Of a stretch of 64,000 nt of DNA, positions 1 to 64,000 are shown piece after piece. The notes below the pieces were generated by a model. It made no database searches. It worked only from the letters and a program-made list of their open reading frames with translations, and was not told the origin of the DNA. The DNA lies in assembly GCA_004298155.1 (NCBI GenBank), contig SCRD01000001.1, positions 248,001 to 312,000 on the forward strand, written 5' to 3'. The stretch comes from Acidobacteriota bacterium (lineage in GTDB: Bacteria; Acidobacteriota; Terriglobia; UBA7540). A program made the position numbers and the translations under genes. Positions within the stretch are counted from its first letter, which is position 1, and every line of letters starts with the position of its first letter.

Positions 1-21
1 GCGCCGTACCAGGGTCTGCCG

Positions 22-669
22 ATGTTTTCAGTAAAAATGCAGGAGGCTTCCCACAAGAAACCTGCGTCAGGCCAGAGTCCTGCCGTTTCGAGCCAGGCCC
101 TCCAGTGGATCTGGAACTATTTGCAGGATATTGAAACCCCTCACGTCCTGGATTGCGGCGCCGTCTCATCCGCAACAATAAATATTTTGATTAATCGGCA
201 GGCCAAGGTGTATGTAGCGGATCTGATCGCTCCCTTACAGCGTGGCGACCCTACCCTCTGGCGGCAGGAGGACAAGCAAACCCTGTTCTGTACTGGCGAA
301 CTGCTCAAACGGTTACCTGCTATTCCTCCGGAAACTCTCAAGTTAATATGCTGCTGGCATCTGCTTGATCTTATTCCGCGGGACAATGTCCCTGAACTGG
401 CCCGGCTTTTTCTCTCGCTGCTTGCCCCGGGCGGAATATTCTTCTGTTTCCTCCGCGAACCCAATCTTACGCAGGGCAAAGACAGCCGATGGTGGTTTGA
501 GAGCCTCACCACGCTCCGGGAGGAAGGTGAGGGTGCCGGTATTTTTCCATACCCGCCTCTGACCAACCGTGAAATCGAAAGACTGACCGATGGCAGCGGC
601 GTGAAGACATTTCTTACCCGTTCACATCGGCGGGAAGTTGTAGTCCTGAAAGCCCCGGAAGAGGCCTGA
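22..669 (+). CDS. SAM-dependent methyltransferase-like protein, function unknown
   Basis: The 215-residue product has a class I methyltransferase look: a buried strand ending in LDCG near residue 42, a second strand VYVADL near 66 where the acidic ribose-binding residue would sit, and a hydrophobic stretch ending in LLAPGGIFFCFL near 140, the usual post-motif I to III pattern. The glycine-rich loop is degenerate (CGAVSS rather than GxGxG), so SAM binding is uncertain. The reading frame is open to the left edge of the window, so the ATG may not be the true start. The stop is directly abutted by the GTG of the next gene, which suggests co-transcription. No substrate can be named. Confidence 0.55.
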   Translation: MFSVKMQEASHKKPASGQSPAVSSQALQWIWNYLQDIETPHVLDCGAVSSATINILINRQAKVYVADLIAPLQRGDPTLWRQEDKQTLFCTGELLKRLPAIPPETLKLICCWHLLDLIPRDNVPELARLFLSLLAPGGIFFCFLREPNLTQGKDSRWWFESLTTLREEGEGAGIFPYPPLTNREIERLTDGSGVKTFLTRSHRREVVVLKAPEEA

Positions 670-1620
670 GTGAAATCATCAAGAATGTTCATCCTTGCGG
701 CGCTGCTAGCTCTGGTGTCGGGTGCTCAACCCTTATCCGGGCAGGACCTGGTTGCAATGGCCCTGAGCAGTTTTCCTGCTGATACCATCCGGCTGGAATT
801 CTCAAACCCAGCGACGCTGCGGAAACTTCCGAATTATGCTAGCTTGCGCGAACATTACCTGGGTCCGCGTCTCAAGGAGCTCGAAGATTCAATGGCTGAA
901 CTCGGCGTGGCGGAAACCGACATCGACCAGCTCGTTTTAGGCTGGAACTCTGATGGTTCAGACCTGAATCTTTACGGGTTTGCCGGGGGAAATTTCCGCT
1001 CCTCAATCCTTGATGCTCGAGCGGCTGAAAGAAATCTTCCTCCTCAAGAGATCGGCGGGAAGACCGGCTATTGCCTCGGCGCGGGCCTGGCGAGCCAATG
1101 CGTTGTCGTCCTGAGCCCCACGGAAGGCGCTTTTGGTACGCTCGCCACTCTCAGCCAGATTACGCAGGCGCTGAATGGAGGCGGCGATTCCATCGGGTCC
1201 AATGGCAGTTTTGCCAGGGCCGTCAAGCAGGAGCAAACAGGCGCCCCTATCTGGGGAGTTGCCGTCGCCTCTGCCGTGGCCTCTTGGTTTAAGGGCTGGA
1301 TGCCCAGACAAAGCGCTATTGATATGGATTGGAACAAGGTGTTCCAGGGTGTCGATGCTCTTGGATATAAGATCCAGACCGGCAGCGACATCCAGTTGGA
1401 TCTCGCTATGTTCTGTAAATCAGATGAATATGCGGGAAGCTTGCGGCAAGTGCTGGAAGGACTGAAGCTGGCTCAGCAGATAGCGTGGCAGAATCAATAT
1501 CCCAGCAAATCCAACCCGTTCCAGAGGATGGACCTTTCACAGTCGGGTAGCCAGATTGGAATCAACGTGGTGGCAAATTACGGTGATATTGGCGGAAACG
1601 CGCCGTCGGCCTCCCAATAA
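670..1620 (+). CDS. Secreted protein of unknown function
   Basis: A 316-residue protein starting at GTG immediately after the stop of the upstream gene (TGAGTG). Residues 1-24 form a signal peptide: SSR, then a hydrophobic run and a small-residue cleavage region near LSGQ. The mature part is soluble, glycine and serine rich, with no transmembrane segment and no motif I recognise. The phrase DLNLYGFAGGNF and later repeats of hydrophobic/polar strands suggest a beta-rich periplasmic fold. It is probably translationally coupled to the methyltransferase-like gene. The function is unknown; I am confident only that it is a real exported protein. Confidence 0.6.
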   Translation: MKSSRMFILAALLALVSGAQPLSGQDLVAMALSSFPADTIRLEFSNPATLRKLPNYASLREHYLGPRLKELEDSMAELGVAETDIDQLVLGWNSDGSDLNLYGFAGGNFRSSILDARAAERNLPPQEIGGKTGYCLGAGLASQCVVVLSPTEGAFGTLATLSQITQALNGGGDSIGSNGSFARAVKQEQTGAPIWGVAVASAVASWFKGWMPRQSAIDMDWNKVFQGVDALGYKIQTGSDIQLDLAMFCKSDEYAGSLRQVLEGLKLAQQIAWQNQYPSKSNPFQRMDLSQSGSQIGINVVANYGDIGGNAPSASQ

Positions 1621-1651
1621 AAGCGTTTCGAAAAGAAAGTTTGAGAATTTC

Positions 1652-2356
1652 TCAGACCAGGCCAGGAACCGTTAAGGAACTGAGTAGCCGAATGCTGCAA
1701 CCCGTCAAGGGTGGCACATTCACGTTGCTGCCCCGCCTGAAAAAGAGTTCGTATCCCACCAATGCAGCAGCGCTTGCGGGGGCGGCTACGGTCAGCACGC
1801 TTGAGCCGGCAAATGCTACCTTGGCTGCTGTAAGACCTCCGACACCCACTGCCCCCGTGAGAAAGCTCCTCCAGGAATCCCGCCTGTGTCCGCGCACATG
1901 CCCTTCCGCGTCAAGAGTTCCCATCAGGTCCTTGGTTTTTTCGAGGTGAGTGATAATCGCTGACACCGCTACCATATGGCCGTCAGGCAGCGTTACGTGG
2001 TCAAACCGGAAGGCGATTTCACCATCGTGTCTCATCCAGCTTGGGCGACGAATTGAAGTGATATGCCCATCAAACAACGTTCCCTTGGGCAGGGCCATCT
2101 GGCCGTCGATATAGACCGGCTCGGTCATTTCAGCCGAGACCGGGTCATTAACATGGCTGACCAGCGTGTGCATTCCCGAAATGAGGCGTGCTTTGACGAG
2201 TGTCTCTGCAGGAATGGTCAACGCGGGTGAAGTTTCCGTATTGACATCTGCCGGGCTGAATACCCCGTCCCGGTGGGACAACGCCCCTCTGCCTGCTGCA
2301 GGGCACAACGGCGCCACCAGCAGGAGCGCTCCTAGAACGGCAACCAATCGTTGCAT
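1652..2356 (-). CDS. Exported protein with TrbI/VirB10-like segment
   Basis: A longer frame exists, but the ATG at 2356 is preceded by a perfect AGGAGG and opens a clean signal peptide (MQRLVAVLGALLLVAP), giving 234 residues. After the signal, residues about 45-130 read IPAETLVKARLISGM, then VYIDGQMALPKGTLFDGHI and FRFDHVTLPDGH. This pattern of 'upper-limit pro-drug' strands resembles the C-terminal barrel of conjugation proteins TrbI/VirB10 and related exported proteins found without conjugation genes. Two glycine/alanine-rich hydrophobic stretches (about 165-205) may be a membrane hairpin. No transfer genes lie nearby, so a conjugation role is unlikely. The fold assignment is inference. Confidence 0.6.
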   Translation of the reverse strand: MQRLVAVLGALLLVAPLCPAAGRGALSHRDGVFSPADVNTETSPALTIPAETLVKARLISGMHTLVSHVNDPVSAEMTEPVYIDGQMALPKGTLFDGHITSIRRPSWMRHDGEIAFRFDHVTLPDGHMVAVSAIITHLEKTKDLMGTLDAEGHVRGHRRDSWRSFLTGAVGVGGLTAAKVAFAGSSVLTVAAPASAAALVGYELFFRRGSNVNVPPLTGCSIRLLSSLTVPGLV

Positions 2357-2635
2357 CGTTTTCCTCCTAACGCCCATAGGATGCTCTGTGCCTTGGGCGC
2401 CAGATATACAGCTATCTCCCATCCCGAACCAGCGCCGGATGGCCCTTTCCTGCCATGCAGGGCCGGGTTTCCTTGCAAGTCGCAGACTTCCGGCAAGAGC
2501 TAATATTGTAAGTCGATTTATCGCATGCATTTTCAAAAAGTTGTAAAATGAGTGTAAATACACATGCAGTTTTATGAACTGCACAAAAGCAAATTCCTGG
2601 CTAATGTTCCAACCCCATGAAAAGGCGTGTCTATT

Positions 2636-2845
2636 TTACCCCAGTTTGGTCACTTTGTCTGCTTGCGGGCCCTTCTGCCCCTGTACAATCTCGAATTCGA
2701 CAGAGTCCCCCTCTTGAAGTGACTTGAATCCGTCGCCTTCAATTGCTGAATAATGGACAAAAACGTCGGACCCTTCTTCCTGCCCGATGAAGCCATAGCC
2801 CTTACTGTTATTAAACCATTTAACTTTACCTTGAAGTCGTGCCAC
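2636..2845 (-). CDS. Cold-shock domain protein (CspA family)
   Basis: A 69-residue single cold-shock domain that binds single-stranded RNA and DNA and melts secondary structure in mRNA. Both nucleic-acid motifs are present: KGYGFI (RNP1) and DVFVHYSAI (RNP2), after the classic [15 protein letters not shown] opening. The GTG at 2845 is preferred over the ATG at 2851: GGAGG lies at 2853-2857, one base from the ATG but seven from the GTG. The gene has its own promoter (2994-3021) and a roughly 140-base leader containing a terminator-like hairpin at 2900-2940. Long structured leaders are typical of cold-inducible csp genes. Its identity is essentially certain; cold induction is inferred. Confidence 0.93.
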
Positions 2846-2899
2846 TTCCATCCCTCCTTAATCGCTGAGTGTTAGTGGTCGTATGGCCCGGGGTTGGTC

Positions 2900-2940
2900 A
2901 AAAAACAAAAGGCCAGGAACCACCCTTGATTCCCGGCCTT
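2900..2940 (-). terminator. Intrinsic-terminator-like hairpin in the csp leader
   Basis: Read on the minus strand, GGCCGGGAA pairs with TTCCTGGCC (nine pairs, one G-U) across a ten-base loop and is followed by TTTTGTTTTTT. It lies downstream of the csp promoter and upstream of the csp start, so it can terminate NUDIX read-through and may also attenuate csp transcription. Confidence 0.8.
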
Positions 2941-2993
2941 CTTGCCTAACAACGATTGCCCGATGCGACCACCGCACAAACTCCCTGGCGCTA

Positions 2994-3021
2994 AGTATAT
3001 AGTTAGGAATAGGCTTGTCAA
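2994..3021 (-). promoter_or_regulatory. Sigma70-type promoter for the cold-shock gene
   Basis: On the minus strand a perfect TTGACA (3021-3016) is followed after 16 bases by TATACT (2999-2994). Transcription would begin near 2987, leaving about 140 untranslated bases before the csp start. Confidence 0.75.
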
Positions 3022-3061
3022 GAGAATATTGACTTTTAAGTAGAGGTTACAACCCGTACTA

Positions 3062-3616
3062 CTACTTACGGTTAGCCCTCCTGGCGCACAATCTCCAACG
3101 GTCCCACAGTAGCCCAACAAGTGTTTTCCCATCTGCGATCTTTTTGTCGCGGAGGAGTTTATCAATTTGGTTTTTCGAAAATTCAGCCACCTCGATGCGC
3201 TCATCGTCTTCGGGGTGCGCTTTGGCGAGCTTTAAATTTCGGGCTTCAACAAGGTGCATTTGTTCGGTCAAAATGCCAGGGCTTGGGTAAAAAGAGAACA
3301 GCCTCTGCAGCGAACCGGCGCGATACCCTGTTTCTTCCTGCAGTTCCCGGCGGGCCGCACGGATGATGCTCTCGCCGGGCTCCATGGAACCTGCGACGAG
3401 CTCCCAGAGGTACGTTCCCGTCGCGTAGCGGAATTGCCGGACTAAAACAATGCTCCCGTTGGGAAGCCTCGGGATGATTACAACCGAACCATGATGCTCC
3501 ACGACTTCACGGGTTGCTTCGACGCCACCGGGTTCGATTACGCGGTCAAGCTTAAGGCGCAGGACTCGTCCGCTGTAAACGTCCTTGCTGCTCAGAACGC
3601 GAACAATGGGTTTCAT
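3062..3616 (-). CDS. nudF: NUDIX hydrolase, ADP-ribose pyrophosphatase type
   Basis: A 184-residue NUDIX protein that likely hydrolyses ADP-ribose to AMP and ribose 5-phosphate. The NUDIX box runs from Gly76 to Tyr98 and matches GX5EX7REUXEEXGU exactly (GSMEPGE, then RELQEETGY). The upstream strand VVIIPRLPNGSIVLVRQFRY and the downstream FYPSPGILTEQMHL are hallmarks of the NudF/ADP-ribose subfamily. The length fits the family (about 180-210). It stands alone, separated from csp by the csp promoter and the hairpin at 2900-2940. Substrate preference is inferred from the subfamily and could be another nucleoside diphosphate derivative. Confidence 0.88.
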   Translation of the reverse strand: MKPIVRVLSSKDVYSGRVLRLKLDRVIEPGGVEATREVVEHHGSVVIIPRLPNGSIVLVRQFRYATGTYLWELVAGSMEPGESIIRAARRELQEETGYRAGSLQRLFSFYPSPGILTEQMHLVEARNLKLAKAHPEDDERIEVAEFSKNQIDKLLRDKKIADGKTLVGLLWDRWRLCARRANRK

Positions 3617-3711
3617 GCCGAAAAACAGTATCCTCCTCAGTCTGTCGCGGATATCTACCAGCGACCTTCACTCGATCCAGACGCAGCGTGCCAGAACAAG
3701 GCTGGAGCTAG

Positions 3712-4143
3712 TCAGGCTGAGATTACAAACTTTTCAATTATAGACTTTGCCGTTTTCGCGTCCTTGGCAGCCTTCAACGAGTCATGGTCTTGTTCCAGCG
3801 TTGATTTGAGCTTTGTATATTTCTCAAGCTTGCCCTTGGCCGTGGCAACCTGTTCTTGAGTAGCTGCGGGATCTTTGGCCGCCTTGTTCAGGCAATCGAC
3901 GAGGCTGTCAACGATTCCCAGTGAAAGCGTGAGCCGGGTAAGGCAGCTTTGCTGGTGATAGTCGTTTGCGAAATCAGAAAGGCTCTCTTTCTTTACCGTT
4001 CCAACCAGATCGGCTATGCCCTGGACATAGCTTTGGACCATTCCTTCGTCATCGCTGCAGGTTTGTCCGTGGAGTAAATGAAGGCCAGGCAGCCCGAACA
4101 ACAAAGGTCCCGTAAGAATTACCATCAGGATCCGGCGTTTCAT
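3712..4143 (-). CDS. Small exported protein of unknown function
   Basis: The ATG at 4143 is chosen over a longer frame because AAAGGAG precedes it and it begins a signal peptide (MKRRILMVILTGPLLFGLPGL). The 143-residue product has a mature N-terminus with Cys in QTCSDDEG and further Cys in QQSCL and DCLNKA, which could form disulfides outside the cytoplasm. The C-terminal half is charged and helical (KGKLEKYTKLKSTLEQD, then KDAKTAKS), probably a short coiled coil. No family is recognised. It is monocistronic, head to head with the LytTR regulator gene. Confidence 0.6.
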   Translation of the reverse strand: MKRRILMVILTGPLLFGLPGLHLLHGQTCSDDEGMVQSYVQGIADLVGTVKKESLSDFANDYHQQSCLTRLTLSLGIVDSLVDCLNKAAKDPAATQEQVATAKGKLEKYTKLKSTLEQDHDSLKAAKDAKTAKSIIEKFVISA

Positions 4144-4397
4144 GGCCGCTCCTTTCCAAAACGGGATTACTGACTTTATGAGCACTGGCCTCGCCCGGGA
4201 GTACAGAGGCCTACTTCCGGCACATGGTAACATAACTGAGACCACTGGGAAGGAGAATTCCTGGCCTGCATTCCGAGGCATGACCGCCCAGTTCAGCCGA
4301 TTGCAGGGGCGTATCAAGTTCGGCCGACAGGCTGGTATACTGGTTTTCACACTGGACGCATCGGGTCCGGATTCAAAACGGAACGGAAAGGTTCGCG

Positions 4398-5171
4398 ATG
4401 AAAGTCTCCGCGCTCATCGTGGATGATGAGCAACCTGCAAGGGACGAACTGGCATATCTGCTCAGGAATATTCCGGGCATCGAAATTGTCGGGCAAGGGA
4501 AGAATGGAGTGGAGGCGGTCAGCCTGGTTCGCGAACTGAGCCCCAACGTCGTATTTATGGACGTTCAAATGCCCGGTCTGGACGGCTTTGGCGTCATTAA
4601 GAAGCTGCTCGACCGGAGTATCCACCTGCCCTACTTTATTTTTGTCACTGCTTATGACCACTATGCCGTGCGCGCGTTCGAGGTCAATGCCGTTGATTAT
4701 CTGCTGAAGCCGATCGAGCGGAACAGGCTTGAAAAGGCTTTGCAGCGGGTGAGAGGAATGGTGGAGGCGTCTGAAGCTGCTTTCCAGAAGCTCGATCGTC
4801 TGGTGCACATGATTGAAGAACGTCCAGCCGCGCAATCCAGCAAGCTGGTGGTCAAGAGCGGAAACCGTATGGTGCTTGTCGATTCTTCTGACATCATCTT
4901 TGCAACCATCGAAGACGGCATCATCAGGATTGTAACCAGGGATCTCGACGGCCATTCGAATTTCCGCACCGTGGAAGAACTGCAAAACAACCTGGATCCC
5001 AACACGTTCTGGCGGGTCCACCGCTCATACCTTGTTAACATCAACCGGATTAAAGAAGTCGTCCCCTGGTTCAAAAGTTCATATCAACTGAAGATGCAGG
5101 ACCGGCAGGCAACAGAAATTCCCGTCAGCCGCGCCCAAACACGGAAGCTTCGCGAACTGTTGAACCTCTGA
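4398..5171 (+). CDS. LytTR-family response regulator (LytR/AlgR type)
   Basis: A 257-residue two-domain regulator. Residues 1-120 are a receiver domain with acidic pair Asp9/Asp10, phospho-acceptor Asp55 (VVFMDVQMPG), Thr84 (FVTAYD) and Lys104 (YLLKPI). Residues about 150-255 are a LytTR DNA-binding domain, shown by DIIFATIEDGIIRIVT and the conserved WRVHRSYLVNINRI. Such proteins bind two direct repeats upstream of target genes. No sensor kinase of the matching LytS/7TM class is adjacent, so its partner is elsewhere or outside the window. An extended TATACT near 4336 may serve as its -10 element. Confidence 0.92.
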   Translation: MKVSALIVDDEQPARDELAYLLRNIPGIEIVGQGKNGVEAVSLVRELSPNVVFMDVQMPGLDGFGVIKKLLDRSIHLPYFIFVTAYDHYAVRAFEVNAVDYLLKPIERNRLEKALQRVRGMVEASEAAFQKLDRLVHMIEERPAAQSSKLVVKSGNRMVLVDSSDIIFATIEDGIIRIVTRDLDGHSNFRTVEELQNNLDPNTFWRVHRSYLVNINRIKEVVPWFKSSYQLKMQDRQATEIPVSRAQTRKLRELLNL

Positions 5172-5227
5172 AAAATTCCGCCAGCGATAAAACATGCCGG
5201 AAGGTTGCCTGTCCCGGGGCCGCTTCG

Positions 5228-6766
5228 TTAGGAGCGGCACCTGGGGCGTTTTTCCGATGACTTGCAGAAATAGGCTTGCAACGCCTGGATAAGACCAGCA
5301 ACCGTTGAATCCGTGGCTTCGATGGAAACATCAAGACCGTGCTTGCGGCACGTCTCCGAAGTAACAGGGCCGATGGAGGCGATGACAACGCGCTCCAGGA
5401 TTTTGCGGAGGCCAGCGTTCTCAATCAAATTCACAAAGTTTGTGACGGTGGAGGAGCTCGTGAAAGTAACCGCATCTGGCACAGGAGTGAGGAGACGCTT
5501 AACCTCGCCCGCGGGAAGTTCAGGCCGGACCGTTTCATAGGCTTCAACGACCTCCACGCGAGCGCCGCGCTCCTCAAGCGAGCGATGAAGAATATCGCGC
5601 GCGACCTTTGCTCGCGGAATCAGGAATGCCTTGCCGCGAACCTCGGCGCCCTTCAAGCATTCAATCAGCCCTTCCGCCCTGTATTCATGAGGCAGGAAAT
5701 CGGCGCGGATACCGGTGGCGGCAAGTTCAGCCGAGGTGCCGGGTCCGATGGCCCCGATCTCGAGCCCCTTCAAATCGCGCACATCGCGGCCGCACGCTGC
5801 GAGCCGGCCCAGGAATTTCCTGACGCCGTTGGCTGAGGTGAAGAGAAGATAATCAAATTCCTGCAGCCGGCCAATCGCTTCATCGAGCGGCTTCGTGGAT
5901 TGCGGATCGCGAATTTCAATTGCGGGAATCTCGATGGCTTCAGCTCCCAGGCTTTCGAGGGCGTCTCTGAAGATGGTAGCTTGTCCGCGCGTCCGTGTTG
6001 TTACAATGCGCCTCCCGAAAAGCGGCAGGCGCTCAAACCACATCAATTCCTCGCGCAGGCCGACAACATCTCCCACCACAATGATCGCCGGCGCTTCAAT
6101 CCCCTCAGCCAGCTGCGCGATATCGGCCAGCGTACCTACAACGGTTTGTTGCGCAGCACGGGTTCCCCAGAAAATGACTGCAACCGGAGTGCTCGGGTCT
6201 TTGCCTCCTTTGCGCAGGGCCGCGCTGATCTCGGCCAGATTTCGGACGCCCATGAAAAGGACAAGCGTATCCGCCCCATCTGCAAGTTTTGTCCAGTCGA
6301 TACTGCCAGACGACTTGGACGGATCTTCATGGCCCGTCACGAAAATGACGCTTGATGACACGTCGCGATGCGTCAAGGGAATTCCCGCGTAGGCCGGGGC
6401 CGCATAACCTGATGTAATGCCCGGAACGACCTCGAATGGGATGCCTGCGTTTGCCAGCGCCTGGGCCTCTTCGGCACCGCGTCCGAAAATGAACGGGTCT
6501 CCGCCTTTCAGCCGGACCACAACATTACCTTGCGCTGCCTTGCTCACCAGCAGCTGATTGATGGCTTCCTGGGGTGAATTCCTGTCACCCGGCCGCTTGC
6601 CCACGCAGATCCTCTCGCACTCCGGCCGCGTATGCCTCAGGAGGTCCTCGTTGGCGAGAAAGTCGTAGATAACAGCGTCGGCGCGTTCAAGAGCCGCCTT
6701 GCCCTTGAGCGTCAACAGGCCGGTGTCGCCCGGCCCCGCCCCGACTAGATAAACCTTTCCGACCAT
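5228..6766 (-). CDS. cobA-hemD: Fused uroporphyrinogen-III methyltransferase / uroporphyrinogen-III synthase
   Basis: A 512-residue bifunctional protein. Residues 1-240 are a SUMT/CobA methyltransferase (VYLVGAGPGDTGLLTLKG at the N-terminus, then VVRLKGGDPFIFGRG near 80), which makes precorrin-2 for siroheme and cobalamin. Residues about 255-500 are uroporphyrinogen-III synthase HemD, including TSANGVRKF and the FTSSSTVTNF stretch. The fusion couples closure of hydroxymethylbilane to the first branch-point methylation. It is the last gene of a minus-strand heme cluster behind hemC, with a 54-base gap. The fusion is known in several phyla. No precorrin-2 dehydrogenase/ferrochelatase domain is attached. 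Confidence 0.95.
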   Translation of the reverse strand: MVGKVYLVGAGPGDTGLLTLKGKAALERADAVIYDFLANEDLLRHTRPECERICVGKRPGDRNSPQEAINQLLVSKAAQGNVVVRLKGGDPFIFGRGAEEAQALANAGIPFEVVPGITSGYAAPAYAGIPLTHRDVSSSVIFVTGHEDPSKSSGSIDWTKLADGADTLVLFMGVRNLAEISAALRKGGKDPSTPVAVIFWGTRAAQQTVVGTLADIAQLAEGIEAPAIIVVGDVVGLREELMWFERLPLFGRRIVTTRTRGQATIFRDALESLGAEAIEIPAIEIRDPQSTKPLDEAIGRLQEFDYLLFTSANGVRKFLGRLAACGRDVRDLKGLEIGAIGPGTSAELAATGIRADFLPHEYRAEGLIECLKGAEVRGKAFLIPRAKVARDILHRSLEERGARVEVVEAYETVRPELPAGEVKRLLTPVPDAVTFTSSSTVTNFVNLIENAGLRKILERVVIASIGPVTSETCRKHGLDVSIEATDSTVAGLIQALQAYFCKSSEKRPRCRS

Positions 6767-6820
6767 GTCAATCCATTCAGCGCCGAAAGACCGGCTTCAT
6801 TTAGGCGGCCCGGAGCGAAA

Positions 6821-7741
6821 CTACCCTGGGTCCATTCCCGGAAGGCTCAGGAGTTCGCGCGCACCCTGGCCAAAGAGCTCCGTTGCCACCTGCCTTCCCA
6901 GGTCCTCAGGGTTCTCCAGCTCACCCGTCGCCATTGCTCGAAGCACCCGGGTGCCGGCGGGGTCTGCCACCACTCCCGTCAGATGGAGTCTCCCGGAATC
7001 GTTTTTTGCGTACGCCGCAATAGGGAGCTGGCATCCGCCACCCAGTGCCTCAAGCATAGCCCTTTCCGCGCGGATTGCTCGGTGAGTTGCCGGATGGTCA
7101 AAAGCCGCAATCACCTCTTCCACTGCCGCGTTGTGTGTTCTGATTTCAATGGCAAGCGCTCCCTGTCCGACGGCCGGGCAAATTTCATCTTCCCGGAACC
7201 AGCTCGTGATGTGGGAGGCAAAACCCAGGCGCCTTAAACCAGCGGCGGCCAGCACCAGCGCTTCACAATCGCCTCGCTCAAGTTTTCGCAGTCGGGTATC
7301 CACGTTGCCGCGCATTGGGACAACCTCCAGGTCGGGGCGCAAGGCAAGCAGTTGAGACTGCCGCCGTAGGCTGCTGGTTCCTATGCGCGCTCCGGCGGGA
7401 AGGTCCTGCAAAAGCAAGCCGCCCCTTGAGACGAGCGCGTCGCGCGGGTCCTCGCGCTGCGGGACCGCCGCTATGCCCAGTCCTTCGGGCAGGCCAGTCG
7501 GAAGGTCCTTCATGCTGTGGACCGCAAGGTCCACCTGGCCAGCCAGCAATGCCTCTTCAATTTCCTTGATAAACAGGCCTTTAGTTCCGGAAGCGGCCAG
7601 GGCGGCATTCTGGAGCCTGTCGCCGCTGGTCTTGATGATATTGATTTTGACTTCGTGGCCTGCGGACGCTAGATGGTCCTTCACCCAGTTCGCCTGCCAT
7701 AGCGCGAGTGAGCTTCCACGTGAACCGATAGTAATCTTCAT
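6821..7741 (-). CDS. hemC: Hydroxymethylbilane synthase (porphobilinogen deaminase)
   Basis: HemC joins four porphobilinogen units into hydroxymethylbilane in the cytoplasm. The 306-residue length is standard. Clear motifs are GSRGSSLALWQ at residues 6-16, KTSGDR at 37-42, DLAVHSMKDLPT at 71-82, IGTSSLRRQ at 120-128 and MRGNVDTRL at 143-151. The dipyrromethane cofactor cysteine is Cys237 in GGGCQLP. It sits between hemA (105-base gap) and cobA-hemD, in pathway order. The ATG at 7741 directly precedes the conserved KITIGSRGS and is therefore secure. Confidence 0.97.
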   Translation of the reverse strand: MKITIGSRGSSLALWQANWVKDHLASAGHEVKINIIKTSGDRLQNAALAASGTKGLFIKEIEEALLAGQVDLAVHSMKDLPTGLPEGLGIAAVPQREDPRDALVSRGGLLLQDLPAGARIGTSSLRRQSQLLALRPDLEVVPMRGNVDTRLRKLERGDCEALVLAAAGLRRLGFASHITSWFREDEICPAVGQGALAIEIRTHNAAVEEVIAAFDHPATHRAIRAERAMLEALGGGCQLPIAAYAKNDSGRLHLTGVVADPAGTRVLRAMATGELENPEDLGRQVATELFGQGARELLSLPGMDPG

Positions 7742-7846
7742 GGGATTGGTAATCAGTTCAAAATGTTCAGCGGGAATACAGAAACATTCTCAAAAATTGA
7801 GAAGCTGCGGTTTGAACTATCGCTGAAGCCCCGTTGGCGCAGCAAG

Positions 7847-9112
7847 TCACTCGACGACGCCGAACATCTTGCGGACCAGTGATACCAGCGAACCTTGCTC
7901 CGGACGGCCGACGCCACTCTTGAGCTCGGTAATCGGACCGTGAAGGACCTTGTTCAGGATGCCGTGCGTGAGGGCGTCGATGGCCTCGCGCTGTTGAGGC
8001 GTCAGGTCACCCAGCCGGCCGCGAAAACGCTCCAGCTCATTTTCGCGAATAGCTTCGAGCTTCTGTTCCAGTGCCACAATTGTTGGCACAACTTCCCGCG
8101 AGGCGAGGCGCCGCATGGCCTTCTGAACTTCCTGCTGAATGATTTCCTCTGCCCAGATGGCTTCGCGGTCGCGCTGTTTCTTGTTGGACTCGACCACCTG
8201 CCCCAGATCATCAATATCGTAAACAAAGGCGTTATCAAGTTCGTTGACGGCCGGATCGATGTTTCGGGGCACCGAGATATCCACAAAAAACATGGGCCGG
8301 TTTTTCCGCGCTGCGAGCCATCGTTCCGCATGGTGGCGATAAATGACGTAATGGGGCGCGGACGTCGAGCAAATAACGATATCAGCTTTTTCAACATGGT
8401 CCAGCATCTGCTCAATCCGTATGGCTGTGCCGTGAAATGCTTCTGCCAGTTCAACCGCGCGCTCGTAGGTGCGATTCGCCACCAGAATGGAGCCTGCGCC
8501 GCTCCGGATGAGGTTCCTGGCGGCGATTTCACTCATCTTGCCCGCGCCGAGAACCAGGATAGTTTTCCCTGTCAGGTCGCCGAAGATCTTCCGCGCCAGT
8601 TCCACGGCGGCGTAGGAAACAGAAACTGCCGACGCTCCAATGCCAGTGTTTCGGCGGACTTTGCGCGCCACCGCCAGGGCCTGCAGGCTGATTTCATTCA
8701 AAGTGCCGTTCAATGCTCCCGCTTGACGCGCAGCGGTATAGGCCTGCTTCAACTGCCCGAGGATTTGGGGCTCGCCTACGATCATTGAATCCAGGCTTGA
8801 CGCCACGCGGAACAGGTGTTCGATGGCTTCCTGCTGGCGATGCTGGTAAAAATGGGTTTCGTAAAGCGCCAGGTTGCATTGGTGATGATCGGCGAGGAAC
8901 TTGCGAATGACGGGTATCGGCGCCACGCCGTCACGGGCATTGGCAACCACTTCAACACGGTTGCAGGTGGAGAGAATCAGGCCCTCTTTAATTCCTTCCC
9001 GGTGAACCAGGTCGACGACGGCTTCCTGAAGCCGCGATTCCGGAATACTCATCCGTTCCCGGACTTCCACTGGCGCCGTCCGATGGTTGATTCCCACAAG
9101 AGCGAGATTCAT
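7847..9112 (-). CDS. hemA: Glutamyl-tRNA reductase
   Basis: HemA reduces glutamyl-tRNA to glutamate-1-semialdehyde, the committed step of C5 heme synthesis. The 421-residue protein opens with NLALVGINHRTAPVEVRER and carries the catalytic Cys50 in ILSTCNRVEV. An NADPH-binding Rossmann motif (ILVLGAGKMSE) lies near residue 185, and the C-terminal dimerisation helices contain LEAIRENELERF. It follows the hemX-like gene and precedes hemC, the common hemX-A-C-D order. The Shine-Dalgarno before the ATG is weak. Identity is secure. Confidence 0.97.
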   Translation of the reverse strand: MNLALVGINHRTAPVEVRERMSIPESRLQEAVVDLVHREGIKEGLILSTCNRVEVVANARDGVAPIPVIRKFLADHHQCNLALYETHFYQHRQQEAIEHLFRVASSLDSMIVGEPQILGQLKQAYTAARQAGALNGTLNEISLQALAVARKVRRNTGIGASAVSVSYAAVELARKIFGDLTGKTILVLGAGKMSEIAARNLIRSGAGSILVANRTYERAVELAEAFHGTAIRIEQMLDHVEKADIVICSTSAPHYVIYRHHAERWLAARKNRPMFFVDISVPRNIDPAVNELDNAFVYDIDDLGQVVESNKKQRDREAIWAEEIIQQEVQKAMRRLASREVVPTIVALEQKLEAIRENELERFRGRLGDLTPQQREAIDALTHGILNKVLHGPITELKSGVGRPEQGSLVSLVRKMFGVVE

Positions 9113-9182
9113 CGTGTCTTCACTTCACTAATCCACATTATTTTCCGCCGATGCGCGCCGGCAGTATGTGAGCTGCATCACA

Positions 9183-10013
9183 TTACGGGATGCTTCCCAG
9201 CCGTGGCAAATAGCCGTGCCAGCCGCTAACAAAGCTGATGCCGACAAAAGTCACCATGATGGCCGCAAAGCCCAGAATGGCCACATAAGCGGAGCTCCGT
9301 CCAGGCCACGTCCCGCTCAATCGGACAGAAAGGAGAAACAGGTAAATCAGCCAGGTAATCAGCGCTGCGAGTATCTTTGGATCAAGTTCCCAGGGGCCGT
9401 GCCACGTGCGCGCTGCAAAGACGAATCCCGTCAGGATTCCAACCGTCAGGAAGGGAAGTCCGAATTTGAGCGACCGGAAATAGAGCTGGTCACACACCTC
9501 CAGCGATGGCAGCCGGTAATAAGTTTGCCGGGGATTCCTGGATTTAAGCTGGTTTTCCTGGATGAGGAACATGACGGCCGCGACAAACGTTAGAAAAAAG
9601 CCCACGTAACCCAGCATGATGCAGCTAATATGGATCATCAACCAGCCGCTGCGGAAGGCCGCTGATTGGAACGTCGGCCCCGGGCGGAGCGCCGAGAACA
9701 GCGTCAAGACAAAGACGAGCGGCAGCATGAATATGCCCAGAACGTTGATCCGATAGCGTAAATACGCCAGAAAGAAAGCGAGCGTCACCAGAAACGCAAA
9801 AAACGAAAGTGCGCTTTGCACGTCAATGACCGGAAGGCGGTGGAGGTTGATCGCTCTGGCAGCCAGCGATGAGACGTGGAACACCAGGCCTGCCCCGAGA
9901 GCTGCCAGCGATGCCGAGGACAGCGACGGACGATGGCGCATCACGGAAGGCACGGTAAGCACAATCCCCACAAAATAGAGAACTAAAGCCAGCCATAACA
10001 AGAAGGTATACAT
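9183..10013 (-). CDS. CcsA/HemX-like integral membrane protein
   Basis: The ATG at 10013 with AGAGGA upstream gives 276 residues; the longer frame adds a non-membrane leader and is rejected. About eight transmembrane helices are seen, beginning MYTFLLWLALVLYFVGIVL. The pattern is that of the CcsA/CcmC cytochrome c assembly superfamily, including WHGPWELDPKILAALITWLIY near residue 210 and a C-terminal GWHGYLP. When such a gene sits directly upstream of hemA it is usually called HemX, proposed to modulate glutamyl-tRNA reductase levels or to handle heme. Either role fits; the context favours HemX. Confidence 0.85.
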   Translation of the reverse strand: MYTFLLWLALVLYFVGIVLTVPSVMRHRPSLSSASLAALGAGLVFHVSSLAARAINLHRLPVIDVQSALSFFAFLVTLAFFLAYLRYRINVLGIFMLPLVFVLTLFSALRPGPTFQSAAFRSGWLMIHISCIMLGYVGFFLTFVAAVMFLIQENQLKSRNPRQTYYRLPSLEVCDQLYFRSLKFGLPFLTVGILTGFVFAARTWHGPWELDPKILAALITWLIYLFLLSVRLSGTWPGRSSAYVAILGFAAIMVTFVGISFVSGWHGYLPRLGSIP

Positions 10014-10207
10014 AGGTTCCTCTGAAAGGCTCCGAATCTCAGTATTATAGCACCCGAAAACGCCTCGCTCGACGGAGTCACCCACCGAGCACGAGATTCC
10101 CAAAGTGATACAATGTTTCAGTTGGAAGCGTGCTCCGGAATTCGCTGCGCGTTCAAAACATTTCCTCGCCGGTTCGTAATTTGACAACCTGACGGAGGAC
10201 AAAGACC

Positions 10208-11866
10208 ATGGTACATCCTCGGGCCGGGAAGCCTGCCGAACCTTCAATGCTGGTGAACGTTCCCCGGTTGATCACGGCTTATTATGTCGGGCGGCCTGAT
10301 CCCTCCGCGCCGGCGGAGAGGGTGGCCTTTGGGACATCCGGGCACCGCGGCTCATCGCTTTCAAATTCCTTCAATGAGGCGCACATCCTTGCCATCAGCC
10401 AGGCCATCTGCGACTACCGCCGCGGGCAGAAGATCAACGGTCCGCTTTTCCTGGCCAAAGATACTCACGCTCTTTCGGAGCCTGCCTACGCTACGGCTTT
10501 GGAGGTCCTGGCGGCCAACGAGGTTGAAGTGATGATCGACAGCGAAGATGGCTACACGCCCACGCCGGTGCTTTCGCACGCGATCCTCACCCACAATTCC
10601 CGGCCAAAAGCGGAGCGGGCCGACGGCATCGTGATTACACCTTCCCATAATCCTCCGGAAGACGGCGGCTTTAAGTACAACCCTCCAGATGGCGGCCCGG
10701 CCGATACCACCATCACTGGCTGGATTGCCGCCAGGGCAAATGCTCTGCTGGCAGGCGGCCTTCGCGAGATCCACAGAACCCCGTGGGCAAAGGCGCTGAA
10801 GTCTTTGACCACTCACCGGCACGATTACGCAACCGCGTACATTGAAGACCTCAATGCTGTTGTTGACCTTGATGCCATTCGCGGCGCGGGCCTCAATGTT
10901 GGCGTTGATCCGCTGGGCGGAGCGGGCGTGGCCTACTGGGACCGCATCAGCGAACGTTACGGGTTGCGCTTAACTGTGGTCAACAAGCTGGTGGACCCGA
11001 CCTTCCGCTTTATGACGCTCGATTGGGACGGCCAGATTCGCATGGACTGTTCCTCGCCTTATGCCATGGCAGCGCTGATTTCCATGAAAGATCGCTTCGA
11101 CGTGGCGTTTGGCTGCGATACGGACCACGACCGCCATGGCATCGTCACGCGCAGCGCGGGGCTGTTGAATCCCAACCACTACCTGGCAGTGGCCATTTTT
11201 TATCTGTTCAGAAACCGCCCGGAGTGGCCGGCGAGGCCGAGCGTGGGCAAGACACTGGTGAGCAGCGGCATGATCGATCGCGTGGCGGCCAAGCTGGGCC
11301 GCAGGCTGGTCGAGGTCCCAGTCGGCTTCAAATGGTTTGTGGAAGGGCTGCTGGATGGGTCGCTCGGGTTCGGCGGCGAGGAAAGCGCGGGAGCCTCCTT
11401 CCTGCGCCGGGACGGCAGCGTCTGGACCACGGACAAGGACGGTATCATCATGGGCCTGCTGGCGGCTGAAATGACCGCGATCACGGGACACGATCCCGGC
11501 GAACTCTATAATGAATTGACCTCTGAATTTGGCGCGTCCGCTTATCAGCGGATCGACGTGCCCGCCACGCCTGAGCAGAAGACACTCCTGAAGGGGCTTG
11601 TTCCCGAGCAGGTGGGGACTTCTGAGCTGGCAGGCGAAAAGATCGAGGCCATGCTCACCACCGCACCCGGCAATGGCCAACCCATTGGCGGTCTGAAAGT
11701 GGTGACCGCAAACGGCTGGTTCGCCGCCCGGCCCTCCGGAACGGAGGACGTCTACAAGATTTATGCCGAAAGTTTTCTTGGCGAAGACCATTTGCATAAA
11801 ATCCAGGAAGAAGCCAGGCAGATCATTGCGGGCGTTTTTGCGGAGGCGGGAACCAAAAACGCATAG
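10208..11866 (+). CDS. pgm: Phosphoglucomutase (alpha-D-glucose phosphate specific)
   Basis: A 552-residue cytosolic enzyme that interconverts glucose 1-phosphate and glucose 6-phosphate, linking glycogen, trehalose and sugar nucleotide synthesis to glycolysis. The phosphoserine loop ITPSHNPP places catalytic Ser146. The metal loop is CDTDHDRHG, the sugar-binding loop is [12 protein letters not shown], and the phosphate-binding loop near the C-terminus is [21 protein letters not shown] lies nine bases before the ATG. It is divergent from the hemX-like gene and convergent with the GH3 gene, and is probably monocistronic. Length and motifs match the bacterial Pgm family. Confidence 0.96.
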
Positions 11867-12133
11867 GGATAACCGCAAACCTCTGCGGGCCACAACTGTC
11901 CTGGTTTTCCGCAGTGTACCCTTTGAAATTTCCAAACTCTGCGGCCCAGTGGGGCGGCGTAAAGGTTGCACTCTTGGGTTTGGGTTGACTATGAGCTTTG
12001 TCGAATTGCTCATTTCAGTACAATCCAGGCTGATTGCACAAAGCCTTGCAATCGGATAAATAGCCTCACACAAAAGGTTAAGGTGCAGGTCTCGCACCGT
12101 GGAGACCCAGCGGCAGGTTGTATGCCGTGCTGC

Positions 12134-14689
12134 CTATCGCACTGTGAACCTCTCCTTCAGCGGCAGGTTCTGGGAGCTGTCGCCGACGGAAACCACGAAC
12201 TCACCAGGATCGACTTTCCAGCCGTTGGACTTAACATCCCAGTAAGCCAGCGAGCGCTGGTTGAGCTTGATGCTCGCGTACTTAATTTCGCCGGGCTTTA
12301 GCGTTACGCGTTCGAAGCCTTTCAGCTCGATTTTCGGTCGCGGTACCTTTGCCGAAGGATCGCTGACGTAAACCTCCGCCACCTCGCTACCCGCGCGGCT
12401 GCCCGTATTTTTGACGTCAAAGCTGACTGTGACGGGGCCGTCCGGGCTGGCTGTTCGAGGGCTGACGCTCAAGTTGCTGAAGGCGAACGTGGTGTAAGAC
12501 AGCCCGAAGCCAAACGGAAACAGCGGGGCCGGCTGGCTGTTGTGCCCATAAGCGCGATAACCGAGAAAGACTCCTTCGCGGTAATGGACGTCATTCGTTC
12601 CGGGTTCCTCGTAGTAGTTGTTCCAGGTGGGATTGTCCTCTACCCTCTTCCACCAGGTGATGGGCAATTTGCCCGAAGGATTGGTGCGGCCCGTCAGGGC
12701 ATCCGCCAGGGCCGTGCCGGCTTCTGAACCTCCATACCAGGCTTCGAAGAACGCAGGAACACGGTCCAGCCAGCCACTGGTGGCTACGCTTCCGCCGGAG
12801 GTAAGGACAACCACGGTGTGATGGTTTACAGCCGCCACGGCCCTGATAAGAGCTTCCTGGCCGGGAGGCAGAGCGTAGGTGCGGTCATGGCCCTCGCCTT
12901 CCGTTTCGGGATCGAAGCCGACCGAAAGCACTACCACATCGGCCATCGCCGCGACCTTTGTGGCGTTCGGGTCGAGCATTTCCGCCGCGGGCAAGGCGGC
13001 AAACCCCACCCGGATTCTGTTCGTCTCCGGCTGGTAGTTCAGTCGCACCGGGACGGCCTGGCCTGATGGGAGACTAATTTCCACGCTTTGGGGTTCGCCG
13101 CGGCCCGGCAGACCATCGAGCACCATCTTGCCATCGACATAAAGCTGGTAGCTGTCGCGGGCGACGGAAGCCACGATGAATTCCTGCGGCCCGGATGTTT
13201 TTGGCGTGTAGTAGCCAGTCCAGCGAACGGCAAGTTTTTTGTTTGAGCGCGGAAGAAATGGACTGCCGCCCCAGAAACGTACGCCCGGCACAACACGGGT
13301 TCGGTCCGGGTTGCCGGCAAATTCGCCGCTGTCAAATTCCTCCTGGGTCAGCCCCGGATGCTCGCCCTGGGCATCAGTTGAGAAGTTGCCGCTGGCATGG
13401 CCTTCCGACCTCCGACCACCCAGCAGTTCCTGCAGATCTTTCAAACCGCTATTCCACAGGATCTTTGTGTGGGGCAGCGAACGGGTCAATCCTTCAAGGA
13501 GACTGACCGGCGCGATGGCCGTGACGTGGCCGCTGCCTCCGGCCGAAGCCTGCGCCGGGTAGGCGTCGGGACCAATCAGCGCAATGGTGTGAACTTTGCT
13601 CAAATCGAGCGGCAGCAGGCGGCCTTCATTTTTTAGCAGCACCAGGCTTTCTTTGGCGGAGTCGAGCGCCATCTCAAGCGAGCGCCGATTGTAGAGCGGC
13701 AGGCTGAGGTCCGACTGGTCATGGTCAAGCCAGCCGAACTCGATGGCGACGCGCAGAATCCGGCGGACCTTTTCGTCAATGGTTGCCTCAGAAACCTTGC
13801 CCGCTTTGATGGCCGGAAGCAGGTTCTCCGCGTTCATGAATTTTGCCGAGGGCATTTCAAGATCGAGCCCGGCGTTGGCCGCCGCGACGGCATCGTAGGT
13901 AGCGTCCCAGTCGGACATCAGAATGCCGCGAAAGCCCCAGTCTTTTCGCAGAACATCGATATTGAGAAACGCATTCTGGGTTGCGTGCTCGCCGTTGAGG
14001 AGGTTGTAGGAATCCATGACGGCGCCCACGTGCCCCTGCCTGACGGCAGCCTCAAAGATGGGCAGATAAATTTCGCGCAGGGTACGCGGATCGATGATGG
14101 AATTGATTCCGTGGCGGTCATACTCCGAGTTGTTGGCGTCATAGTGCTTGACGGTGGCCACCACGCGCTCGCTCTGCACGCCTTCGATGTAACCCGCGAC
14201 GATCTGGCCGCCCAGGCAGGGATCTTCACCGAAGTATTCAAAGTTGCGGCCATTCATCGGCGCCCGGTAAATGTTGACTCCCGGTCCGAGCAGAAAATGG
14301 ACGCCGCGTACCCGCGCGTCCTCGCCCAGCGCGACGCCCACGCGGCGCGCCAGCGTCGGGTCCCATGAGGCCGCGAGGCCAATGCCTCCGGCGTAAGCGA
14401 TGCTGGGTCCCCACACGCGAACGCCTACCGGCCCATCTGACATCTTCAGGCGCGGCAGGCCGATCTGCGGCATTTCGTAAGTGAACATGCTGTCCACGCC
14501 GCCGATCAACTTGATTTTCTGCTCGATGGTCAGCCTGGCCAGCAGCGCGTCCGCGCGGCGGTCGATTTCCGCCTGGGAAAGTTGCTGCGCCCGCGCCTGG
14601 CTTGCGAATCCGGCAGCAACGAGCATCGCTGCCAATGACCATAAAAAAAGACGAGAAAAGATCGAGAGTTTGTTAGGGATATTTGGCAT
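12134..14689 (-). CDS. GH3 beta-glucosidase-type glycosidase with PA14 domain, exported
   Basis: The ATG at 14689 has AGGAG upstream and begins a signal peptide (FSRLFLWSLAAMLVAAGFAS), giving 851 residues. Upstream in-frame sequence encodes CHPERSEG, a translated intergenic repeat, so the longer start is rejected. Order: GH3 N-terminal barrel (residues about 35-330) with KHYDANNSE and the nucleophile region ILMSDWDATYDA; GH3 C-terminal alpha/beta domain, interrupted around 400-560 by a PA14-like carbohydrate-binding insert (FWGGSPFLP, then YTPKTSGPQEFIVAS); and a C-terminal Fn3-like domain (GSRAGSEVAEVYV). It probably removes terminal beta-linked glucose or related sugars in the periplasm. 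Substrate is uncertain because GH3 is broad. Confidence 0.92.
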   Translation of the reverse strand: MPNIPNKLSIFSRLFLWSLAAMLVAAGFASQARAQQLSQAEIDRRADALLARLTIEQKIKLIGGVDSMFTYEMPQIGLPRLKMSDGPVGVRVWGPSIAYAGGIGLAASWDPTLARRVGVALGEDARVRGVHFLLGPGVNIYRAPMNGRNFEYFGEDPCLGGQIVAGYIEGVQSERVVATVKHYDANNSEYDRHGINSIIDPRTLREIYLPIFEAAVRQGHVGAVMDSYNLLNGEHATQNAFLNIDVLRKDWGFRGILMSDWDATYDAVAAANAGLDLEMPSAKFMNAENLLPAIKAGKVSEATIDEKVRRILRVAIEFGWLDHDQSDLSLPLYNRRSLEMALDSAKESLVLLKNEGRLLPLDLSKVHTIALIGPDAYPAQASAGGSGHVTAIAPVSLLEGLTRSLPHTKILWNSGLKDLQELLGGRRSEGHASGNFSTDAQGEHPGLTQEEFDSGEFAGNPDRTRVVPGVRFWGGSPFLPRSNKKLAVRWTGYYTPKTSGPQEFIVASVARDSYQLYVDGKMVLDGLPGRGEPQSVEISLPSGQAVPVRLNYQPETNRIRVGFAALPAAEMLDPNATKVAAMADVVVLSVGFDPETEGEGHDRTYALPPGQEALIRAVAAVNHHTVVVLTSGGSVATSGWLDRVPAFFEAWYGGSEAGTALADALTGRTNPSGKLPITWWKRVEDNPTWNNYYEEPGTNDVHYREGVFLGYRAYGHNSQPAPLFPFGFGLSYTTFAFSNLSVSPRTASPDGPVTVSFDVKNTGSRAGSEVAEVYVSDPSAKVPRPKIELKGFERVTLKPGEIKYASIKLNQRSLAYWDVKSNGWKVDPGEFVVSVGDSSQNLPLKERFTVR

Positions 14690-14810
14690 GTTAGTCTCCT
14701 GACGGCTTGGAAGTATATCGCGGTGAAACCGCAATGCAAGTGACTTGCAGCACAAGCGGCAGGAGGCAGTGTCTGAAACTGGAATAGACAGCATAACTGC
14801 TCGCGTCAAT

Positions 14811-14895
14811 GTCATGCTGATCCCGCTAAGCGGGAGAAGCATCCCGGTATGTGACTGAGGGAAATGCCGGCGCCCTTCGCTGCGCTCAGGGTGAC
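14811..14895. repeat. Palindromic intergenic element, copy A
   Basis: About 85 bases bounded by GTCATGCTGA and TCAGGGTGAC, imperfect inverted termini. An internal CCCGCTAAGCGGG palindrome is present. It shares ends and the CTTCGCTGCGCTC segment with copies B and C. Confidence 0.65.
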
Positions 14896-15020
14896 AGTCC
14901 ATGAACTTTGCCTGGGGGACCCCGATGGGAGGGCGGCGGCTAGCCTCTTAGGGCAGTCAGGAGGCGCTGCCGTGTAGCCGGCGAGGAATTTTTGCTGCCA
15001 TTTGTTATCAATAAGATGGC

Positions 15021-15152
15021 TCGCTTCGTTTTCGGTTCGTTTTTTCCACAGGAACCTGTTTTTAACGACTTCTCCGCTTCGTTTTTCGGTTCGTTCCGGT
15101 TCGTTTTTGAGGCCAGATCCTGTGTTTTCAACAACCTCTCCGGTTCGTTTTT
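15021..15152. repeat. Degenerate TTCGTT direct-repeat block
   Basis: Six copies of TTCGTT, preceded by G or C and mostly followed by a T run, occur in two larger units about 55-65 bases long plus a final half unit. Each unit continues through a CAGG/CCTGT-type segment (ACAGGAACCTGT at 15047-15058) and an ACGAC or ACAACCTC segment. The block is AT rich compared with its surroundings. Confidence 0.7.
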
Positions 15153-15319
15153 AAAATAACATATTTTTCTGTCCCATTTGTCCCAAAAAGCCAGACAACT
15201 AGCCTGTTTGAGCGCTGCTGCATGGGCGCGGACTTTGCCTCGCGCCCGCGCCTTCTCATCACACCAGAAAGGCTACCATGCTAGGCCAGAGATGTCAAGT
15301 CAATTCGCGCGCGCCGCGG

Positions 15320-15380
15320 CACGGGTGTCACGCCCGTGAGTCAACATGGCCAGGATGGCCATGCCACGCATTGTAATGCG
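15320..15380. repeat. Three consecutive small hairpins after the 15384 gene
   Basis: CACGGG/CCCGTG (15320-15338), CATGGCC/GGCCATG (15345-15363) and CGCATT/AATGCG (15367-15380) are consecutive perfect inverted repeats just beyond the stop codon of the minus-strand gene. They may stabilise or end that transcript, but no T run follows. Confidence 0.6.
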
Positions 15381-15383
15381 ATG

Positions 15384-15938
15384 TTACTCGGCCCTGGTGA
15401 CTGTGACCTCGATAACGTAGTGGCGGTTGGAGGCGACATCGTCGGCAGAACCCACGAATGCTGATTCTCCGATTGTGGCGGGTGTTACATCCATAAGTCT
15501 CATATGGCCAAAGACCGGCTGGCCGGGCAGTGACGGCGATGTTTCTTTACTTGCCAAAGTTGTCATATCCAGAACTGTATGCACTTGCAGCTTCCCTTCC
15601 TGTTCTCTAAGGGTGCAATCGATGTTCATGCCGACATCCTGGTATTGAATGTCTTTCCCTGTACTGTACGGGACCCTGCTTCCAATGCGGGCCTCCACTA
15701 AAGAGCCCATGTTTGCCGTCATGGTATACGAGCGGGAATTGATGGTCTTGCCGTTCTCCACTTCATTCACTTTGTAACTCACGCGGTAGATTGCGGAGTC
15801 CGATGCTGTCTCCTTCTTTGCTGCCTGTCCATTCTGGGGCTGCTCGGCAGGCTGCGGTGCCGCGGCGGCCCGCGTTCCCAGAAAGCCCAGGGCCAGCGTC
15901 GAGATTAGAATGAAGACGTTCCATCTTGCCTTTTGCAT
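15384..15938 (-). CDS. Exported protein of unknown function next to ECF sigma module
   Basis: The ATG at 15938 follows GGAGGAATTT and starts a signal peptide (FILISTLALGFLGTRAAAA), giving 184 residues. After a Gln/Pro-rich linker (residues 25-45) the mature part is all beta-like: IYRVSYKVNEVENGK, then GSRVPYSTGKDIQYQDVGMNID. The latter resembles strands of secretin-like outer-membrane domains, but the protein is too short to be a secretin. It lies downstream of the sigma/anti-sigma pair on the same strand, separated by repeat copy B, and may be a target or accessory of that module. The function is unknown. Confidence 0.6.
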   Translation of the reverse strand: MQKARWNVFILISTLALGFLGTRAAAAPQPAEQPQNGQAAKKETASDSAIYRVSYKVNEVENGKTINSRSYTMTANMGSLVEARIGSRVPYSTGKDIQYQDVGMNIDCTLREQEGKLQVHTVLDMTTLASKETSPSLPGQPVFGHMRLMDVTPATIGESAFVGSADDVASNRHYVIEVTVTRAE

Positions 15939-15984
15939 AAATTCCTCCAGTGTTGCCAGCTTGCTGAAAAGACTTCCCACGTCC

Positions 15985-16079
15985 GTCATTCCGAGGGCCG
16001 ATGTTCCTGGGCGGCCCGAGGAATCTGCTTCTCTCAATACGCAAAACCAAAGCTGATTCTTCGCTGCGCTCGGAATGAC
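15985..16079. repeat. Palindromic intergenic element, copy B
   Basis: 95 bases with perfect 11-base terminal inverted repeats, GTCATTCCGAG and CTCGGAATGAC. An internal CGAGGAATCTGCTT / GATTCTTCGCTGCG pair is recognisable. It has the form of a short non-autonomous palindromic element. Confidence 0.8.
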
Positions 16080-16108
16080 GCGGGCCGACGCATTTTGCAG
16101 GCGGTCTG

Positions 16109-16723
16109 CTATTGCATTTCCTCATGCCCGGCTCCAAGCGCCAGAGGCTGAATTTCCAGTGGCGGAATCTCCAACGGTTTGATTTCTACGTGTTGAACCG
16201 TGAGTTCCGCTTTCAAAATCGGCTCAGCCAGCACCTGCGGCGGCGTTTCGCGGACGTATTGAACCAGAGCCTTCTGTTCCGCAGTCAGCGGCGCTGGGGT
16301 AGGGAACTGGGCTGGCCAGTAATGCGCCTCAGCCTGGCGCGACGACTTCCTTACGGGATGCTCGATTTGTGCCAGTTTAAGCGCGGTTGTTGCAGTGCCA
16401 GCCTTTGGATTCGCCCCTGAATTCGCGGCTAATGTTTCCTTGCGTGACGTAGACGAAACGGCGTTAACGGCCTGAGATGTCTCGCCCGCCGGGCCGTGTG
16501 AGCGGTTTGCCAGGCGAATCACGGCAATCATCATTACAACTGCAATAGTTGCCGCGGCAGCCACCCATAATTTCCAAGCTGTCCCTGCTGCGATTTCGTC
16601 GCCGGCAGCGGCTCGGACGCGGTCCATAATCCGCGCCTCGATCCCGGGCCGCACCGCCGCCGCCCGCTGATTCGCCAAAGCTGAATCCAGGAGTTCGTCA
16701 ACAAAGCGATCTTTATTTCCCAT
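16109..16723 (-). CDS. Probable membrane-anchored anti-sigma factor
   Basis: A 204-residue protein whose gene overlaps the ECF sigma gene by 11 bases and whose ATG is preceded by GAGGG. Residues 1-45 are a cytoplasmic helical region (KDRFVDELLDSALANQRAA), followed by a single transmembrane helix near 48-70 (WVAAAATIAVVMMIAVIRL) and a long Pro/Ala-rich periplasmic tail with the repeated KPLEIPPLEIQPL. No zinc HxxxCxxC anti-sigma motif is visible, so it is not a ZAS-type factor. The anti-sigma role is inferred from topology and gene overlap. Confidence 0.65.
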   Translation of the reverse strand: MGNKDRFVDELLDSALANQRAAAVRPGIEARIMDRVRAAAGDEIAAGTAWKLWVAAAATIAVVMMIAVIRLANRSHGPAGETSQAVNAVSSTSRKETLAANSGANPKAGTATTALKLAQIEHPVRKSSRQAEAHYWPAQFPTPAPLTAEQKALVQYVRETPPQVLAEPILKAELTVQHVEIKPLEIPPLEIQPLALGAGHEEMQ

Positions 16724-17300
16724 GTTTTCCCTCGAGCAAAACCGAAAGCTTCTCCTTCAGAATCTGCCGCGCCTGCCACAACCGCTGGCGGACCGAGCCT
16801 TCTGGAATCTGCAGCACAGCGGAAATTTCAGGCGATGTAAGCTCCTCCGCAAGCGAAAGCGTGAGAGCGTGGCGAAGCTCTTCCGGCAGGGATTCAATCA
16901 ACCGATCGAGCAGTGCAGTCATTTCTTCGCGGCTTGCAATCTCATCGGCGGGCGTTCCCTGTGCCTGAAGCTGCAAGATCGACTCTACAGACTCGCTCAG
17001 CGGAATGGCTGAATGGTGAAGCGCGCGACGTCTTTTCCGTAAGTCAAGGGCCACGTGCCATGCCGTTCCAGCCAGCCACGCCCGCTGGTTGCGAATCAGT
17101 CTCCATCGCCGCCGGTGACGCCAGAAACGGACAAATGTTTCCTGGGCGGCGTCTTCCGCATCGTGGTGATTGCGTAGCGCCGAATAGGCGATGGCGTAGA
17201 CAAATCGCGAGTGCTCCCGCACTGCTGTTTCCATCTCATCCGTGGAAGCGGCAGTGATCGGGAAAATGTCGCTCAACACGCCTTCGCTCGATTCCGGCAT
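16713..17300 (-). CDS. ECF RNA polymerase sigma factor
   Basis: A 195-residue sigma-70 family protein of the extracytoplasmic-function class, with only regions 2 and 4. Region 2 (residues about 25-92) contains HHDAEDAAQETFVRFW and the -10 recognition helix region RAWLAGTAWHVALDLRK. Region 4 (about 130-182) has LPEELRHALTLSL and the helix-turn-helix TSPEISAVLQIPEGSVRQRL. The ATG at 17300 is preferred to a TTG two codons upstream. The stop overlaps the start of a probable anti-sigma gene, the standard paired arrangement. Its signal and regulon are unknown. Confidence 0.92.
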   Translation of the reverse strand: MPESSEGVLSDIFPITAASTDEMETAVREHSRFVYAIAYSALRNHHDAEDAAQETFVRFWRHRRRWRLIRNQRAWLAGTAWHVALDLRKRRRALHHSAIPLSESVESILQLQAQGTPADEIASREEMTALLDRLIESLPEELRHALTLSLAEELTSPEISAVLQIPEGSVRQRLWQARQILKEKLSVLLEGKHGK

Positions 17301-17437
17301 CCGCAAGCCTCACCGATATAGACGGCGCCAGGCTCCGTGGCGTTCAGATATTTTTTCGAGGGCAGGAAGATTCGCGGCGGTTTGGACCATCTCTTTCGTC
17401 CCCTTGGTGGCTGAGGAGATTCTAACGCGGATTGGTT

Positions 17438-17457
17438 CCCATGGCTCACGCCATGGG
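17438..17457. repeat. CCATGG-type hairpin repeat
   Basis: CCCATGGC and GCCATGGG flank a TCAC loop, a perfect eight-pair stem. I recall CCATGGC...GCCATGG hairpins of this form as recurring intergenic palindromes in Acidobacteriota, but the window holds only this copy. Confidence 0.6.
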
Positions 17458-17542
17458 CTAAATTCTTTTGGCCCTCCGAGCCTCAGGAAAGCGGTCGGGG
17501 GAAAGCAGAATGCAGCGGGCGGAGCGGGAATTCACAGCTCGA

Positions 17543-17583
17543 TCCCGCAGTGCGGGACGCGTGCGCCACCCCTCGCACGTCCC
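17543..17583. repeat. Overlapping palindromes TCCCGCA-G-TGCGGGA and GGGAC/GTCCC hairpin
   Basis: TCCCGCA G TGCGGGA (17543-17557) is a near-perfect palindrome. Its right half also starts a second stem, GGGAC-GC-GTGCG paired with CGCAC-GTCCC (17554-17583, two-base bulge). The two folds are mutually exclusive. Confidence 0.6.
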
Positions 17584-17603
17584 AGAACACGTGGTGTAAA
17601 ATT

Positions 17604-17635
17604 CTCGTAAAGTCGCTTCTGGCGTGGTTTACGAG
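17604..17635. promoter_or_regulatory. CTCGTAAA inverted repeat upstream of the histidine kinase
   Basis: CTCGTAAA (17604-17611) and TTTACGAG (17628-17635) are perfect inverted repeats 16 bases apart, ending 39 bases before the kinase start. The spacing suits a dimeric regulator straddling the promoter; it could be an autoregulatory site. Confidence 0.45.
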
Positions 17636-17660
17636 AGGTTCCGAGCAGCGCAGGGCGTTA

Positions 17661-17666
17661 TATAAT
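17661..17666 (+). promoter_or_regulatory. TATAAT -10 element implying a leaderless kinase mRNA
   Basis: A perfect TATAAT ends nine bases before the GTG at 17675. A start point 6-8 bases downstream would coincide with, or nearly coincide with, the initiation codon. No Shine-Dalgarno is present. The -35 region is not convincing. Confidence 0.5.
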
Positions 17667-17674
17667 TCAGATAA

Positions 17675-19654
17675 GTGCGCTGGAAACCTTCCAAGTCGAA
17701 CTATCCCCTGCTGACGATAGCAGTTTTCGCCGCGGGGCTTGTGCTGGCCGGCACGCTGCTCTACGGCTGGATCAACCGTGCCAGCCTTGCAGACCGTGAA
17801 CAGCAAGAGGAACTTCTGAACGCCGCCATGCGCAGTTTTCGAGGCGAGTTTGTTGCGCCGTTGCTGGAAATCCGCGCGACGTTTCGTCCGGCGCCAAGAT
17901 CGGCGACCACGGCGGACGTAGATCAATACCTTGCTGATTTCTACATGCAGTGGCGGAGCAACGATGCCGCGAGCGCGCTGGTGTCAGGACTGAGCGTGGC
18001 CACAATTGGTCCTGACGGAAAGGCGCAATTCCGGACGCTCGACGCGACAAGCGGAAAATTTGTCGAGGAAGCATGGCCTCCATCGCTCGAAATGTTCCGC
18101 CCACGGACTGAACGGGTTGAAAGAATTGGTCCGCGCGAGGCCGGGCCGATGTTTTTCGTGCGTGCCGGCGACTTACCCTTTGCTCTCAACGGACCGCGCC
18201 CGATGATCGTCATTCCTTTTATGGAACCCGGCAGGCGAGACCGCGAATTTGGGTTCTGGACGAGCAGCCTCAGGAAGGCGGGCCCGGTCCCGCCCGCAGA
18301 TGTTGTAACAGAGAGAGAGGAGTTCCGCCGCGTGCCCCAACCGCCCGGCGGCATGCCGCTTCCTGATCTGCCAGTGCACGCCCGTTTCGCGGCCCGTCCG
18401 CGGGGCTGGTGCTTTCTGGAATTGGACCTTGGCTACCTGAAGCAGCACGTATTTTTGCAACTCGTGCAACGAAGTTTCGGCGGGGCGGGGCTGGCCAATT
18501 ATCGGGTTGGTGTAATGGGGGAAGGCGGGCGGCAAATCATTTTCAGTTCTGAGCCTGGCCTCGAGCCGTCATCGTTCTCTTCACCCGACGGCGACGCTCT
18601 GCTGCTCGCCTCTTATGGGGAGCTGGGCGCCATGCTTCGCGTTCGCGCAAGGAGGCTGGCATCGGGGGCTGGGCCGGACGACCTCATGGATTTGTCTTTA
18701 GCGAATGCTCCCTCACCCTTTTTGGGAGGTCCTCCATCGCAGGGTGCGGAGCGGCATGGGAGCCTTCGCGAAGCAAGCGCCTGGGTGCTGGTGGTGAAGA
18801 ATAAAGCCGGTTCAATTGATGCGTTGGTGGCCCGGACGCGGCGGCGGAACCTGGCGCTGGGGTTCGGCGTCCTTTTCTTGCTGGCAGTGAGCATGGGATC
18901 ACTCGTGATGACTACTCAACGCGCGCGCGAGCTGGCGCGGCGGGAGATGGAATTTGTCGCAGGCGTCTCCCATGAATTCCGGACGCCTCTGGCGTCCATT
19001 CAGTCCGCCGGTTTCAACCTCTCCAGCGGGGTTGTGCATGAAGCCGGCAGGGTAAAGGAATATGGCGCGCTGGTGCGAAATGAAGCGCGCCGGCTGACAG
19101 ACCTGATCGAACAGGTAATGAGTTATGCGGGCATCCAGTCTGGCGCCAGGCACTACGAACTTGTTCCCACCGAAGTCCCCGCAATCGTGGAACGGGCCAT
19201 GGCCGAATTTGCTCCAGTGCTCAGTGACGCCGGGTGGCAGGTTGAGAGAAAATTGGAAGACAACCTTCCCCCAGTGTTCGTGGAAACCTCGTCGGTTGAG
19301 AGCGCCGTGAAGAACCTTTTTGCCAATGCCATCAAATATGGCGGCGCCAGCCGATGGCTGCGCATTACAGCAATGAACGCCCCGAATGGGGGCCGTGGAG
19401 AAGTGCAGATCTCGGTGGAGGACCACGGACCTGGCATTGCTCCAGCGGATCTGCCGCACATCTTTGAGCCATTCTACCGTGGGCAGGGAGTAGTGGCTTC
19501 AACGGTGCCCGGAGCCGGACTGGGGCTGAGCATCGTGAAGCGCCACATTGAAGCGCAGGGCGGGCATGTCAGTGTAGAGAGCACAAGAGGAAAGGGATCG
19601 CGTTTTACGATCCATCTGCCCGCCATCCAGGAACCTGAACAAAAAGCCGGTTAG
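17675..19654 (+). CDS. Membrane sensor histidine kinase
   Basis: A 659-residue two-component sensor starting at GTG. One transmembrane helix is at about residues 10-32 and a second near 390-410 (GFGVLFLLAVSMGSLVM), enclosing a periplasmic sensor region of about 350 residues with no recognised domain. The cytoplasmic part has the HisKA box SHEFRTPLASIQ near 432 (phospho-accepting His). It also has the N box VKNLFANAIKYG near 545, the G1 box EDHGPGIAPADLP and the G2 box GAGLGLSIVKRH. No HAMP domain is evident. An OmpR-family regulator gene follows after 45 bases, so the two form a system. The stimulus is unknown. Confidence 0.93.
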   Translation: MRWKPSKSNYPLLTIAVFAAGLVLAGTLLYGWINRASLADREQQEELLNAAMRSFRGEFVAPLLEIRATFRPAPRSATTADVDQYLADFYMQWRSNDAASALVSGLSVATIGPDGKAQFRTLDATSGKFVEEAWPPSLEMFRPRTERVERIGPREAGPMFFVRAGDLPFALNGPRPMIVIPFMEPGRRDREFGFWTSSLRKAGPVPPADVVTEREEFRRVPQPPGGMPLPDLPVHARFAARPRGWCFLELDLGYLKQHVFLQLVQRSFGGAGLANYRVGVMGEGGRQIIFSSEPGLEPSSFSSPDGDALLLASYGELGAMLRVRARRLASGAGPDDLMDLSLANAPSPFLGGPPSQGAERHGSLREASAWVLVVKNKAGSIDALVARTRRRNLALGFGVLFLLAVSMGSLVMTTQRARELARREMEFVAGVSHEFRTPLASIQSAGFNLSSGVVHEAGRVKEYGALVRNEARRLTDLIEQVMSYAGIQSGARHYELVPTEVPAIVERAMAEFAPVLSDAGWQVERKLEDNLPPVFVETSSVESAVKNLFANAIKYGGASRWLRITAMNAPNGGRGEVQISVEDHGPGIAPADLPHIFEPFYRGQGVVASTVPGAGLGLSIVKRHIEAQGGHVSVESTRGKGSRFTIHLPAIQEPEQKAG

Positions 19655-19699
19655 GAAGACAGCCCGGCTGGGTTGGTCGAAAGTGAAACGGCAGCTAAC

Positions 19700-20407
19700 A
19701 TGAAACGAAGAAATTTTGTTCAACCTGGCCTGCTTCTGGTGGAAGACGACGCTGCCCTGGTCCTGACGCTCACCGATCTTCTGTCGAGCAAGGGTTACCG
19801 GGTGGAGAGCGTGAAAGATGGCCAGGAAGCCCTCGATCGCGCCTCCGAGGGAGGGTTTGACTTGATCATCCTGGACGTCATGCTGCCGCATATGGACGGG
19901 TTTGAAATCTGCCGCACTCTGCGGCGGCGCGCCGTTCGCACTCCCATCCTTATGTTGACGGCGCGGGGCCAGGTCGAGGACAAGGTGTCCGGCCTCAAAC
20001 TCGGGGCTGACGATTACCTTGCCAAGCCGTTTGATTCCTCCGAACTGCTGGCCCGCATCGAGGCCCTGTTGCGCAGGGCGTCATTGCCTCAGTCGAGCCA
20101 GCGGGACGTGACCTTCCGGTTTGGGCCTGTGACGGTGGACTTCCGCAGCACGGCAGTGTGGCGCGATGGCAAGTCTATCGAGATGTCAGCGCGGGAGTTT
20201 GAATTGCTGGCTTACTTTATCCAGCAGCAGGGCTCAACCGTGTCGCGCGATGAACTGCTGCGGGAGGTGTGGGGTTATGACGAAGCGACCATGACCCGCA
20301 CCATCGATGCCCACATCTGGATGCTTCGCCAGAAGCTCGAGCAGGACCCGCAGAGCCCGCGCCATTTTCTCACCGTTCGCGGCCTGGGATACAGGTTCGT
20401 CAGATGA
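19700..20407 (+). CDS. OmpR/PhoB-family response regulator
   Basis: 235 residues from the ATG at 19700 (an upstream TTG is possible). The receiver domain has the acidic pair EDD at 15-17, phospho-acceptor Asp59 (LIILDVMLPHMDG), Thr87 (MLTARG) and Lys109 (YLAKPF). A winged-helix DNA-binding domain follows (residues about 135-235) with MSAREFELLAYF, SRDELLREVWGYD and VRGLGYRFVR at the C-terminus. It is encoded 45 bases downstream of the histidine kinase and is its obvious partner. Target genes are not evident; the adjacent Spy-like gene at 20680 is a reasonable candidate because such proteins answer envelope stress. Confidence 0.95.
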   Translation: MKRRNFVQPGLLLVEDDAALVLTLTDLLSSKGYRVESVKDGQEALDRASEGGFDLIILDVMLPHMDGFEICRTLRRRAVRTPILMLTARGQVEDKVSGLKLGADDYLAKPFDSSELLARIEALLRRASLPQSSQRDVTFRFGPVTVDFRSTAVWRDGKSIEMSAREFELLAYFIQQQGSTVSRDELLREVWGYDEATMTRTIDAHIWMLRQKLEQDPQSPRHFLTVRGLGYRFVR

Positions 20408-20679
20408 CCTTCCTGAAAAGTGTCGGCGCTGAACGGGACGTTGACGCATGAATGCCGATCTGCTTTAACACGGTACAAAGCCCGCCGCTCGAAGCGATAT
20501 AGAATTTACGCAGGCTTTAAATTCATTCCTGGCATTCTGAATAACAATGAAAACATGAGGCCGGGGAAAACGCGGAATTCAATCTCGCAGCACGACCAGC
20601 GTTGACAATATCAGGACGGTGTCTCTGACCTCTGAACTTGAACCGCAAGAATCAGAATCTCAAAAAAGAGAGGTAAGAA

Positions 20680-21348
20680 ATGATGAAACAGCTGTTTAAC
20701 ATCGCCCTTGTCGTTGCGCTTTTCGGTGCGGTAGCGATGGCGCAGGAGCGCTCCAAAGAAGTGGTTGTTGAAGGGCCCGATACGGCCGCGGTGCAGGCCG
20801 GAATTGCGGCAGGCCCTATGCAAGGGCCGGACACCATGATGCCGCAAGAAATCCCCGATGACCCTCCAGTACTCCGGGAGCGAGTTTTTAATCTGCGGGC
20901 CAGGGGTCCGTTTGGGCCGGGCCCGATGATGTGGTTCCACGGCCGGGGAATGGGCGAGTGGTGGCGCGATCCCGAAGTGGTTGAAAAAATCGGGTTAAGC
21001 GACCAGCAGAAGCAACAGCTTGAAAAGATCTCGCTGGACAGCCGCCTCAAGATGATTGATCTGCGCGCGGACCTCGAGAAGCAGGAAGTGATTCTTGGCC
21101 CTATGCTCGAGGCCTACCATCCGAATGAGGCGCAGGTGCTTGCGCAGGTTGAAAAAGTGTCTCAGGCGCGGGGTGAGGTAGAGAAGCAGCGCGTCCAGAC
21201 AATGCTGGCAAGCCGCGGCGTGCTGACGGAGGAGCAGTGGAGTAAATTGAAGGACGCGCGGTCGGAATCCCATCAGAATATCCGCCGGCGCAGCCATCCG
21301 CGTCCCACGAGGCCTGCGACGCCGGCGACGCCTGCTCCAGGCAAGTGA
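20680..21348 (+). CDS. Spy/CpxP-like periplasmic protein
   Basis: 222 residues with a short signal peptide (MKQLFNIALVVALFGAVAMA) and AGAGG before the ATG pair. Residues about 90-190 form the helical Spy/LTXXQ-type unit: EKIGLSDQQKQQLEKI, then a downstream repeat VLTEEQWSKLKD. Proteins of this family are small periplasmic chaperones or metal-stress sensors. The N-terminal 60 mature residues are low complexity (Met/Pro/Gly). It follows a two-component system on the same strand after 272 bases. A second Spy-like gene lies at 23448, minus strand. Chaperone activity is inferred from the family. Confidence 0.75.
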   Translation: MMKQLFNIALVVALFGAVAMAQERSKEVVVEGPDTAAVQAGIAAGPMQGPDTMMPQEIPDDPPVLRERVFNLRARGPFGPGPMMWFHGRGMGEWWRDPEVVEKIGLSDQQKQQLEKISLDSRLKMIDLRADLEKQEVILGPMLEAYHPNEAQVLAQVEKVSQARGEVEKQRVQTMLASRGVLTEEQWSKLKDARSESHQNIRRRSHPRPTRPATPATPAPGK

Positions 21349-21435
21349 GAGCGTGGCCCATTTGCTTACGAACCCGGCGGGGTCCTGCGAAGGCAGCGCC
21401 TCGCCGTTCCAGCAGACCATTGAAAAAGACTTGCC

Positions 21436-21610
21436 GTCATGCCGAGCCCGTTCGCCCTCCATTTGCGAACGGCCCTGAACGAGTGGAGGGACTCAGGGTA
21501 AACTCCGCGAAGCATCTGCTGCATTGAGTGAAGTGAAAAAGCGGATCCTTCGCGGAGTTTGGCCTGGTCGAGCAGCAGATTCCTCTCCCGCTCTGCGGGA
21601 TCGGAATGAC
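21436..21610. repeat. Composite palindromic element, copy C
   Basis: 175 bases ending in GTCATGCCGAG and TCGGAATGAC, the same termini as copy B but enlarged. It contains a perfect eight-pair hairpin CCGTTCGC/GCGAACGG (21448-21472) and a perfect 13-base inverted repeat (21500-21512 with 21548-21560). It also has a competing ATCTGCTGC/GCAGCAGAT pair (21514-21522 with 21572-21580). It lies between convergent genes. Confidence 0.75.
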
Positions 21611-21644
21611 GTTCAGAACGATGTAGCGAACTTGCAACCTCGGA

Positions 21645-22922
21645 CTAATAGGCCCAATAAGGACCGACAACTCCTTTCGGTCCCGTCTTGTTTTCAATCC
21701 CTACAAAAACATCGCGGCCGTAGAAGAAGGGCATGCCAAAGTCAACGTAGTCCGTTGAAGCGCCAGTGCCGGTGCTGCCGCCCAGGTCGTTGAATGCGGC
21801 GTTCTTGCCATTGTTATTGCTGAGAGCGAAGAGAGCGTTCGCATCGGCAATGTTAAAAGAAACCGGATTGGAGGTACCGTTCAGGCCGGAAGTAGTGACG
21901 GTGAACTTTACGGTTGAGCTTGGGCAATAGAAGCCAGAATAAGTAGTGCAGTCCTGTATCCCGGTAGAAGCAAGCGTTGTGGCGTCCAGAAAGAAAAGGC
22001 CGTTTGACCCGCTGTCGATAAAGCTATTTTGGTAGTCGATGCCGTTGTAAATGACATGGAAATTCCCGGAGTTGTCCGTTGTGTAGACCTGGGCGTTGCC
22101 CAGGCCGTTGTCGGACTGTGTCTCAATACCGAAGATCAGCGATCCCGAAGCGGTTGGCGCTCCGTTATCGGGGACGGACGGTAAGGAGATCAACAAACCG
22201 TTATTGTCCTGGGGAAACATCGAAACGGGGTTCTGAAGCTGATTCTGCAGGGGCACAACAGCGGCGTTGCAGGCCCCGCCGTTTGCGGGACAGAGAAAGT
22301 AGTGGTTGGGGTTGCTGGTGGTGGAAGCGCAGGCCGTACCACAATCCTGCTGAAAGACGCCGATCCCAAGGATGCCGTTGGCGCCCAGCAATTGGACCGT
22401 ATTTTGATTGGATCCGCTCCCTGTCACACAGGAATTGGGGACGGGGAACCTGGTCGGATTCGAGCTGTCGATGAGCTGGATGGGGACGGAGCTTGCATTT
22501 TCGCCGGCCATCTTTATGTCAGCAGACTCTACCGGCCCCCAGACATAAGATGTATCAGCGAAGCTAATGCATTCCTGCAGCGGGTTGCTGCCGTTGTCGG
22601 TGACGGCCGGCAACGAGAGTGTGACCTGTGAAGAAAGCAACCGCAGGCCCTCTGACCCAGTATCCACCAGGACATCCGGAATGTTCTGGCAGGTCGAGGT
22701 GCCCGGAACGCAGATGGTAACGGTAGTGAAGACCCCGTTAGGATAATCGTTTGCCGGGCCCAGGTTGACTTCTATGGGTTGGTTATTGTTGACCTGGTTG
22801 AACCCTGAGCCTGAACCGGAATTCGAGCCGGAACTGCCTCCGCAACCGGCCAGTCCCAGCATGCTGACGGCGATCAGGCAAATAAGAACCAGCGGGGCGT
22901 AACACCTCCTGAGCAGTGTCAT
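21645..22922 (-). CDS. DUF3443 family lipoprotein
   Basis: A 425-residue lipoprotein: the N-terminus ends in the lipobox LAGC, after which a Gly/Ser linker leads to the DUF3443 signature (QPIEVNLGPANDYPNGVFTT, then LVDTGSEGLRLL). The phrase VDTGSEGLRLL, and a second FIDSGSNGLFFLD near residue 300, each contain a D-T/S-G triad like those of pepsin-type aspartic proteases. Whether this is a real protease relationship is not established. The ATG overlaps the stop of the DUF2844 gene (ATGA), so the two are translationally coupled, as they often are in other bacteria. The role is unknown. Confidence 0.85.
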   Translation of the reverse strand: MTLLRRCYAPLVLICLIAVSMLGLAGCGGSSGSNSGSGSGFNQVNNNQPIEVNLGPANDYPNGVFTTVTICVPGTSTCQNIPDVLVDTGSEGLRLLSSQVTLSLPAVTDNGSNPLQECISFADTSYVWGPVESADIKMAGENASSVPIQLIDSSNPTRFPVPNSCVTGSGSNQNTVQLLGANGILGIGVFQQDCGTACASTTSNPNHYFLCPANGGACNAAVVPLQNQLQNPVSMFPQDNNGLLISLPSVPDNGAPTASGSLIFGIETQSDNGLGNAQVYTTDNSGNFHVIYNGIDYQNSFIDSGSNGLFFLDATTLASTGIQDCTTYSGFYCPSSTVKFTVTTSGLNGTSNPVSFNIADANALFALSNNNGKNAAFNDLGGSTGTGASTDYVDFGMPFFYGRDVFVGIENKTGPKGVVGPYWAY

Positions 22923-23362
22923 TTCACCACCTCTGCCGGGATACCGGCTGGAAGCAGGTTTGGTGCATAGGCTGCTCCATGGAAGGAACGCATGTGGCCT
23001 CCGCTGACCAGAACGAAATCCTTTCCTCTGACCACCAGCGGACCACCGCGTTGGCGACGGGACCTCGGCGCCTGCTTCAACTGTTCGAAGTAGGAACCCA
23101 GCAATTGCTGTAGATCAGGCATGGCGGGCCCTTGCCAGGCAACCCCAAAAACCAGCCCGGCAGGAGAAACGTACTCGCGGATGGTCTTGCCATCGGGGGT
23201 AGTCAGTTCTTTGATGGAATAACCCTGGCGAGCAGTCTCATGAAGCTGCGCCCGCATTCGCTGTTGATCTGTGGTTATTGAATTTTCATATTGCCCAAGA
23301 ACCGCCCAACCGGGAACGCATCCCAGTAGCAAAACGACCAGTAAACCCAGGAATATCCTCAT
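22919..23362 (-). CDS. DUF2844 family exported protein
   Basis: A 147-residue protein with GGAGG before its ATG and a signal peptide (MRIFLGLLVVLLLGCVPGWA). Residues about 30-100 match the DUF2844 pattern: YSIKELTTPDGKTIREYVSP followed by GLVFGVAWQGPAMPDLQQLLG. The ending is basic (SRRQRGGPLVVRGKD). It is the first gene of a pair with the DUF3443 lipoprotein, four-base overlap. The conserved pairing suggests that the two products act together in the envelope; the actual activity is unknown. Confidence 0.85.
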   Translation of the reverse strand: MRIFLGLLVVLLLGCVPGWAVLGQYENSITTDQQRMRAQLHETARQGYSIKELTTPDGKTIREYVSPAGLVFGVAWQGPAMPDLQQLLGSYFEQLKQAPRSRRQRGGPLVVRGKDFVLVSGGHMRSFHGAAYAPNLLPAGIPAEVVK

Positions 23363-23447
23363 AAACCTCCGTGGCGTCCACCACTTGGATGCTTACTTGT
23401 CCCAGCGGGGAGAGCATAATTTTAGGATAGTGTTTTAACTTTGATCC

Positions 23448-23924
23448 TTAGTTTGGCATCGGCCTGCCGCGTCCCCCCCGCCGCTCCTCCTGAATTTTTT
23501 GCCATTTCTTCTGCTGATCGGCAGTCAAGATAGGTTTTATCTTTTCATTCAACTGTTCCCTAATCTCGCGGAACTTTGCAAACCGGTCTTCGCGTGACAT
23601 TGAGGTGTCCTGCCGCAGGTCCCCCATTTGTTTGTGTTGTTCCTCGATGATAGGTTTTATTTTGGCCTGCTGTTCATCCGTCAACTGTAACTGTTTGGTC
23701 ATGCGGGCCAGTTGGTCCTCGGGTGTCATTGGCCCATGCATTCGCCGCCCGCCATACTGCGGCAGCGGCGCGCCTGCCAGCATCGTGATTCCCGCCAGAA
23801 TCGTGAGAACGACGCCTGCTACCAGCAGGAAGGTCTTTGTTTTCTGTGCCCTGCCTCCGAGCCTCCACTTCAGCAGTTCAGTGCCCTCCAGGCCAAAGGC
23901 CCTTCTGGTTTCCTCTGTCATCAT
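23448..23924 (-). CDS. Membrane-anchored Spy/LTXXQ-like protein
   Basis: 158 residues from the ATG at 23924, chosen because AAAGGAGA precedes it. Residues about 25-50 are a single transmembrane helix (FLLVAGVVLTILAGITML), so the protein is probably anchored rather than released. The periplasmic part has the LTxxQ hallmark LQLTDEQQAKIKPII and a second ILTADQQKKWQKIQEE, flanking a charged helix. It ends in a Gly/Arg-rich tail. It lies upstream of the DUF2844/DUF3443 pair on the same strand with an 85-base gap, so it may share their transcript. The envelope stress role is inferred. Confidence 0.72.
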   Translation of the reverse strand: MMTEETRRAFGLEGTELLKWRLGGRAQKTKTFLLVAGVVLTILAGITMLAGAPLPQYGGRRMHGPMTPEDQLARMTKQLQLTDEQQAKIKPIIEEQHKQMGDLRQDTSMSREDRFAKFREIREQLNEKIKPILTADQQKKWQKIQEERRGGRGRPMPN

Positions 23925-24161
23925 ATCACTTCTCCTTTCGTGCGGCCGGAGCATTGCCCCAGCGCTTAAATTCTACTTTGCCGTAGACGCCATGCCGCCC
24001 CGCGCAGTTGCGCAGCATCAGTTAAATTTATGTAAAACCGTGACCGTTCTCATTCATGTGGCAGGTGACAACGCCGGCTTTCGATGCTCCTGTTGCAACC
24101 AGCCGGCGGAGTGGTGAATATCCCTTGACGGCATGACTCTTTGCTCCGTTAGAATCTAGGG

Positions 24162-25583
24162 ATGATGGCCGCGCGTAATGTGCTGGTTGTTATGATCATG
24201 CTGTGGAGTGTAGCAACCAATGCGCATCCAGCAACGCTACCGCCGCTGCCCAAGCTCGATCTTTCGAACACTTTCCCCGCTGTCGGCACTCAGATTCGTA
24301 AAGCAGACGCCGCTGCTCTAGCCCGCCCGGACGATCCTGATGCGGTTGGGGAACTGGGAATGGTGCTCGACGCCTACCAGCAGTACGCTGCGGCGGGAAT
24401 ATGTTATCGCCGGGCGCATTTGCTTTCCCCCTCAACGTTTTCATGGGCTTATGATCTTGCCTACGTTGAAATGAAGCTCGGCCGGTACCACGATGCATCT
24501 GCTGCGTTCGAGGTGGCGCTTGAGATCAGGCCGGACTATCTCCCCGCGACGTTGAACCTTGCCGAATGCCTCCTTTCGACAGGACAGTTGCCTGAGAGCC
24601 GGGACCTGTTCGAGGCAATTATCAAGAAATATCCTGAGAACCCCGAGGCATATTACGGGCTGGGGCGAATCGAGATCCAGCAGGGCAGTATGGATGACGC
24701 CGCCCTGGCATTGAAGAAGGCGATCGAAATATTCCCTCAGTATGGTGGCGCGCATTACGCTCTGGCTATGGTTTACCGGAAGATGGGCCAGCCTGATAAG
24801 GCGAAGGAGCATTTTGCTGCTTATCAAAAAAACGTAACGGCCAATCCGCCTGAAGTTGACCCGTTGCGGGCCGCGGTGCAGCAGTTGGACCAGACGCCCC
24901 TCAGGTATCTGGAGCGTGGGGTGGCGCTCGAGCAGGCCGGCGATCTCGAGGGGTCAATTGAGGCCCACGTCAAAGCTGCTCAGCTTGATCCCAGTTTCGA
25001 ACAACCCCATATCAATCTGATTCAGCTTTACGCCCGAACTGGCAAAATCGCAGAAGCCGAGGAACAGTATCGCATCGCCGTCCGCCTGAACCCTCATCGG
25101 TCTGATTGTTACTATAACTACGGGGTCCTAATGTTCGAGCTTGGAAAATACGCTGAAGCAGAAGGGGCCTTCCGGAAGGCAATCGCAAGCAATCCTTTCT
25201 ATGCGCAGGCGCACAATAACCTTGGCTTCCTGCTTCAGCAGCAGGGGCGAAGAAACGAGGCGCTCGCGGAATTTCGCGAAGCGGTTAAAGACAAGCCGGA
25301 CTACCGGCTGGCTCGCTTTCACGTTGGGCTGATTCTGGCGAACCAGGGCGATTATTCCGGCGCTATCGAGCAATTCCGAATGATCCTTGAGCCCGACGAC
25401 GCCGAGACTCCGACATATCTTCACGCGCTCGCTACTACCTATGCACGGGCCGGCGACGTTCCGAACGCGCTGGTTTATATGAGGAAAGCGCGGACGGAAG
25501 CTCAAAAGAAGGAGCAACCCCAACTGCTTCCGGGCATTGATCGTGATTTAAAGGCGCTCGAAACTGACGTCAGCAGACGCTGA
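24162..25583 (+). CDS. Secreted tetratricopeptide-repeat protein
   Basis: 473 residues with a signal peptide ([18 protein letters not shown]). The rest is a solenoid of about ten TPR units, for example [39 protein letters not shown] and [18 protein letters not shown], each with the W/L-G-Y-A-P spacing. It should mediate protein-protein contacts in the periplasm. A CRTAC1 protein gene starts 54 bases downstream on the same strand; this TPR plus CRTAC1 pairing is common in Acidobacteriota. No catalytic domain is seen. Confidence 0.88.
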
Positions 25584-25637
25584 TGTGCTGCCGGAGCAAA
25601 TCAGAGAGGGGGCGTCTCCTGCCCCAAGGGTAAATCT

Positions 25638-27359
25638 TTGACTCGACGCGACATCCTCATAGCGTCCCTGGCCTTCGCGGGTTTCCCGTTCAGGGCCTCA
25701 ATGGCGAAAATCCCGCCTGGCCGACCGCTTTTCCGCGAAGCTGCTGCGGAGACGGGGCTGGATTTTTTCCTTTATACCGGCCCAACCCAAGAGCATTACA
25801 TGCCGGAGATTATCGGCGCCGGTGTGGCGCTGGTTGATTACGACAACGACGGAGACCTCGACATCTACGTGCTCCAGGATGGTCTCGTTAATCCCGGCGC
25901 CAGGCCCCTGATGCCGCCGCCCCCGGGATGGAAGCCCGGCAATCGACTGTTCCGCAACATGCTGGCGGAAACCGGCAAATTGCACTTTGTGGATGTTACG
26001 GAGAGGGCCGGAGTTGGGCATACCGGATACGGGATGGGCGTGGCAGTGGGTGATTATGACAATGATGGATTTCAGGACCTTTATGTCACCAATTTCGGCC
26101 ACAATGTTCTTTACCACAACAATGGGAATGGCACTTTTTCGGATGTCACGCAGCAGGCAGGAGTAGACGACCCTCGCTGGAGTACCAGCGCTGCCTGGGT
26201 TGATTATGATGGGGACGGCCGCCTGGATTTGTTCGTATGCAACTACGTTGATTTCACCGTGGAGAACAATAAACGATGCTACGCGCCTGCCGGCGAACTC
26301 GATTACTGCTCGCCGCGAACGTATGGTCCGCTGCCCTCACGGCTATTCCGGAACCTCGGCAACGGCAGGTTTAAGGACGTAACGGCTGCTTCAGGGATCG
26401 GGTCGCAGAGCGGCTATGGGCTGGGGGTCATCTGCGCGGACTTCGATGGCGACGGCCGCACGGACATTTACGTCGCCAACGACTCGGCAGCCAACTATCT
26501 TTGGCTCAACCAGGGCAACGGGAAATTTAAGGAAGGTGCGCTCGAAGCCGGCCTGGCCTTTAGCGCGGACGGCCTGGCGAAGGCAGGGATGGGCGTTGCC
26601 GCCGACGACATCGACAACGACGGCCATCTGGAACTGATCGTGACTAACCTTACTGGCGAAGGCGTTACGCTTTTTCGCAGCGACAGGCAGGGACTCTATG
26701 AAGAAGCCAGCGCCCAGTTCGGTCTGGCAGAGCCAACTTTTGGCTATACCGGCTATGGTGTGGGCTTCTTCGATTATGATAATGACGGCTTGATGGATCT
26801 GTTTATAGCTAATGGTGCTATGACGATCATTGAATCCCTTCGGGCGCACCCTATGGGCATCTATCCGTACGCTCAGAAGAACCAACTGTTCCACAACGCG
26901 GGGCCTGGTAAAGGATTCCGGGAAATCACAGGATTTACCGGTCCGGCCATCCCGGTGGCGGAGGTCGGCCGTGGAGCGGCATTTGGAGATATCAACAACG
27001 ATGGCGCGATGGACATCGTGGTGACCAATAGTTTCGGCCCTCTGCGGCTTTTCCTGAACGAGGCGGGTGGCAAGGGGCATTGGTTGCTAGTGGGCCTTGA
27101 GGCGGCCGAGGGTGATCGCTTCGGCATGGGAGCGGAAATTGGTCTTTTCCGCCAGGGTCTCCCCACTCTTTGGCGACGCGCCCACACTGACGGCAGCATG
27201 TTGAGCGCCAGCGATATTCGCGTCCATTTCGGACTTGGTGATAGTTCGAAGGTTGACTCGCTTTTGGTTCGCTGGCCAGATGGCGCCAGGGAGAAATGGG
27301 ACAGGATTAATGCTGACCAGATTATCAAGCTACGCCGCGGTACAGGTCTCCGCTTATAA
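25638..27359 (+). CDS. CRTAC1-type FG-GAP protein with ASPIC/UnbV domain, Tat-exported
   Basis: 573 residues from a TTG at 25638; AAGGG precedes it and the start preserves the twin-arginine signal TRRDILIASLAFAG. The body is an FG-GAP beta-propeller with Ca-binding loops (DYDNDGDLDIYV, DYDNDGFQDLYV, DYDGDGRLDLFV, DIDNDGHLELIV, DYDNDGLMDLFI). The C-terminus (about 480-565) is the ASPIC/UnbV domain with HFGLGDSSKVDSLLVRWPDG. Such proteins are extracellular or periplasmic and probably bind carbohydrate or protein ligands. It lies after a TPR gene, probably in one operon. Confidence 0.9.
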   Translation: MTRRDILIASLAFAGFPFRASMAKIPPGRPLFREAAAETGLDFFLYTGPTQEHYMPEIIGAGVALVDYDNDGDLDIYVLQDGLVNPGARPLMPPPPGWKPGNRLFRNMLAETGKLHFVDVTERAGVGHTGYGMGVAVGDYDNDGFQDLYVTNFGHNVLYHNNGNGTFSDVTQQAGVDDPRWSTSAAWVDYDGDGRLDLFVCNYVDFTVENNKRCYAPAGELDYCSPRTYGPLPSRLFRNLGNGRFKDVTAASGIGSQSGYGLGVICADFDGDGRTDIYVANDSAANYLWLNQGNGKFKEGALEAGLAFSADGLAKAGMGVAADDIDNDGHLELIVTNLTGEGVTLFRSDRQGLYEEASAQFGLAEPTFGYTGYGVGFFDYDNDGLMDLFIANGAMTIIESLRAHPMGIYPYAQKNQLFHNAGPGKGFREITGFTGPAIPVAEVGRGAAFGDINNDGAMDIVVTNSFGPLRLFLNEAGGKGHWLLVGLEAAEGDRFGMGAEIGLFRQGLPTLWRRAHTDGSMLSASDIRVHFGLGDSSKVDSLLVRWPDGAREKWDRINADQIIKLRRGTGLRL

Positions 27360-27404
27360 CTTCTTATCCGGAAGCGAGTATTTAGCCGGGTCGTCGCTGC
27401 AGAA

Positions 27405-28445
27405 TTAAATCCGGGCCACGGTCTCGCGCACAATCAGGTCCGTTGCGAGGGTCTTTTCAACAAAAGCCATTTCCGGATGGCGGAGCCTTTCGAGAAGGGT
27501 GCGCAGGCATACCTGGCCTATCTCTTCTTTTCGGACCCGCACCGTCGTCAGCGGTGGGTCCATAAGCATTGCTTCTTCACGATCGTCGAAGCCAATCAGG
27601 CTGATGTCATCCGGGATGCGAATGCCGCGGCGGCGGAATGATCGCCACAGCCCGAAGGCCACCTCATCATTTAACGCGACCACAGCGGTTGGCAACGGTT
27701 TGCGGGCCAGGACCAGGTCGCAGGCCCATGCTCCATAGTCCACAAACCCGGACGGGCGGGCATTCGTAATAAAAGCTGGCTTGATTTTGGCCTCATGGGT
27801 TGCTTTCAAAAAACCGGCATGGCGATTTCGGCCCCACGGGTAGGTGAGATCGCCCACGAAGACGATATTGCGGTGTCCCTGGCTGATCACGTAGCGGACC
27901 GCTTCGTATTCGCCTCGGAAGCCATCGAACCCCACCTGGTCAAAGTACTTGTCCCCCTTGAAGTCAAAGACATTGTTACCGAAAACAACGAACGGAATCT
28001 GCATCTTCTCGATTCGCGTCAGGAAGTTGGGGTAGTTTGTCCCGGAAAGAATTATGCCGTCAAACAGGCCACGTTCTTCCAAAATGGGCGGCAGGGTGAT
28101 GTAGTGGGGGGATGTCGTGGGCTCATAATGGACGGCCGTAAAAAGAACGTGCTGCTTGAGTTCCCGGGCATAGTCTTCCACGCCCTGTAGAATACGAGCA
28201 TGAAAAGAGTTGGGAAATTCCCTGTTACTGAGCACAAAGCAGACAATTTCAGACCGCTTCCGGTGGATCCGGCGCGCCTGAGCGTTAGGTCTGAAGCCAA
28301 GATGGCGGATTGCCAGCGCAACGCGTTCATGGGTAGCATGGCTAACCTGGGCGCCTCCGTTCAAGACCCGAGAAACAGTCCCAATTCCCACCCCTGCATG
28401 GCGGGCAACGTCCCGGATAGTTGCTGCGGTGCGTGGTTGATTCAC
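27405..28445 (-). CDS. LacI-family transcriptional regulator
   Basis: 346 residues starting at GTG. Residues 8-60 are the LacI helix-turn-helix and hinge (TIRDVARHAGVGIGTVSRVLNG, shown here only in part, then RPNAQARRI). The remainder is a periplasmic-binding-protein-like sugar sensor, with IILSGTNYPNF, FVVFGNNVF and FDDREEAMLMDPPLTTVR. It is divergent from a TonB-dependent receptor gene and presumably controls it in response to a sugar. The ligand is unknown. The intergenic region carries promoter and inverted-repeat candidates. Confidence 0.93.
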   Translation of the reverse strand: MNQPRTAATIRDVARHAGVGIGTVSRVLNGGAQVSHATHERVALAIRHLGFRPNAQARRIHRKRSEIVCFVLSNREFPNSFHARILQGVEDYARELKQHVLFTAVHYEPTTSPHYITLPPILEERGLFDGIILSGTNYPNFLTRIEKMQIPFVVFGNNVFDFKGDKYFDQVGFDGFRGEYEAVRYVISQGHRNIVFVGDLTYPWGRNRHAGFLKATHEAKIKPAFITNARPSGFVDYGAWACDLVLARKPLPTAVVALNDEVAFGLWRSFRRRGIRIPDDISLIGFDDREEAMLMDPPLTTVRVRKEEIGQVCLRTLLERLRHPEMAFVEKTLATDLIVRETVARI

Positions 28446-28843
28446 CTCTTGCCGCCCTTCTCTTGAAAAACCTGGCCGACCGAGATATTACACCACCTGG
28501 TCCCAAGCCTCAGAGATGTACTCGCCGCCCGAAAGGATGTCACCCATAGAATTTTTCCCATAGAAAGATTTTAGACGTGAGGAAAACATTTTGGTTACAG
28601 TTCCAAAACAATTCGCTTGACAAGCAATCAGGACCACTGGTATACCTCCACTGATTTACTTGCTTCGCGTCGGTTTATTGGGCGCTTTTCTTTACACTTT
28701 TCACTGGAAAACTGAGCAGACGTGGATGGGTCACGGCGTCTTCAGGGGTGAGCTTTGTGTGCCTCCTGGGATTCCTAACCCTTTCCGATTCGCTAACCCA
28801 AATTATAGCAGAACAAATGGTTAGCTAAGGAGGGAGCACAGTC
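28446..28843. other. Divergent regulatory region between lacI-type gene and TonB receptor
   Basis: 398 bases without a gene. A TTGACA at 28617-28622 is followed after 18 bases by TATACC, which overlaps the palindrome GGTATACC; this could be a plus-strand promoter with an operator. Nearer the receptor, GCTAACC (28792-28798) and GGTTAGC (28819-28825) are perfect inverted repeats around TATAGC. The second arm lies just before the AAGGAGGGAG ribosome site, so the pair could be an operator or an mRNA hairpin. Confidence 0.5.
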
Positions 28844-31800
28844 ATGAGTGGTAACGGTTCCAACTATGATCGACGGGTATTCACTCTCTTACGGAGCTTC
28901 ATTCTGGCCGCCTTTGTCCTTTCGATTTTCCTGGCTGTTCCAGGAACAGCGATGGCCCAGGTTCTTTACGGCACCCTCGTTGGCAACGTTGTAGACCCCA
29001 CCGGCGCGGTCGTTCCAGGAGCGTCCGTCGCGGTTACCCAGACAGAAACCGCCCTCACCCGCCAGGTACGGACGGATTCCCGCGGCGGGTACACGATTTC
29101 GACCCTTTCAGCAGGCACTTACACGGTCAAAATCGAGGCTAAGGGATTCAAGACGTTTTCAAAGTCTGACGTGAATGTAGCTATCAACACGGTCAGCCGT
29201 GTGGACGCAACCCTTGAGGTTGGGGCGGTAAGCCAGACCGTGGAGGTCAGCGCCAGCGCTGCAATGCTGCAGACCGACCGTGCCGACGTCCATCATGATC
29301 TCAGCGCCATGCAGATCCAGAACATTCCTTTGGCGCCGGGCAATAATTTCGAACACCTTTTCCAGTCGCTTCCAGGGGTCACCCCGCCTGCAAGCTCGCA
29401 CTCCGTTGCGACCAACCCCACGCGTTCCCTGGCATTCAACACGAACGGTGGGAGCGACTTTGGCAATACAATCATGGTGGACGGCGTTACGCAGTGGAAT
29501 ATCTGGGTGCCGGAAGATTCCTCATATATCCCTTCTTCCGACGCCATTGAGACCGTCAATGTCAGTACCAACAACTACAATATTGACCAGGGGTTTGCCG
29601 GGGGCGCTGCTGCCAACGTGCAAATCAGGAGTGGCACCAACCAGTTCCACGGCGATGCATACGAATATAATTACACAAGTGCTCTGGAGGCCCTGCCTTT
29701 CTTCGCGCCCCAACTCAAGCAAACAAGCGTTCCCAAGGACGTTTTTAACCAATTTGGCGCAAGCTTTGGCGGACCCATCAGGAAAAACAAGCTCTTCTTC
29801 TTCTCCAACGTTGAATTCACGCGAGACTACCAGTATGCGACGAGCGTGAACACTATTCCGGATGCGGCAATGCGGGCAGGTGACGAGCGAGGGTTGGCCG
29901 GGGCTGCCGCCGGCCTTACCAAGACCAACCCGGATGTTATTTACGACCCCACAACGGGAGTTTCAAGCGGCAAAAACCGGACGCAGATCTTTGCCACCAA
30001 CAATTCGGGCGACCCCGGCACTTACAATTCCCTTTGCAACGCAGGTGATCCAGGCAGCGTACTATTAGGCAGCGGCTTCACGCAATGCCCGAACGTCATT
30101 CCGACCAGCCGCATCAGCTCCACTGCAACCGCACTGTTCAACATGTTGCCACAGCCGAATGAGTCAAGTTCCAGCAGCAGTACGGTTTCGAACAACTATT
30201 TGGGCGCCGCAGACGTCCACTTTAACCGCGTCACGACTGACGACAAGATCAACTGGAACGCTACCGACAAGTTCACCATGTATGGCCACATCGGCTACCT
30301 CAACTTCGGGACGCTCAATCCGCCGATTTTCGGCTACCCACTGGGGGGACCCCAGGCAAGCGGCTTCATCGGCAACGAGGGCCAGGCGGACGGACATACC
30401 ATTACTTTCAGCGTGACCGGCAACTACGTGGCGACGCCTAATTTTGTGATTGACACCAGCTTTGGCATGACGCGCCAGGTTATCAATTCCCAGCAACTTG
30501 ACCTGGCCAAGGATGAGGGCCAGGCTCTGGGCATTCCCGGCACGAACGGCTCACGACCGTTCGAGGGCAGCATGCCGGAATTCAGCATCAGCGGCTTTGC
30601 AGTCCTCGGTACGCAGCACAACTTTATGCCTTACTTCCGCAATGACCCCCAGTTCTCCTGGACCGGCAACGCCAATTGGATCCACGGCAGCCATTCCGTT
30701 CGTTTTGGCGGCGCTATTGGTATCCAGCACTTAAACCAGCAACAGCCTGAATGGAACGCCGGCGGCACCACGTGGCCCGCCGCGGGCGGGTTCGGTTTCG
30801 GGACCGGGACGACCCAATGCGGCAATTGTAGCAAGTCAGGGAAGACGAGCGCCGCAAACAACTATAACGACATCGGGAGCTTCCTCCTCGGCCTCGATAA
30901 CGCCTGGGGCAGGAACATCCAGATTCCCGACTTCTTCCATACGGTCACTCACATGTTCGCACTTTATGTTGGCGACACTTATCAAGTGACACATAAGCTG
31001 ACGGCGACCTATGGGGTCCGGTGGGAATACTATCCTTTCCCGACTCGCGCCGGAACTCCAGCCGGCGTGGAGTATTATGATTTTAAGTCAGGGCTGATGT
31101 TAAACTGCGGCGAAGGTGGCAACCCGATTGATTGCGGGACCTCGGTGGGCGGCAAGTATTTCTCTCCGCGCATCGGTCTGGCGTACCGGGCCACGAACTC
31201 CACAGTCGTTCGCGCCGGATACGGCATGAGCTATGAACCCTTCAACATCATGGATAACCTTCGAACAAACTACCCCATCCTGATTCCGCTCAATGAGGGT
31301 ACCCCCAATTCACTGACGGCTGCCGGTGCGTTTGACGCTTCGAGCTTGCAGAATACGCCTGCCGGCGAATGTACGGCTTTCGCCTCCTTCTGCTTTGGGC
31401 CTGGCGGGACCCTTCCCGTAGGGATTCTGGCGCCACCGCTGCCCAGCCTGACGGCCGCTTCAAACCCGATTCCTGGCAACGTCAACCTGGTGACTGCAAC
31501 CGACCACGTGAAACGCGGGTATATTCAGTCGTGGAATTTCGTGGTTGAGAGACAATTGCCCGGAGGGTGGCTTGCCACGGCAGGATACGTGGGCACGCGA
31601 ATCGTAAATCAGCTCGGAGTCGAAAATCTGAACGTCCAAAGCCCCATCGCCCCTGCCGGTTGCACGCCCGGCGTCAACTGCGGCGGCGTCGCCAGCGAAG
31701 TGTACAATTTTAATGGCAGCAATAAGGCACTGTGCCCAAGCGCTGCCAGCACAGATCTTGGCTGCCGGACCGGCGGGACCTCCATTGTCACGCCCATTGC

Positions 31801-32602
31801 CAGCGGGCATTACGACTCTCTGCAGGCGACGATGAGGCACCACTGGGCCAGCGGTTTTGACGTGAGTGTGGCCTACACATGGTCCAAGACAATAGGGGAG
31901 TCGGGGGGAGCTGGAGGAACCGTAGGGTTCGACGAGAAGAGCCAGCTTTATATCCCCGCTCCTGCTTTTTACGACCTGAATTTCGGCCTGGCTCCATCTG
32001 ACCGTCCTCAGAATTTTGAGGCGACCTTCATTGCTGACTCTCCGTTTGGCGCCAGCCACCGTTTTGCCAAGACCGGGGTCGCAGGCAAGCTCCTTGGCGG
32101 ATGGCAGTTTAGTGGATTGATCACTTCGGTTTCAGGGACCCCCTTCCAGATGACTGCGGATGGGACCTCATTGAACGCATCAGGCAACGCGCAGCGGCCC
32201 GACCGCTTGTGCAGCAGCATCGGCAATCCCAAGAACGTCGGTGCGGGTGAACAATGGTTTGATCCGACCTGCTTCAGTGGGATTGACTCGCAGCGTTTTG
32301 GTACGTCCGCATTTTACGTGCTCCATGGACCGCACCTCTTCAATATGGATGCGGGGCTCACCCGAAAGTTCAGGCTCACGGAGCGCTTGGGTCTGGAGTT
32401 TCGCGCTCAGGCCCTTAATTTCACCAACACGCCGCACTTCGCCAACCCGAACGCCAGTTGCGGTACCATCCCGACGGGGGCGACGGGTGGGTGCAACGGC
32501 TCTACTTTCGGCGAGATCACCAGTGGCCAAGGGACAGTCAACTTCGCGCGCGAAGGTATTGATCCTCGACAACTCGAGTTCAGCGCTCGAATAACCTTTT
32601 AG
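28844..32602 (+). CDS. TonB-dependent receptor with carboxypeptidase-regulatory domain (Oar-like)
   Basis: A 1252-residue outer-membrane protein. After a signal peptide (about residues 1-38, ending AMAQ) comes a carboxypeptidase-regulatory Ig-like domain (about 40-125; GNVVDPTGAVVPGASVAV, GYTISTLSAGTYTV). A plug region follows (about 130-280) with a TMVDGVTQWNIW segment, then a large beta-barrel ending in the aromatic strand LEFSARITF. This architecture is greatly expanded in Acidobacteriota and is thought to import large substrates, often oligosaccharides. AAGGAGGGAG precedes the ATG. A strong terminator follows at 32633. Substrate is unknown; the divergent LacI regulator suggests a sugar. 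Confidence 0.92.
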   Translation: MSGNGSNYDRRVFTLLRSFILAAFVLSIFLAVPGTAMAQVLYGTLVGNVVDPTGAVVPGASVAVTQTETALTRQVRTDSRGGYTISTLSAGTYTVKIEAKGFKTFSKSDVNVAINTVSRVDATLEVGAVSQTVEVSASAAMLQTDRADVHHDLSAMQIQNIPLAPGNNFEHLFQSLPGVTPPASSHSVATNPTRSLAFNTNGGSDFGNTIMVDGVTQWNIWVPEDSSYIPSSDAIETVNVSTNNYNIDQGFAGGAAANVQIRSGTNQFHGDAYEYNYTSALEALPFFAPQLKQTSVPKDVFNQFGASFGGPIRKNKLFFFSNVEFTRDYQYATSVNTIPDAAMRAGDERGLAGAAAGLTKTNPDVIYDPTTGVSSGKNRTQIFATNNSGDPGTYNSLCNAGDPGSVLLGSGFTQCPNVIPTSRISSTATALFNMLPQPNESSSSSSTVSNNYLGAADVHFNRVTTDDKINWNATDKFTMYGHIGYLNFGTLNPPIFGYPLGGPQASGFIGNEGQADGHTITFSVTGNYVATPNFVIDTSFGMTRQVINSQQLDLAKDEGQALGIPGTNGSRPFEGSMPEFSISGFAVLGTQHNFMPYFRNDPQFSWTGNANWIHGSHSVRFGGAIGIQHLNQQQPEWNAGGTTWPAAGGFGFGTGTTQCGNCSKSGKTSAANNYNDIGSFLLGLDNAWGRNIQIPDFFHTVTHMFALYVGDTYQVTHKLTATYGVRWEYYPFPTRAGTPAGVEYYDFKSGLMLNCGEGGNPIDCGTSVGGKYFSPRIGLAYRATNSTVVRAGYGMSYEPFNIMDNLRTNYPILIPLNEGTPNSLTAAGAFDASSLQNTPAGECTAFASFCFGPGGTLPVGILAPPLPSLTAASNPIPGNVNLVTATDHVKRGYIQSWNFVVERQLPGGWLATAGYVGTRIVNQLGVENLNVQSPIAPAGCTPGVNCGGVASEVYNFNGSNKALCPSAASTDLGCRTGGTSIVTPIASGHYDSLQATMRHHWASGFDVSVAYTWSKTIGESGGAGGTVGFDEKSQLYIPAPAFYDLNFGLAPSDRPQNFEATFIADSPFGASHRFAKTGVAGKLLGGWQFSGLITSVSGTPFQMTADGTSLNASGNAQRPDRLCSSIGNPKNVGAGEQWFDPTCFSGIDSQRFGTSAFYVLHGPHLFNMDAGLTRKFRLTERLGLEFRAQALNFTNTPHFANPNASCGTIPTGATGGCNGSTFGEITSGQGTVNFAREGIDPRQLEFSARITF

Positions 32603-32632
32603 CTAATTCTCGGTGGCGACCGATTTAACCCC

Positions 32633-32663
32633 GGGGGATTGCGGTCGAGGGTCCCCCTTTTTT
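32633..32663 (+). terminator. Rho-independent terminator of the TonB receptor gene
   Basis: GGGGGA pairs with TCCCCC across a 14-base loop and is followed by TTTTTT, 31 bases after the receptor stop codon. Confidence 0.8.
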
Positions 32664-32765
32664 CCTATACCCACCACCTATCCATCGTCCGGAAACGGCG
32701 GCAAGTAGTCATTGGTGCGTCCGAAATGGCGGGGCCGATGTGGATGGTGGATGGATTAGCCAGCT

Positions 32766-33755
32766 CTAGGCTGATTGGCCCTCTTCGGCGGCGAGGATTT
32801 CTTCAGGCGAGGCGGTGCCGGTCCCTCTTTTCATAATGGTCACTGACGCCGCAAGGTTACCCAGGCGTGCCGCGGCAACAGGATCGCCGGTGGCGGCCAG
32901 CGTGAGGGCGCAAGCTGCGGCAAAACTGTCTCCTGCCCCACAAATGTCGATTGGCTTTTCAACCGGACGGGTTTCTGCCCACGCCTCCCCTCTATCCCAC
33001 GTTATCAAAGCGCCTTTCGGGCCGTGGGTAACAATCAGGACTTTTGCCTCAAGATGCCGCCGGAGGGCGGAGAAGTCGACTCTCCCGAAAAGACTTTGGC
33101 TGGCGGCTTCCGCTTCGTCGCGATTGGGTTTCAGGACTACCTTGCGGAAAAAGTGAAGTCGCTTGCGGGAATCGGCCAGGAAAATCTTTTGCGGATATTT
33201 TTCTGCGAGATGGATGAGCAAATCGCGCACCGCCGGCGTGATAACCCCTCCTGCGCTGGTTTCTGCCTGATCGGCGACAAGGATGACGTCGAAGAGGGGA
33301 ACGGCCCATAAAATATTTTCGATTACCTCCTGCTCTGCATCCGTAGGTAACGGCCGGGTTGAAATGAAATCGACGCGTGGCTGGTCTTCTTCTTCGGTGC
33401 TGCTGTTCAGCAGTTTTGTGTAAGTGAAGGTCTGCCAGTCCTGGATTTTCACCATGCGGTCTGCGCAGATTCCGCGGGCGGCGAGAGCTTGTCTCAGCTC
33501 GAACCCAAAGCCGTCATCACCTCGGATGCCGATCACTTCAACCTGACCTGCGCCGAGAGCAGCCAGATTGTTTGCCACCGTTCCCCCGCCACCCGGAGTC
33601 ACCTCGGTTGAAACGACGCCCAGGCGCGGAATGCCCGTCTCGCGGGAAGGTTCGGAGCTGGCCGGGTCATAGCTACACCAGCGGTCGAGGCAGATGTCAC
33701 CGATCACCAGGGCCTTGAGGCCGTGAAAGGCCGCGAGAATTCCAGGCATGTTCAT
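32766..33755 (-). CDS. PfkB-family sugar kinase, RfaE/HldE kinase-like
   Basis: The ATG at 33755 with GGAGG upstream gives 329 residues; it overlaps the stop of the preceding gene by four bases (ATGA). The N-terminus VIGDICLDRW, then TPGGGGTVANNLAALGA, resembles the kinase half of heptose enzyme RfaE/HldE. The PfkB signature GAGDSFAAACALTLA near residue 272 holds the catalytic Asp, and KPNRDEAEAAS is the usual second landmark. It likely phosphorylates a sugar or sugar phosphate. It is the last gene of a HAD, DHS-like, kinase operon. The substrate is unknown; a heptose-like sugar is a guess from similarity. Confidence 0.85.
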   Translation of the reverse strand: MNMPGILAAFHGLKALVIGDICLDRWCSYDPASSEPSRETGIPRLGVVSTEVTPGGGGTVANNLAALGAGQVEVIGIRGDDGFGFELRQALAARGICADRMVKIQDWQTFTYTKLLNSSTEEEDQPRVDFISTRPLPTDAEQEVIENILWAVPLFDVILVADQAETSAGGVITPAVRDLLIHLAEKYPQKIFLADSRKRLHFFRKVVLKPNRDEAEAASQSLFGRVDFSALRRHLEAKVLIVTHGPKGALITWDRGEAWAETRPVEKPIDICGAGDSFAAACALTLAATGDPVAAARLGNLAASVTIMKRGTGTASPEEILAAEEGQSA

Positions 33756-34720
33756 TCGGCCTCCAGCAATGCGCGCCGAAGCGCCGGGACCGTAGCGCGA
33801 TGGTCTCCACAAAAATAAAAACTCTCCCCTCCGTCAGCAACGGTCCGGACCAGGATGGTCTTGTGCGGGCGGAAGTAATACCCCGGGTCGGTTTTGGGCA
33901 GTTCATGGTGAATATCACCCTGAATGGGCACCAGGTCAAAAACTGCCGTCGTGAAGTGTTTAATAGTGCGTCGCTGTTGCCGGGCCACATTGCGGACCAT
34001 CGAGAGCGACTTCAGGTAGACTTCCGGCCCCATGATGGATGTCCCGAAGTCGAGCATCACGCCACCTTCCAGGCTTTCCACGGTATGTGTGTAAATCAGG
34101 AAGTCGCGGTAGCTGGCCGCGCCCAGGGCTGCGCCGTCGCAATTGGGGTGCTCGTGAGTGATGTCGTAGCCGACGCCCACGTGGACCGTCAACGGAACCG
34201 ACCGGCGGTAAGCTGCGGCAAAGATGCTGACGTCCTTGTAAGGAAAGTTACTGGCGTCGATGTGGCGTCCGACGTTTTCACCGAGTCCCAGTGAAAGATC
34301 GGCGGCCTCTTTGATGACATCATTCAAGTCTCCCGTTTCCCGCCACAGCCCGAACTCACCCGTCTGGATGTAACGGGCCACGCTTTCAGTGGTGGCACCG
34401 ATGCGCGCCAGTTCGTAATCGTGAATGGCGCCTGCACCGTTCATGGCGACGTGGCTGATGAAGCCTCGATTGATGAGGTCGATGACGTGCCGGCTTGCGC
34501 CCATCTTGATGACGTGGGCGCCCATCATCAGGATTCTGGCCGCGCCATTGCGTTTGGCGGTGATGATCCGGCGCGCGACATCAGGGAGATGAGGATGTGA
34601 AAAATCCGGTGCAGGATCGTCGAGGCCAAGCACGTAATCAAGCTGCATATCGTGCCTGCGCTCGCCGAGCGGCTTGACCACCAGCCTGGACCGGTCAAAC
34701 AGTTTGTATTTGGATGCCAT
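33752..34720 (-). CDS. Deoxyhypusine synthase-like protein of unknown function
   Basis: 322 residues. The segments ARILMMGAHVIKMGASRHV, HVAMNGAGAIHDYELARIG and ARYIQTGEFGLWRETG near residues 60-135 resemble the NAD-binding architecture of deoxyhypusine synthase. SVPLTVHVGVGYDITHEHP near 200 and LDFGTSIMGPEVYL near 245 fit too. Bacteria lack the eIF5A substrate, so homologs act on other substrates (homospermidine synthase is one known case). Its gene lies nine bases after a HAD phosphatase and overlaps the kinase gene, so all three belong to one pathway. The active lysine was not confirmed. The assignment is from memory of the family and is moderate. Confidence 0.68.
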   Translation of the reverse strand: MASKYKLFDRSRLVVKPLGERRHDMQLDYVLGLDDPAPDFSHPHLPDVARRIITAKRNGAARILMMGAHVIKMGASRHVIDLINRGFISHVAMNGAGAIHDYELARIGATTESVARYIQTGEFGLWRETGDLNDVIKEAADLSLGLGENVGRHIDASNFPYKDVSIFAAAYRRSVPLTVHVGVGYDITHEHPNCDGAALGAASYRDFLIYTHTVESLEGGVMLDFGTSIMGPEVYLKSLSMVRNVARQQRRTIKHFTTAVFDLVPIQGDIHHELPKTDPGYYFRPHKTILVRTVADGGESFYFCGDHRATVPALRRALLEAE

Positions 34721-34729
34721 GTTTCGCCG

Positions 34730-35536
34730 TCACTCAGGGAATAAGGTTTCTAAAAGCTCGTCGCGGCGGAGATAGTTGGGAATGATGTAGTCTGCACCTA
34801 CGCCGGCCAGGCGGTCACGCTTCCATTTGTCAACTTCGTGACACTTGGGTTCGTCTGTGGCCACGCCGACCGCAATGCCTCCAACTTCCTTGACGTTCCT
34901 GACCTCCACGTAGCCGTCGCCAAACCCCAGCAGTTCGTCACCGCGGCATTCCATGGAGCCGATCATCTTTTGGATCAGCATCGCCTTTGAAAAACTCTTG
35001 TAGTCGTCCAGGGCGCCGTAAATTCCGCCATCGAAGTAGGGCGTGATCTGGAGCATTTCGGCTTCTTCAACCGTGTAAGTGTGGTCTGTGCCGCTGGCGC
35101 AGTAGAGCCTGAATCCGCGCGCCTTGAGCGAGTCGAGCAGCGCCCGGGCGCCCGGAACGAGATACTTGTCAGGCGGTTCTTTCCTCTGCCGCAATGCTTC
35201 GCGCCGGTGGTAGATTTTCCCCATCAGGCGGTCATGATACACGTTCTTGTAGGCCAGCGGCTCGAGCGGCTGCGCGCCGCGCAACTTCACCTGGTTGGCG
35301 AGTTCAATCATCTGGTAGATCGTCTGCTTGCCGGTCAATCGAGCAACATAATCTTTTACCAGCGTCTGGAGTTCCGCTTCGCTTTCTCCGGTCTTCAGTT
35401 CCGAGAGAATCTCAACCATCATGGGAACCATAACGTCAATCCATCCCGCCCGGAGCAGCGAGAGTGTGCCGTCAAAATCGAATAGGACCACCCGCGTCCG
35501 CCTCGCTGATGAACCGGGATGAAGACACTCAATCAT
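34730..35536 (-). CDS. HAD-family hydrolase, probable sugar phosphatase
   Basis: 268 residues with HAD motif I LFDFDGTLS (nucleophile Asp20, acid Asp22), motif II region YCASGTDHTYT near residue 150, a lysine region SFSKAMLIQKM near 180, and motif IV GFGDGYVEVRNV near 200. The insertion between motifs I and II (residues 30-130) is a helical cap. It is the first gene of a three-gene minus-strand operon with the DHS-like and PfkB proteins. A phosphatase paired with a sugar kinase suggests synthesis or turnover of a phosphorylated sugar. Substrate unknown. Confidence 0.83.
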   Translation of the reverse strand: MIECLHPGSSARRTRVVLFDFDGTLSLLRAGWIDVMVPMMVEILSELKTGESEAELQTLVKDYVARLTGKQTIYQMIELANQVKLRGAQPLEPLAYKNVYHDRLMGKIYHRREALRQRKEPPDKYLVPGARALLDSLKARGFRLYCASGTDHTYTVEEAEMLQITPYFDGGIYGALDDYKSFSKAMLIQKMIGSMECRGDELLGFGDGYVEVRNVKEVGGIAVGVATDEPKCHEVDKWKRDRLAGVGADYIIPNYLRRDELLETLFPE

Positions 35537-35651
35537 GCAACAGGACCTCGAACAACCGGATTATTTTGAAGGGTTCTCTGAAATTCTCAAAGCTTGAAAC
35601 ACAACCGACTATATTAGGCTCCAGCGTGCGTGCGTGTAAACTCCAGCAGAG

Positions 35652-36011
35652 TCAGCCACGCTCTGGCTTGCCAATCAATTTGATTTGAGGCAAAGGTGGT
35701 GCGGGGAGGGAAGGCGCGCGAAGATGTTGTCGCCACTGCTGAAGCTGAAGCATGAAAGCGGCGAGGTCGGCGTCCTCAAATTCTGCGCCCAGCGGATCAA
35801 GCTTTGCGCAGCCCTTCTCCAGCAGCGAGCAGAAACCGGCACGATTTCCGCGCATGTAGTGATGAAAGGCCGCTGCAATCTGGATAAGGCCGTGCAGGAA
35901 TGCTTCGCGATCACCCTTCGCTTTCAGCCAGACGGGTTCAAGCGCTTCATGAGCTTCAAAGTATTGCTCTGCGTTGAACAGCCGGATGCCTTCCCGAAAC
36001 ACGTGCTCCAT
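35652..36011 (-). CDS. DUF309 family protein
   Basis: A small protein of 119 residues. The hallmark FNAEQYFEAHEALEPVW near residues 13-29 and the helical LHGLIQIAAAFHHYMRGN match the DUF309 family, all-helical cytosolic proteins of unknown role with a conserved His/Glu/Trp cluster. It is monocistronic; the Shine-Dalgarno is weak. The 3' end overlaps no other gene. No function can be assigned, but the family identity is clear. Confidence 0.85.
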   Translation of the reverse strand: MEHVFREGIRLFNAEQYFEAHEALEPVWLKAKGDREAFLHGLIQIAAAFHHYMRGNRAGFCSLLEKGCAKLDPLGAEFEDADLAAFMLQLQQWRQHLRAPSLPAPPLPQIKLIGKPERG

Positions 36012-36629
36012 GATTGCCCGTCAGGGTGATATTCCTTCCTTTTCACCCGCATCGGAGTTGGCGGTTTACGGCGTGAAGGCGCTCTGCCTTGTCCCCCCGG
36101 ATAAGAGGTTTGCCAGCCTCGTGCTTCATGCCACAGAATTCGATTCAGCGTATTGCAGGGTACGTCGTCGGGCGCGTTACGTCAGCACCAGATTGGGCAT
36201 TGCGCCGCCGCTGTAATGAAGATGTGGCGAGGTAAACCTTGCTGCTATAGCACGCACCTCACATTAATAATAAATGCGGCAACGATCATACCACCGTCGC
36301 GCCGATAATTTTCGAAATAAGGCCACCTGAAGGTGGGGAGGTTGTTACGCCAATATGAAAGGGATGTGAGAGGGAGGATACGCGGACAAGGCCGCACAGC
36401 CAGGCGGGTGGCGCATGCATTGATGCTTAATGTCCGCGATCTGCGAATCCGCGCGGAGTTAGAATGGGTTTGTCGCGGCGAGCTTGATTTGCGGTTCCTG
36501 CAAATTCCCGAAGGGGCCGGATCGCGACAATAATGGCCGCTCGCTTTGCAAGTTTGCGGAAACTATTGGGCGGGCGTCTGCGCCATCTACAGGAAATCCT
36601 GGAAGACGGCCGATCTCAAGGAGAATCTC
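36012..36629. other. 618-base intergenic region with one structured segment
   Basis: No credible gene is present. A multi-stem candidate RNA lies at 36470-36530 and is listed separately. The rest has only scattered short frames and an AT-rich stretch (36262-36276) that might contain a promoter. Confidence 0.6.
36470..36530 (+). ncRNA. Candidate structured RNA element upstream of marC-like gene
   Basis: TTGTCGCG (36470-36477) and CGCGACAA (36523-36530) are perfect eight-base inverted repeats enclosing two smaller stems: ATTTGC/GCAAAT (36487-36505) and CCC-GAA-GGG just after. Together they fold as a three-way junction 100 bases before the MarC-family start. It may be a leader element; there is no known riboswitch match. 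Confidence 0.35.
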
Positions 36630-37286
36630 ATGGCCGATGCGGTCAAAGTTTTCTTTCTGCTTCTCACCGCGCTTTTCCCAATCGTCGACCCACTGAGCGG
36701 AAGCCCTATCTTCCTGGCTCTGACGCAGCAGTACTCGCCGGAAACGCGCCGGGGCCTTGCATGGCGCGTCGCCCTCAACAGCTTGTACTTGATGGTCGGC
36801 TCCTATTTTATTGGGGCGAATGTCCTCAAATTCTTTGGCGTATCGCTGCCGGTGGTGCAGGTTGGCGGAGGGTTAGTGGTGGTCGCAATGGGCTGGGGGA
36901 CGCTGATGCAAGAGGCTGTGACTGACGTGTCGCGCAAAACGATCCAGAACCCGGACGTATTCCATCGCGCCTTCTACCCTCTCACGCTGCCACTGACAGT
37001 AGGCCCAGGCTCAATTTCCGTTGCAGTCACCTTGGGCGCCAACTCGACACACCGCTATGGACTCCACATCTTGCTTATTATATCGGCGCTCCTGGCGATG
37101 GGTCTGATCAGTATCAGCATTGGTCTGTGCTATGGGTTCGCGGACCGTCTGGCTCGAAGGCTTGGGAAGACATCCATGACAGTTATCGTTCGGCTTTCTG
37201 CCTTTCTGTTGGTTTGTATTGGCGTTCAAATTATGTGGAATGGGATCAGCGCATTGCTTTTGTCAGTCCGATTTTTGATTCGGTAG
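36630..37286 (+). CDS. marC: MarC-family integral membrane protein
   Basis: The ATG at 36630 with AAGGAG upstream gives 218 residues, the usual MarC/UPF0056 length. About six transmembrane helices are seen, starting VKVFFLLLTALFPIVDPLSGSP, whose FPIVDPxGxxP is the family hallmark. A second hallmark is YPLTLPLTVGPGSISVAV near residue 112. The family was once linked to multiple antibiotic resistance, but that link was later disputed; the real substrate is unknown. It is monocistronic on the plus strand and convergent with the NTF2-like gene. Confidence 0.9.
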   Translation: MADAVKVFFLLLTALFPIVDPLSGSPIFLALTQQYSPETRRGLAWRVALNSLYLMVGSYFIGANVLKFFGVSLPVVQVGGGLVVVAMGWGTLMQEAVTDVSRKTIQNPDVFHRAFYPLTLPLTVGPGSISVAVTLGANSTHRYGLHILLIISALLAMGLISISIGLCYGFADRLARRLGKTSMTVIVRLSAFLLVCIGVQIMWNGISALLLSVRFLIR

Positions 37287-37431
37287 CCTGCTGCTGACAC
37301 GGTCCGTGACCTCTAAGCGCGGCATTAACCCAGAGGCACGGGCTTTTGCGCATCGGGGCCGCGCACTTCCCGAGATCGCATTGCATCAGACATCACAACT
37401 CAAGCATGTGCGCCGCCGCCCGAGTGCCACG

Positions 37432-37833
37432 CTACGCGGGGTTTTCCTCGACTTCGAGCATCGTTCTCCAGACGGCAATCCAGGAGTTGCCCTGGTGCTG
37501 AAGCACCCAAAGGTCCCGGCCCGTTGAACGGAATCGGGCGTTAGAGCGCTCGTAGACCATCTCATACCGAAAGGTGACAACGGCCGCATTGCCGGCCACA
37601 TCGACTTGAATATCCTGTTCATTGAATTCGTGGATTCTTGAACTTTGAAGAAATTCCCGAAAGCCGGCCAGAAATCCCTGCTTTCCCCGAACGCGCCCTG
37701 TCCATCCTCGGAGAACCATGACAATATCCGAGTGCAACCTTGGCGCAAGGTCTTCGACCTTGCCATCAAGCCACGCACGATTGATTTGACGCATGGCCTG
37801 CTCCGCAGACTTGAATTGGGATTGCTTGATCAT
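37432..37833 (-). CDS. NTF2-like / SnoaL-type protein (DUF4440-like)
   Basis: 133 residues with GAGGAG before the ATG. The sequence has the cone-shaped NTF2-like fold pattern: an N-terminal helix (AMRQINRAWLDGKVEDLAPRL), then strands FNEQDIQVDVAGNAAVVTF and TGRDLWVLQHQGNSWIAVW. This superfamily includes ketosteroid isomerases, SnoaL cyclases and many stress proteins with no known activity. The single-domain form with a W-x-x-x-W end is most like DUF4440. It is monocistronic, and no partner genes suggest a substrate. Confidence 0.78.
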   Translation of the reverse strand: MIKQSQFKSAEQAMRQINRAWLDGKVEDLAPRLHSDIVMVLRGWTGRVRGKQGFLAGFREFLQSSRIHEFNEQDIQVDVAGNAAVVTFRYEMVYERSNARFRSTGRDLWVLQHQGNSWIAVWRTMLEVEENPA

Positions 37834-38052
37834 AGACTCCTCGTCTTAACGGGAAGCAGCGACACCGGTTTGCGTGTCGTTGTCCAACAGGGCGAAAGCT
37901 CCCCAAAGGAAAGAATACCAACACGGCTACTGGCCAGCATACGACTCATTGGGCGGCATCATGACAGAAATTCCACACTTCTCGTCCGCAGGCGCCCGCC
38001 ACTGGCCGCTTCTGAACGCTGAACGCGCACTTGCTTGACAAGCAGGGTAGCG

Positions 38053-38073
38053 TCTCCTATGATGCATAGGAGA
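38053..38073 (+). promoter_or_regulatory. Perfect hairpin covering the tatA ribosome-binding site
   Basis: TCTCCTATG and CATAGGAGA form a nine-pair stem with an ATG loop. The right arm includes AGGAGA, the tatA Shine-Dalgarno, nine bases before the TTG start. It may act as a translational switch, or as DNA it could be an operator. Confidence 0.6.
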
Positions 38074-38081
38074 GGTACGTC

Positions 38082-38453
38082 TTGTTCAGCGGCGGTTTCA
38101 CTGAAGTCGGGTTTATTTTATTCATCGCCTTTCTTCTTTTCGGGCCGAAGAAGTTGCCAGAGATCGCGCGCATCCTCGGCAAGGGGATGGGAGAACTGCG
38201 CCGTGCTTCAAACGAGCTGAAGAACTCACTGGAAGAGGAGATTCGAAACCTCGACCGCAAGGACGAGGAACCCAGTTACTCTCATCACGAGACGCATCCC
38301 TATTCGCAATTAGAAGAGGAAGGCTTTGAACACCCGGCAGAGACGCACGAACTGAACACTGAGTCCGAAAGCAGTCTGGAGCCGGCTCCTGAGTATGGCT
38401 ACGACTATTCAGAACCCTCCCAGCAGGAACCCGAACCACGGCCCCGAGGATGA
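38082..38453 (+). CDS. tatA: Sec-independent protein translocase subunit TatA/TatB
   Basis: 123 residues starting at TTG with AGGAGAGG upstream. Residues 5-22 are the short N-terminal transmembrane helix ending in the conserved FGPKKLPEIARILGKG, followed by an amphipathic helix (MGELRRASNELKNSLEEEI) and a long acidic, Pro-rich tail (residues 60-123). TatA oligomers form the pore of the twin-arginine pathway. TatB cannot be excluded because the helix has no obvious discriminating residue and the tail is long. TatC is encoded next and overlaps by 59 bases. Confidence 0.92.
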   Translation: MFSGGFTEVGFILFIAFLLFGPKKLPEIARILGKGMGELRRASNELKNSLEEEIRNLDRKDEEPSYSHHETHPYSQLEEEGFEHPAETHELNTESESSLEPAPEYGYDYSEPSQQEPEPRPRG

Positions 38454-39213
38454 CGAATTCAGCGGCAAGCAGATGTCGTTCCTCGAACATCTCGAGGAAC
38501 TTCGGCAGAGGCTGGTTCGCAGCGCCATCTCCGTCTTCGTCGGCTTCATGGTCTGCTTCTATTTTTCCGACAATATCTACGGCCTGCTTGCCAAGCCGCT
38601 CACAGACACGCTTCAAGGTCTGCACATGGCAGACAAGTTGGTCTACACCAACCCTGTTGACCCTTTCAATCTCTATATCAAATTGTCCATTGTGGGCGGC
38701 ATTTTTCTGGCCTCGCCTTACATCCTGCTCCAGTTGTGGTTGTTTATCTCTCCCGGCCTCTACCGGCATGAGAAGCGTTACATCTGGCCGTTCGTGGGGC
38801 TGACGAGCGGCCTGTTTTTTGCGGGCGGCTTCTTTGCGTACCGTTTCGCTTTCCCAGCAGCCCTGAAGTTTCTGCTGGAATTCGGTCACCGCTTCACGCC
38901 CATGATTACCATTCATGAGTATTGGAGCCTCGCGCTGACCATCATCCTGGGTGTCGGCGTCGTTTTCGAGTTGCCTGTCGTCATTCTGCTTCTTTCGATC
39001 TTCGGAATTGTCACTCCAAAATTCCTGCTGAAAAATATCCGTTATGCGGTGATTATTACAGCCGTGGTGGCTGCAGCGCTTGCACCCACGCCAGATTGGA
39101 CCACCCTGTTCATGTTCTGGATGCCGCTGGTTGGCCTTTACGTTGTCAGCATCGGCCTCTCATGGCTCGTCTATTTCCGGAAAGACTGGAAGCAGCGGCA
39201 TGAGAAGGCATAG
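38395..39213 (+). CDS. tatC: Sec-independent protein translocase subunit TatC
   Basis: 272 residues from the ATG at 38395; the conserved start MSFLEHLEELRQRLV lies at residue 27 (38473), and translation may start there. Six transmembrane helices are seen (for example ISVFVGFMVCFYFS and LALTIILGVGVVFELPVV), with the TatC hallmark AALAPTPDWTT near residue 227. TatC recognises the twin-arginine signal peptide. The gene overlaps tatA by 59 bases and the glutaminyl cyclase gene by 14 bases, so the three are one operon. Two Tat-type signals occur in this window (CRTAC1 genes). Confidence 0.95.
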   Translation: MATTIQNPPSRNPNHGPEDDEFSGKQMSFLEHLEELRQRLVRSAISVFVGFMVCFYFSDNIYGLLAKPLTDTLQGLHMADKLVYTNPVDPFNLYIKLSIVGGIFLASPYILLQLWLFISPGLYRHEKRYIWPFVGLTSGLFFAGGFFAYRFAFPAALKFLLEFGHRFTPMITIHEYWSLALTIILGVGVVFELPVVILLLSIFGIVTPKFLLKNIRYAVIITAVVAAALAPTPDWTTLFMFWMPLVGLYVVSIGLSWLVYFRKDWKQRHEKA

Positions 39214-40135
39214 CGCCGTAAAGCTTTCAAGTCTGATATTCCTATTCAGCCTTCTGTTAATTTTTCTGGCACATGGCTGGAAGGCCATGGCTGCAGATAC
39301 CAATGTCTTTAATGGAGGCCGCGCCTTTGCGGACCTCCAGCATCTGGTCTCATACGGCCCGCGGCCCGTTGGCTCGAAGGCCCTCGATGCATCACGTGCA
39401 TGGATCATCAGCCAACTGGAGCATTCCCGCTGCAAAGTCGTGCAGGACAATTTTGTTGGCGCCACTCCCATGGGGAACATCCCCATGGTGAATCTTATCG
39501 GTGAGATTCCCGGCAAAGAACCAAAGCGCATCATCATGATCGCGGGCCATTACGACACCAAGCTGGAGAATTCCTTCCGCTTTGTGGGCGCAAACGACGG
39601 AGGGTCAAGCGCCGCCTTTCTGCTTGAAATGGCGCGCGAACTGGCGCAGGCGCCGCATACGCCAACTTACTGGATCGTGTTTTTTGATGGCGAGGAAGCG
39701 CTCCAGACCTGGTCCGAGACCGACAGCCTCTATGGCAGCAGGCACTTTGTCCAGAAACTGACGGCGGACGGAGAGCTAAGCCGGATCGAGGCCATGATTC
39801 TTGTCGATATGATTGGGGATGCGCACCTGGATATCCACTGGGACCAGAACTCCACTGGCTGGCTGAATAAACTTGTCTTTGGACAAGCGGACAAGCTCGG
39901 CTACTCGAGCTACTTCCTTCGACAGCCTGTGGCGATTGACGATGATCACGTCCCCTTCGTTGGGGCGGGGGTCTCTGCCGTGGATTTGATTGACTTCGAC
40001 TACGGTCCTAACAACAGTTACTGGCATTCGGCACAGGACATGGTCGAGCACTGCAGCCCTTCCAGCCTGACGATAGTCGGGCGGGTGGTCAAGGCGGCGC
40101 TCAGCCAGCTTGAAAGCTCTCCCCGTACCCAATGA
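39200..40135 (+). CDS. Exported glutaminyl-peptide cyclotransferase (M28 family)
   Basis: The ATG at 39200 lies inside the last codons of tatC and starts a signal peptide (LSSLIFLFSLLLIFLAHG), giving 311 residues. The zinc-peptidase fold of family M28 is clear: AGHYDTK, GANDGGSSAA and FDGEEA. The residues ETDSLYGSRHF, DDDHVPFVGAGV and WHSAQD are the specific pattern of animal-type glutaminyl cyclases, which convert N-terminal glutamine to pyroglutamate. Its substrates would be exported proteins in the periplasm. Coupling to tatA-tatC suggests that it caps Tat-exported proteins. An aminopeptidase is the alternative, but the QC pattern favours the cyclase. Confidence 0.85.
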   Translation: MRRHSAVKLSSLIFLFSLLLIFLAHGWKAMAADTNVFNGGRAFADLQHLVSYGPRPVGSKALDASRAWIISQLEHSRCKVVQDNFVGATPMGNIPMVNLIGEIPGKEPKRIIMIAGHYDTKLENSFRFVGANDGGSSAAFLLEMARELAQAPHTPTYWIVFFDGEEALQTWSETDSLYGSRHFVQKLTADGELSRIEAMILVDMIGDAHLDIHWDQNSTGWLNKLVFGQADKLGYSSYFLRQPVAIDDDHVPFVGAGVSAVDLIDFDYGPNNSYWHSAQDMVEHCSPSSLTIVGRVVKAALSQLESSPRTQ

Positions 40136-40191
40136 CCCTGGTCAAAGCTGGCCAGTCCCCTCGTGCTGATCAGGATTGGCAGAGTGCCGAA

Positions 40192-40279
40192 ATTACCGTC
40201 CTTCTACGAGCACATCGAAGTATCTGCTGTGCCTCACTGAAAATGGACAAATCAGGTCCCTCGCCCCGCTCAGGATGAC
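40192..40279. repeat. Partial palindromic element, copy D
   Basis: Only the right terminus, GCTCAGGATGAC (40268-40279), matches copies A-C; the left terminus is lost. An internal GAAGTATCTGCT recalls GAAGCATCTGCT in copy C. It lies between the cyclase and nadB stops. Confidence 0.5.
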
Positions 40280-40324
40280 GTCACTCACGGCCTGTTGAGC
40301 TACCTCTTGGATCAGCCAAAAAGG

Positions 40325-41974
40325 CTATTGATGGGAAGTCGCCGATTTTCCACTGAAACCAGCTGGCAGATTCTGGTCGAAGGAAACCGGGGAGTCTTTC
40401 CTGACGAAGGAATGGCGGGGGGGCGTTGAATCGTCCTTAAACGGCATGTCCGTGCGATAGTGGGCGCCACGGCTTTCTCTTCGGGCCAGGGAGGATCCAG
40501 CAATCAGGCGTGCAACGGTCAGCATGTTCCGAGCTTCCTGGCAGGGTCGGTCAAACGGGACCGGTTCTGGAATAGAGAGTTCTCCAAGCCGGAGTACCGC
40601 CGCACTCAGCGCCGCCTGCTCGCGGATGATCCCAACTTTGTCCCATAGAATTTCGCGGAGTTGCTTAACGATCTGCGAGATATCGGCGGGAGGCGGCGAT
40701 GAATGGAGCTTTGCATGCAGACCTGTTTTGGGCTCGCTGGCATTAGGCTTTGCTGCCTCAGTTTTGGAGTCTGAATGGCAGGAATGCCTGCGGGCGCTCG
40801 CGCCGGCGCGCGCTCCAAAAACCAGCCCCTCCAGCAGGGAATTACTGGCAAGGCGGTTGGCGCCATGAACTCCCGTGGCAGCCACTTCGCCGGCCGCATA
40901 GAGACCCTCGAGCGATGTCTTGCCGTTGAGGTCAGTGGCAACCCCGCCCATGGCGTAATGGGCGGCAGGGCGCACCGGCAATAGATCGGTCGTAATGTCC
41001 AGGCCGTATTGCAGGCAGGTTGCATAAATCCTTGGAAACCGGTTCTTGACGTGGTCTTCTTTCAATCCCGTCAGGTCAAGATAAACGAACTCTGTCCCGG
41101 TCTTGCGCATCTCCATGACGATAGCGCGGGAAACGATGTCCCGGGGCGCAAGCTCGCACGCGTCATGATAGTGAGGCATAAAGCGGTGCAGATCGATGTT
41201 TCTCAGGATGCCGCCCTCACCCCGCAGCGCCTCAGACAGCAGGAATCGCGGGGCGCCTTTCGCGTAGAGCGCGGTGGGGTGAAACTGAACGAATTCCATA
41301 TCGCTCAGCAGCGCGCCGGAGCGGTAAGCAATGGCAACACCGTCACCGCATGCAACATCGGGGTTAGTGGTTTCCTTATAAACTTGTCCCAGGCCGCCCG
41401 TTGCCAGCACCACAGCGCCGGCCTCGATAGTCCGCAGGCGTGAGGACTTTGCGTCAATGTAGTTGACTCCGGCAACTTTTGTCCTATCCAGCAGCAGATC
41501 GGTAACAAAGGTGTGCGGCCGGATTTTAATGGTGGGGAGTGGCTTCACTTTGGCCATGAGCGCCCGCAGGATCTGGGCTCCAGTCGAATCACCATGGGCG
41601 TGCAGAACGCGCGAGCGGCTGTGTGCTCCTTCGCGCGTGAATGCCAATTTGGTCCCTTCGCGGTCAAACTCCATGCCCCAGTCGATCAGCTTCTTGATTT
41701 CATGCGGACCCTGCTCTACAAGAATCTTCACGGCATCTTCACGGCACAGGCCATCGCCGGCCTGCAAGGTATCCTGAAGATGGAGGTACACTTCGTCATC
41801 CTCGGCGAGCGCCGCGGCAATGCCGCCCTGCGCGTGCTCGGTGCTCGATTCGTAGATTTCTCCTTTGGTCAGGATAAGAACATGAGCAGAATCAGCCAAT
41901 TCAATTGCGGCGCGCAGTCCGGCGATGCCCGCACCAAGGATCAGATAATCAACGTGCTCGCTTTTATCGCTCAT
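40325..41974 (-). CDS. nadB: L-aspartate oxidase
   Basis: A 549-residue FAD enzyme that oxidises L-aspartate to iminoaspartate, first step of NAD synthesis. It opens with YLILGAGIAGLRAAIELA (FAD-binding Rossmann motif), followed by SSTEHAQGGIAAAL, HSRSRVLHAHGDSTG near residue 115, HPTALYAKGAPRFLLSEALRGEG near 235 and AAHYAMGGVATDLNGKTSLEG near 345. These last two are typical of the succinate dehydrogenase/NadB family. A longer frame begins at 42085, but the ATG at 41974 matches the usual N-terminus. It is divergent from aroB. NadA and NadC are not in the window. Confidence 0.94.
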   Translation of the reverse strand: MSDKSEHVDYLILGAGIAGLRAAIELADSAHVLILTKGEIYESSTEHAQGGIAAALAEDDEVYLHLQDTLQAGDGLCREDAVKILVEQGPHEIKKLIDWGMEFDREGTKLAFTREGAHSRSRVLHAHGDSTGAQILRALMAKVKPLPTIKIRPHTFVTDLLLDRTKVAGVNYIDAKSSRLRTIEAGAVVLATGGLGQVYKETTNPDVACGDGVAIAYRSGALLSDMEFVQFHPTALYAKGAPRFLLSEALRGEGGILRNIDLHRFMPHYHDACELAPRDIVSRAIVMEMRKTGTEFVYLDLTGLKEDHVKNRFPRIYATCLQYGLDITTDLLPVRPAAHYAMGGVATDLNGKTSLEGLYAAGEVAATGVHGANRLASNSLLEGLVFGARAGASARRHSCHSDSKTEAAKPNASEPKTGLHAKLHSSPPPADISQIVKQLREILWDKVGIIREQAALSAAVLRLGELSIPEPVPFDRPCQEARNMLTVARLIAGSSLARRESRGAHYRTDMPFKDDSTPPRHSFVRKDSPVSFDQNLPAGFSGKSATSHQ

Positions 41975-42116
41975 AGGGGTTAACACCATCATACGCGGCG
42001 CAGAGCCGGCTCGCAACTTGTAGCCAGCCTGCGGCCTGCGCAGAGGAATTTGCAGGGATTCCAGTGGTATGCTATGTGTCTTCATTGATGCGCTGGAGTG
42101 GACAGATCAGGAGCAC

Positions 42117-43205
42117 ATGCGACGACTTCGAGTGAAATCCCGGGAGTTTGATTATGACATCGTGGCCGGACACGGCGCCTGGAGTGCATTTCAGCGCTTT
42201 CCACACCGAGGCTACTCGTCCATCTTCGTGTTGACGGAACGCCCGCTGTGGAAGCAGTGGGGAGCGACATTTTTGAAAACGACCGGGCTGACTGGTCCTC
42301 ATGAGGTCTTTGTCCCATCGGGTGAAAAATCGAAGAGCATCAAAATGATGGAGCGGGTGGCCGCAACGCTGCTGAAGAAAAGCGCTGACAGAAGGTCTCT
42401 TCTAATTGCCTTTGGCGGCGGCGTGGTAGGAGATCTTGGCGGGTTTGTTGCTTCCACTTACATGCGCGGAATCGATTACGTTCAAGTGCCAACCACCGTG
42501 GTGGCCCAGGTTGACAGTGCCATTGGAGGCAAGACCGCCGTCAACGTCGGCGAGATGAAGAACCTGATCGGAACGTTTGCGCCGCCGCGCCTGGTGCTGG
42601 CGGACCCCGTGGTGTTGAAATCCCTGCCGCCGAGGACGTTCCTTTCCGGTTTCTACGAGGTTGCGAAACATGCCGTGATTTCCGGCCCTTCGTTGTTTTC
42701 CCTGATGGAAAAGGCAGCCGGCAGGCTGCGCCCGGGACTTGATGGTGCACTGGAATCGCTGCTGGTTCGCGCGGCTCATGTGAAGGTAAACGTTGTCAAC
42801 CGGGATGAGCGTGAAGCTGACCTGCGCCGGCTCTTGAATCTGGGCCATACTTTTGGCCACGCGCTCGAAGAGGCGACGGCCTATATGCGGTTTCTTCACG
42901 GTGAGGCTGTGGGCTGGGGGCTGCTTTGCGCTGTGCGGCTGGGAGTGCTTTTGAACATGCTGGACCTGAAAGAAGCAGAACGGATCTCGGATCTGGTGCG
43001 GCGGATCGGCCCACTACCTTCTCTCCGCGACCTGTCTCCAGCGAAAATAGGGAAGCTGTTCTCGCGAGACAAGAAGGCGGTTGCGGGCCAGATCCATTGG
43101 GTGGTGCCGGAAAAGATCGGCAGAGTCAGAATTGTCAGTGGCGTTCCCATCGAAGCGGCGGTTGAAGCCTTCCGAAGTGTCCAGCTATCAGAGACCCATG
43201 ATTAA
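42117..43205 (+). CDS. aroB: 3-dehydroquinate synthase
   Basis: AroB converts DAHP to 3-dehydroquinate, the second step of the shikimate pathway, using NAD and a divalent metal. The 362-residue form starts at the ATG at 42117, which has AGGAG upstream; an earlier frame adds 16 weakly supported residues. Motifs: LLIAFGGGVVGDLGGFVAS, QVPTTVVAQVDSAIGGKTAVN, then metal ligands in the stretches FYEVAKHAVI, LNLGHTFGHALE and FLHGEAVGWG. The stop overlaps the start of ubiE/menG by eight bases. Shikimate-derived chorismate feeds menaquinone, so the pairing is metabolically sensible. Confidence 0.95.
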   Translation: MRRLRVKSREFDYDIVAGHGAWSAFQRFPHRGYSSIFVLTERPLWKQWGATFLKTTGLTGPHEVFVPSGEKSKSIKMMERVAATLLKKSADRRSLLIAFGGGVVGDLGGFVASTYMRGIDYVQVPTTVVAQVDSAIGGKTAVNVGEMKNLIGTFAPPRLVLADPVVLKSLPPRTFLSGFYEVAKHAVISGPSLFSLMEKAAGRLRPGLDGALESLLVRAAHVKVNVVNRDEREADLRRLLNLGHTFGHALEEATAYMRFLHGEAVGWGLLCAVRLGVLLNMLDLKEAERISDLVRRIGPLPSLRDLSPAKIGKLFSRDKKAVAGQIHWVVPEKIGRVRIVSGVPIEAAVEAFRSVQLSETHD

Positions 43206-43956
43206 AATGAAATCATTGACGGTCGAAGGCGCCAGCGTAGGTACGAGGGCGGACGAGCAGGCCACAGCCTCCACTGTGCGGAGCATGTTTGCCGCCGTGG
43301 CGCCGCGCTATGACCTGCTCAATCACCTGCTCTCCGTTGGTTTTGACATCCGGTGGCGGCGAGCAACTGTGAGGGCGCTCAAGCCCGTCCTGGCAAAATC
43401 CTCTTCCGTAGTAGCTGATCTTTGCTGTGGCACTGGAGACTTGGCACTGGCTTTAAGGCAGGGATCGTCAGGGACGGTAATAGGGACTGATTTCTGCCAT
43501 CCCATGCTGCGAAGGGCCAGGGAGAAGTCGGCACGCCGGGCAAAAGACACAACTTTTGTGGAAGCCGACACGCTTCGGCTCCCTTTCCGCGATGCCTCGC
43601 TTGACGCGCTGACCATCGCCTTTGGTTTTCGCAATCTGGCAAATTACAGGCGGGGTGTTCAGGAGATACGGCGGGTGCTGCATCAGGGCGGAATGGTGGC
43701 CATCCTGGAGTTTTCGCACGTTATCTGGCCGGTGTTTGGACCGCTGTTTCGGGTATACTTTCGCCGTATTCTTCCACGGCTTGGACAGTGGATATCGGGA
43801 GTTGAAGGGCCGTACCAGTACCTTCCCGATTCGGTGTTGCGTTTTCCGGACCAGGAAGCTCTTGCAGATCTGCTTCGTCAGGAGGGGTTCAGGAGCGTGC
43901 GTTATCGAAACTTTACAGGTGGTGTCGCAGCCCTGCATCTGGGCGAAAAGGCGTAG
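43198..43956 (+). CDS. ubiE: Demethylmenaquinone/ubiquinone methyltransferase
   Basis: 252 residues, class I SAM methyltransferase of the UbiE/MenG family, which methylates the quinone ring in the last step of menaquinone synthesis. Hallmarks: FAAVAPRYDLLNHLLSVG, VVADLCCGTGDLALALRQ, the diagnostic IAFGFRNLANYRRG, and the closing PDSVLRFPDQEAL and NFTGGVAALHLGEK. Acidobacteria normally use menaquinone, so MenG is the more likely role. The ATG at 43198 lies inside the aroB end, indicating coupling; an alternative ATG at 43207 is possible. Confidence 0.94.
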   Translation: MIKMKSLTVEGASVGTRADEQATASTVRSMFAAVAPRYDLLNHLLSVGFDIRWRRATVRALKPVLAKSSSVVADLCCGTGDLALALRQGSSGTVIGTDFCHPMLRRAREKSARRAKDTTFVEADTLRLPFRDASLDALTIAFGFRNLANYRRGVQEIRRVLHQGGMVAILEFSHVIWPVFGPLFRVYFRRILPRLGQWISGVEGPYQYLPDSVLRFPDQEALADLLRQEGFRSVRYRNFTGGVAALHLGEKA

Positions 43957-43969
43957 ACCTTCTTCTGCC

Positions 43970-44605
43970 CTACTGTCCTGGAGAATCCTTCATTTGTACC
44001 CAATCTTCGGGGGCACCGCTGTTTTTGAATTCCTCCTTGAGCTTCTCCATGTCCTGCCTGGTTTTCTCCATCGCGGCGCGCCTGACTTCAAGCTCGATGG
44101 CCGAAGCATCAATCTGTCCATTCAGTTTTCTTGAGCGGGTGGGATCCAGTTCCCGCGCCTGCTGGATCTGGAGAAGCCGAAGCTCGTCCTCCACTAGAGT
44201 CTGTTCGTCTTTGGCGTGGGCAAGCGCACCGCGGGCTGTCCTGAATCTTGCCTGCCAGTACTCTTTGAGCTCCTCGCGCTCTTCTCCTTTTGCTTTCCTG
44301 GCCTGTGCGGGGGCTGGCAGGCTCGCCGGCTCGCCTCCTGGTGCGCCAGCCTGTTGCGAAGGCGCAGTTAGCTTAGCTTCGCCCTCATGGGAGGATTCCA
44401 CGATAGGGATTGGAGGCATTCGAGCGATGTCATCGTTGGTGAACACACGCACCGGAACTTCTCCCTTCTTTTCAAGGGCCTCGCGCTCCTTGCGGACCTG
44501 TCGTGCAACTTCGCCAAGAGACTGGGCAGAACTGGTGACAAGATGCGGAAGGAGCAAGGCTCCCAGGAGGACCACACAAAGCTTTGCGTTAACTTTAGAG
44601 GCCAC
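43970..44605 (-). CDS. Exported coiled-coil protein, paralog 1
   Basis: 211 residues starting at GTG with a signal peptide (CVVLLGALLLPHLVTSSAQ). The mature N-terminus SLGEVARQVRKEREALEK, then VPVRVFTNDDIARMP, is shared in pattern with the neighbouring protein at 44661. A Pro/Ala linker (residues 75-105) leads to a long charged coiled coil (EELKEYWQARFRTARGALAH, DELRLLQIQQARELD) ending in SGAPEDWVQ. No family name is recalled. It is 55 bases downstream of its paralog, in one operon, and convergent with ubiE (13-base gap). Confidence 0.7.
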   Translation of the reverse strand: MASKVNAKLCVVLLGALLLPHLVTSSAQSLGEVARQVRKEREALEKKGEVPVRVFTNDDIARMPPIPIVESSHEGEAKLTAPSQQAGAPGGEPASLPAPAQARKAKGEEREELKEYWQARFRTARGALAHAKDEQTLVEDELRLLQIQQARELDPTRSRKLNGQIDASAIELEVRRAAMEKTRQDMEKLKEEFKNSGAPEDWVQMKDSPGQ

Positions 44606-44660
44606 GTATCAAATTACGCCGGGAGGCCGACCATGCTGATGCGCCCATGTGAGAGTTTCA

Positions 44661-45242
44661 CTATCGGATCCAGCCGGCATCGCCGCCCGAACGGCGAAGC
44701 TCCTGCTGCAAATCGTCCAGGGCCTTATGATCGTCAGCGATAGCCTTCTCCGTGTCCGCGATTTTGTCGCGAAGCTTGCCAACTTCAGTCTGGAAGGCCG
44801 GCGTGCTCTCCTGTTCCAGGGTCTTTTGGGGGTCAGGATAATACTGCACTCTTGCCAGCCCCAATTGTTGCTTAAGGACTTCGAGCTGGCGCCGGTGAAG
44901 CTCCATTTGTGAGCGGATCTTTTCAACCTTGGAACGAAAGTACTTCTCATCTCGTTCTTCATCTGCCGTTGGAACATTTTTCCCCGTGGCTTGCGCATTT
45001 TCCTTCATACGCTCTTCGGGCTCGACAGTTGCTATTCCAAGCGACTCGACGTGGGGCAGATTGTCATTGGTGTATAGGATTACAGGCTTCTGCTTTTCTT
45101 TTGCACGTTCAGCCTTCAACTGCCGCGCGATTTCACCGAGTGACGGGACTGTTGCAGACTCCTGCGCGCGGGCGGGGGCGCCTGACATGAGCATCAAGCC
45201 AATAAGGAATGCACAAGCCGTATGTTCGCCGCTATTTCGCAA
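44661..45242 (-). CDS. Exported coiled-coil protein, paralog 2
   Basis: 193 residues from a TTG at 45242, start uncertain, with a signal peptide (CAFLIGLMLMSGAPARAQ). The mature start SLGEIARQLKAERAKEKQK and VILYTNDNLPHVESLG parallels the paralog at 43970. The rest is a coiled coil (SQMELHRRQLEVLKQQLGLA, KIADTEKAIADDHKALDDLQQ) ending SGGDAGWIR, like SGAPEDWVQ in the other copy. Conservation only at the two ends suggests two binding surfaces joined by a variable rod. A hairpin lies 20-50 bases upstream. The function is unknown. Confidence 0.7.
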   Translation of the reverse strand: MRNSGEHTACAFLIGLMLMSGAPARAQESATVPSLGEIARQLKAERAKEKQKPVILYTNDNLPHVESLGIATVEPEERMKENAQATGKNVPTADEERDEKYFRSKVEKIRSQMELHRRQLEVLKQQLGLARVQYYPDPQKTLEQESTPAFQTEVGKLRDKIADTEKAIADDHKALDDLQQELRRSGGDAGWIR

Positions 45243-45260
45243 AGACCATGCACCGCCCAG

Positions 45261-45294
45261 CGTCGGCGGCTCCTCACGGGTTGAGCCGCCAACG
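45261..45294. repeat. GGCGGCTC/GAGCCGCC hairpin upstream of coiled-coil gene
   Basis: A stem of CGT-C-GGCGGCTC against GAGCCGCC-A-ACG (11 pairs and one mismatch) with a ten-base loop. No T run follows on either strand, so it is more likely a leader or regulatory structure than a terminator. Confidence 0.5.
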
Positions 45295-45475
45295 TGTGTC
45301 CCTCATTCTAGTAGTCGGCAAGAAGCCGTCCCAACGCCATTAATATAATCTAATGAGCGAGGGGGCAAAGTCACTTGTTGGATTGATTGACGCGGAGGGG
45401 TAGTGTTTTGAAGCATGCCGCTGGGGCGGTATTTGCTGGAAAAAGTGGCCGGTGTCATTTTTTGATATTCTGGAA

Positions 45476-45490
45476 TGCACAGGTTGTGCA
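45476..45490. promoter_or_regulatory. TGCACA-GGT-TGTGCA palindrome, candidate operator
   Basis: A perfect six-base inverted repeat with a three-base spacer lies 52 bases upstream of the metallo-hydrolase ATG. The symmetry fits a dimeric repressor site. Confidence 0.45.
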
Positions 45491-45541
45491 AATACGCATA
45501 GCAGGCAAGGACAGCCACTGTCTTGCACAGGAGGGTTTGCG

Positions 45542-46183
45542 ATGAAGCTTCTGAATCTTGAATTCACGCGGATCGCGCATGACACCTTCAGGATTGCAGG
45601 TTCGAAGGTGATCTATACCGACCCATTCAAAGTGTCCAAAGAGGACAAGGCCGACATTATTCTACTGAGTCACGAACACTTTGACCATCTGAGCGTCGAG
45701 GACCTCAACAGAGTCTGCACGCCCGAAACCACAATTGTAGCAAGCTCATCATGCAAGGCGGGCCTGCAGAAGGTGAAGGTAAAAGAAAAGCATTTCATCG
45801 AGCCGGGTATGAAACTGAACGTTAACCATATAGCGATTGAGGCCGTTCCAGCCTACAACGTCAACAAGTTTCGGGAACCTGGCAAGCTCTTCCACCCTAA
45901 AGACCTCAAGGGAGTTGGTTTTGTATTCAAAATGGACGAAACTCGCGTCTATCACGCAGGGGACACGGACTTCATTCCGGAAATGAAATCCATACAGTGT
46001 GATATTGCCTTGTTGCCGGTATCGGGAACGTACGTGATGACGGTGGAAGAAGCGGCAAAGGCTGCGCAAACAATCAATCCCAGGATCGCGGTTCCCATGC
46101 ACTATGCCGCCATAGTTGGGAGCGACGACGATGCAAAGAAGTTCAAGCAGATCGTGACGAACTGCGAAGTTCAGATTATCTGA
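45542..46183 (+). CDS. Metallo-beta-lactamase-fold hydrolase, UlaG-like
   Basis: The ATG at 45542 has GGAGG nearby and gives 213 residues. The zinc motif SHEHFDHL places His44, His46, Asp48 and His49, with HAGDTDF near 140 and VPMHYA near 190 as further ligands. The compact size and FTRIAHDTFRIAG opening resemble the UlaG/YtkL group of cytosolic metal-dependent hydrolases. Substrate is unknown; family members cleave lactones, cyclic or phosphodiester bonds. Genes on both sides are unrelated, so there is no operon evidence. A palindrome upstream may be its operator. Confidence 0.85.
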   Translation: MKLLNLEFTRIAHDTFRIAGSKVIYTDPFKVSKEDKADIILLSHEHFDHLSVEDLNRVCTPETTIVASSSCKAGLQKVKVKEKHFIEPGMKLNVNHIAIEAVPAYNVNKFREPGKLFHPKDLKGVGFVFKMDETRVYHAGDTDFIPEMKSIQCDIALLPVSGTYVMTVEEAAKAAQTINPRIAVPMHYAAIVGSDDDAKKFKQIVTNCEVQII

Positions 46184-46262
46184 AGTCGGGTTGGTTTTCC
46201 CTTTGAGGTGCGGGCCTGCCTGAATGCGCCCATTACGAAGGCCCGCTCCCTGCCTTCGTAAA

Positions 46263-48059
46263 TCACTTCCATGCGATGCGGGGGAAGTTTTTCGGGACGA
46301 TGCCCGCGCCTTCCTTGACGGTAATGATCTGGTTCATTGGAACCGTGGACAGATTGTCAACTGCTCCGCTGGGCCAGGTAATCTGGAGCAATTCGATACT
46401 CTTGCGCTTGCCAAGCCCAAAATGGATGCGTGGGTCATTCGCTGACATGTAGCTCATGCCGCCCTTGGCCTGGTTGACCTGCGTGAAGCCCTCCGAGGTC
46501 AGTTTCAGGACGCTTCCCAGGCCGTCACGGTTTGACTTGGTGCCCACCAGGTTGACGGTCAGCCAGTTGTTGGCGTTGCCGCCGTCGTTCCGAAGCAACT
46601 CGGGATAATCGTCCCGTGAATTAATGGCAAAGTCGATGTCCCCATCATTGTCAAAGTCAGCGGCGGCAAGTCCGCGCCCTGCAACCGGGCGCATGAACGC
46701 AGGGCCGAGCTCTTTGGACACATTGGCAAACTTCCCTTTGCCGAGATTGCGAAACATCAGCTTGGCCTCTTTGTAGGTGACTTCGGTGTGGTAGAGGTTG
46801 ATGTTATCCAGCATAGCTCCATTCACCTGCATGATGTCAGTCCAGCCGTCATTATCATAATCCGCGAAGATCGCGGCTACTCCACTCAGGAAGATGGCGC
46901 TGTTGCCGATGCCGCACTGGTACGTGACGTCATCAAATGTTTCATCGCGGTTGTTGTGGTAGAGGCGGTCGAGTTCAAAGTCGAGGTGGGTCACATAAAT
47001 GTCGGGCCACCCGTCGCCGTCCACATCAGCAGCATCGATTCCCATGCCGGCTTCATACTTGCCGTCAGCGCTCGCGGCCACTCCGGAAATAAACGAGATA
47101 TCTTTAAACGTTCCATCTTTCTGGTTGATAAAGAGAAAATTTGGCCAGGTGTCATTGGCAACCGCGATGTCTGGCCATCCGTCATTGTTAAAATCCGCGG
47201 TCACAACTCCCATGCCTTTTGCTTCGGGGACCCCGATGCCCGATTGCTTGCTGACATCGGCAAAGGTGCCATCGTGATTGTTGTGGTAAAGCTTGAGGCG
47301 TTGGCCGCGGTAATTGTCAGGGTGGCAATAGGCCCGATAACCGGCCCTGTGCTCGCCGCACCAAATGTTGTTCTCAGGGGACCACTCGATATAATTGCAG
47401 ACCACCAGATCGAGCCAGCCATCCTTGTCATAATCAATCCAGGCCGCGCTGGTAGACCACATGCCCTTGTCGGCCACGCCGGCCTTTTCCGTGACGTCGG
47501 TGAATGTACCGTTGCCGTTGTTGTGGTAAAGAATCGCGCTTCCGTAGCCGGTGACATAAAGGTCAGGGTAACCGTCGTTATCGTAATCTCCCACGCAGAC
47601 GCCCTGGCCGTAATGGCCTTCGCCAGCTACGCCAGCCTTTTCCGTGACGTCGGTGAACGTGCCATCGCCGTTGTTGTGATAGAGAGCGGAGCGTAGAGGG
47701 TGTGGCGGCTTGTAGGCCCTGGTGACGGATGTCTGGACGAAGTAAAGGTCCAGAAGGCCGTCCTGGTCATAATCTATCCAGCCCACGCCCGTCCCCATGG
47801 TCTCCAGGTAGTACTTTTCTTTGCTTCCTGTGCCGTCCTGCTTGAACGTGATGCCCGCCGCTTCGCGGACATCAGTAAATATGACTGGAACTCTGAAGGC
47901 TGCGGATTGGGCTGGCGCTGCGCAACCATAACTTCCCGGCCGAAGCCCGAGCCATGCTCCCACGCCTGCTGTCCCCAATTCCTTCAATAATTCGCGGCGC
48001 GATAAGTTCCTTCTCAAAAGGCCTCTCTCTGTAGCGCGGAGATAAAGCTGAGAAAACAC
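46263..48059 (-). CDS. CRTAC1-type FG-GAP protein with ASPIC/UnbV domain, Tat-exported
   Basis: 598 residues. A textbook twin-arginine motif (SRRELLKELG, residues 19-28) is followed by a hydrophobic stretch, so export is by Tat. The body is a beta-propeller of FG-GAP units with calcium loops such as DYDQDGLLDLYFV, DYDNDGYPDLYV, DYDKDGWLDLVV, DFNNDGWPDIAV and DYDNDGWTDIM. The C-terminal ASPIC/UnbV domain has HFGLGKRKSIELLQITWPSG near residue 540. It is a paralog of the protein at 25638 and probably binds extracellular ligands. It is monocistronic; the upstream region holds a hairpin. Confidence 0.9.
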   Translation of the reverse strand: MFSQLYLRATERGLLRRNLSRRELLKELGTAGVGAWLGLRPGSYGCAAPAQSAAFRVPVIFTDVREAAGITFKQDGTGSKEKYYLETMGTGVGWIDYDQDGLLDLYFVQTSVTRAYKPPHPLRSALYHNNGDGTFTDVTEKAGVAGEGHYGQGVCVGDYDNDGYPDLYVTGYGSAILYHNNGNGTFTDVTEKAGVADKGMWSTSAAWIDYDKDGWLDLVVCNYIEWSPENNIWCGEHRAGYRAYCHPDNYRGQRLKLYHNNHDGTFADVSKQSGIGVPEAKGMGVVTADFNNDGWPDIAVANDTWPNFLFINQKDGTFKDISFISGVAASADGKYEAGMGIDAADVDGDGWPDIYVTHLDFELDRLYHNNRDETFDDVTYQCGIGNSAIFLSGVAAIFADYDNDGWTDIMQVNGAMLDNINLYHTEVTYKEAKLMFRNLGKGKFANVSKELGPAFMRPVAGRGLAAADFDNDGDIDFAINSRDDYPELLRNDGGNANNWLTVNLVGTKSNRDGLGSVLKLTSEGFTQVNQAKGGMSYMSANDPRIHFGLGKRKSIELLQITWPSGAVDNLSTVPMNQIITVKEGAGIVPKNFPRIAWK

Positions 48060-48086
48060 TCCAATCCGATTCCCGCTCTTCTTTAC

Positions 48087-48113
48087 GCGACACTAAATAT
48101 TACGTGGTGTCGC
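48087..48113. repeat. GCGACAC/GTGTCGC inverted repeat
   Basis: Seven perfect pairs flank a 13-base AT-rich core (TAAATATTA within it). On the plus strand TATTTTTCTC follows, but no plus-strand gene ends here, so an operator for the adjacent minus-strand gene is as likely as a terminator. Confidence 0.45.
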
Positions 48114-48328
48114 TATTTTTCTCAATCATTGGCTGCGGGCATTAGGGGAAGTTTGCATCAGTGGGGGACCCAACGCCAAACCTTGCAAGAAGAGGTCAGC
48201 GGATGTATATTCCCGTCGGCGGGAAGCAGTTGAGTTACACCGGCACATTGTGACGGCTACTGACGGGTGAGTCGCCTGAGGTCCGGCCGGCACGGTGAGA
48301 GGCGGTTAAAGAATGTCGGCGGTTCAGC

Positions 48329-48389
48329 GAAGACTGACTGTCCGCGGCGAACGCCTATTGTGATCCGGACATGAACGACATCAGTCTTC
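48329..48389 (+). ncRNA. Nested hairpin, candidate leader RNA of the VOC gene
   Basis: GAAGACTGA pairs with TCAGTCTTC (nine perfect pairs). Inside it TGTCCG pairs with CGGACA, and inside that GGC-GAAC-GCC forms a small tip. The concentric, 61-base structure ends 55 bases before the VOC start. It matches no known riboswitch I recall. Confidence 0.4.
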
Positions 48390-48444
48390 CGAAACTATGT
48401 GCCGCGTCTGGTAATGGGAAAACGAACATCTTCGGGATGTGTTG

Positions 48445-49380
48445 ATGAAAATTAAACTCTTATGCCTGCTGATATGCTTTATGGCAGTTTCGTCACCTGT
48501 TGCGAGCGCTGCGGTGGAGCGACCGAAAATTCTGGGTATCGCCCACGTAGCCTTTTATGTAAGTAACCTGCCCAGGACGCTGGCCTATTATGAGGACTTT
48601 CTCGGTTTTGCTGAACCTTATGAGCTGAAGAACGATGACGGGAGAGCCCACGTCTCCTTCATAAAGATCAACGACCACCAGTACGTGCAACTTCTTACTG
48701 GGCAGCCCAGGGGCGACGGGATGCTTGATCACATCGCTTTCTATACCGACAACGTTGAACAGCTTCGACACTACCTCATCTCGAGCGGAGTCCAGGTGTC
48801 GACCAAGGTCAGCATAGGAAGAACCGGGGATAAGATTTTTGCGGTCAAGGACCCAGATGGCCATACGGTGAAGTTTGTGGAATATCAGCCTAACGGTTGG
48901 GCCATGAAAGGGAAGGGCATAGATATGCCAGCCGCCCGCATCTCCGACCATATCATGCACATTGGATTCACGGTGGGGGCGCTTGCCAGATCCAAAGAGT
49001 TTTATGGAGACATCCTTGGTTTCAAGGAGTTTTGGCGGGGGAGCTCGGATGGAGTCGCCCTGAGTTGGGTGGATCTGCGTGTGCCCGATGGGAAGGATTA
49101 TGTTGAATTGATGCTCTACAAAGAGCTGCCTCCACAGGACCAACGGGGTGGGGCAAACCACATCTCGCTGATGACCCCAAATATTAGCAAGGCGGTTGCT
49201 ATGCTCCGGTCACGCGCCGCTGCCGTGAAATACACGCGCAACGTTGAAATCCACGTGGGTCATAACCGTCAGCGCCAGTCAAACTTTTTTGACCCTGACG
49301 GTACTCGTACAGAGTTGATGGAGCCTTTCACGATTGACGGCAAGCCGACGCCGCCCTCAACTGCCCCGCCGCCTAAATAA
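48445..49380 (+). CDS. Exported two-domain VOC (glyoxalase-fold) protein
   Basis: 311 residues from the ATG at 48445 (GTG two codons earlier is an alternative). A signal peptide (IKLLCLLICFMAVSSPVASA) precedes two vicinal-oxygen-chelate domains: residues about 30-150 (ILGIAHVAFYVSNLPRTLAY, ending DPDGHTVKFVEY) and about 165-300 (DHIMHIGFTVGALARSKEFY, ending DPDGTRTELMEP). Each domain shows the paired His/Glu metal-ligand spacing. The superfamily covers glyoxalases, dioxygenases and resistance proteins; export makes a cytosolic glyoxalase role unlikely. Substrate is unknown. It ends in a Pro-rich tail. Confidence 0.82.
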   Translation: MKIKLLCLLICFMAVSSPVASAAVERPKILGIAHVAFYVSNLPRTLAYYEDFLGFAEPYELKNDDGRAHVSFIKINDHQYVQLLTGQPRGDGMLDHIAFYTDNVEQLRHYLISSGVQVSTKVSIGRTGDKIFAVKDPDGHTVKFVEYQPNGWAMKGKGIDMPAARISDHIMHIGFTVGALARSKEFYGDILGFKEFWRGSSDGVALSWVDLRVPDGKDYVELMLYKELPPQDQRGGANHISLMTPNISKAVAMLRSRAAAVKYTRNVEIHVGHNRQRQSNFFDPDGTRTELMEPFTIDGKPTPPSTAPPPK

Positions 49381-49573
49381 GGGTAGTGCATTGGCTTTCA
49401 TTATTCCCCCTCTTATGGATCCTGCCTGGAGCATGGAACATAACCTGCTTCTCCGCGGGCGGATAAGCATTCAAGCCCCCAGCCAGAGCGGGACCATCTG
49501 CTTAAGTGCCCGATAACCTGGGCTCTGTGAAAAAAATCGAGTAAGATTAAATAGTCAGTCCGTTAGAAATTCG

Positions 49574-50212
49574 ATGGTCATAACCGAGATTTTCAAATCA
49601 ATTCAGGGCGAATCCTCCTTTGCCGGCCTTCCTTGCATTTTTGTTCGCCTGACCGGGTGCAATCTCCGCTGCCACTGGTGTGATACGGCCTACGCGTTCT
49701 ATGGGGGAGAGAAAATGACTCCGGAACAGGTCCTGGGCCACATACGGAGGTTGGGCGGAAAGATGGTGGAACTGACCGGAGGAGAGCCTCTGCTTCAGAA
49801 GGAGACCGTCGGACTTGCCGACAGCTTGCTGGCTGAAGGCTATAAAGTCCTGATTGAAACCAGCGGCGAACGCTTTGTAGGTGATCTCGCCCGGCCGGTC
49901 GTGAAGATAGTGGATGTGAAATGTCCGGGGAGCGGAGAAAGTGGTAAGTTCAATCTGGCTAACCTCCACGTACTTGAGCGAAAAGACCAGATTAAGTTCG
50001 TGGTGCTTGATGAGAGGGACTATCTTTTTGCCTGTGACTTTATCGACACCCATCGCGTGGCCGGGCTTGTGGACGAGATCATTTTCTCGCCGGTGTTTGG
50101 GCAATTAGCCCCTCTCCAACTTGCACAGTGGATATTGCGCGACAACCTCAATGTGCGGGTGGGCCTGCAGATTCACAAATTTATCTGGGACCCCGACACA
50201 CGAGGCGTGTGA
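49574..50212 (+). CDS. queE: 7-carboxy-7-deazaguanine synthase
   Basis: A 212-residue radical SAM enzyme that contracts carboxytetrahydropterin to 7-carboxy-7-deazaguanine, for queuosine. The radical SAM cysteines are Cys29, Cys33 and Cys36 (GCNLRCHWCDTAY), the CxxxCxxC cluster site. LTGGEPLLQ near residue 76 is the SAM-binding GGE motif, and TEIFKSIQGES at the N-terminus is the QueE hallmark. QueC is encoded next, 67 bases downstream, with its product acting on the QueE product. QueD and GTP cyclohydrolase genes are not visible here. Confidence 0.95.
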   Translation: MVITEIFKSIQGESSFAGLPCIFVRLTGCNLRCHWCDTAYAFYGGEKMTPEQVLGHIRRLGGKMVELTGGEPLLQKETVGLADSLLAEGYKVLIETSGERFVGDLARPVVKIVDVKCPGSGESGKFNLANLHVLERKDQIKFVVLDERDYLFACDFIDTHRVAGLVDEIIFSPVFGQLAPLQLAQWILRDNLNVRVGLQIHKFIWDPDTRGV

Positions 50213-50279
50213 GGCGGAAATTTCGCAGGAGTTGCAGCCTGATAAGTCGTAAAGTTAATTGGGAGAAAGAAAACATTTG

Positions 50280-51008
50280 GTGAATGGCAATCAAACCTCC
50301 GGCCAACCGCCTCTGGCTGTGGTCCTGGCTAGCGGAGGCATGGACAGCTGCGTGACCACAGCAATCGCAAGCCTCGACAACCGGTTGGCCCTCCTGCATG
50401 TTACCTACGGCCAGCGGACCGAAGGCAGGGAGCTACAGGCTTTCAACGCTCTCGCCGATTTCTATCAGGCTGAGCAGCGCCTCGTGTGCCGGCTGGAGCA
50501 CCTTCGAAAGATTGGGGGGTCAAGCCTTACCGACCCGAACATCCCGGTTGAGTCTGCAAACCTGGAACGCAAGGAAATCCCTTCGAGTTACGTGCCTTTC
50601 CGTAACGCGCATTTCCTTTCCGTGGCTGTTTCGTGGGGTGAGGTCATTGGGGCAGGCAAGATTTTTATCGGCGCAGTGGCGGAAGACAGTTCTGGATATC
50701 CGGATTGCCGGCCTGAGTATTACGAGGCCTTCAACCGCGTCATTGAAGTTGGCACAAAGCCGGAAACCAGCATCAAAATTGTGACGCCGGTTATCCACAT
50801 GCGCAAGAGCGAGATTGTGCGCAAGGGAGTTGAGCTAACGGCCCCTCTGCACCTTACCTGGTCCTGCTATCAGAGGGAGGATGTTGCCTGCGGGGTCTGT
50901 GACAGCTGTGCCTTGCGCTTAAGGGCCTTCCAGGAATCAGGACTGGAAGACCCCATTGTCTATGCAGCCCGTCCGCGATACACTCCGCAAACGTCCAGTG
51001 CGAGTTGA
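50280..51008 (+). CDS. queC: 7-cyano-7-deazaguanine synthase
   Basis: 242 residues from GTG at 50280 (a TTG at 50259 is possible). QueC uses two ATP and ammonia to turn 7-carboxy-7-deazaguanine into preQ0. The PP-loop ATP site is [12 protein letters not shown] near residue 15. The C-terminal zinc site is [15 protein letters not shown] (four cysteines). [19 protein letters not shown] near 105 is also typical. It follows queE, so the two are likely co-transcribed. Start choice is uncertain because GGGAG lies about 15 bases from the GTG. Confidence 0.93.
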
Positions 51009-51102
51009 GGCTTGCCTGCGTTCCCGCGGAAAGGATTGGGTTGAGCGCAGAAGGGGATAAAGCTAAAATAAGATTTGGCCAGCATCAGTTGAGGAGGTTC
51101 AA

Positions 51103-52170
51103 ATGAAGTTTATGACAGCGCGGAAGATTTTCGGTTTAGTTGTTGCTTTCGCAGCTTTGGGGGTGGCTATGCCAGCCTTTGCTCAGACCGGCGGCATAGA
51201 GGGAAAGGCCATTCAGCAGGATGGCCAGCCATGCGCCAAGTGTATTGTTGTCATTGACCGGATCGATATCAAATCGACTTATAAGACCAAAACGGGCAAG
51301 AAAGGAGAATTTGTGTACATCGGCTTGCCCATTGGAAATTATAAGGTCACTTTGCAGAGTCCTACCGGGCAAACTCTGTATTACATCGAGAAGCACGTCG
51401 GCCTGGGCGAGCCCACGACAGTGGATTTTGATCTCCCAAAGGAAATGGCCCAGCAGCAGCAACAGCACCAGGAGGAGATGAAGAAAAACCCCGAATTGGC
51501 CAAAGCGGCGGCGGAAGAGGCCAAGCAGGAAAAGCAGTTCAAAGGACTTAAGGAGTACTTTGACCAGGGGAATACCTTGTACAGCCAGGGACAATACAAA
51601 GAAGCCGCCGCAGCTTTTGAGCAGGCGCTGGCTCTGGCCAAGGAGAAGAACGTTCCTGTTGTGTTGTCGCGCCTGGCCGAAACCTACGCCAAAGCGAAGG
51701 AGAACGACAAGGCCGTCGAAACATATCAGAAAGCCCTCCAGTTGACCCCGGATGACGCCGCTCTTCACAACAACCTGGGCAGCGTTTATGCCTCGACGGG
51801 TAAACTACCGGAGGCGCAGGTGGAATTCGAGAAAGCTGCAACACTTGATCCGACGAATGCCGGCCGTTATTACTTCAATGTCGGCGCCATCATGTACAAC
51901 TCAGGGAAGATGGACGAGGCCCTTACCGCTTTTAAGAAGGTCATCAGCCTTGATCCCAAGAATGCGGATGCATACTATCTTGAAGGCCAGGCTTTGATGG
52001 GCAAGGCTACGATGTCGGCGGATGGCAAAGTAAAGGCTCCCGATGGCACAGTTGAAGCTTTCCAGCAATATCTGACACTCAATCCAAATGGGCCGAACGC
52101 CGAGGCAGCCAAAGAGATGATTGCGACGCTGCAGGGATCGGTGACGACGCAGTACAAAAAGAGGAAGTAG
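51103..52170 (+). CDS. Exported protein with carboxypeptidase-regulatory-like domain and TPR repeats
   Basis: 355 residues with GAGGAGG before the ATG and a signal peptide ending AMPAFAQ. Residues about 27-115 form an Ig-like carboxypeptidase-regulatory unit (KTGKKGEFVYIGLPIGNYKV). A Gln/Glu-rich helix (about 115-150, QQQQQHQEE) links to about four TPR units (LYSQGQYKEAAAAFEQAL, LSRLAETYAKAKENDKAVETY, LHNNLGSVYASTGKLPEAQ, FNVGAIMYNSGKMDEAL). It is a scaffold-type protein of the periplasm or cell surface. A terminator follows at 52201. No partner is known. Confidence 0.85.
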   Translation: MKFMTARKIFGLVVAFAALGVAMPAFAQTGGIEGKAIQQDGQPCAKCIVVIDRIDIKSTYKTKTGKKGEFVYIGLPIGNYKVTLQSPTGQTLYYIEKHVGLGEPTTVDFDLPKEMAQQQQQHQEEMKKNPELAKAAAEEAKQEKQFKGLKEYFDQGNTLYSQGQYKEAAAAFEQALALAKEKNVPVVLSRLAETYAKAKENDKAVETYQKALQLTPDDAALHNNLGSVYASTGKLPEAQVEFEKAATLDPTNAGRYYFNVGAIMYNSGKMDEALTAFKKVISLDPKNADAYYLEGQALMGKATMSADGKVKAPDGTVEAFQQYLTLNPNGPNAEAAKEMIATLQGSVTTQYKKRK

Positions 52171-52200
52171 TCGCGCCCACTTCGAGGATGGAGATCTGGG

Positions 52201-52230
52201 GGCCCCGTCTTAAGAAAGCGGGGCCTTTCT
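52201..52230 (+). terminator. Terminator hairpin abutting the next start codon
   Basis: GGCCCCG pairs with CGGGGCC across an 11-base loop (CTTAAG within it), then TTTCTT. It ends directly before the ATG at 52232, so it is both the end of the TPR gene and the leader of the next gene. Confidence 0.7.
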
Positions 52231-52231
52231 T

Positions 52232-52906
52232 ATGCCAAAAACAATTCAGGCAAGGGCCTTACTGCTTATCTACTTCCTTGTGGCGCCGGCGTTGCTGCTG
52301 AAAGCGGATACCATCTATCAGGCGACAGCCGACGGGCGCCAGCGCGCTATTCAGCGTGATGCAATTCTGGTGCATCAGGATTCCTCAATTATCATTTATA
52401 AGCATTTCGACTTGCCGGACATGCGTGTTGAGAAAGTCCAACTTTCTGAAGGAAGTTTACCCTATATGGTCGTCACCAGCTCGATTGAACAGAGACAGGG
52501 TATTGTCGAGCTCTGGAAGCGTTTTGGCTACACGGCCAACGTAACGGACACGAGCGGCAAGACCACGCAGGTTTTTGACGCATACATCGATTATTATCCT
52601 CCGGGCGGCCGCGGGTCACTGCTTGTGCCTGTGCCAGCCATTACGTCCTTTCCTTTGCTGATGAGCGGCGGCGCGGCGGACATCCAGGAGTTTTCCAAGA
52701 TTGACAGAGTGGATTTCCAAAATGGCGAAGTCACGCTGACGCTCAGGAATGGGCATGTTGAGCATGGCAAATATCTGATGCCCATCACACAACCGGCCGA
52801 AGCCCGATTCATGGGCATCTCCGACAAATATAATTCTTCGAGCAACGATGTCTTTGATTTTTCGGAACCACTTTACAATCTGAAGACCATCGTCTTCCAG
52901 CAGTGA
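52232..52906 (+). CDS. Exported protein of unknown function
   Basis: 224 residues beginning with a signal peptide (ALLLIYFLVAPALLLKA) directly after a terminator hairpin, with no independent Shine-Dalgarno other than the GGGG in the hairpin arm. The mature protein is beta rich (IIIYKHFDLPDMRVEKVQL, GEVTLTLRNGHVEHGKYLMP) and ends FDFSEPLYNLKTIVFQQ. It may fold as a small barrel or lectin-like unit, but no family is recognised. If the hairpin acts as a terminator, expression would need read-through. Confidence 0.6.
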   Translation: MPKTIQARALLLIYFLVAPALLLKADTIYQATADGRQRAIQRDAILVHQDSSIIIYKHFDLPDMRVEKVQLSEGSLPYMVVTSSIEQRQGIVELWKRFGYTANVTDTSGKTTQVFDAYIDYYPPGGRGSLLVPVPAITSFPLLMSGGAADIQEFSKIDRVDFQNGEVTLTLRNGHVEHGKYLMPITQPAEARFMGISDKYNSSSNDVFDFSEPLYNLKTIVFQQ

Positions 52907-53242
52907 AGACTGCCAGAACCTGGAATCGGCCTCGTCCTTTACTACCCTTCTGTCTTGCTGAGGAGAAATTTGACCGGCTTGCGGCGTGAAAGCGTCTCAC
53001 CATGGGCCTGTCTCTTCCATCTCCAGCAGCATAGATCCCGTCGGAAAAAAGGACGATAGCGGACGCCATTCTGCGTCCCCGTAGCCTCTATGATCGCAGA
53101 CAATATTTGACAGTCGTAACAACTTCTTAGTATTTTGACCGCCGGGATATTCATCAGTCGTTAACCAGGAGTGGCGGCAATACCAGGCTGCCGCTCAGAA
53201 GGGCGCTGCGGAAGGTTCTTCTTTCAAATAATCCGCGAACGA
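52907..53242. other. Intergenic region without visible features
   Basis: 336 bases between plus-strand genes. I see no open frame with coding character, no clear promoter and no strong hairpin. Confidence 0.5.
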
Positions 53243-54490
53243 ATGACGGCGCAATCTTCAGCAGAAACCATTAGACCTCAGGGCATGTTTTTCAGCGGTT
53301 CGCACTGGCATACGGTCGTGGCGTGTTTCCTGGGCTGGACGCTCGACGCATTTGACTTCTTCGTCGTAGTGTTTCTGGTGGGTACGCTTGCGGAAAGTTT
53401 CCAGGTATCAAAGGCGGAAATCATCCTGACTCTGACGGTTACACTCGCGACCCGGCCTGCCGGAGCATTCATATTCGGCATTCTCGCGGACCGTTATGGC
53501 CGCCGTTTATCGCTGATGGCGAATGTTCTTTTTTATTCAGTGGTGGAAGTGCTTTGCGGATTTGCCCCTTCCTTTACCGTGTTCATCATTCTGCGGGCGC
53601 TTTACGGCCTTGGGATGGGCGGCGAGTGGGGGATCGGCGCCTCGCTGACCATGGAGAGCGTTCCGCGGCGCTGGCGAGGAATCCTCTCCGGCGTTCTTCA
53701 AAGCGGCTATCCGGTTGGCTACCTGCTGGCGGCGGTTGCGGCGCGTTTCGTTCTGCCGGTCTGGGGATGGCGAGCCATGTTTTTTCTCGGGGCTGCGCCC
53801 GCATTACTGGCTCTGTACATCCGGGCGGGCGTGCCGGAGTCTAAGGCCTGGCTTACACATCGCGAGGCGAACGTCTGGGCTATTCTTCGGACGGTAGGCC
53901 GGCATTGGAAAAGTTTTTTATACCTTGTCCTGATGATGACCATGATGATGTTCCTTTCGCACGGCACCCAAGACCTCTATCCTGATTTCCTCAAAACCTC
54001 GCATAACATCAAGGCGAGTACGGTTTCTGACCTTGCCGTTCTTTACAACATCGGGGCGATCCTCGGCTCCATCCTTTTCGGTTATCTTTCCGAGCAATTC
54101 GGCCGCAAGCGCAGCATGCTGGGGGCTTTTGGCCTGGCGCTTGTCGTGGTCCCGTTCTGGGCGTTTGGAGGGTCGATCGGCGTTCTGGCGGCCGGCGCCT
54201 TCCTGATGCAGATGGGCGTGCAGGGCGCCTGGGGGATTATCCCTGCGCATCTCAGTGAGTTGTCTCCCGACTCCGTACGAGGTCTTCTTCCGGGGCTTTC
54301 GTACCACATGGGAATCCTTATTGCTGCACCGACCAATACCATCGAATACGCCCTGCGCGATCATGTTGGCTATGCCTGGGCCATGGCGGGATTTGAAATT
54401 GCCGTCATCGTGATCGGTGGAATCATCATCGCCTTTGGACGCGAGCAAAAGGGCAAAGATTTCCTGGCGACAGCCAGTGACACAACTTGA
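53243..54490 (+). CDS. MFS transporter, possible organic-acid or sugar-acid carrier
   Basis: The ATG at 53243 gives 415 residues with about 12 transmembrane helices. WHTVVACFLGWTLDAFDFFVV opens the first helix, and GILADRYGRRLSLM between helices 2 and 3 is the MFS signature loop. LYGLGMGGEWGIGASLTMESV in helix 4 resembles the sialate/lactate (SHS) and aromatic-acid (AAHS) families. The central loop carries VPESKAWL. The gene is 1.6 kb upstream of an operon that may make L-lactate from rhamnose, with a metallophosphoesterase on the other strand between them. A lactate or sugar-acid substrate is inference. Confidence 0.87.
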   Translation: MTAQSSAETIRPQGMFFSGSHWHTVVACFLGWTLDAFDFFVVVFLVGTLAESFQVSKAEIILTLTVTLATRPAGAFIFGILADRYGRRLSLMANVLFYSVVEVLCGFAPSFTVFIILRALYGLGMGGEWGIGASLTMESVPRRWRGILSGVLQSGYPVGYLLAAVAARFVLPVWGWRAMFFLGAAPALLALYIRAGVPESKAWLTHREANVWAILRTVGRHWKSFLYLVLMMTMMMFLSHGTQDLYPDFLKTSHNIKASTVSDLAVLYNIGAILGSILFGYLSEQFGRKRSMLGAFGLALVVVPFWAFGGSIGVLAAGAFLMQMGVQGAWGIIPAHLSELSPDSVRGLLPGLSYHMGILIAAPTNTIEYALRDHVGYAWAMAGFEIAVIVIGGIIIAFGREQKGKDFLATASDTT

Positions 54491-54588
54491 TGGGTTTTAA
54501 CAATAATTTGGGAGAAGCAAACGACCCATGCGGACCCGGCCGGCCACAGGCCTTTGACTGCGATGCACGTTGCTTAGCTGGGGAAGAA

Positions 54589-55827
54589 TTACGCCCGGAC
54601 AAGCTCGAAGAGAGTAATTTCCGGTGGGGCTTCGAAGCGGATTGGTACGGCTATCGTTCCGATGCCGCGGTTGACGTAGAGCTGCCCGCCGGGCTTTTCA
54701 AAATGGCCTTTGACGTAAGGCGTCATCAGGCGCGCGATCGAAAGATCCGGGCTGATGAAATCAAGAGAGATCTGGCCGCCATGGGTGTGGCCTGAAAGGC
54801 TCAAGTCGATTCCTAATTCTGCCGCCCGGTCAAAAGTGTTGGGATTGTGGCTGAGCAGGATGTTCACGTGGCCAGGCATCATGAGCTCATCCACACCTGC
54901 CAGGTATTGCCGGACTTGATTTCCACCGAGATATTCCTTGTGGTGGCGGGTTTCATAGTCCACGCCGATCAGGTTCAGGCTTTCTTTGCCAACCTGGATG
55001 GATGCGTGCTCATATCGCAAGATCCTGATGTTTTGCTCGGCAAAGAGGCGGGTGATTGACGCCTGCGTGTGCGTCATGATCTCGTGGTTGCCGAGACAAC
55101 CGTAAATCCCGAAAGGCGCCTTGAGGCCGGTCAGTGAATCGACAGCGGCTCCCTGGGTGTCCGGGTCCCAGGTAACGTAATCGCCGGTCAGCACAATCAG
55201 GTCAGGGTTCAGCTCATTGGTCATTTCAACCACACGCCGAATGTCAGTAGAGGGCATGAACGGCCCGATGTGAATATCCGACAACTGCGCAATACGAAAG
55301 CCATGAAATTCTTTGGGAAGTCGTGAAAGCTCCAAGCGGACAAATGATTTCTCAAACTCGATGCGGCCGAATAGAAATCCATAACCTGCGCCTGCTAGAG
55401 GCACGGCTCCGGCTGCAATCGCCCCGTTGAAAAGAAACTTCCGCCTGGCCAGAGAGAATGATGGATCGGGATCTGCCACGGGACCGGCCTTTTGACTGAG
55501 CCACTGAACCCGGTCCCACAGGAAATTCGTCAGCACAAAGGGCAGGGCAAGGATAAAGCCGGCAACCGAGCCGAAGGCCCACCATTGCACCGGCGCTTGA
55601 AGAAGCGCAATTTTCAGAGTCAGACTGGTGGCAGACACGCTGCGGGCCGACAAAACGTTGTAGGCTAGCATGGAAATGTAGATACCTGTTCCAATGGGGC
55701 CAAGCCAGCGCCGTAGGGCCTTGTGAGTAATCAGCTTTGTGCCGAGCTTGCCGATCTGAACGATCCAGAAGATCTGGCTGACGAAAAATAGGCAAACAAA
55801 GACAAGAAAAAACGTGTGTCGACCCAT
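54589..55827 (-). CDS. Membrane-anchored metallophosphoesterase (YkuE/LpxG-like)
   Basis: The ATG at 55827 gives 412 residues. Residues 1-130 hold about four transmembrane helices (FFLVFVCLFFVSQIFWIVQ first), then a twin-arginine-like ARRKFLFNGAIAAGA. The calcineurin-type catalytic domain (about 190-410) has QLSDIHIGPF, LTGDYVTWD, GCLGNHEI, LLSHNP and LSGHTHGGQ. Family members include UDP-2,3-diacylglucosamine pyrophosphatases and phosphatidylglycerophosphate-type phosphatases. It may act on lipid A precursors at the membrane. Convergent with the MFS gene; probably monocistronic. Confidence 0.88.
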   Translation of the reverse strand: MGRHTFFLVFVCLFFVSQIFWIVQIGKLGTKLITHKALRRWLGPIGTGIYISMLAYNVLSARSVSATSLTLKIALLQAPVQWWAFGSVAGFILALPFVLTNFLWDRVQWLSQKAGPVADPDPSFSLARRKFLFNGAIAAGAVPLAGAGYGFLFGRIEFEKSFVRLELSRLPKEFHGFRIAQLSDIHIGPFMPSTDIRRVVEMTNELNPDLIVLTGDYVTWDPDTQGAAVDSLTGLKAPFGIYGCLGNHEIMTHTQASITRLFAEQNIRILRYEHASIQVGKESLNLIGVDYETRHHKEYLGGNQVRQYLAGVDELMMPGHVNILLSHNPNTFDRAAELGIDLSLSGHTHGGQISLDFISPDLSIARLMTPYVKGHFEKPGGQLYVNRGIGTIAVPIRFEAPPEITLFELVRA

Positions 55828-56059
55828 GGCACCCCACAAAAAGACTATCTTTAAGCATGTTTGTTTCAGCGCCAATTTGTCAAGGAGCAAAGGTTATCTC
55901 CCGTGTGGGCTGCTTGACTTCGGTAGAAATTTCCCTTACGGTTGACTTCTTCTGGTAAATCCAGATGAACCAGCGGCCTGCTAGGACTAATGGGCCTGAT
56001 TCGCTTCCAGGTTTTGCCTGTTCCCAGCGAGAAAAGATGCGCGATAGAATGGATTAAAT

Positions 56060-56818
56060 ATGAGAGTTAAGGATAAGGTTGCTATTGTAACCGGCGCTGG
56101 CTCCGGAATCGGCCGGGCCACGGCAGAACTTCTTGCGGAAGAAGGCGCGAAGGTTGTAGTTGCAGATGTCGATCCCAAAGGTGGCAAAGAAACGGTCAGC
56201 GCCATTCACGAAAAGGGAAATACCGCCTATTTTGTTCAGGCCGATATTTCGAGGGAAGCGGACGCGAAAACAATCTCAGACGAAACCGTGAAGATGTATA
56301 GCCGGATTGATATTCTGGTAAACAATGCGGCAACGTTTGTTCTGAAGGGGTTTGAAGCCTCGTTTGAAGATTGGCAGCAATCCCTCGGCGTCAACGTCAT
56401 CGGGACGGTGATGGTAACAAAATACACTGTCGAGCACATGAAGAAGAAGGGTGGGTCCATCGTTATCCTCGGCTCGATTTCCAGCTTTCTGGCCCAGCCC
56501 GATTTCTTTGCCTACAGTGCCACAAAGGCCGCCATGGTACAGTTATGCCGGAACATGGCCATGGACCTGGGGCCATACAAGATCCGCGTCAACGCCGTGT
56601 GCCCGGGCTCGATCATTACGGCTGCATCCTACCGCCACATGGAAAAAGTTGGCATGACACTCGAAGAGTTCGACGCCCAGGAAGGCGCCAAGACATTTGT
56701 GGGCAGGGCAGGCAAGCCTCGAGAAGTGGCTGCCGCTATTCTCTTCCTTGCCTCGGATGAGGCGAGTTACATCACGGGCAGCCACCTGATGGTGGATGGA
56801 GGCTATTCTGCGCAGTAG
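56060..56818 (+). CDS. SDR-family NAD(P)-dependent dehydrogenase
   Basis: A 252-residue classical short-chain dehydrogenase. The coenzyme motif is VTGAGSGIGRATAELLAEEG near residue 9 and NNAA near 90. The catalytic Ser-Tyr-Lys set is SISSFLAQPDFFAYSATK, with Tyr and Lys in YSATK near 155. Position after the first strand is VVADVD (Asp), which favours NAD over NADP. It is the first of five plus-strand genes: 20 bases to lutA-like, then lutB-like, GH78 and FAH. In that setting it may be L-rhamnose dehydrogenase or the 2-keto-3-deoxy-rhamnonate 4-dehydrogenase; both are SDR enzymes. The function is inferred from context. Confidence 0.87.
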   Translation: MRVKDKVAIVTGAGSGIGRATAELLAEEGAKVVVADVDPKGGKETVSAIHEKGNTAYFVQADISREADAKTISDETVKMYSRIDILVNNAATFVLKGFEASFEDWQQSLGVNVIGTVMVTKYTVEHMKKKGGSIVILGSISSFLAQPDFFAYSATKAAMVQLCRNMAMDLGPYKIRVNAVCPGSIITAASYRHMEKVGMTLEEFDAQEGAKTFVGRAGKPREVAAAILFLASDEASYITGSHLMVDGGYSAQ

Positions 56819-56838
56819 GCGTGGGATGACGGTTCCTG

Positions 56839-57576
56839 ATGACTAATAAATCTCCCAAGGTTGCACTTTTTATCACTTGCCTGGGTGACCAGTTTTATCC
56901 GCAGGTTGGCGAATCTGTTGTAAGAATTCTGCGTCGTGTCGGAGCCACGGTCACTTTTAACCCCCAGCAGACCTGCTGCGGACAACCTGCATTCAATACG
57001 GGTTACCGCGACGAGGCGCGTCAGGTTGCTGTTCGCAATCTCGACCTTTTCGAGGACGCCGACTATGTTGTAGCTCCGTCGGGCTCCTGCTCCACGATGT
57101 TCCGTGTGTTCTATCCTGAACTGTTTGCCGAGGAACCCGAACTGCTTCAGAAAGTCGAACGGCTGCGAGCGCGCTTTTACGAGTTCTCGGAATTCCTGGT
57201 GAAGGTAATGAAGACGGAAGACGTTGGGGCTAGTTTCCCGCATCGCGTCGCCTACCATGACTCTTGCCACCTGCTCCGAGAACTGGGGATTGAGACGGAG
57301 CCTCGCAAGCTGATCAAGGCCGTGAAGGGCCTCGAACTGGTTGACCTGCAGGACAACCAGGTCTGCTGCGGTTTTGGTGGAACATTCTCCGTAAAATTTC
57401 CGGACGTTTCGGTGGCGATGGCACGGGATAAGCTTCGCGCGGCTGCCGATTGCGGCGCGGAATACCTGGTGGCGAACGACGCCGGCTGCTTGATGCACCT
57501 TGCTGGATATATTCATCGGGAGCGCTTGCCGATCCAAACCCTGCATCTTGCGGAATTACTGGAAAAACACGAATGA
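56839..57576 (+). CDS. lutA: LutA-like (Fe-S) oxidoreductase subunit
   Basis: 245 residues with two CCG domains: CCGQPAFNTGYRDEAR near residue 53 and CCGFGGTFSVKFPDVS near 175, and DSCHLLRELGIETEP near 137. This is the LutA/YkgE pattern, a subunit of the L-lactate dehydrogenase complex LutABC, which oxidises lactate to pyruvate and passes electrons to the quinone pool. The stop overlaps the start of the lutB-like gene (ATGA). The gene directly follows an SDR gene and leads into an alpha-rhamnosidase gene, consistent with lactate produced from rhamnose. Confidence 0.9.
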   Translation: MTNKSPKVALFITCLGDQFYPQVGESVVRILRRVGATVTFNPQQTCCGQPAFNTGYRDEARQVAVRNLDLFEDADYVVAPSGSCSTMFRVFYPELFAEEPELLQKVERLRARFYEFSEFLVKVMKTEDVGASFPHRVAYHDSCHLLRELGIETEPRKLIKAVKGLELVDLQDNQVCCGFGGTFSVKFPDVSVAMARDKLRAAADCGAEYLVANDAGCLMHLAGYIHRERLPIQTLHLAELLEKHE

Positions 57577-59024
57577 GCGAAACGGGAGTGCACAGTTCGG
57601 CCATCCACGAACGGGCAAAGGAAGCGATCGGGGATGCCCATCTCCAGGAGGCGTACCGTTCCTCAACCCTTCGGCTTTACTCACATCGCCTGAGCGCGAT
57701 CAACCAGGTTCCGGGGTTTGAGCCGTTGCGTGAACGGGCCCGCGAGTTGAAGCGCGAGGTCATGGATCACCTGGATTATTACCTCGCACAGTTTGCCGAT
57801 AGCGTGGAACGCGAGGGAGGGAAGGTCCACTGGGCGCGCACTGCGGAGGAGGCGTGCACGATTGTCAAAGATATCGTCAAAAGCGCCGGCGCTCGCGAGG
57901 TTGTGAAAAGCAAGAGCATGGTGGGCGAAGAGATTGAACTTAACCACGCGTTGGAGGCTGCCGGCATCGACCCAGTCGAGACCGACCTCGGAGAAATGAT
58001 TGTCCAGCTTTCCGGCGAGCGGCCTGCGCACATCGTCGCCCCGGCAATCCACAAGACCCGCCATGATGTTTCCGACCTTTTTGTTGAAAAGCTCCATTCC
58101 AAGCGGACCGAAGATCCCGGGCAACTCACGGCCATCGCGCGGAAAACTTTGCGGGAAATATTTGCCCGTGCCGGCGTGGGCGTGAGCGGCGCCAATTTTG
58201 CCGTGGCGGAGACGGGGAGTATTGTTACGATTGAAAATGAAGGCAACATCCGGCTCTGTACCACTGCCCCGCGTGTCCACGTGGCACTGGTCGGAATTGA
58301 AAAGATTATTCCGCGCCTTTTGGACCTGGGCGTGTTCCTGCGCCTGCTGGGACGCTCGGCCACCGGACAGAAGCTGACTTCCTACACATCCATCCTCACC
58401 GGGCCGCGCCGTCCAGGCGAAGATGGTCCGGATGAGATGCACATTGTTCTGATTGACAACGGGCGCACGGGAACGTTGGCTGACGAGAAGATGCGCGAAG
58501 CGCTGTACTGCATCCGATGCGGCGCCTGCCTCAATACCTGCCCGGTTTATCGAAAGATTGGCGGGCACGCCTATGGATGGGTTTACAGCGGCCCGATCGG
58601 TGCGCTCATTACGCCGCAGTTCGTCGGTCTTGACCAGGCCCGAGAATTGCCTTTTGCTTCTTCTCTGTGCGGGGCGTGCCGCGAAGTCTGCCCGGTCAAA
58701 ATTAATATTCCAGACCTGCTGCTTCACCTGCGAGGAAATGTGCAGGAGCGCGTTCCGGAAACGCCCCAGGCAGGTGAAGTTGTTTCAGAACGGAAAGGCA
58801 TGCGCTTGTGGGCCTGGGCGATGAAGCGTCCCTGGGTGTATTCACTGGGCGGCGCGGCTGTCCGGTTTGGAATTCGCTGGCTTCCCTCGGCGGGCGGGCA
58901 CGGCGCGCAGAAGTGGATAGCACGGCTCCCATTCTATCCCTTCTCAAACTGGACCAGAGGGCGTGATTTCCCGGCGCCAGATTCCGTGCCTTTCCGCAAG
59001 CGGTGGAAAAAGCTTTCCAGCTAG
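57573..59024 (+). CDS. lutB: LutB-like iron-sulfur subunit with LUD domain
   Basis: 483 residues. Residues about 60-300 are the LUD (DUF162) domain (SKSMVGEEIELNHALEAAG, LGEMIVQLSGERPAHIVAPA). Residues about 305-400 hold two 4Fe-4S sites: YCIRCGACLNTCPVYRKIGG near 312 and CGACREVCPVKINIPDLL near 370. This matches LutB/YkgF. It overlaps lutA-like by four bases, and 48 bases separate it from the GH78 gene. No lutC gene follows within the operon or window, so either LutC is encoded elsewhere or the LutB LUD domain replaces it. Confidence 0.9.
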   Translation: MSETGVHSSAIHERAKEAIGDAHLQEAYRSSTLRLYSHRLSAINQVPGFEPLRERARELKREVMDHLDYYLAQFADSVEREGGKVHWARTAEEACTIVKDIVKSAGAREVVKSKSMVGEEIELNHALEAAGIDPVETDLGEMIVQLSGERPAHIVAPAIHKTRHDVSDLFVEKLHSKRTEDPGQLTAIARKTLREIFARAGVGVSGANFAVAETGSIVTIENEGNIRLCTTAPRVHVALVGIEKIIPRLLDLGVFLRLLGRSATGQKLTSYTSILTGPRRPGEDGPDEMHIVLIDNGRTGTLADEKMREALYCIRCGACLNTCPVYRKIGGHAYGWVYSGPIGALITPQFVGLDQARELPFASSLCGACREVCPVKINIPDLLLHLRGNVQERVPETPQAGEVVSERKGMRLWAWAMKRPWVYSLGGAAVRFGIRWLPSAGGHGAQKWIARLPFYPFSNWTRGRDFPAPDSVPFRKRWKKLSS

Positions 59025-59072
59025 GCTGGATTCCTCAAGCCTTCCTGGCAATTCACACTTCGAGGTATCGTG

Positions 59073-61781
59073 ATGCGTGCATCCACGAAATTCCTGCGGT
59101 TTGTTCTGTTGTCGATAACGGCTGCCATTGCCAGCTTCCTTCTCGTCACTCCCGGTTTCGCGGAGAGCGGCGTGGATGCACCCGTGCGCCTGCGCTGCGA
59201 ATATCTCAAGAACCCTGTGGGGATTGATGTACACCGACCGCGACTACAGTGGGTATTGGATAATTCGCGCCGCGGTGTGATGCAGACGGCCTACCAGGTT
59301 CTTGTTGCCTCAAGTCCTGCGGAGCTGGCTGCCAACCGAGGGAATGCCTGGGACAGCGGGAAAGTCATGTCTGCGGAATCAACTCAGGTCGAGTATAACG
59401 GAAAGTCACTTGCGAGCGGCCACACCTATTACTGGAAAGTCCGTACCTGGGACGGGCGGGGGGTTCCAAGCGCCTACAGCGACCCCGCAAAGTTTGGAAT
59501 GGGGTTGCTGGAGCGGTCTGAATGGAAAGGCGGATGGATTGGCGGGAATGGCCTGCTGCGCAAGGAATTCAGCTTGGCGGGCAGAGTGGTCCGCGCCCGC
59601 GCCTACGTGACCGCGCTGGGCTACTATGAACTGCACCTCAACGGAAAGAAGGTCGGTGACAAAGTGCTGGACCCGGCCTGGACGGTCTACCCGAAGCGGG
59701 TGCTCTACTCCACCTATGACGTTACTTCCGCCCTCAATGACGGCGCAAACGCCATCGGGGTGATGCTCGGCGGCGGCTGGGCAACCCAGGAGGCGGGTGG
59801 TCCTGCTGATTACAAAAGTCCCGCCCTCCTCTTTCAGATGAACATCGAGCTGGCAGACGGGAAAACAGTCAGCATATCCAGTGATACTTCCTGGAAGGCG
59901 GCCGCCGGACCCGTTGTAAGCGATAGTGTTTACGATGGCGAGGTTTACGATGCGCGATTGCGTAGGCCGGGATGGGACGAGCCGGGCTTTGATGATTCGG
60001 CGTGGGCGCCGGCCCAGCAGGAGCCGGGGACAGCGGGAGAAATCTCGGCTGAGATGATGCCGCCAATCCGGGCGGTGGATACTCTGGTGCCGCGCTCAAT
60101 GACGAACCCTGAACCAGGAGTCTACGTTTACGATTTCGGCCAGAACTTTGCCGGTTGGGCCCGGTTACTGGTTCGCGGTCCGCGTGGGGCGAAGGTCACG
60201 CTTCGCTTCAGCGAATTGATCTATCCAGGCGGCATGATCAATCGCCAGAACATCCGCAGTGCCAAGGCGCGCGACATTTATATCCTGCGGGGAACCGGCC
60301 TTGAAAAGTATGAACCGCGCTTTACCTATCACGGTTTCCGCTATGTTGAGGTGACGGGCTACCCCGGCACACCGAGCCTGGATTCCCTTCGCGGACGGGT
60401 GGTCAACAGCGCTGTCGAGACCGCCGGCAGTTTCGTTGCGTCAAAACAGGTCTTAAACGAGATTCAGCATCTGATCCACTGGGGCCAGCTTTCCAACCTT
60501 TACAGTATTCCCACCGATTGCGATCAGCGAAACGAACGTCAAGGCTGGATGGGCGATGCCCAGGTGACAGCGGAAGAAGCCATGATGAATTTTGATATGG
60601 CTGCTTTTTACACCAACTTCGTCCGCGACATCCGCGACGCGCAGATGCCGGATGGAGAAATTCCTGATACCGTGCCGCACAAATACGGCAGGTATCCTGC
60701 GGACCCGGCCTGGGGCACGGCTTATCCGCTGCTGTGCTGGTATATGTGGCAGCAGTATGGCGACAAGCGCATTTTGCAGGAAAATTATGATGGGCTGAAG
60801 AAGTATGACGAGTTCCTGCGCACCAGAGCGAGCGACAATGTTCTCCGGTACAGCTATTACGGTGATTGGGTCGCTATCAAGCATACGCCGGGCGCGCTGG
60901 TTTCAGACTCGTACTTTTATTACGACACGCGGATTCTTTCAGATATCGCGAGAATCCTGGGGAAAACCGAGGATGCTGACGCCTACGCGAAGCTGGCTGG
61001 CGAAATTAAAGACGCTTTCAATAAAACATTTTTCAACGCCGACACTGGCGAGTATGCAAACGGGTCCCAGACCGCCCAGGCCTTGCCTCTGTTTCTGAAT
61101 CTGGTACCTGAAAAAGAGCGTGGCGGAGTGATGGGCAAACTCTACGATAACATCGTCTATGAGAACAACACGCATGTGACCACAGGGTTTATAGGCGTCA
61201 AATATCTGCTTCCCGTGCTGACCCGTGATGGCCATTCCGACCTGGCGTATGAATTGGCCGCGCAGACAACTTATCCGAGCTGGGGGTACATGATCTCGCA
61301 GGGCGCAACCACTTTGTGGGAATTGTGGCAGTCCAAAATAGGGCCTTCCATGAACTCCCACAACCACATCATGATGGGAAGCCTTGGCGCATGGTTTTAT
61401 CGTGCTCTCGGCGGCATCAATCTTGGCCCTGATGGCGAAGGGTACAGACATATCGTGATTGAACCCGGTATGGTTGAGGACCTTGACTGGGTTAGCGCTT
61501 CGATTGAAACGCTTCGCGGACAGGTTTCCTGTTCCTGGAGCAAAAAGGCAGGATCTGTCTCCATGGAAGCGGTTATTCCTGCCAACAGCGACGCCAGGAT
61601 CGTGGTCCCGTCAGCAGAAGAGATGACAACCGTGACCGTGCGCGAAGGCGATCACGTGGTGTGGGAAAACGGCAGGTTTGTTCCCGGAGATCCCGGGATT
61701 ACCGGGGCCGCGTCAAAGAACCACGCCATTGAGTTCATCGCCGGCTCAGGCTATTATCATTTTCTTCTGACCGGAGAATAA
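59073..61781 (+). CDS. Alpha-L-rhamnosidase, GH78, exported
   Basis: 902 residues from the ATG at 59073 (a GTG one codon earlier is possible) with a signal peptide ending TPGFAES. Order: Fn3-like domain (residues about 35-135; RPRLQWVLDNSRRG), a GH78 N-terminal domain (about 145-320), a beta-sandwich (about 330-440), the catalytic alpha6/alpha6 barrel with the diagnostic PTDCDQRNERQGWMGDAQ near 490 and WGDxV-type YGDWVAIKH near 597, then a C-terminal sandwich. It releases terminal alpha-L-rhamnose from glycosides or polysaccharides such as rhamnogalacturonan. It is the fourth gene of the 56060-62803 operon. Confidence 0.93.
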   Translation: MRASTKFLRFVLLSITAAIASFLLVTPGFAESGVDAPVRLRCEYLKNPVGIDVHRPRLQWVLDNSRRGVMQTAYQVLVASSPAELAANRGNAWDSGKVMSAESTQVEYNGKSLASGHTYYWKVRTWDGRGVPSAYSDPAKFGMGLLERSEWKGGWIGGNGLLRKEFSLAGRVVRARAYVTALGYYELHLNGKKVGDKVLDPAWTVYPKRVLYSTYDVTSALNDGANAIGVMLGGGWATQEAGGPADYKSPALLFQMNIELADGKTVSISSDTSWKAAAGPVVSDSVYDGEVYDARLRRPGWDEPGFDDSAWAPAQQEPGTAGEISAEMMPPIRAVDTLVPRSMTNPEPGVYVYDFGQNFAGWARLLVRGPRGAKVTLRFSELIYPGGMINRQNIRSAKARDIYILRGTGLEKYEPRFTYHGFRYVEVTGYPGTPSLDSLRGRVVNSAVETAGSFVASKQVLNEIQHLIHWGQLSNLYSIPTDCDQRNERQGWMGDAQVTAEEAMMNFDMAAFYTNFVRDIRDAQMPDGEIPDTVPHKYGRYPADPAWGTAYPLLCWYMWQQYGDKRILQENYDGLKKYDEFLRTRASDNVLRYSYYGDWVAIKHTPGALVSDSYFYYDTRILSDIARILGKTEDADAYAKLAGEIKDAFNKTFFNADTGEYANGSQTAQALPLFLNLVPEKERGGVMGKLYDNIVYENNTHVTTGFIGVKYLLPVLTRDGHSDLAYELAAQTTYPSWGYMISQGATTLWELWQSKIGPSMNSHNHIMMGSLGAWFYRALGGINLGPDGEGYRHIVIEPGMVEDLDWVSASIETLRGQVSCSWSKKAGSVSMEAVIPANSDARIVVPSAEEMTTVTVREGDHVVWENGRFVPGDPGITGAASKNHAIEFIAGSGYYHFLLTGE

Positions 61782-61831
61782 CCTGCCAGCCGTAGAGTAT
61801 TCTTACTGTTATTTAGAGGAAAGGACGAACT

Positions 61832-62803
61832 GTGAAACTGGTCTCTTATGAATCGGGTAAACAGGCTGCTCTGGGAGTTGTGGTAAAGGGCTGGATCATC
61901 GGCGTCGGTCCGGCCATTCAACTGCTGCAAAAAAAACAGGCGCCCCGAGCGCTGGCACAGGCCGCAACCTTTAAGAATGCCGCGAGGCGTGTTCTTGATG
62001 CCGGAGCGGCACCAAAAGACATGATCGAACTGCTCGGGCGGGGACAGGTCTGGCGCAAATCACTTGCTGCGGTGGCCTCGGCTCTGGGCAAAGGGATTGA
62101 TCCCGCCAAAGCGCCGCGCGGACTTTTCACTCCACTCGCCAAGGCGCGCCTGCTGGCCCCCATCCCGAAGCCAGGCAAGATTACCTGTGTCGGGTTGAAC
62201 TATGCTGATCACGCCCGTGAGCAGGGGCACGAGCCTCCGAAGGCGCCAATTTTCTTCCTCAAGTCCGGCAATACGATTTGCGGGCCGGGCGACCCGATTC
62301 AATTGCCGCCGAACTCTTCCCAGGTGGACTACGAAGCGGAGTTCGCCGTCGTGATCGGGAAGAAAGGAAAGAACATTTCTGAGGAAGATGCCTACGATTA
62401 CGTTGCGGGCTACATGATCCTTCATGACGTGAGCGCGCGCGACCTGCAGTTCTCTGACGGCCAGTGGTACCGTGGCAAAAGTTGCGACACTTTTGCTCCA
62501 ACCGGTCCGTGGATTGTTACGCGGGACGAAATCAAGGACGCGCACAAACTGCGAATTTCTCTTACCCTGAACGGCGAAGTCATGCAGAATTCCAACACGT
62601 CCAATCTGATTTTCAGCGTCCCTTATCTGATCAGTTACCTGTCGCAGTCTGCCACATGGGAAGTAGGCGATTTAATTTCCACCGGCACGCCACCCGGAGT
62701 CGGGGTATTTCGCAAGCCTCCGGTGTTCCTGAAGGCCGGCGATACAGTCAGCATTACGGTTGAAGGACTGGGGACGCTGACGAATCCTGTCGTTGGCTTT
62801 TGA
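61832..62803 (+). CDS. FAH-family hydrolase, possible 2,4-diketo-3-deoxy-rhamnonate hydrolase
   Basis: 323 residues from a GTG with AGAGGAAAGG upstream. The FAH fold is clear: GKITCVGLNYADHAREQG near residue 113, VDYEAEFAVVIGK with the metal-binding Glu-x-Glu near 170, HDVSARDLQFSDGQWYRGKS near 200, and DLISTGTPPGVGVFRKPP near 285. Homologs hydrolyse C-C bonds in acylpyruvates, including 2,4-diketo-3-deoxy sugar acids, giving pyruvate and L-lactate. Its place after a GH78 gene and lactate-oxidation genes points to that role. Ureidoglycolate lyase or another acylpyruvase remains possible. Confidence 0.88.
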   Translation: MKLVSYESGKQAALGVVVKGWIIGVGPAIQLLQKKQAPRALAQAATFKNAARRVLDAGAAPKDMIELLGRGQVWRKSLAAVASALGKGIDPAKAPRGLFTPLAKARLLAPIPKPGKITCVGLNYADHAREQGHEPPKAPIFFLKSGNTICGPGDPIQLPPNSSQVDYEAEFAVVIGKKGKNISEEDAYDYVAGYMILHDVSARDLQFSDGQWYRGKSCDTFAPTGPWIVTRDEIKDAHKLRISLTLNGEVMQNSNTSNLIFSVPYLISYLSQSATWEVGDLISTGTPPGVGVFRKPPVFLKAGDTVSITVEGLGTLTNPVVGF

Positions 62804-62863
62804 AGGTATTTGCTGGCTAGAGCTGGACAGCCTGGCCTCGAATTTCCTGCCGGAGGATGGGCA

Positions 62864-64000
62864 TCATTTCTGTGCCAGGCGCTCTTGGGCCGCTTTGGGC
62901 AGAGCGTTGTAAAGAGCCAGGAAGACGCCGTTCGTCCATCCAAAACCCGTCACGTTGGTCTTGTATCCCGCCTCGACATTCGTTTCGGAAGATCGTGTGT
63001 CTACGTCGTATTTTTCGTGGAGGGTCCCGTCCCTGAGGAAGTTTTCCAGAACCATGGAAAGGAACTGGAGAGAAATGCCGTTGGCTTCGGCTTCATACCC
63101 GTAGCGCCGCAAGCCCTCAATGGCAATCAGTTGGATTGGCGCCCAGCCATAAGGGGCGTCCCATTGGCCTCCGGTGTTGAGCATGCTCATCACGATTCCC
63201 CCCGGCCGGTCAAATGCCGCCAGGTTCCTGAAAATGGCTTTTGCCTGTTCAGGAGTCGCCAGGCCTGTCCAGAGCGGATAGAAGGTCGTCGCGTATGAAT
63301 ATCTCGATTGAGTTCCATTCGCGAAATCATAATCGTAATAGAGGCCATATGAAGTGCTCCACAGATATTTGTCAATTTCCTGGCGGCGGGTCGTTGCCCG
63401 CTGATGCCATTCCGTGGACGCTGCTTTAAGTCCAAGCTCGTTGCTCATCCACTCCAGGTCCTGTTCAGATTTGTACAGCAGGCAGTTCAGATCGACCGCT
63501 GCAAAATCCTGCGTACTGGCCCCGAATGGCCCAAAGCGGAAAGACACATCAAATCCGGATTCGCGCATGCTCCGGTCCCCCTTGTAAAACCTTGGCGTCA
63601 GAGCGAATTTGTTGATGGTCGTGTCCTGTTCCTTGGCGCCTTTCTCGTTGGAGATGAAATCGAGGTTGAGAGAAAACTCCGGGCCCGTGACGGATGTCGG
63701 AGATCCATTTTCATTCCTTGGGACCAGTTGGAGGTAGGGCTGGCTCCCCTGTGGGTGAAGCAAGAAATACCTTCCCACTGTTTCATAATAGGCATCTGTT
63801 TCTGGACCTAGTTCAGGAACCGGACCCTTGCCAAAATCGTAAAATCGAGAAAGACCAGTGTCTCCTGCCAGGTGAGGCGGCTCTGTCCAAAAGCGGTAGT
63901 CTTTGACGGCATGCTCATAGGCGGTGCGAAGCCATGCAGGGTCCGATTGGCCCCTGGCTCTCTCGGCTTCGTAGACGATCCGGATCATGGAAGTAAGAAA
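62864..64000 (-). CDS. GH37 trehalase-like glycosidase, 5' end beyond the window
   Basis: The minus-strand frame reaches the right edge of the window (the last codons read FLTSM in frame), so the N-terminal part is missing. The visible 378 codons carry GH37 hallmarks: ESGFDVSFRFG, VDLNCLLYKSEQDL, QWDAPYGWAPIQLIAIEG, EKYDV and GFGWTNGVFLALY. Family GH37 cleaves trehalose into two glucoses, and the product would feed phosphoglucomutase-linked metabolism. Catalytic Asp and Glu of the family fall in the ESGFD and EKYDV neighbourhoods, though not checked in detail. It is convergent with the FAH gene. Confidence 0.85.
   Translation of the reverse strand, partial: FLTSMIRIVYEAERARGQSDPAWLRTAYEHAVKDYRFWTEPPHLAGDTGLSRFYDFGKGPVPELGPETDAYYETVGRYFLLHPQGSQPYLQLVPRNENGSPTSVTGPEFSLNLDFISNEKGAKEQDTTINKFALTPRFYKGDRSMRESGFDVSFRFGPFGASTQDFAAVDLNCLLYKSEQDLEWMSNELGLKAASTEWHQRATTRRQEIDKYLWSTSYGLYYDYDFANGTQSRYSYATTFYPLWTGLATPEQAKAIFRNLAAFDRPGGIVMSMLNTGGQWDAPYGWAPIQLIAIEGLRRYGYEAEANGISLQFLSMVLENFLRDGTLHEKYDVDTRSSETNVEAGYKTNVTGFGWTNGVFLALYNALPKAAQERLAQK

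Follow-up and report, generated by a model that had tools for sequence, protein, structure and literature searches.

A three-gene operon in an Acidobacteriota genome could plausibly be a module for a sugar phosphate of the heptose 7-phosphate kind, in which a protein of the GSU2086 family would make a hydride transfer. We hold this reading tentatively, and infer both the substrate and the reaction. The operon lies in the window, as we call the whole 64,000-nucleotide stretch of DNA that was analysed.

Operon layout

All three genes are real and share one strand (Table 1). The original prediction of a three-gene set with gaps of nine and minus four bases matches in coordinates, strand and spacing: nine bases separate the phosphatase and GSU2086 genes, and the PfkB ATG overlaps the stop of the preceding GSU2086 gene by four bases. 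A mechanical list of open reading frames instead puts the PfkB start at a TTG at 33812. Promoter scanning returned 4 sites against 1.4 expected, and terminator scanning 7 against 4.1 expected.

Table 1. Genes of the operon, in order of transcription (window coordinates)
Feature	Position	Strand	Description
HAD-superfamily phosphatase	34730..35536	-	268 aa; operon gene 1; PF00702 and PF13419 matches
GSU2086-family protein (DHS / ornithine cyclodeaminase superfamily), clade B	33752..34720	-	322 aa; middle gene; NF052581
PfkB kinase, HldA/RfaE-domain-I-like	32766..33755	-	329 aa from ATG; PF00294; TIGR02198 below cut-off

The middle protein shares a fold with deoxyhypusine synthase but lacks its signature

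The middle protein scores 377.6 bits on the GSU2086-family model (curated cut-off 250) and falls in clade B of a tree of 201 family sequences. This set, also used for motifs, includes 31 sequences from the short loci L001–L031, 24 of them repeating genes present elsewhere in it. The DHS / ornithine cyclodeaminase fold, whose presence the original prediction depended on, is confirmed by a structure model (pLDDT 94.2) and by profile comparison. In structure comparison the model reached a Z of about 20 with AgrE/ArgZ and of about 18 with deoxyhypusine synthase (DHS; up to 18.2 over 238–266 residues), and its Foldseek TM-scores to DHS/AgrE were 0.43–0.53 (query). Aligned by hhalign with 12 bacterial PF01916 (DHS) proteins, the family reached a probability of 95.4 and an E of 1.7e-8. 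What the middle protein has in common with DHS and the AgrE/ArgZ domain is fold and remote homology, whereas direct family matches are absent or below cut-off: PF01916 gives none at E ≤ 1 (gathering score 27 bits), TIGR00300 ornithine cyclodeaminase gives 18.6 bits (cut-off 410.8) and PF21570 gives 23.5 bits (cut-off 27). Six clade-A relatives score 28–31 bits on PF01916 when neighbouring pieces are summed. The model of the SDR epimerase HldD, TIGR02197, has no match to the middle protein at E ≤ 1.

The family also differs from DHS in a signature stretch. WGK occurs in none of the 201 GSU2086 sequences but in 10 of the 12 PF01916 proteins compared, and all 201 carry PE-x-x-LK in its place. The catalytic lysine of DHS, K329 of the human enzyme, lies in the EA-SWGK stretch; a structure entry is titled K329A. 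A MAFFT alignment leaves a gap in GSU2086 at the SWGK stretch, and in the global hhalign alignment SWGK falls opposite a PK-x-D stretch in clade B, the lysine of which lies outside the 90%-conserved positions. Twenty-eight GSU2086 positions are fully invariant, among them H69, H100, D101, E103, D186, E233, K237, D262, R284 and R292.

Because the WGK signature is missing from the family, we judge polyamine or hypusine chemistry unlikely, and the polyamine link proposed earlier is not borne out. Nor does the argument that bacteria have no eIF5A single this gene out: an ordinary PF01916 protein (295 bits) is encoded at another place in the same genome. As a relative of a polyamine enzyme without the signature active-site stretch, the GSU2086 protein likely catalyses a sugar reaction so far undescribed.

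The kinase resembles HldA and the phosphatase is of the HAD_2 type

The third gene product matches PF00294 (E 1.6e-28), and its description as RfaE-like holds. Of the 19 NCBIfam models listed for it, TIGR02198 (HldA/RfaE domain I) scores highest, at 148.5 bits and under the equivalog cut-off of 345, and the best solved match to the kinase profile is 4e84, a heptose-7-phosphate kinase (E 1.8e-28; next 6e-19). Its GAGD at 273–276 is invariant in 24 aligned sequences. The kinase appears akin to HldA, a kinship from which phosphorylation of heptose 7-phosphate at O-1 is predicted.

The phosphatase matches PF00702 (E 8.1e-10) and PF13419 (E 9.7e-7). D20, D22, S148, K184, D207 and E211, the usual HAD motif residues, are invariant in 22 aligned sequences. 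No GmhB model is among its 12 NCBIfam matches at E ≤ 1; the protein is of the HAD_2 type instead.

The gene set recurs in clade B

The arrangement goes beyond chance: a HAD gene upstream and a PfkB gene downstream, each on the same strand and within 400 bases, accompany the GSU2086 gene in 50 of the 80 clade-B loci whose flanks are long enough to be scored, the window included. Many of the 50 are close relatives and do not count as independent cases. Taken singly, the HAD gene is upstream in 58 of 87 loci and the PfkB gene downstream in 63 of 82. Loci with the full set carry several phylum names and come from distant bacterial groups. Selection biases these counts towards loci like that of the window: a search with the window protein found 286 relatives, and the named loci are the best 80 of them. 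Neighbourhood counts omit L001 and, for clade A, L001–L031 save seven. The predicted linkage of the three genes, against which their separation in relatives was to weigh, stands for those 50 loci and fails for the other 30. In 14 of the 80, no same-strand HAD or PfkB gene lies within 3 kb. These include a planctomycete locus (L099) with a PfkB–HAD fusion beside GSU2086, the fused gene sitting on the other strand.

Neighbouring genes in relatives support the earlier idea of a heptose-like substrate, with GmhA-type, HldE, heptosyltransferase and transketolase genes among them. A GmhA-like gene lies within 3 kb in 22 of 53 clade-B loci, and isomerases near clade B score 74–128 bits on the gmhA model (cut-off 209). 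One locus (L173) combines an HldE of reversed order, adenylyltransferase then kinase, with a distant GmhA-like protein, GSU2086, an SDR and a split transketolase; another (L087) has an SDR and a glycosyltransferase. Matches to E. coli WaaF or GmhB within 1.5 kb were found in 0 of 69 scorable clade-B loci. Among 20 chosen clade-B genomes, HldD exceeds its cut-off in none. The rfaE domain II model matches at E ≤ 1e-40 in 14 (7 of them over cut-off), and an adenylyltransferase match is absent from 4.

The window genome has further heptose genes away from the operon: at L177 an HldA-type kinase, an adenylyltransferase and GmhB stand beside two heptosyltransferase-like genes, which would make the operon a second or a different route. 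We considered a plain LPS-heptose operon and did not accept it, because of these LPS-core-like genes and the lack of WaaF and GmhB matches near the scorable clade-B loci.

Clade A lies near heptose genes and does not co-occur with HldD in the genomes sampled

The GSU2086 family is present in 93 of 297 same-phylum genomes sampled. HldD occurs in 0 of the 89 clade-A genomes, a number that includes one (G012) absent from the neighbourhood counts, versus 66 of the other 208 (p 2.8e-12 per genome); within one family (f22) the counts are 0 of 6 versus 11 of 12 (p 3.8e-4). Counted by families, with any GSU2086 clade, the exclusion is not significant, so it may rest on few independent events. Neither GSU2086 nor HldD is found in 140 of the 297 genomes, and two clade-B genomes (G024 and G050) also have HldD. 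An rfaE domain II match is present in 280 of 297 (190 over cut-off), and its co-occurrence with GSU2086 is uninformative.

GmhA lies within 400 bases of the clade-A gene in 17 of 77 loci. Over wider distances, heptosyltransferase-like genes turn up in 5 of 70 (1.5 kb) and an HldE adenylyltransferase in 2 of 51 (3 kb). Three clade-A isomerases score 196–200 bits on the gmhA model, below the same cut-off of 209, and one locus (L170) reads GmhB-GSU2086-HldE-GmhA. The HAD and PfkB partners set clade B apart from clade A, where a HAD gene is upstream in 0 of 83 loci and a PfkB gene adjacent in 1 of 82. By locus numbers, GSU2086 of Geobacter sulfurreducens stands between hldE (GSU2085) and gmhA (GSU2087), and in PMC5585712 the three have similar values (-3.1, -3.2 and -3.7, in the order GSU2085 to GSU2087) among genes affecting electrode growth.

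A possible heptose-phosphate module

In the module that we propose, a GmhA-like isomerase, encoded near the operon in many relatives and elsewhere in this genome, would supply heptose 7-phosphate. The HldA-like kinase would phosphorylate O-1, and the HAD enzyme, acting like GmhB, would take off the other phosphate. GSU2086, holding an NAD-type cofactor in its DHS/ornithine-cyclodeaminase fold, would transfer a hydride on that sugar phosphate in a redox-neutral way, an epimerisation being the likeliest outcome, and the product would be heptose 1-phosphate for a surface glycan. The scheme resembles the ADP-heptose pathway (GmhA/HldE(HldA)/GmhB/HldD) in having a kinase nearest HldA, GmhA-like neighbours, an HldE-type gene in L173 and a phosphatase that could fill the part of GmhB. 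It differs in that the operon has no adenylyltransferase, HldD is mostly absent, the HAD protein is unlike the GmhB type and a DHS-superfamily enzyme is added. The model scores below cut-off for the kinase and the clade-B isomerases, together with the missing GmhB match, count against it. So do the low Foldseek TM-scores, the heptose genes at L177, the 14 loci without a same-strand HAD or PfkB gene, the clade-B genomes that have HldD or show no adenylyltransferase match, the family-level count of the HldD exclusion, and the sugar importers and ROK kinases of some clade-B loci.

Alternatively, ROK and PfkB kinases might phosphorylate an imported sugar, which an SIS enzyme would isomerise and GSU2086 would alter before it passed to central metabolism, with the HAD protein as a house-cleaning enzyme. 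We regard such a catabolic or salvage role as possible, if somewhat unlikely. ABC sugar importers occur in clade-B loci that bear the label Chloroflexi or Bacillota, and a solute-binding protein, a ROK kinase (within 3 kb in 9 of 53 loci) or an aldose-1-epimerase-like gene (weak match) neighbours GSU2086 in several; importers and ROK together suggest sugar uptake. In the closest relative (L032) a gene for a LacI-type regulator follows the module, as one does at 27405-28445 in the window, and the only GmhA-like match of note in the window genome sits among oxidoreductase-like genes. Such a role fits poorly with sister clade A near LPS/heptose genes, with the biosynthetic look of L173 and L087, and with the rfaE domain II matches in the chosen clade-B genomes.

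Other readings concern GSU2086 itself. That it is a non-catalytic or regulatory partner is improbable: a kinase and a phosphatase could cycle by themselves and no GSU2086 activity is known, but the invariant positions resemble an active site, and clade A is without HAD and nearly without PfkB neighbours. Improbable too is a nickel-pincer-nucleotide enzyme, in place of an NAD enzyme, performing a hidden-hydride epimerisation of a sugar phosphate. NCBIfam calls the weakly related TIGR00300 ornithine cyclodeaminase nickel-pincer-nucleotide-dependent, and a match to LarC (PF01969, 488.7 bits) is present in the window genome. Yet LarC may serve other enzymes, the TIGR00300 score is far below its cut-off, AgrE 6lrg, among the closest solved folds, is titled a complex with NAD+, and a literature search found no paper joining 'nickel-pincer' and 'ornithine cyclodeaminase'. 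Retention of DHS-like amine chemistry, adding or removing an aminoalkyl group on a sugar phosphate, would fit the superfamily homology; given the absence of WGK and no polyamine enzyme among the scanned representatives of neighbour clusters, we find it very improbable.

Implications

Extending the heptose-phosphate module, GSU2086 might be an unrecognised heptose(-phosphate) epimerase of the DHS superfamily, clade A having supplanted HldD, an SDR enzyme, across much of Acidobacteriota. Clade B, which brings a kinase and a phosphatase of its own, would then be a second heptose 1-phosphate pathway, also present in Chloroflexota, Armatimonadota and others. This wider proposal is rather doubtful. 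If true, a superfamily known for hypusine and proline formation would gain a sugar branch, and lineages seemingly without a heptose epimerase would have an explanation. The uncharacterised GSU2086 family, in 93 of the 297 genomes sampled, would gain a testable role, and the similar GSU2085–GSU2087 values point to Geobacter as a laboratory organism for testing it.

Operon organization and surroundings

The predicted three-gene operon was found intact, running from the HAD phosphatase through the deoxyhypusine synthase (DHS)-like protein to the PfkB kinase, with the 9-base gap between the first two genes and the 4-base overlap between the last two both borne out. The surrounding genome comprises 5.2 Mb in 29 contigs. 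The closest named relatives, among the best 80 of 286, are Acidobacteria MAGs, with locus L032 at 85% identity; on this ground, and because an Acido-Lenti-1 RNA occurs in the window, the phylum is taken as Acidobacteriota. In L032, a relative of the 119-aa ORF stands before the HAD gene and a LacI-type gene follows PfkB by ~460 bases. In the window, the receptor-like gene separates the module from the LacI-type regulator, an apparent insertion or rearrangement.

Features of the operon, its surroundings and two clade B loci
Feature	Sequence	Coordinates	Strand	Remarks
Acido-Lenti-1 RNA (RF01687)	window	17438-17483	+	42 bits
LacI-type regulator	window	27405-28445	-	
Outer-membrane-receptor-like gene	window	28844-32602	+	large; read by eye
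PfkB kinase	window	32766-33755	-	
DHS-like (GSU2086) protein	window	33752-34720	-	322 aa
HAD phosphatase	window	34730-35536	-	
119-aa ORF	window	35652-36011	-	upstream of operon, same strand; no NCBIfam match at E ≤ 1e-10
TatA/B-like ORF	window	38082-38453	+	read by eye
TatC ORF	window	38395-39213	+	read by eye
HldE-like protein	L173	5796-7343		adenylyltransferase domain first, kinase second
ORF between ROK kinase and HAD	L150	5814-7097		6-phosphofructokinase, by eye

Fold and conserved residues of the GSU2086 protein

The middle protein gave no DHS match in Pfam at E ≤ 1, its sole signal there being a sub-threshold ArgZ-like domain; NCBIfam assigned it to NF052581, the GSU2086 family (377.6 bits, cut-off 250). 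By sequence, no solved structure was close (lowest E 0.33 from the single sequence and 5e-4 from a profile search). An AlphaFold2 model from 66 sequences (pLDDT 94.2, pTM 0.92) matched best the AgrE/ArgZ ornithine cyclodeaminase domain (Z 19.6–20.3, rmsd 2.7–3.4, 205–221 residues). Methanococcus LOR/SDH protein was also among the best matches (Z 19.1), and DHS reached Z 18.2 over 238–266 residues. Foldseek TM-scores to these folds were modest (0.43–0.53 by query length). Aligning 141 GSU2086 sequences with 12 same-phylum PF01916 (DHS) proteins by hhalign gave a probability of 95.4 (E 1.7e-8, 201 columns), and 97.2 in global mode. Together, the structural matches and hhalign scores indicate that the proposed DHS-like fold and a remote kinship are real, and the fold suggests that the protein binds NAD.

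The signature residues differ between the families. The 201 GSU2086 sequences compared include 24 repeat entries for genes already in the set. WGK was absent from all of them (0/201), whereas 10 of the 12 PF01916 proteins carry it; PE-x-x-LK occurs in 201/201 and 0/12, respectively. MAFFT opened a gap in GSU2086 sequences opposite EA-SWGK of DHS, which contains the DHS catalytic lysine (one structure entry bears K329A in its title). Global hhalign paired SWGK with a PK-x-D stretch present in clade B only, the window's own clade, and its lysine lies outside the positions conserved at ≥90%. The 28 invariant positions include H69, H100, D101, E103, D186, E233, K237, D262, R284 and R292.

Kinase and phosphatase partners

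The kinase scored best on RfaE domain I (148.5 bits, below the cut-off of 345), and a profile of 24 sequences first matched HldA (4e84; E 1.8e-28, nearly full length; runner-up 6e-19). Family models did not identify the HAD protein as GmhB. Its profile matched generic HAD phosphatases only, and expected HAD residues are kept in 22 HAD sequences.

Gene neighbourhoods of the two clades

The family tree holds 111 loci in clade A and 90, including the window, in clade B (repeats counted). In clade B, a same-strand HAD lies ≤400 bases upstream in 58/87 scorable loci and PfkB ≤400 bases downstream in 63/82. The linkage holds in part: 50 of 80 scorable loci carry the full triad, and 14 have neither HAD nor PfkB within 3 kb on that strand. 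These 14 include planctomycete L099, where a 667-aa ORF fusing PfkB and HAD domains adjoins GSU2086 on the opposite strand. Titles of triad records name Acidobacteria, Chloroflexi, Armatimonadota, Latescibacterota, Gemmatimonadetes, Bacillota and Zipacnadia. Within 3 kb on the same strand, 22/53 scorable clade B loci have a GmhA-like gene, 9/53 a ROK kinase and 1/53 an HldE adenylyltransferase; WaaF-like or GmhB-like genes occur within 1.5 kb in 0/69. L173, a clade B locus, holds GSU2086 together with an SDR, two transketolase halves, an HldE whose domain order is reversed and a protein distantly similar to GmhA.

In five Bacillota-labelled loci (L075, L076, L078, L082, L098), neither HAD nor PfkB lies within 3 kb on the GSU2086 strand; by cluster, GSU2086 there adjoins ABC permease and MFS-type genes, and two of the loci include a URO-D-like protein. 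Six Planctomycete or Phycisphaerae clade B loci (L100, L103, L104, L105, L106 and L108) share a neighbour whose representative resembles an XrtA/PEP-CTERM-associated ATPase (306 bits, below the cut-off of 324.5), which makes a surface-polysaccharide setting likely. Within the flank examined, only L103 showed HAD and PfkB matches.

Clade A has the triad in 0/77 loci, GmhA within 400 bases in 17/77, WaaF-like genes within 1.5 kb in 5/70 and HldE adenylyltransferase within 3 kb in 2/51. In L170, GmhB, GSU2086, HldE kinase, HldE adenylyltransferase and GmhA are consecutive. On the gmhA model (cut-off 209.45), three clade A isomerases scored 196–200 bits versus 74–128 for the isomerase of the window genome and for five that neighbour clade B genes; on these scores, the clade B isomerase is a distant GmhA relative.

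Heptose genes and HldD co-occurrence

The window genome's heptose-core-like genes sit away from the operon, at L177, where two WaaF-like genes and a GmhB-like gene accompany a stand-alone HldA-like kinase (264 bits against a cut-off of 345) and an adenylyltransferase (181.2 bits against 181.5). At L176, genes resembling, by eye, Gfo/Idh-type oxidoreductases surround a GmhA-like isomerase (108.8 bits). No HldD, the SDR epimerase of the ADP-heptose pathway, exceeded the cut-off in this genome, which also encodes an ordinary PF01916 protein and LarC.

Across 297 genomes of the same phylum, Acidobacteriota, GSU2086 exceeded its cut-off in 93 and HldD in 66 (at least 276.5 bits; the next among the matches listed reached at most 158.9). 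Both occurred in 2 (expected 20.7), G024 and G050, each with clade B only, and neither in 140. HldD was present in 0/89 genomes with clade A versus 66/208 others (p 2.8e-12, a significance inflated by kinship). Counted by family for either clade, the relation to HldD was not significant (3 families common to both, p 0.19); within family f22, HldD stood at 0/6 versus 11/12 (p 3.8e-4). Among 20 clade B genomes hand-chosen from the 80 named loci, HldD exceeded the cut-off in none; rfaE domain II reached E ≤ 1e-40 in 14 (7 over cut-off), was weak in 2 and absent from 4.

Proposed function

PMC5585712, the one paper in the collection searched that names GSU2086, includes it with hldE and gmhA among the genes that influence growth on electrodes, with values of -3.2, -3.1 and -3.7, respectively; this GSU2086 is taken to be an NF052581 member from the name of the family. 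A search of that collection pairing the family or fold with heptose terms returned nothing further.

The main rival reading is that clade B, the window's clade, has a catabolic role. Known members of the DHS/ornithine cyclodeaminase fold perform NAD-dependent, redox-neutral chemistry. Because of this, and because clade A appears where HldD is missing, our preferred, still tentative, reading of the GSU2086 reaction is epimerisation by NAD-type hydride transfer. Good evidence supports the operon itself as a conserved sugar-phosphate module of three genes, probably heptose-type.
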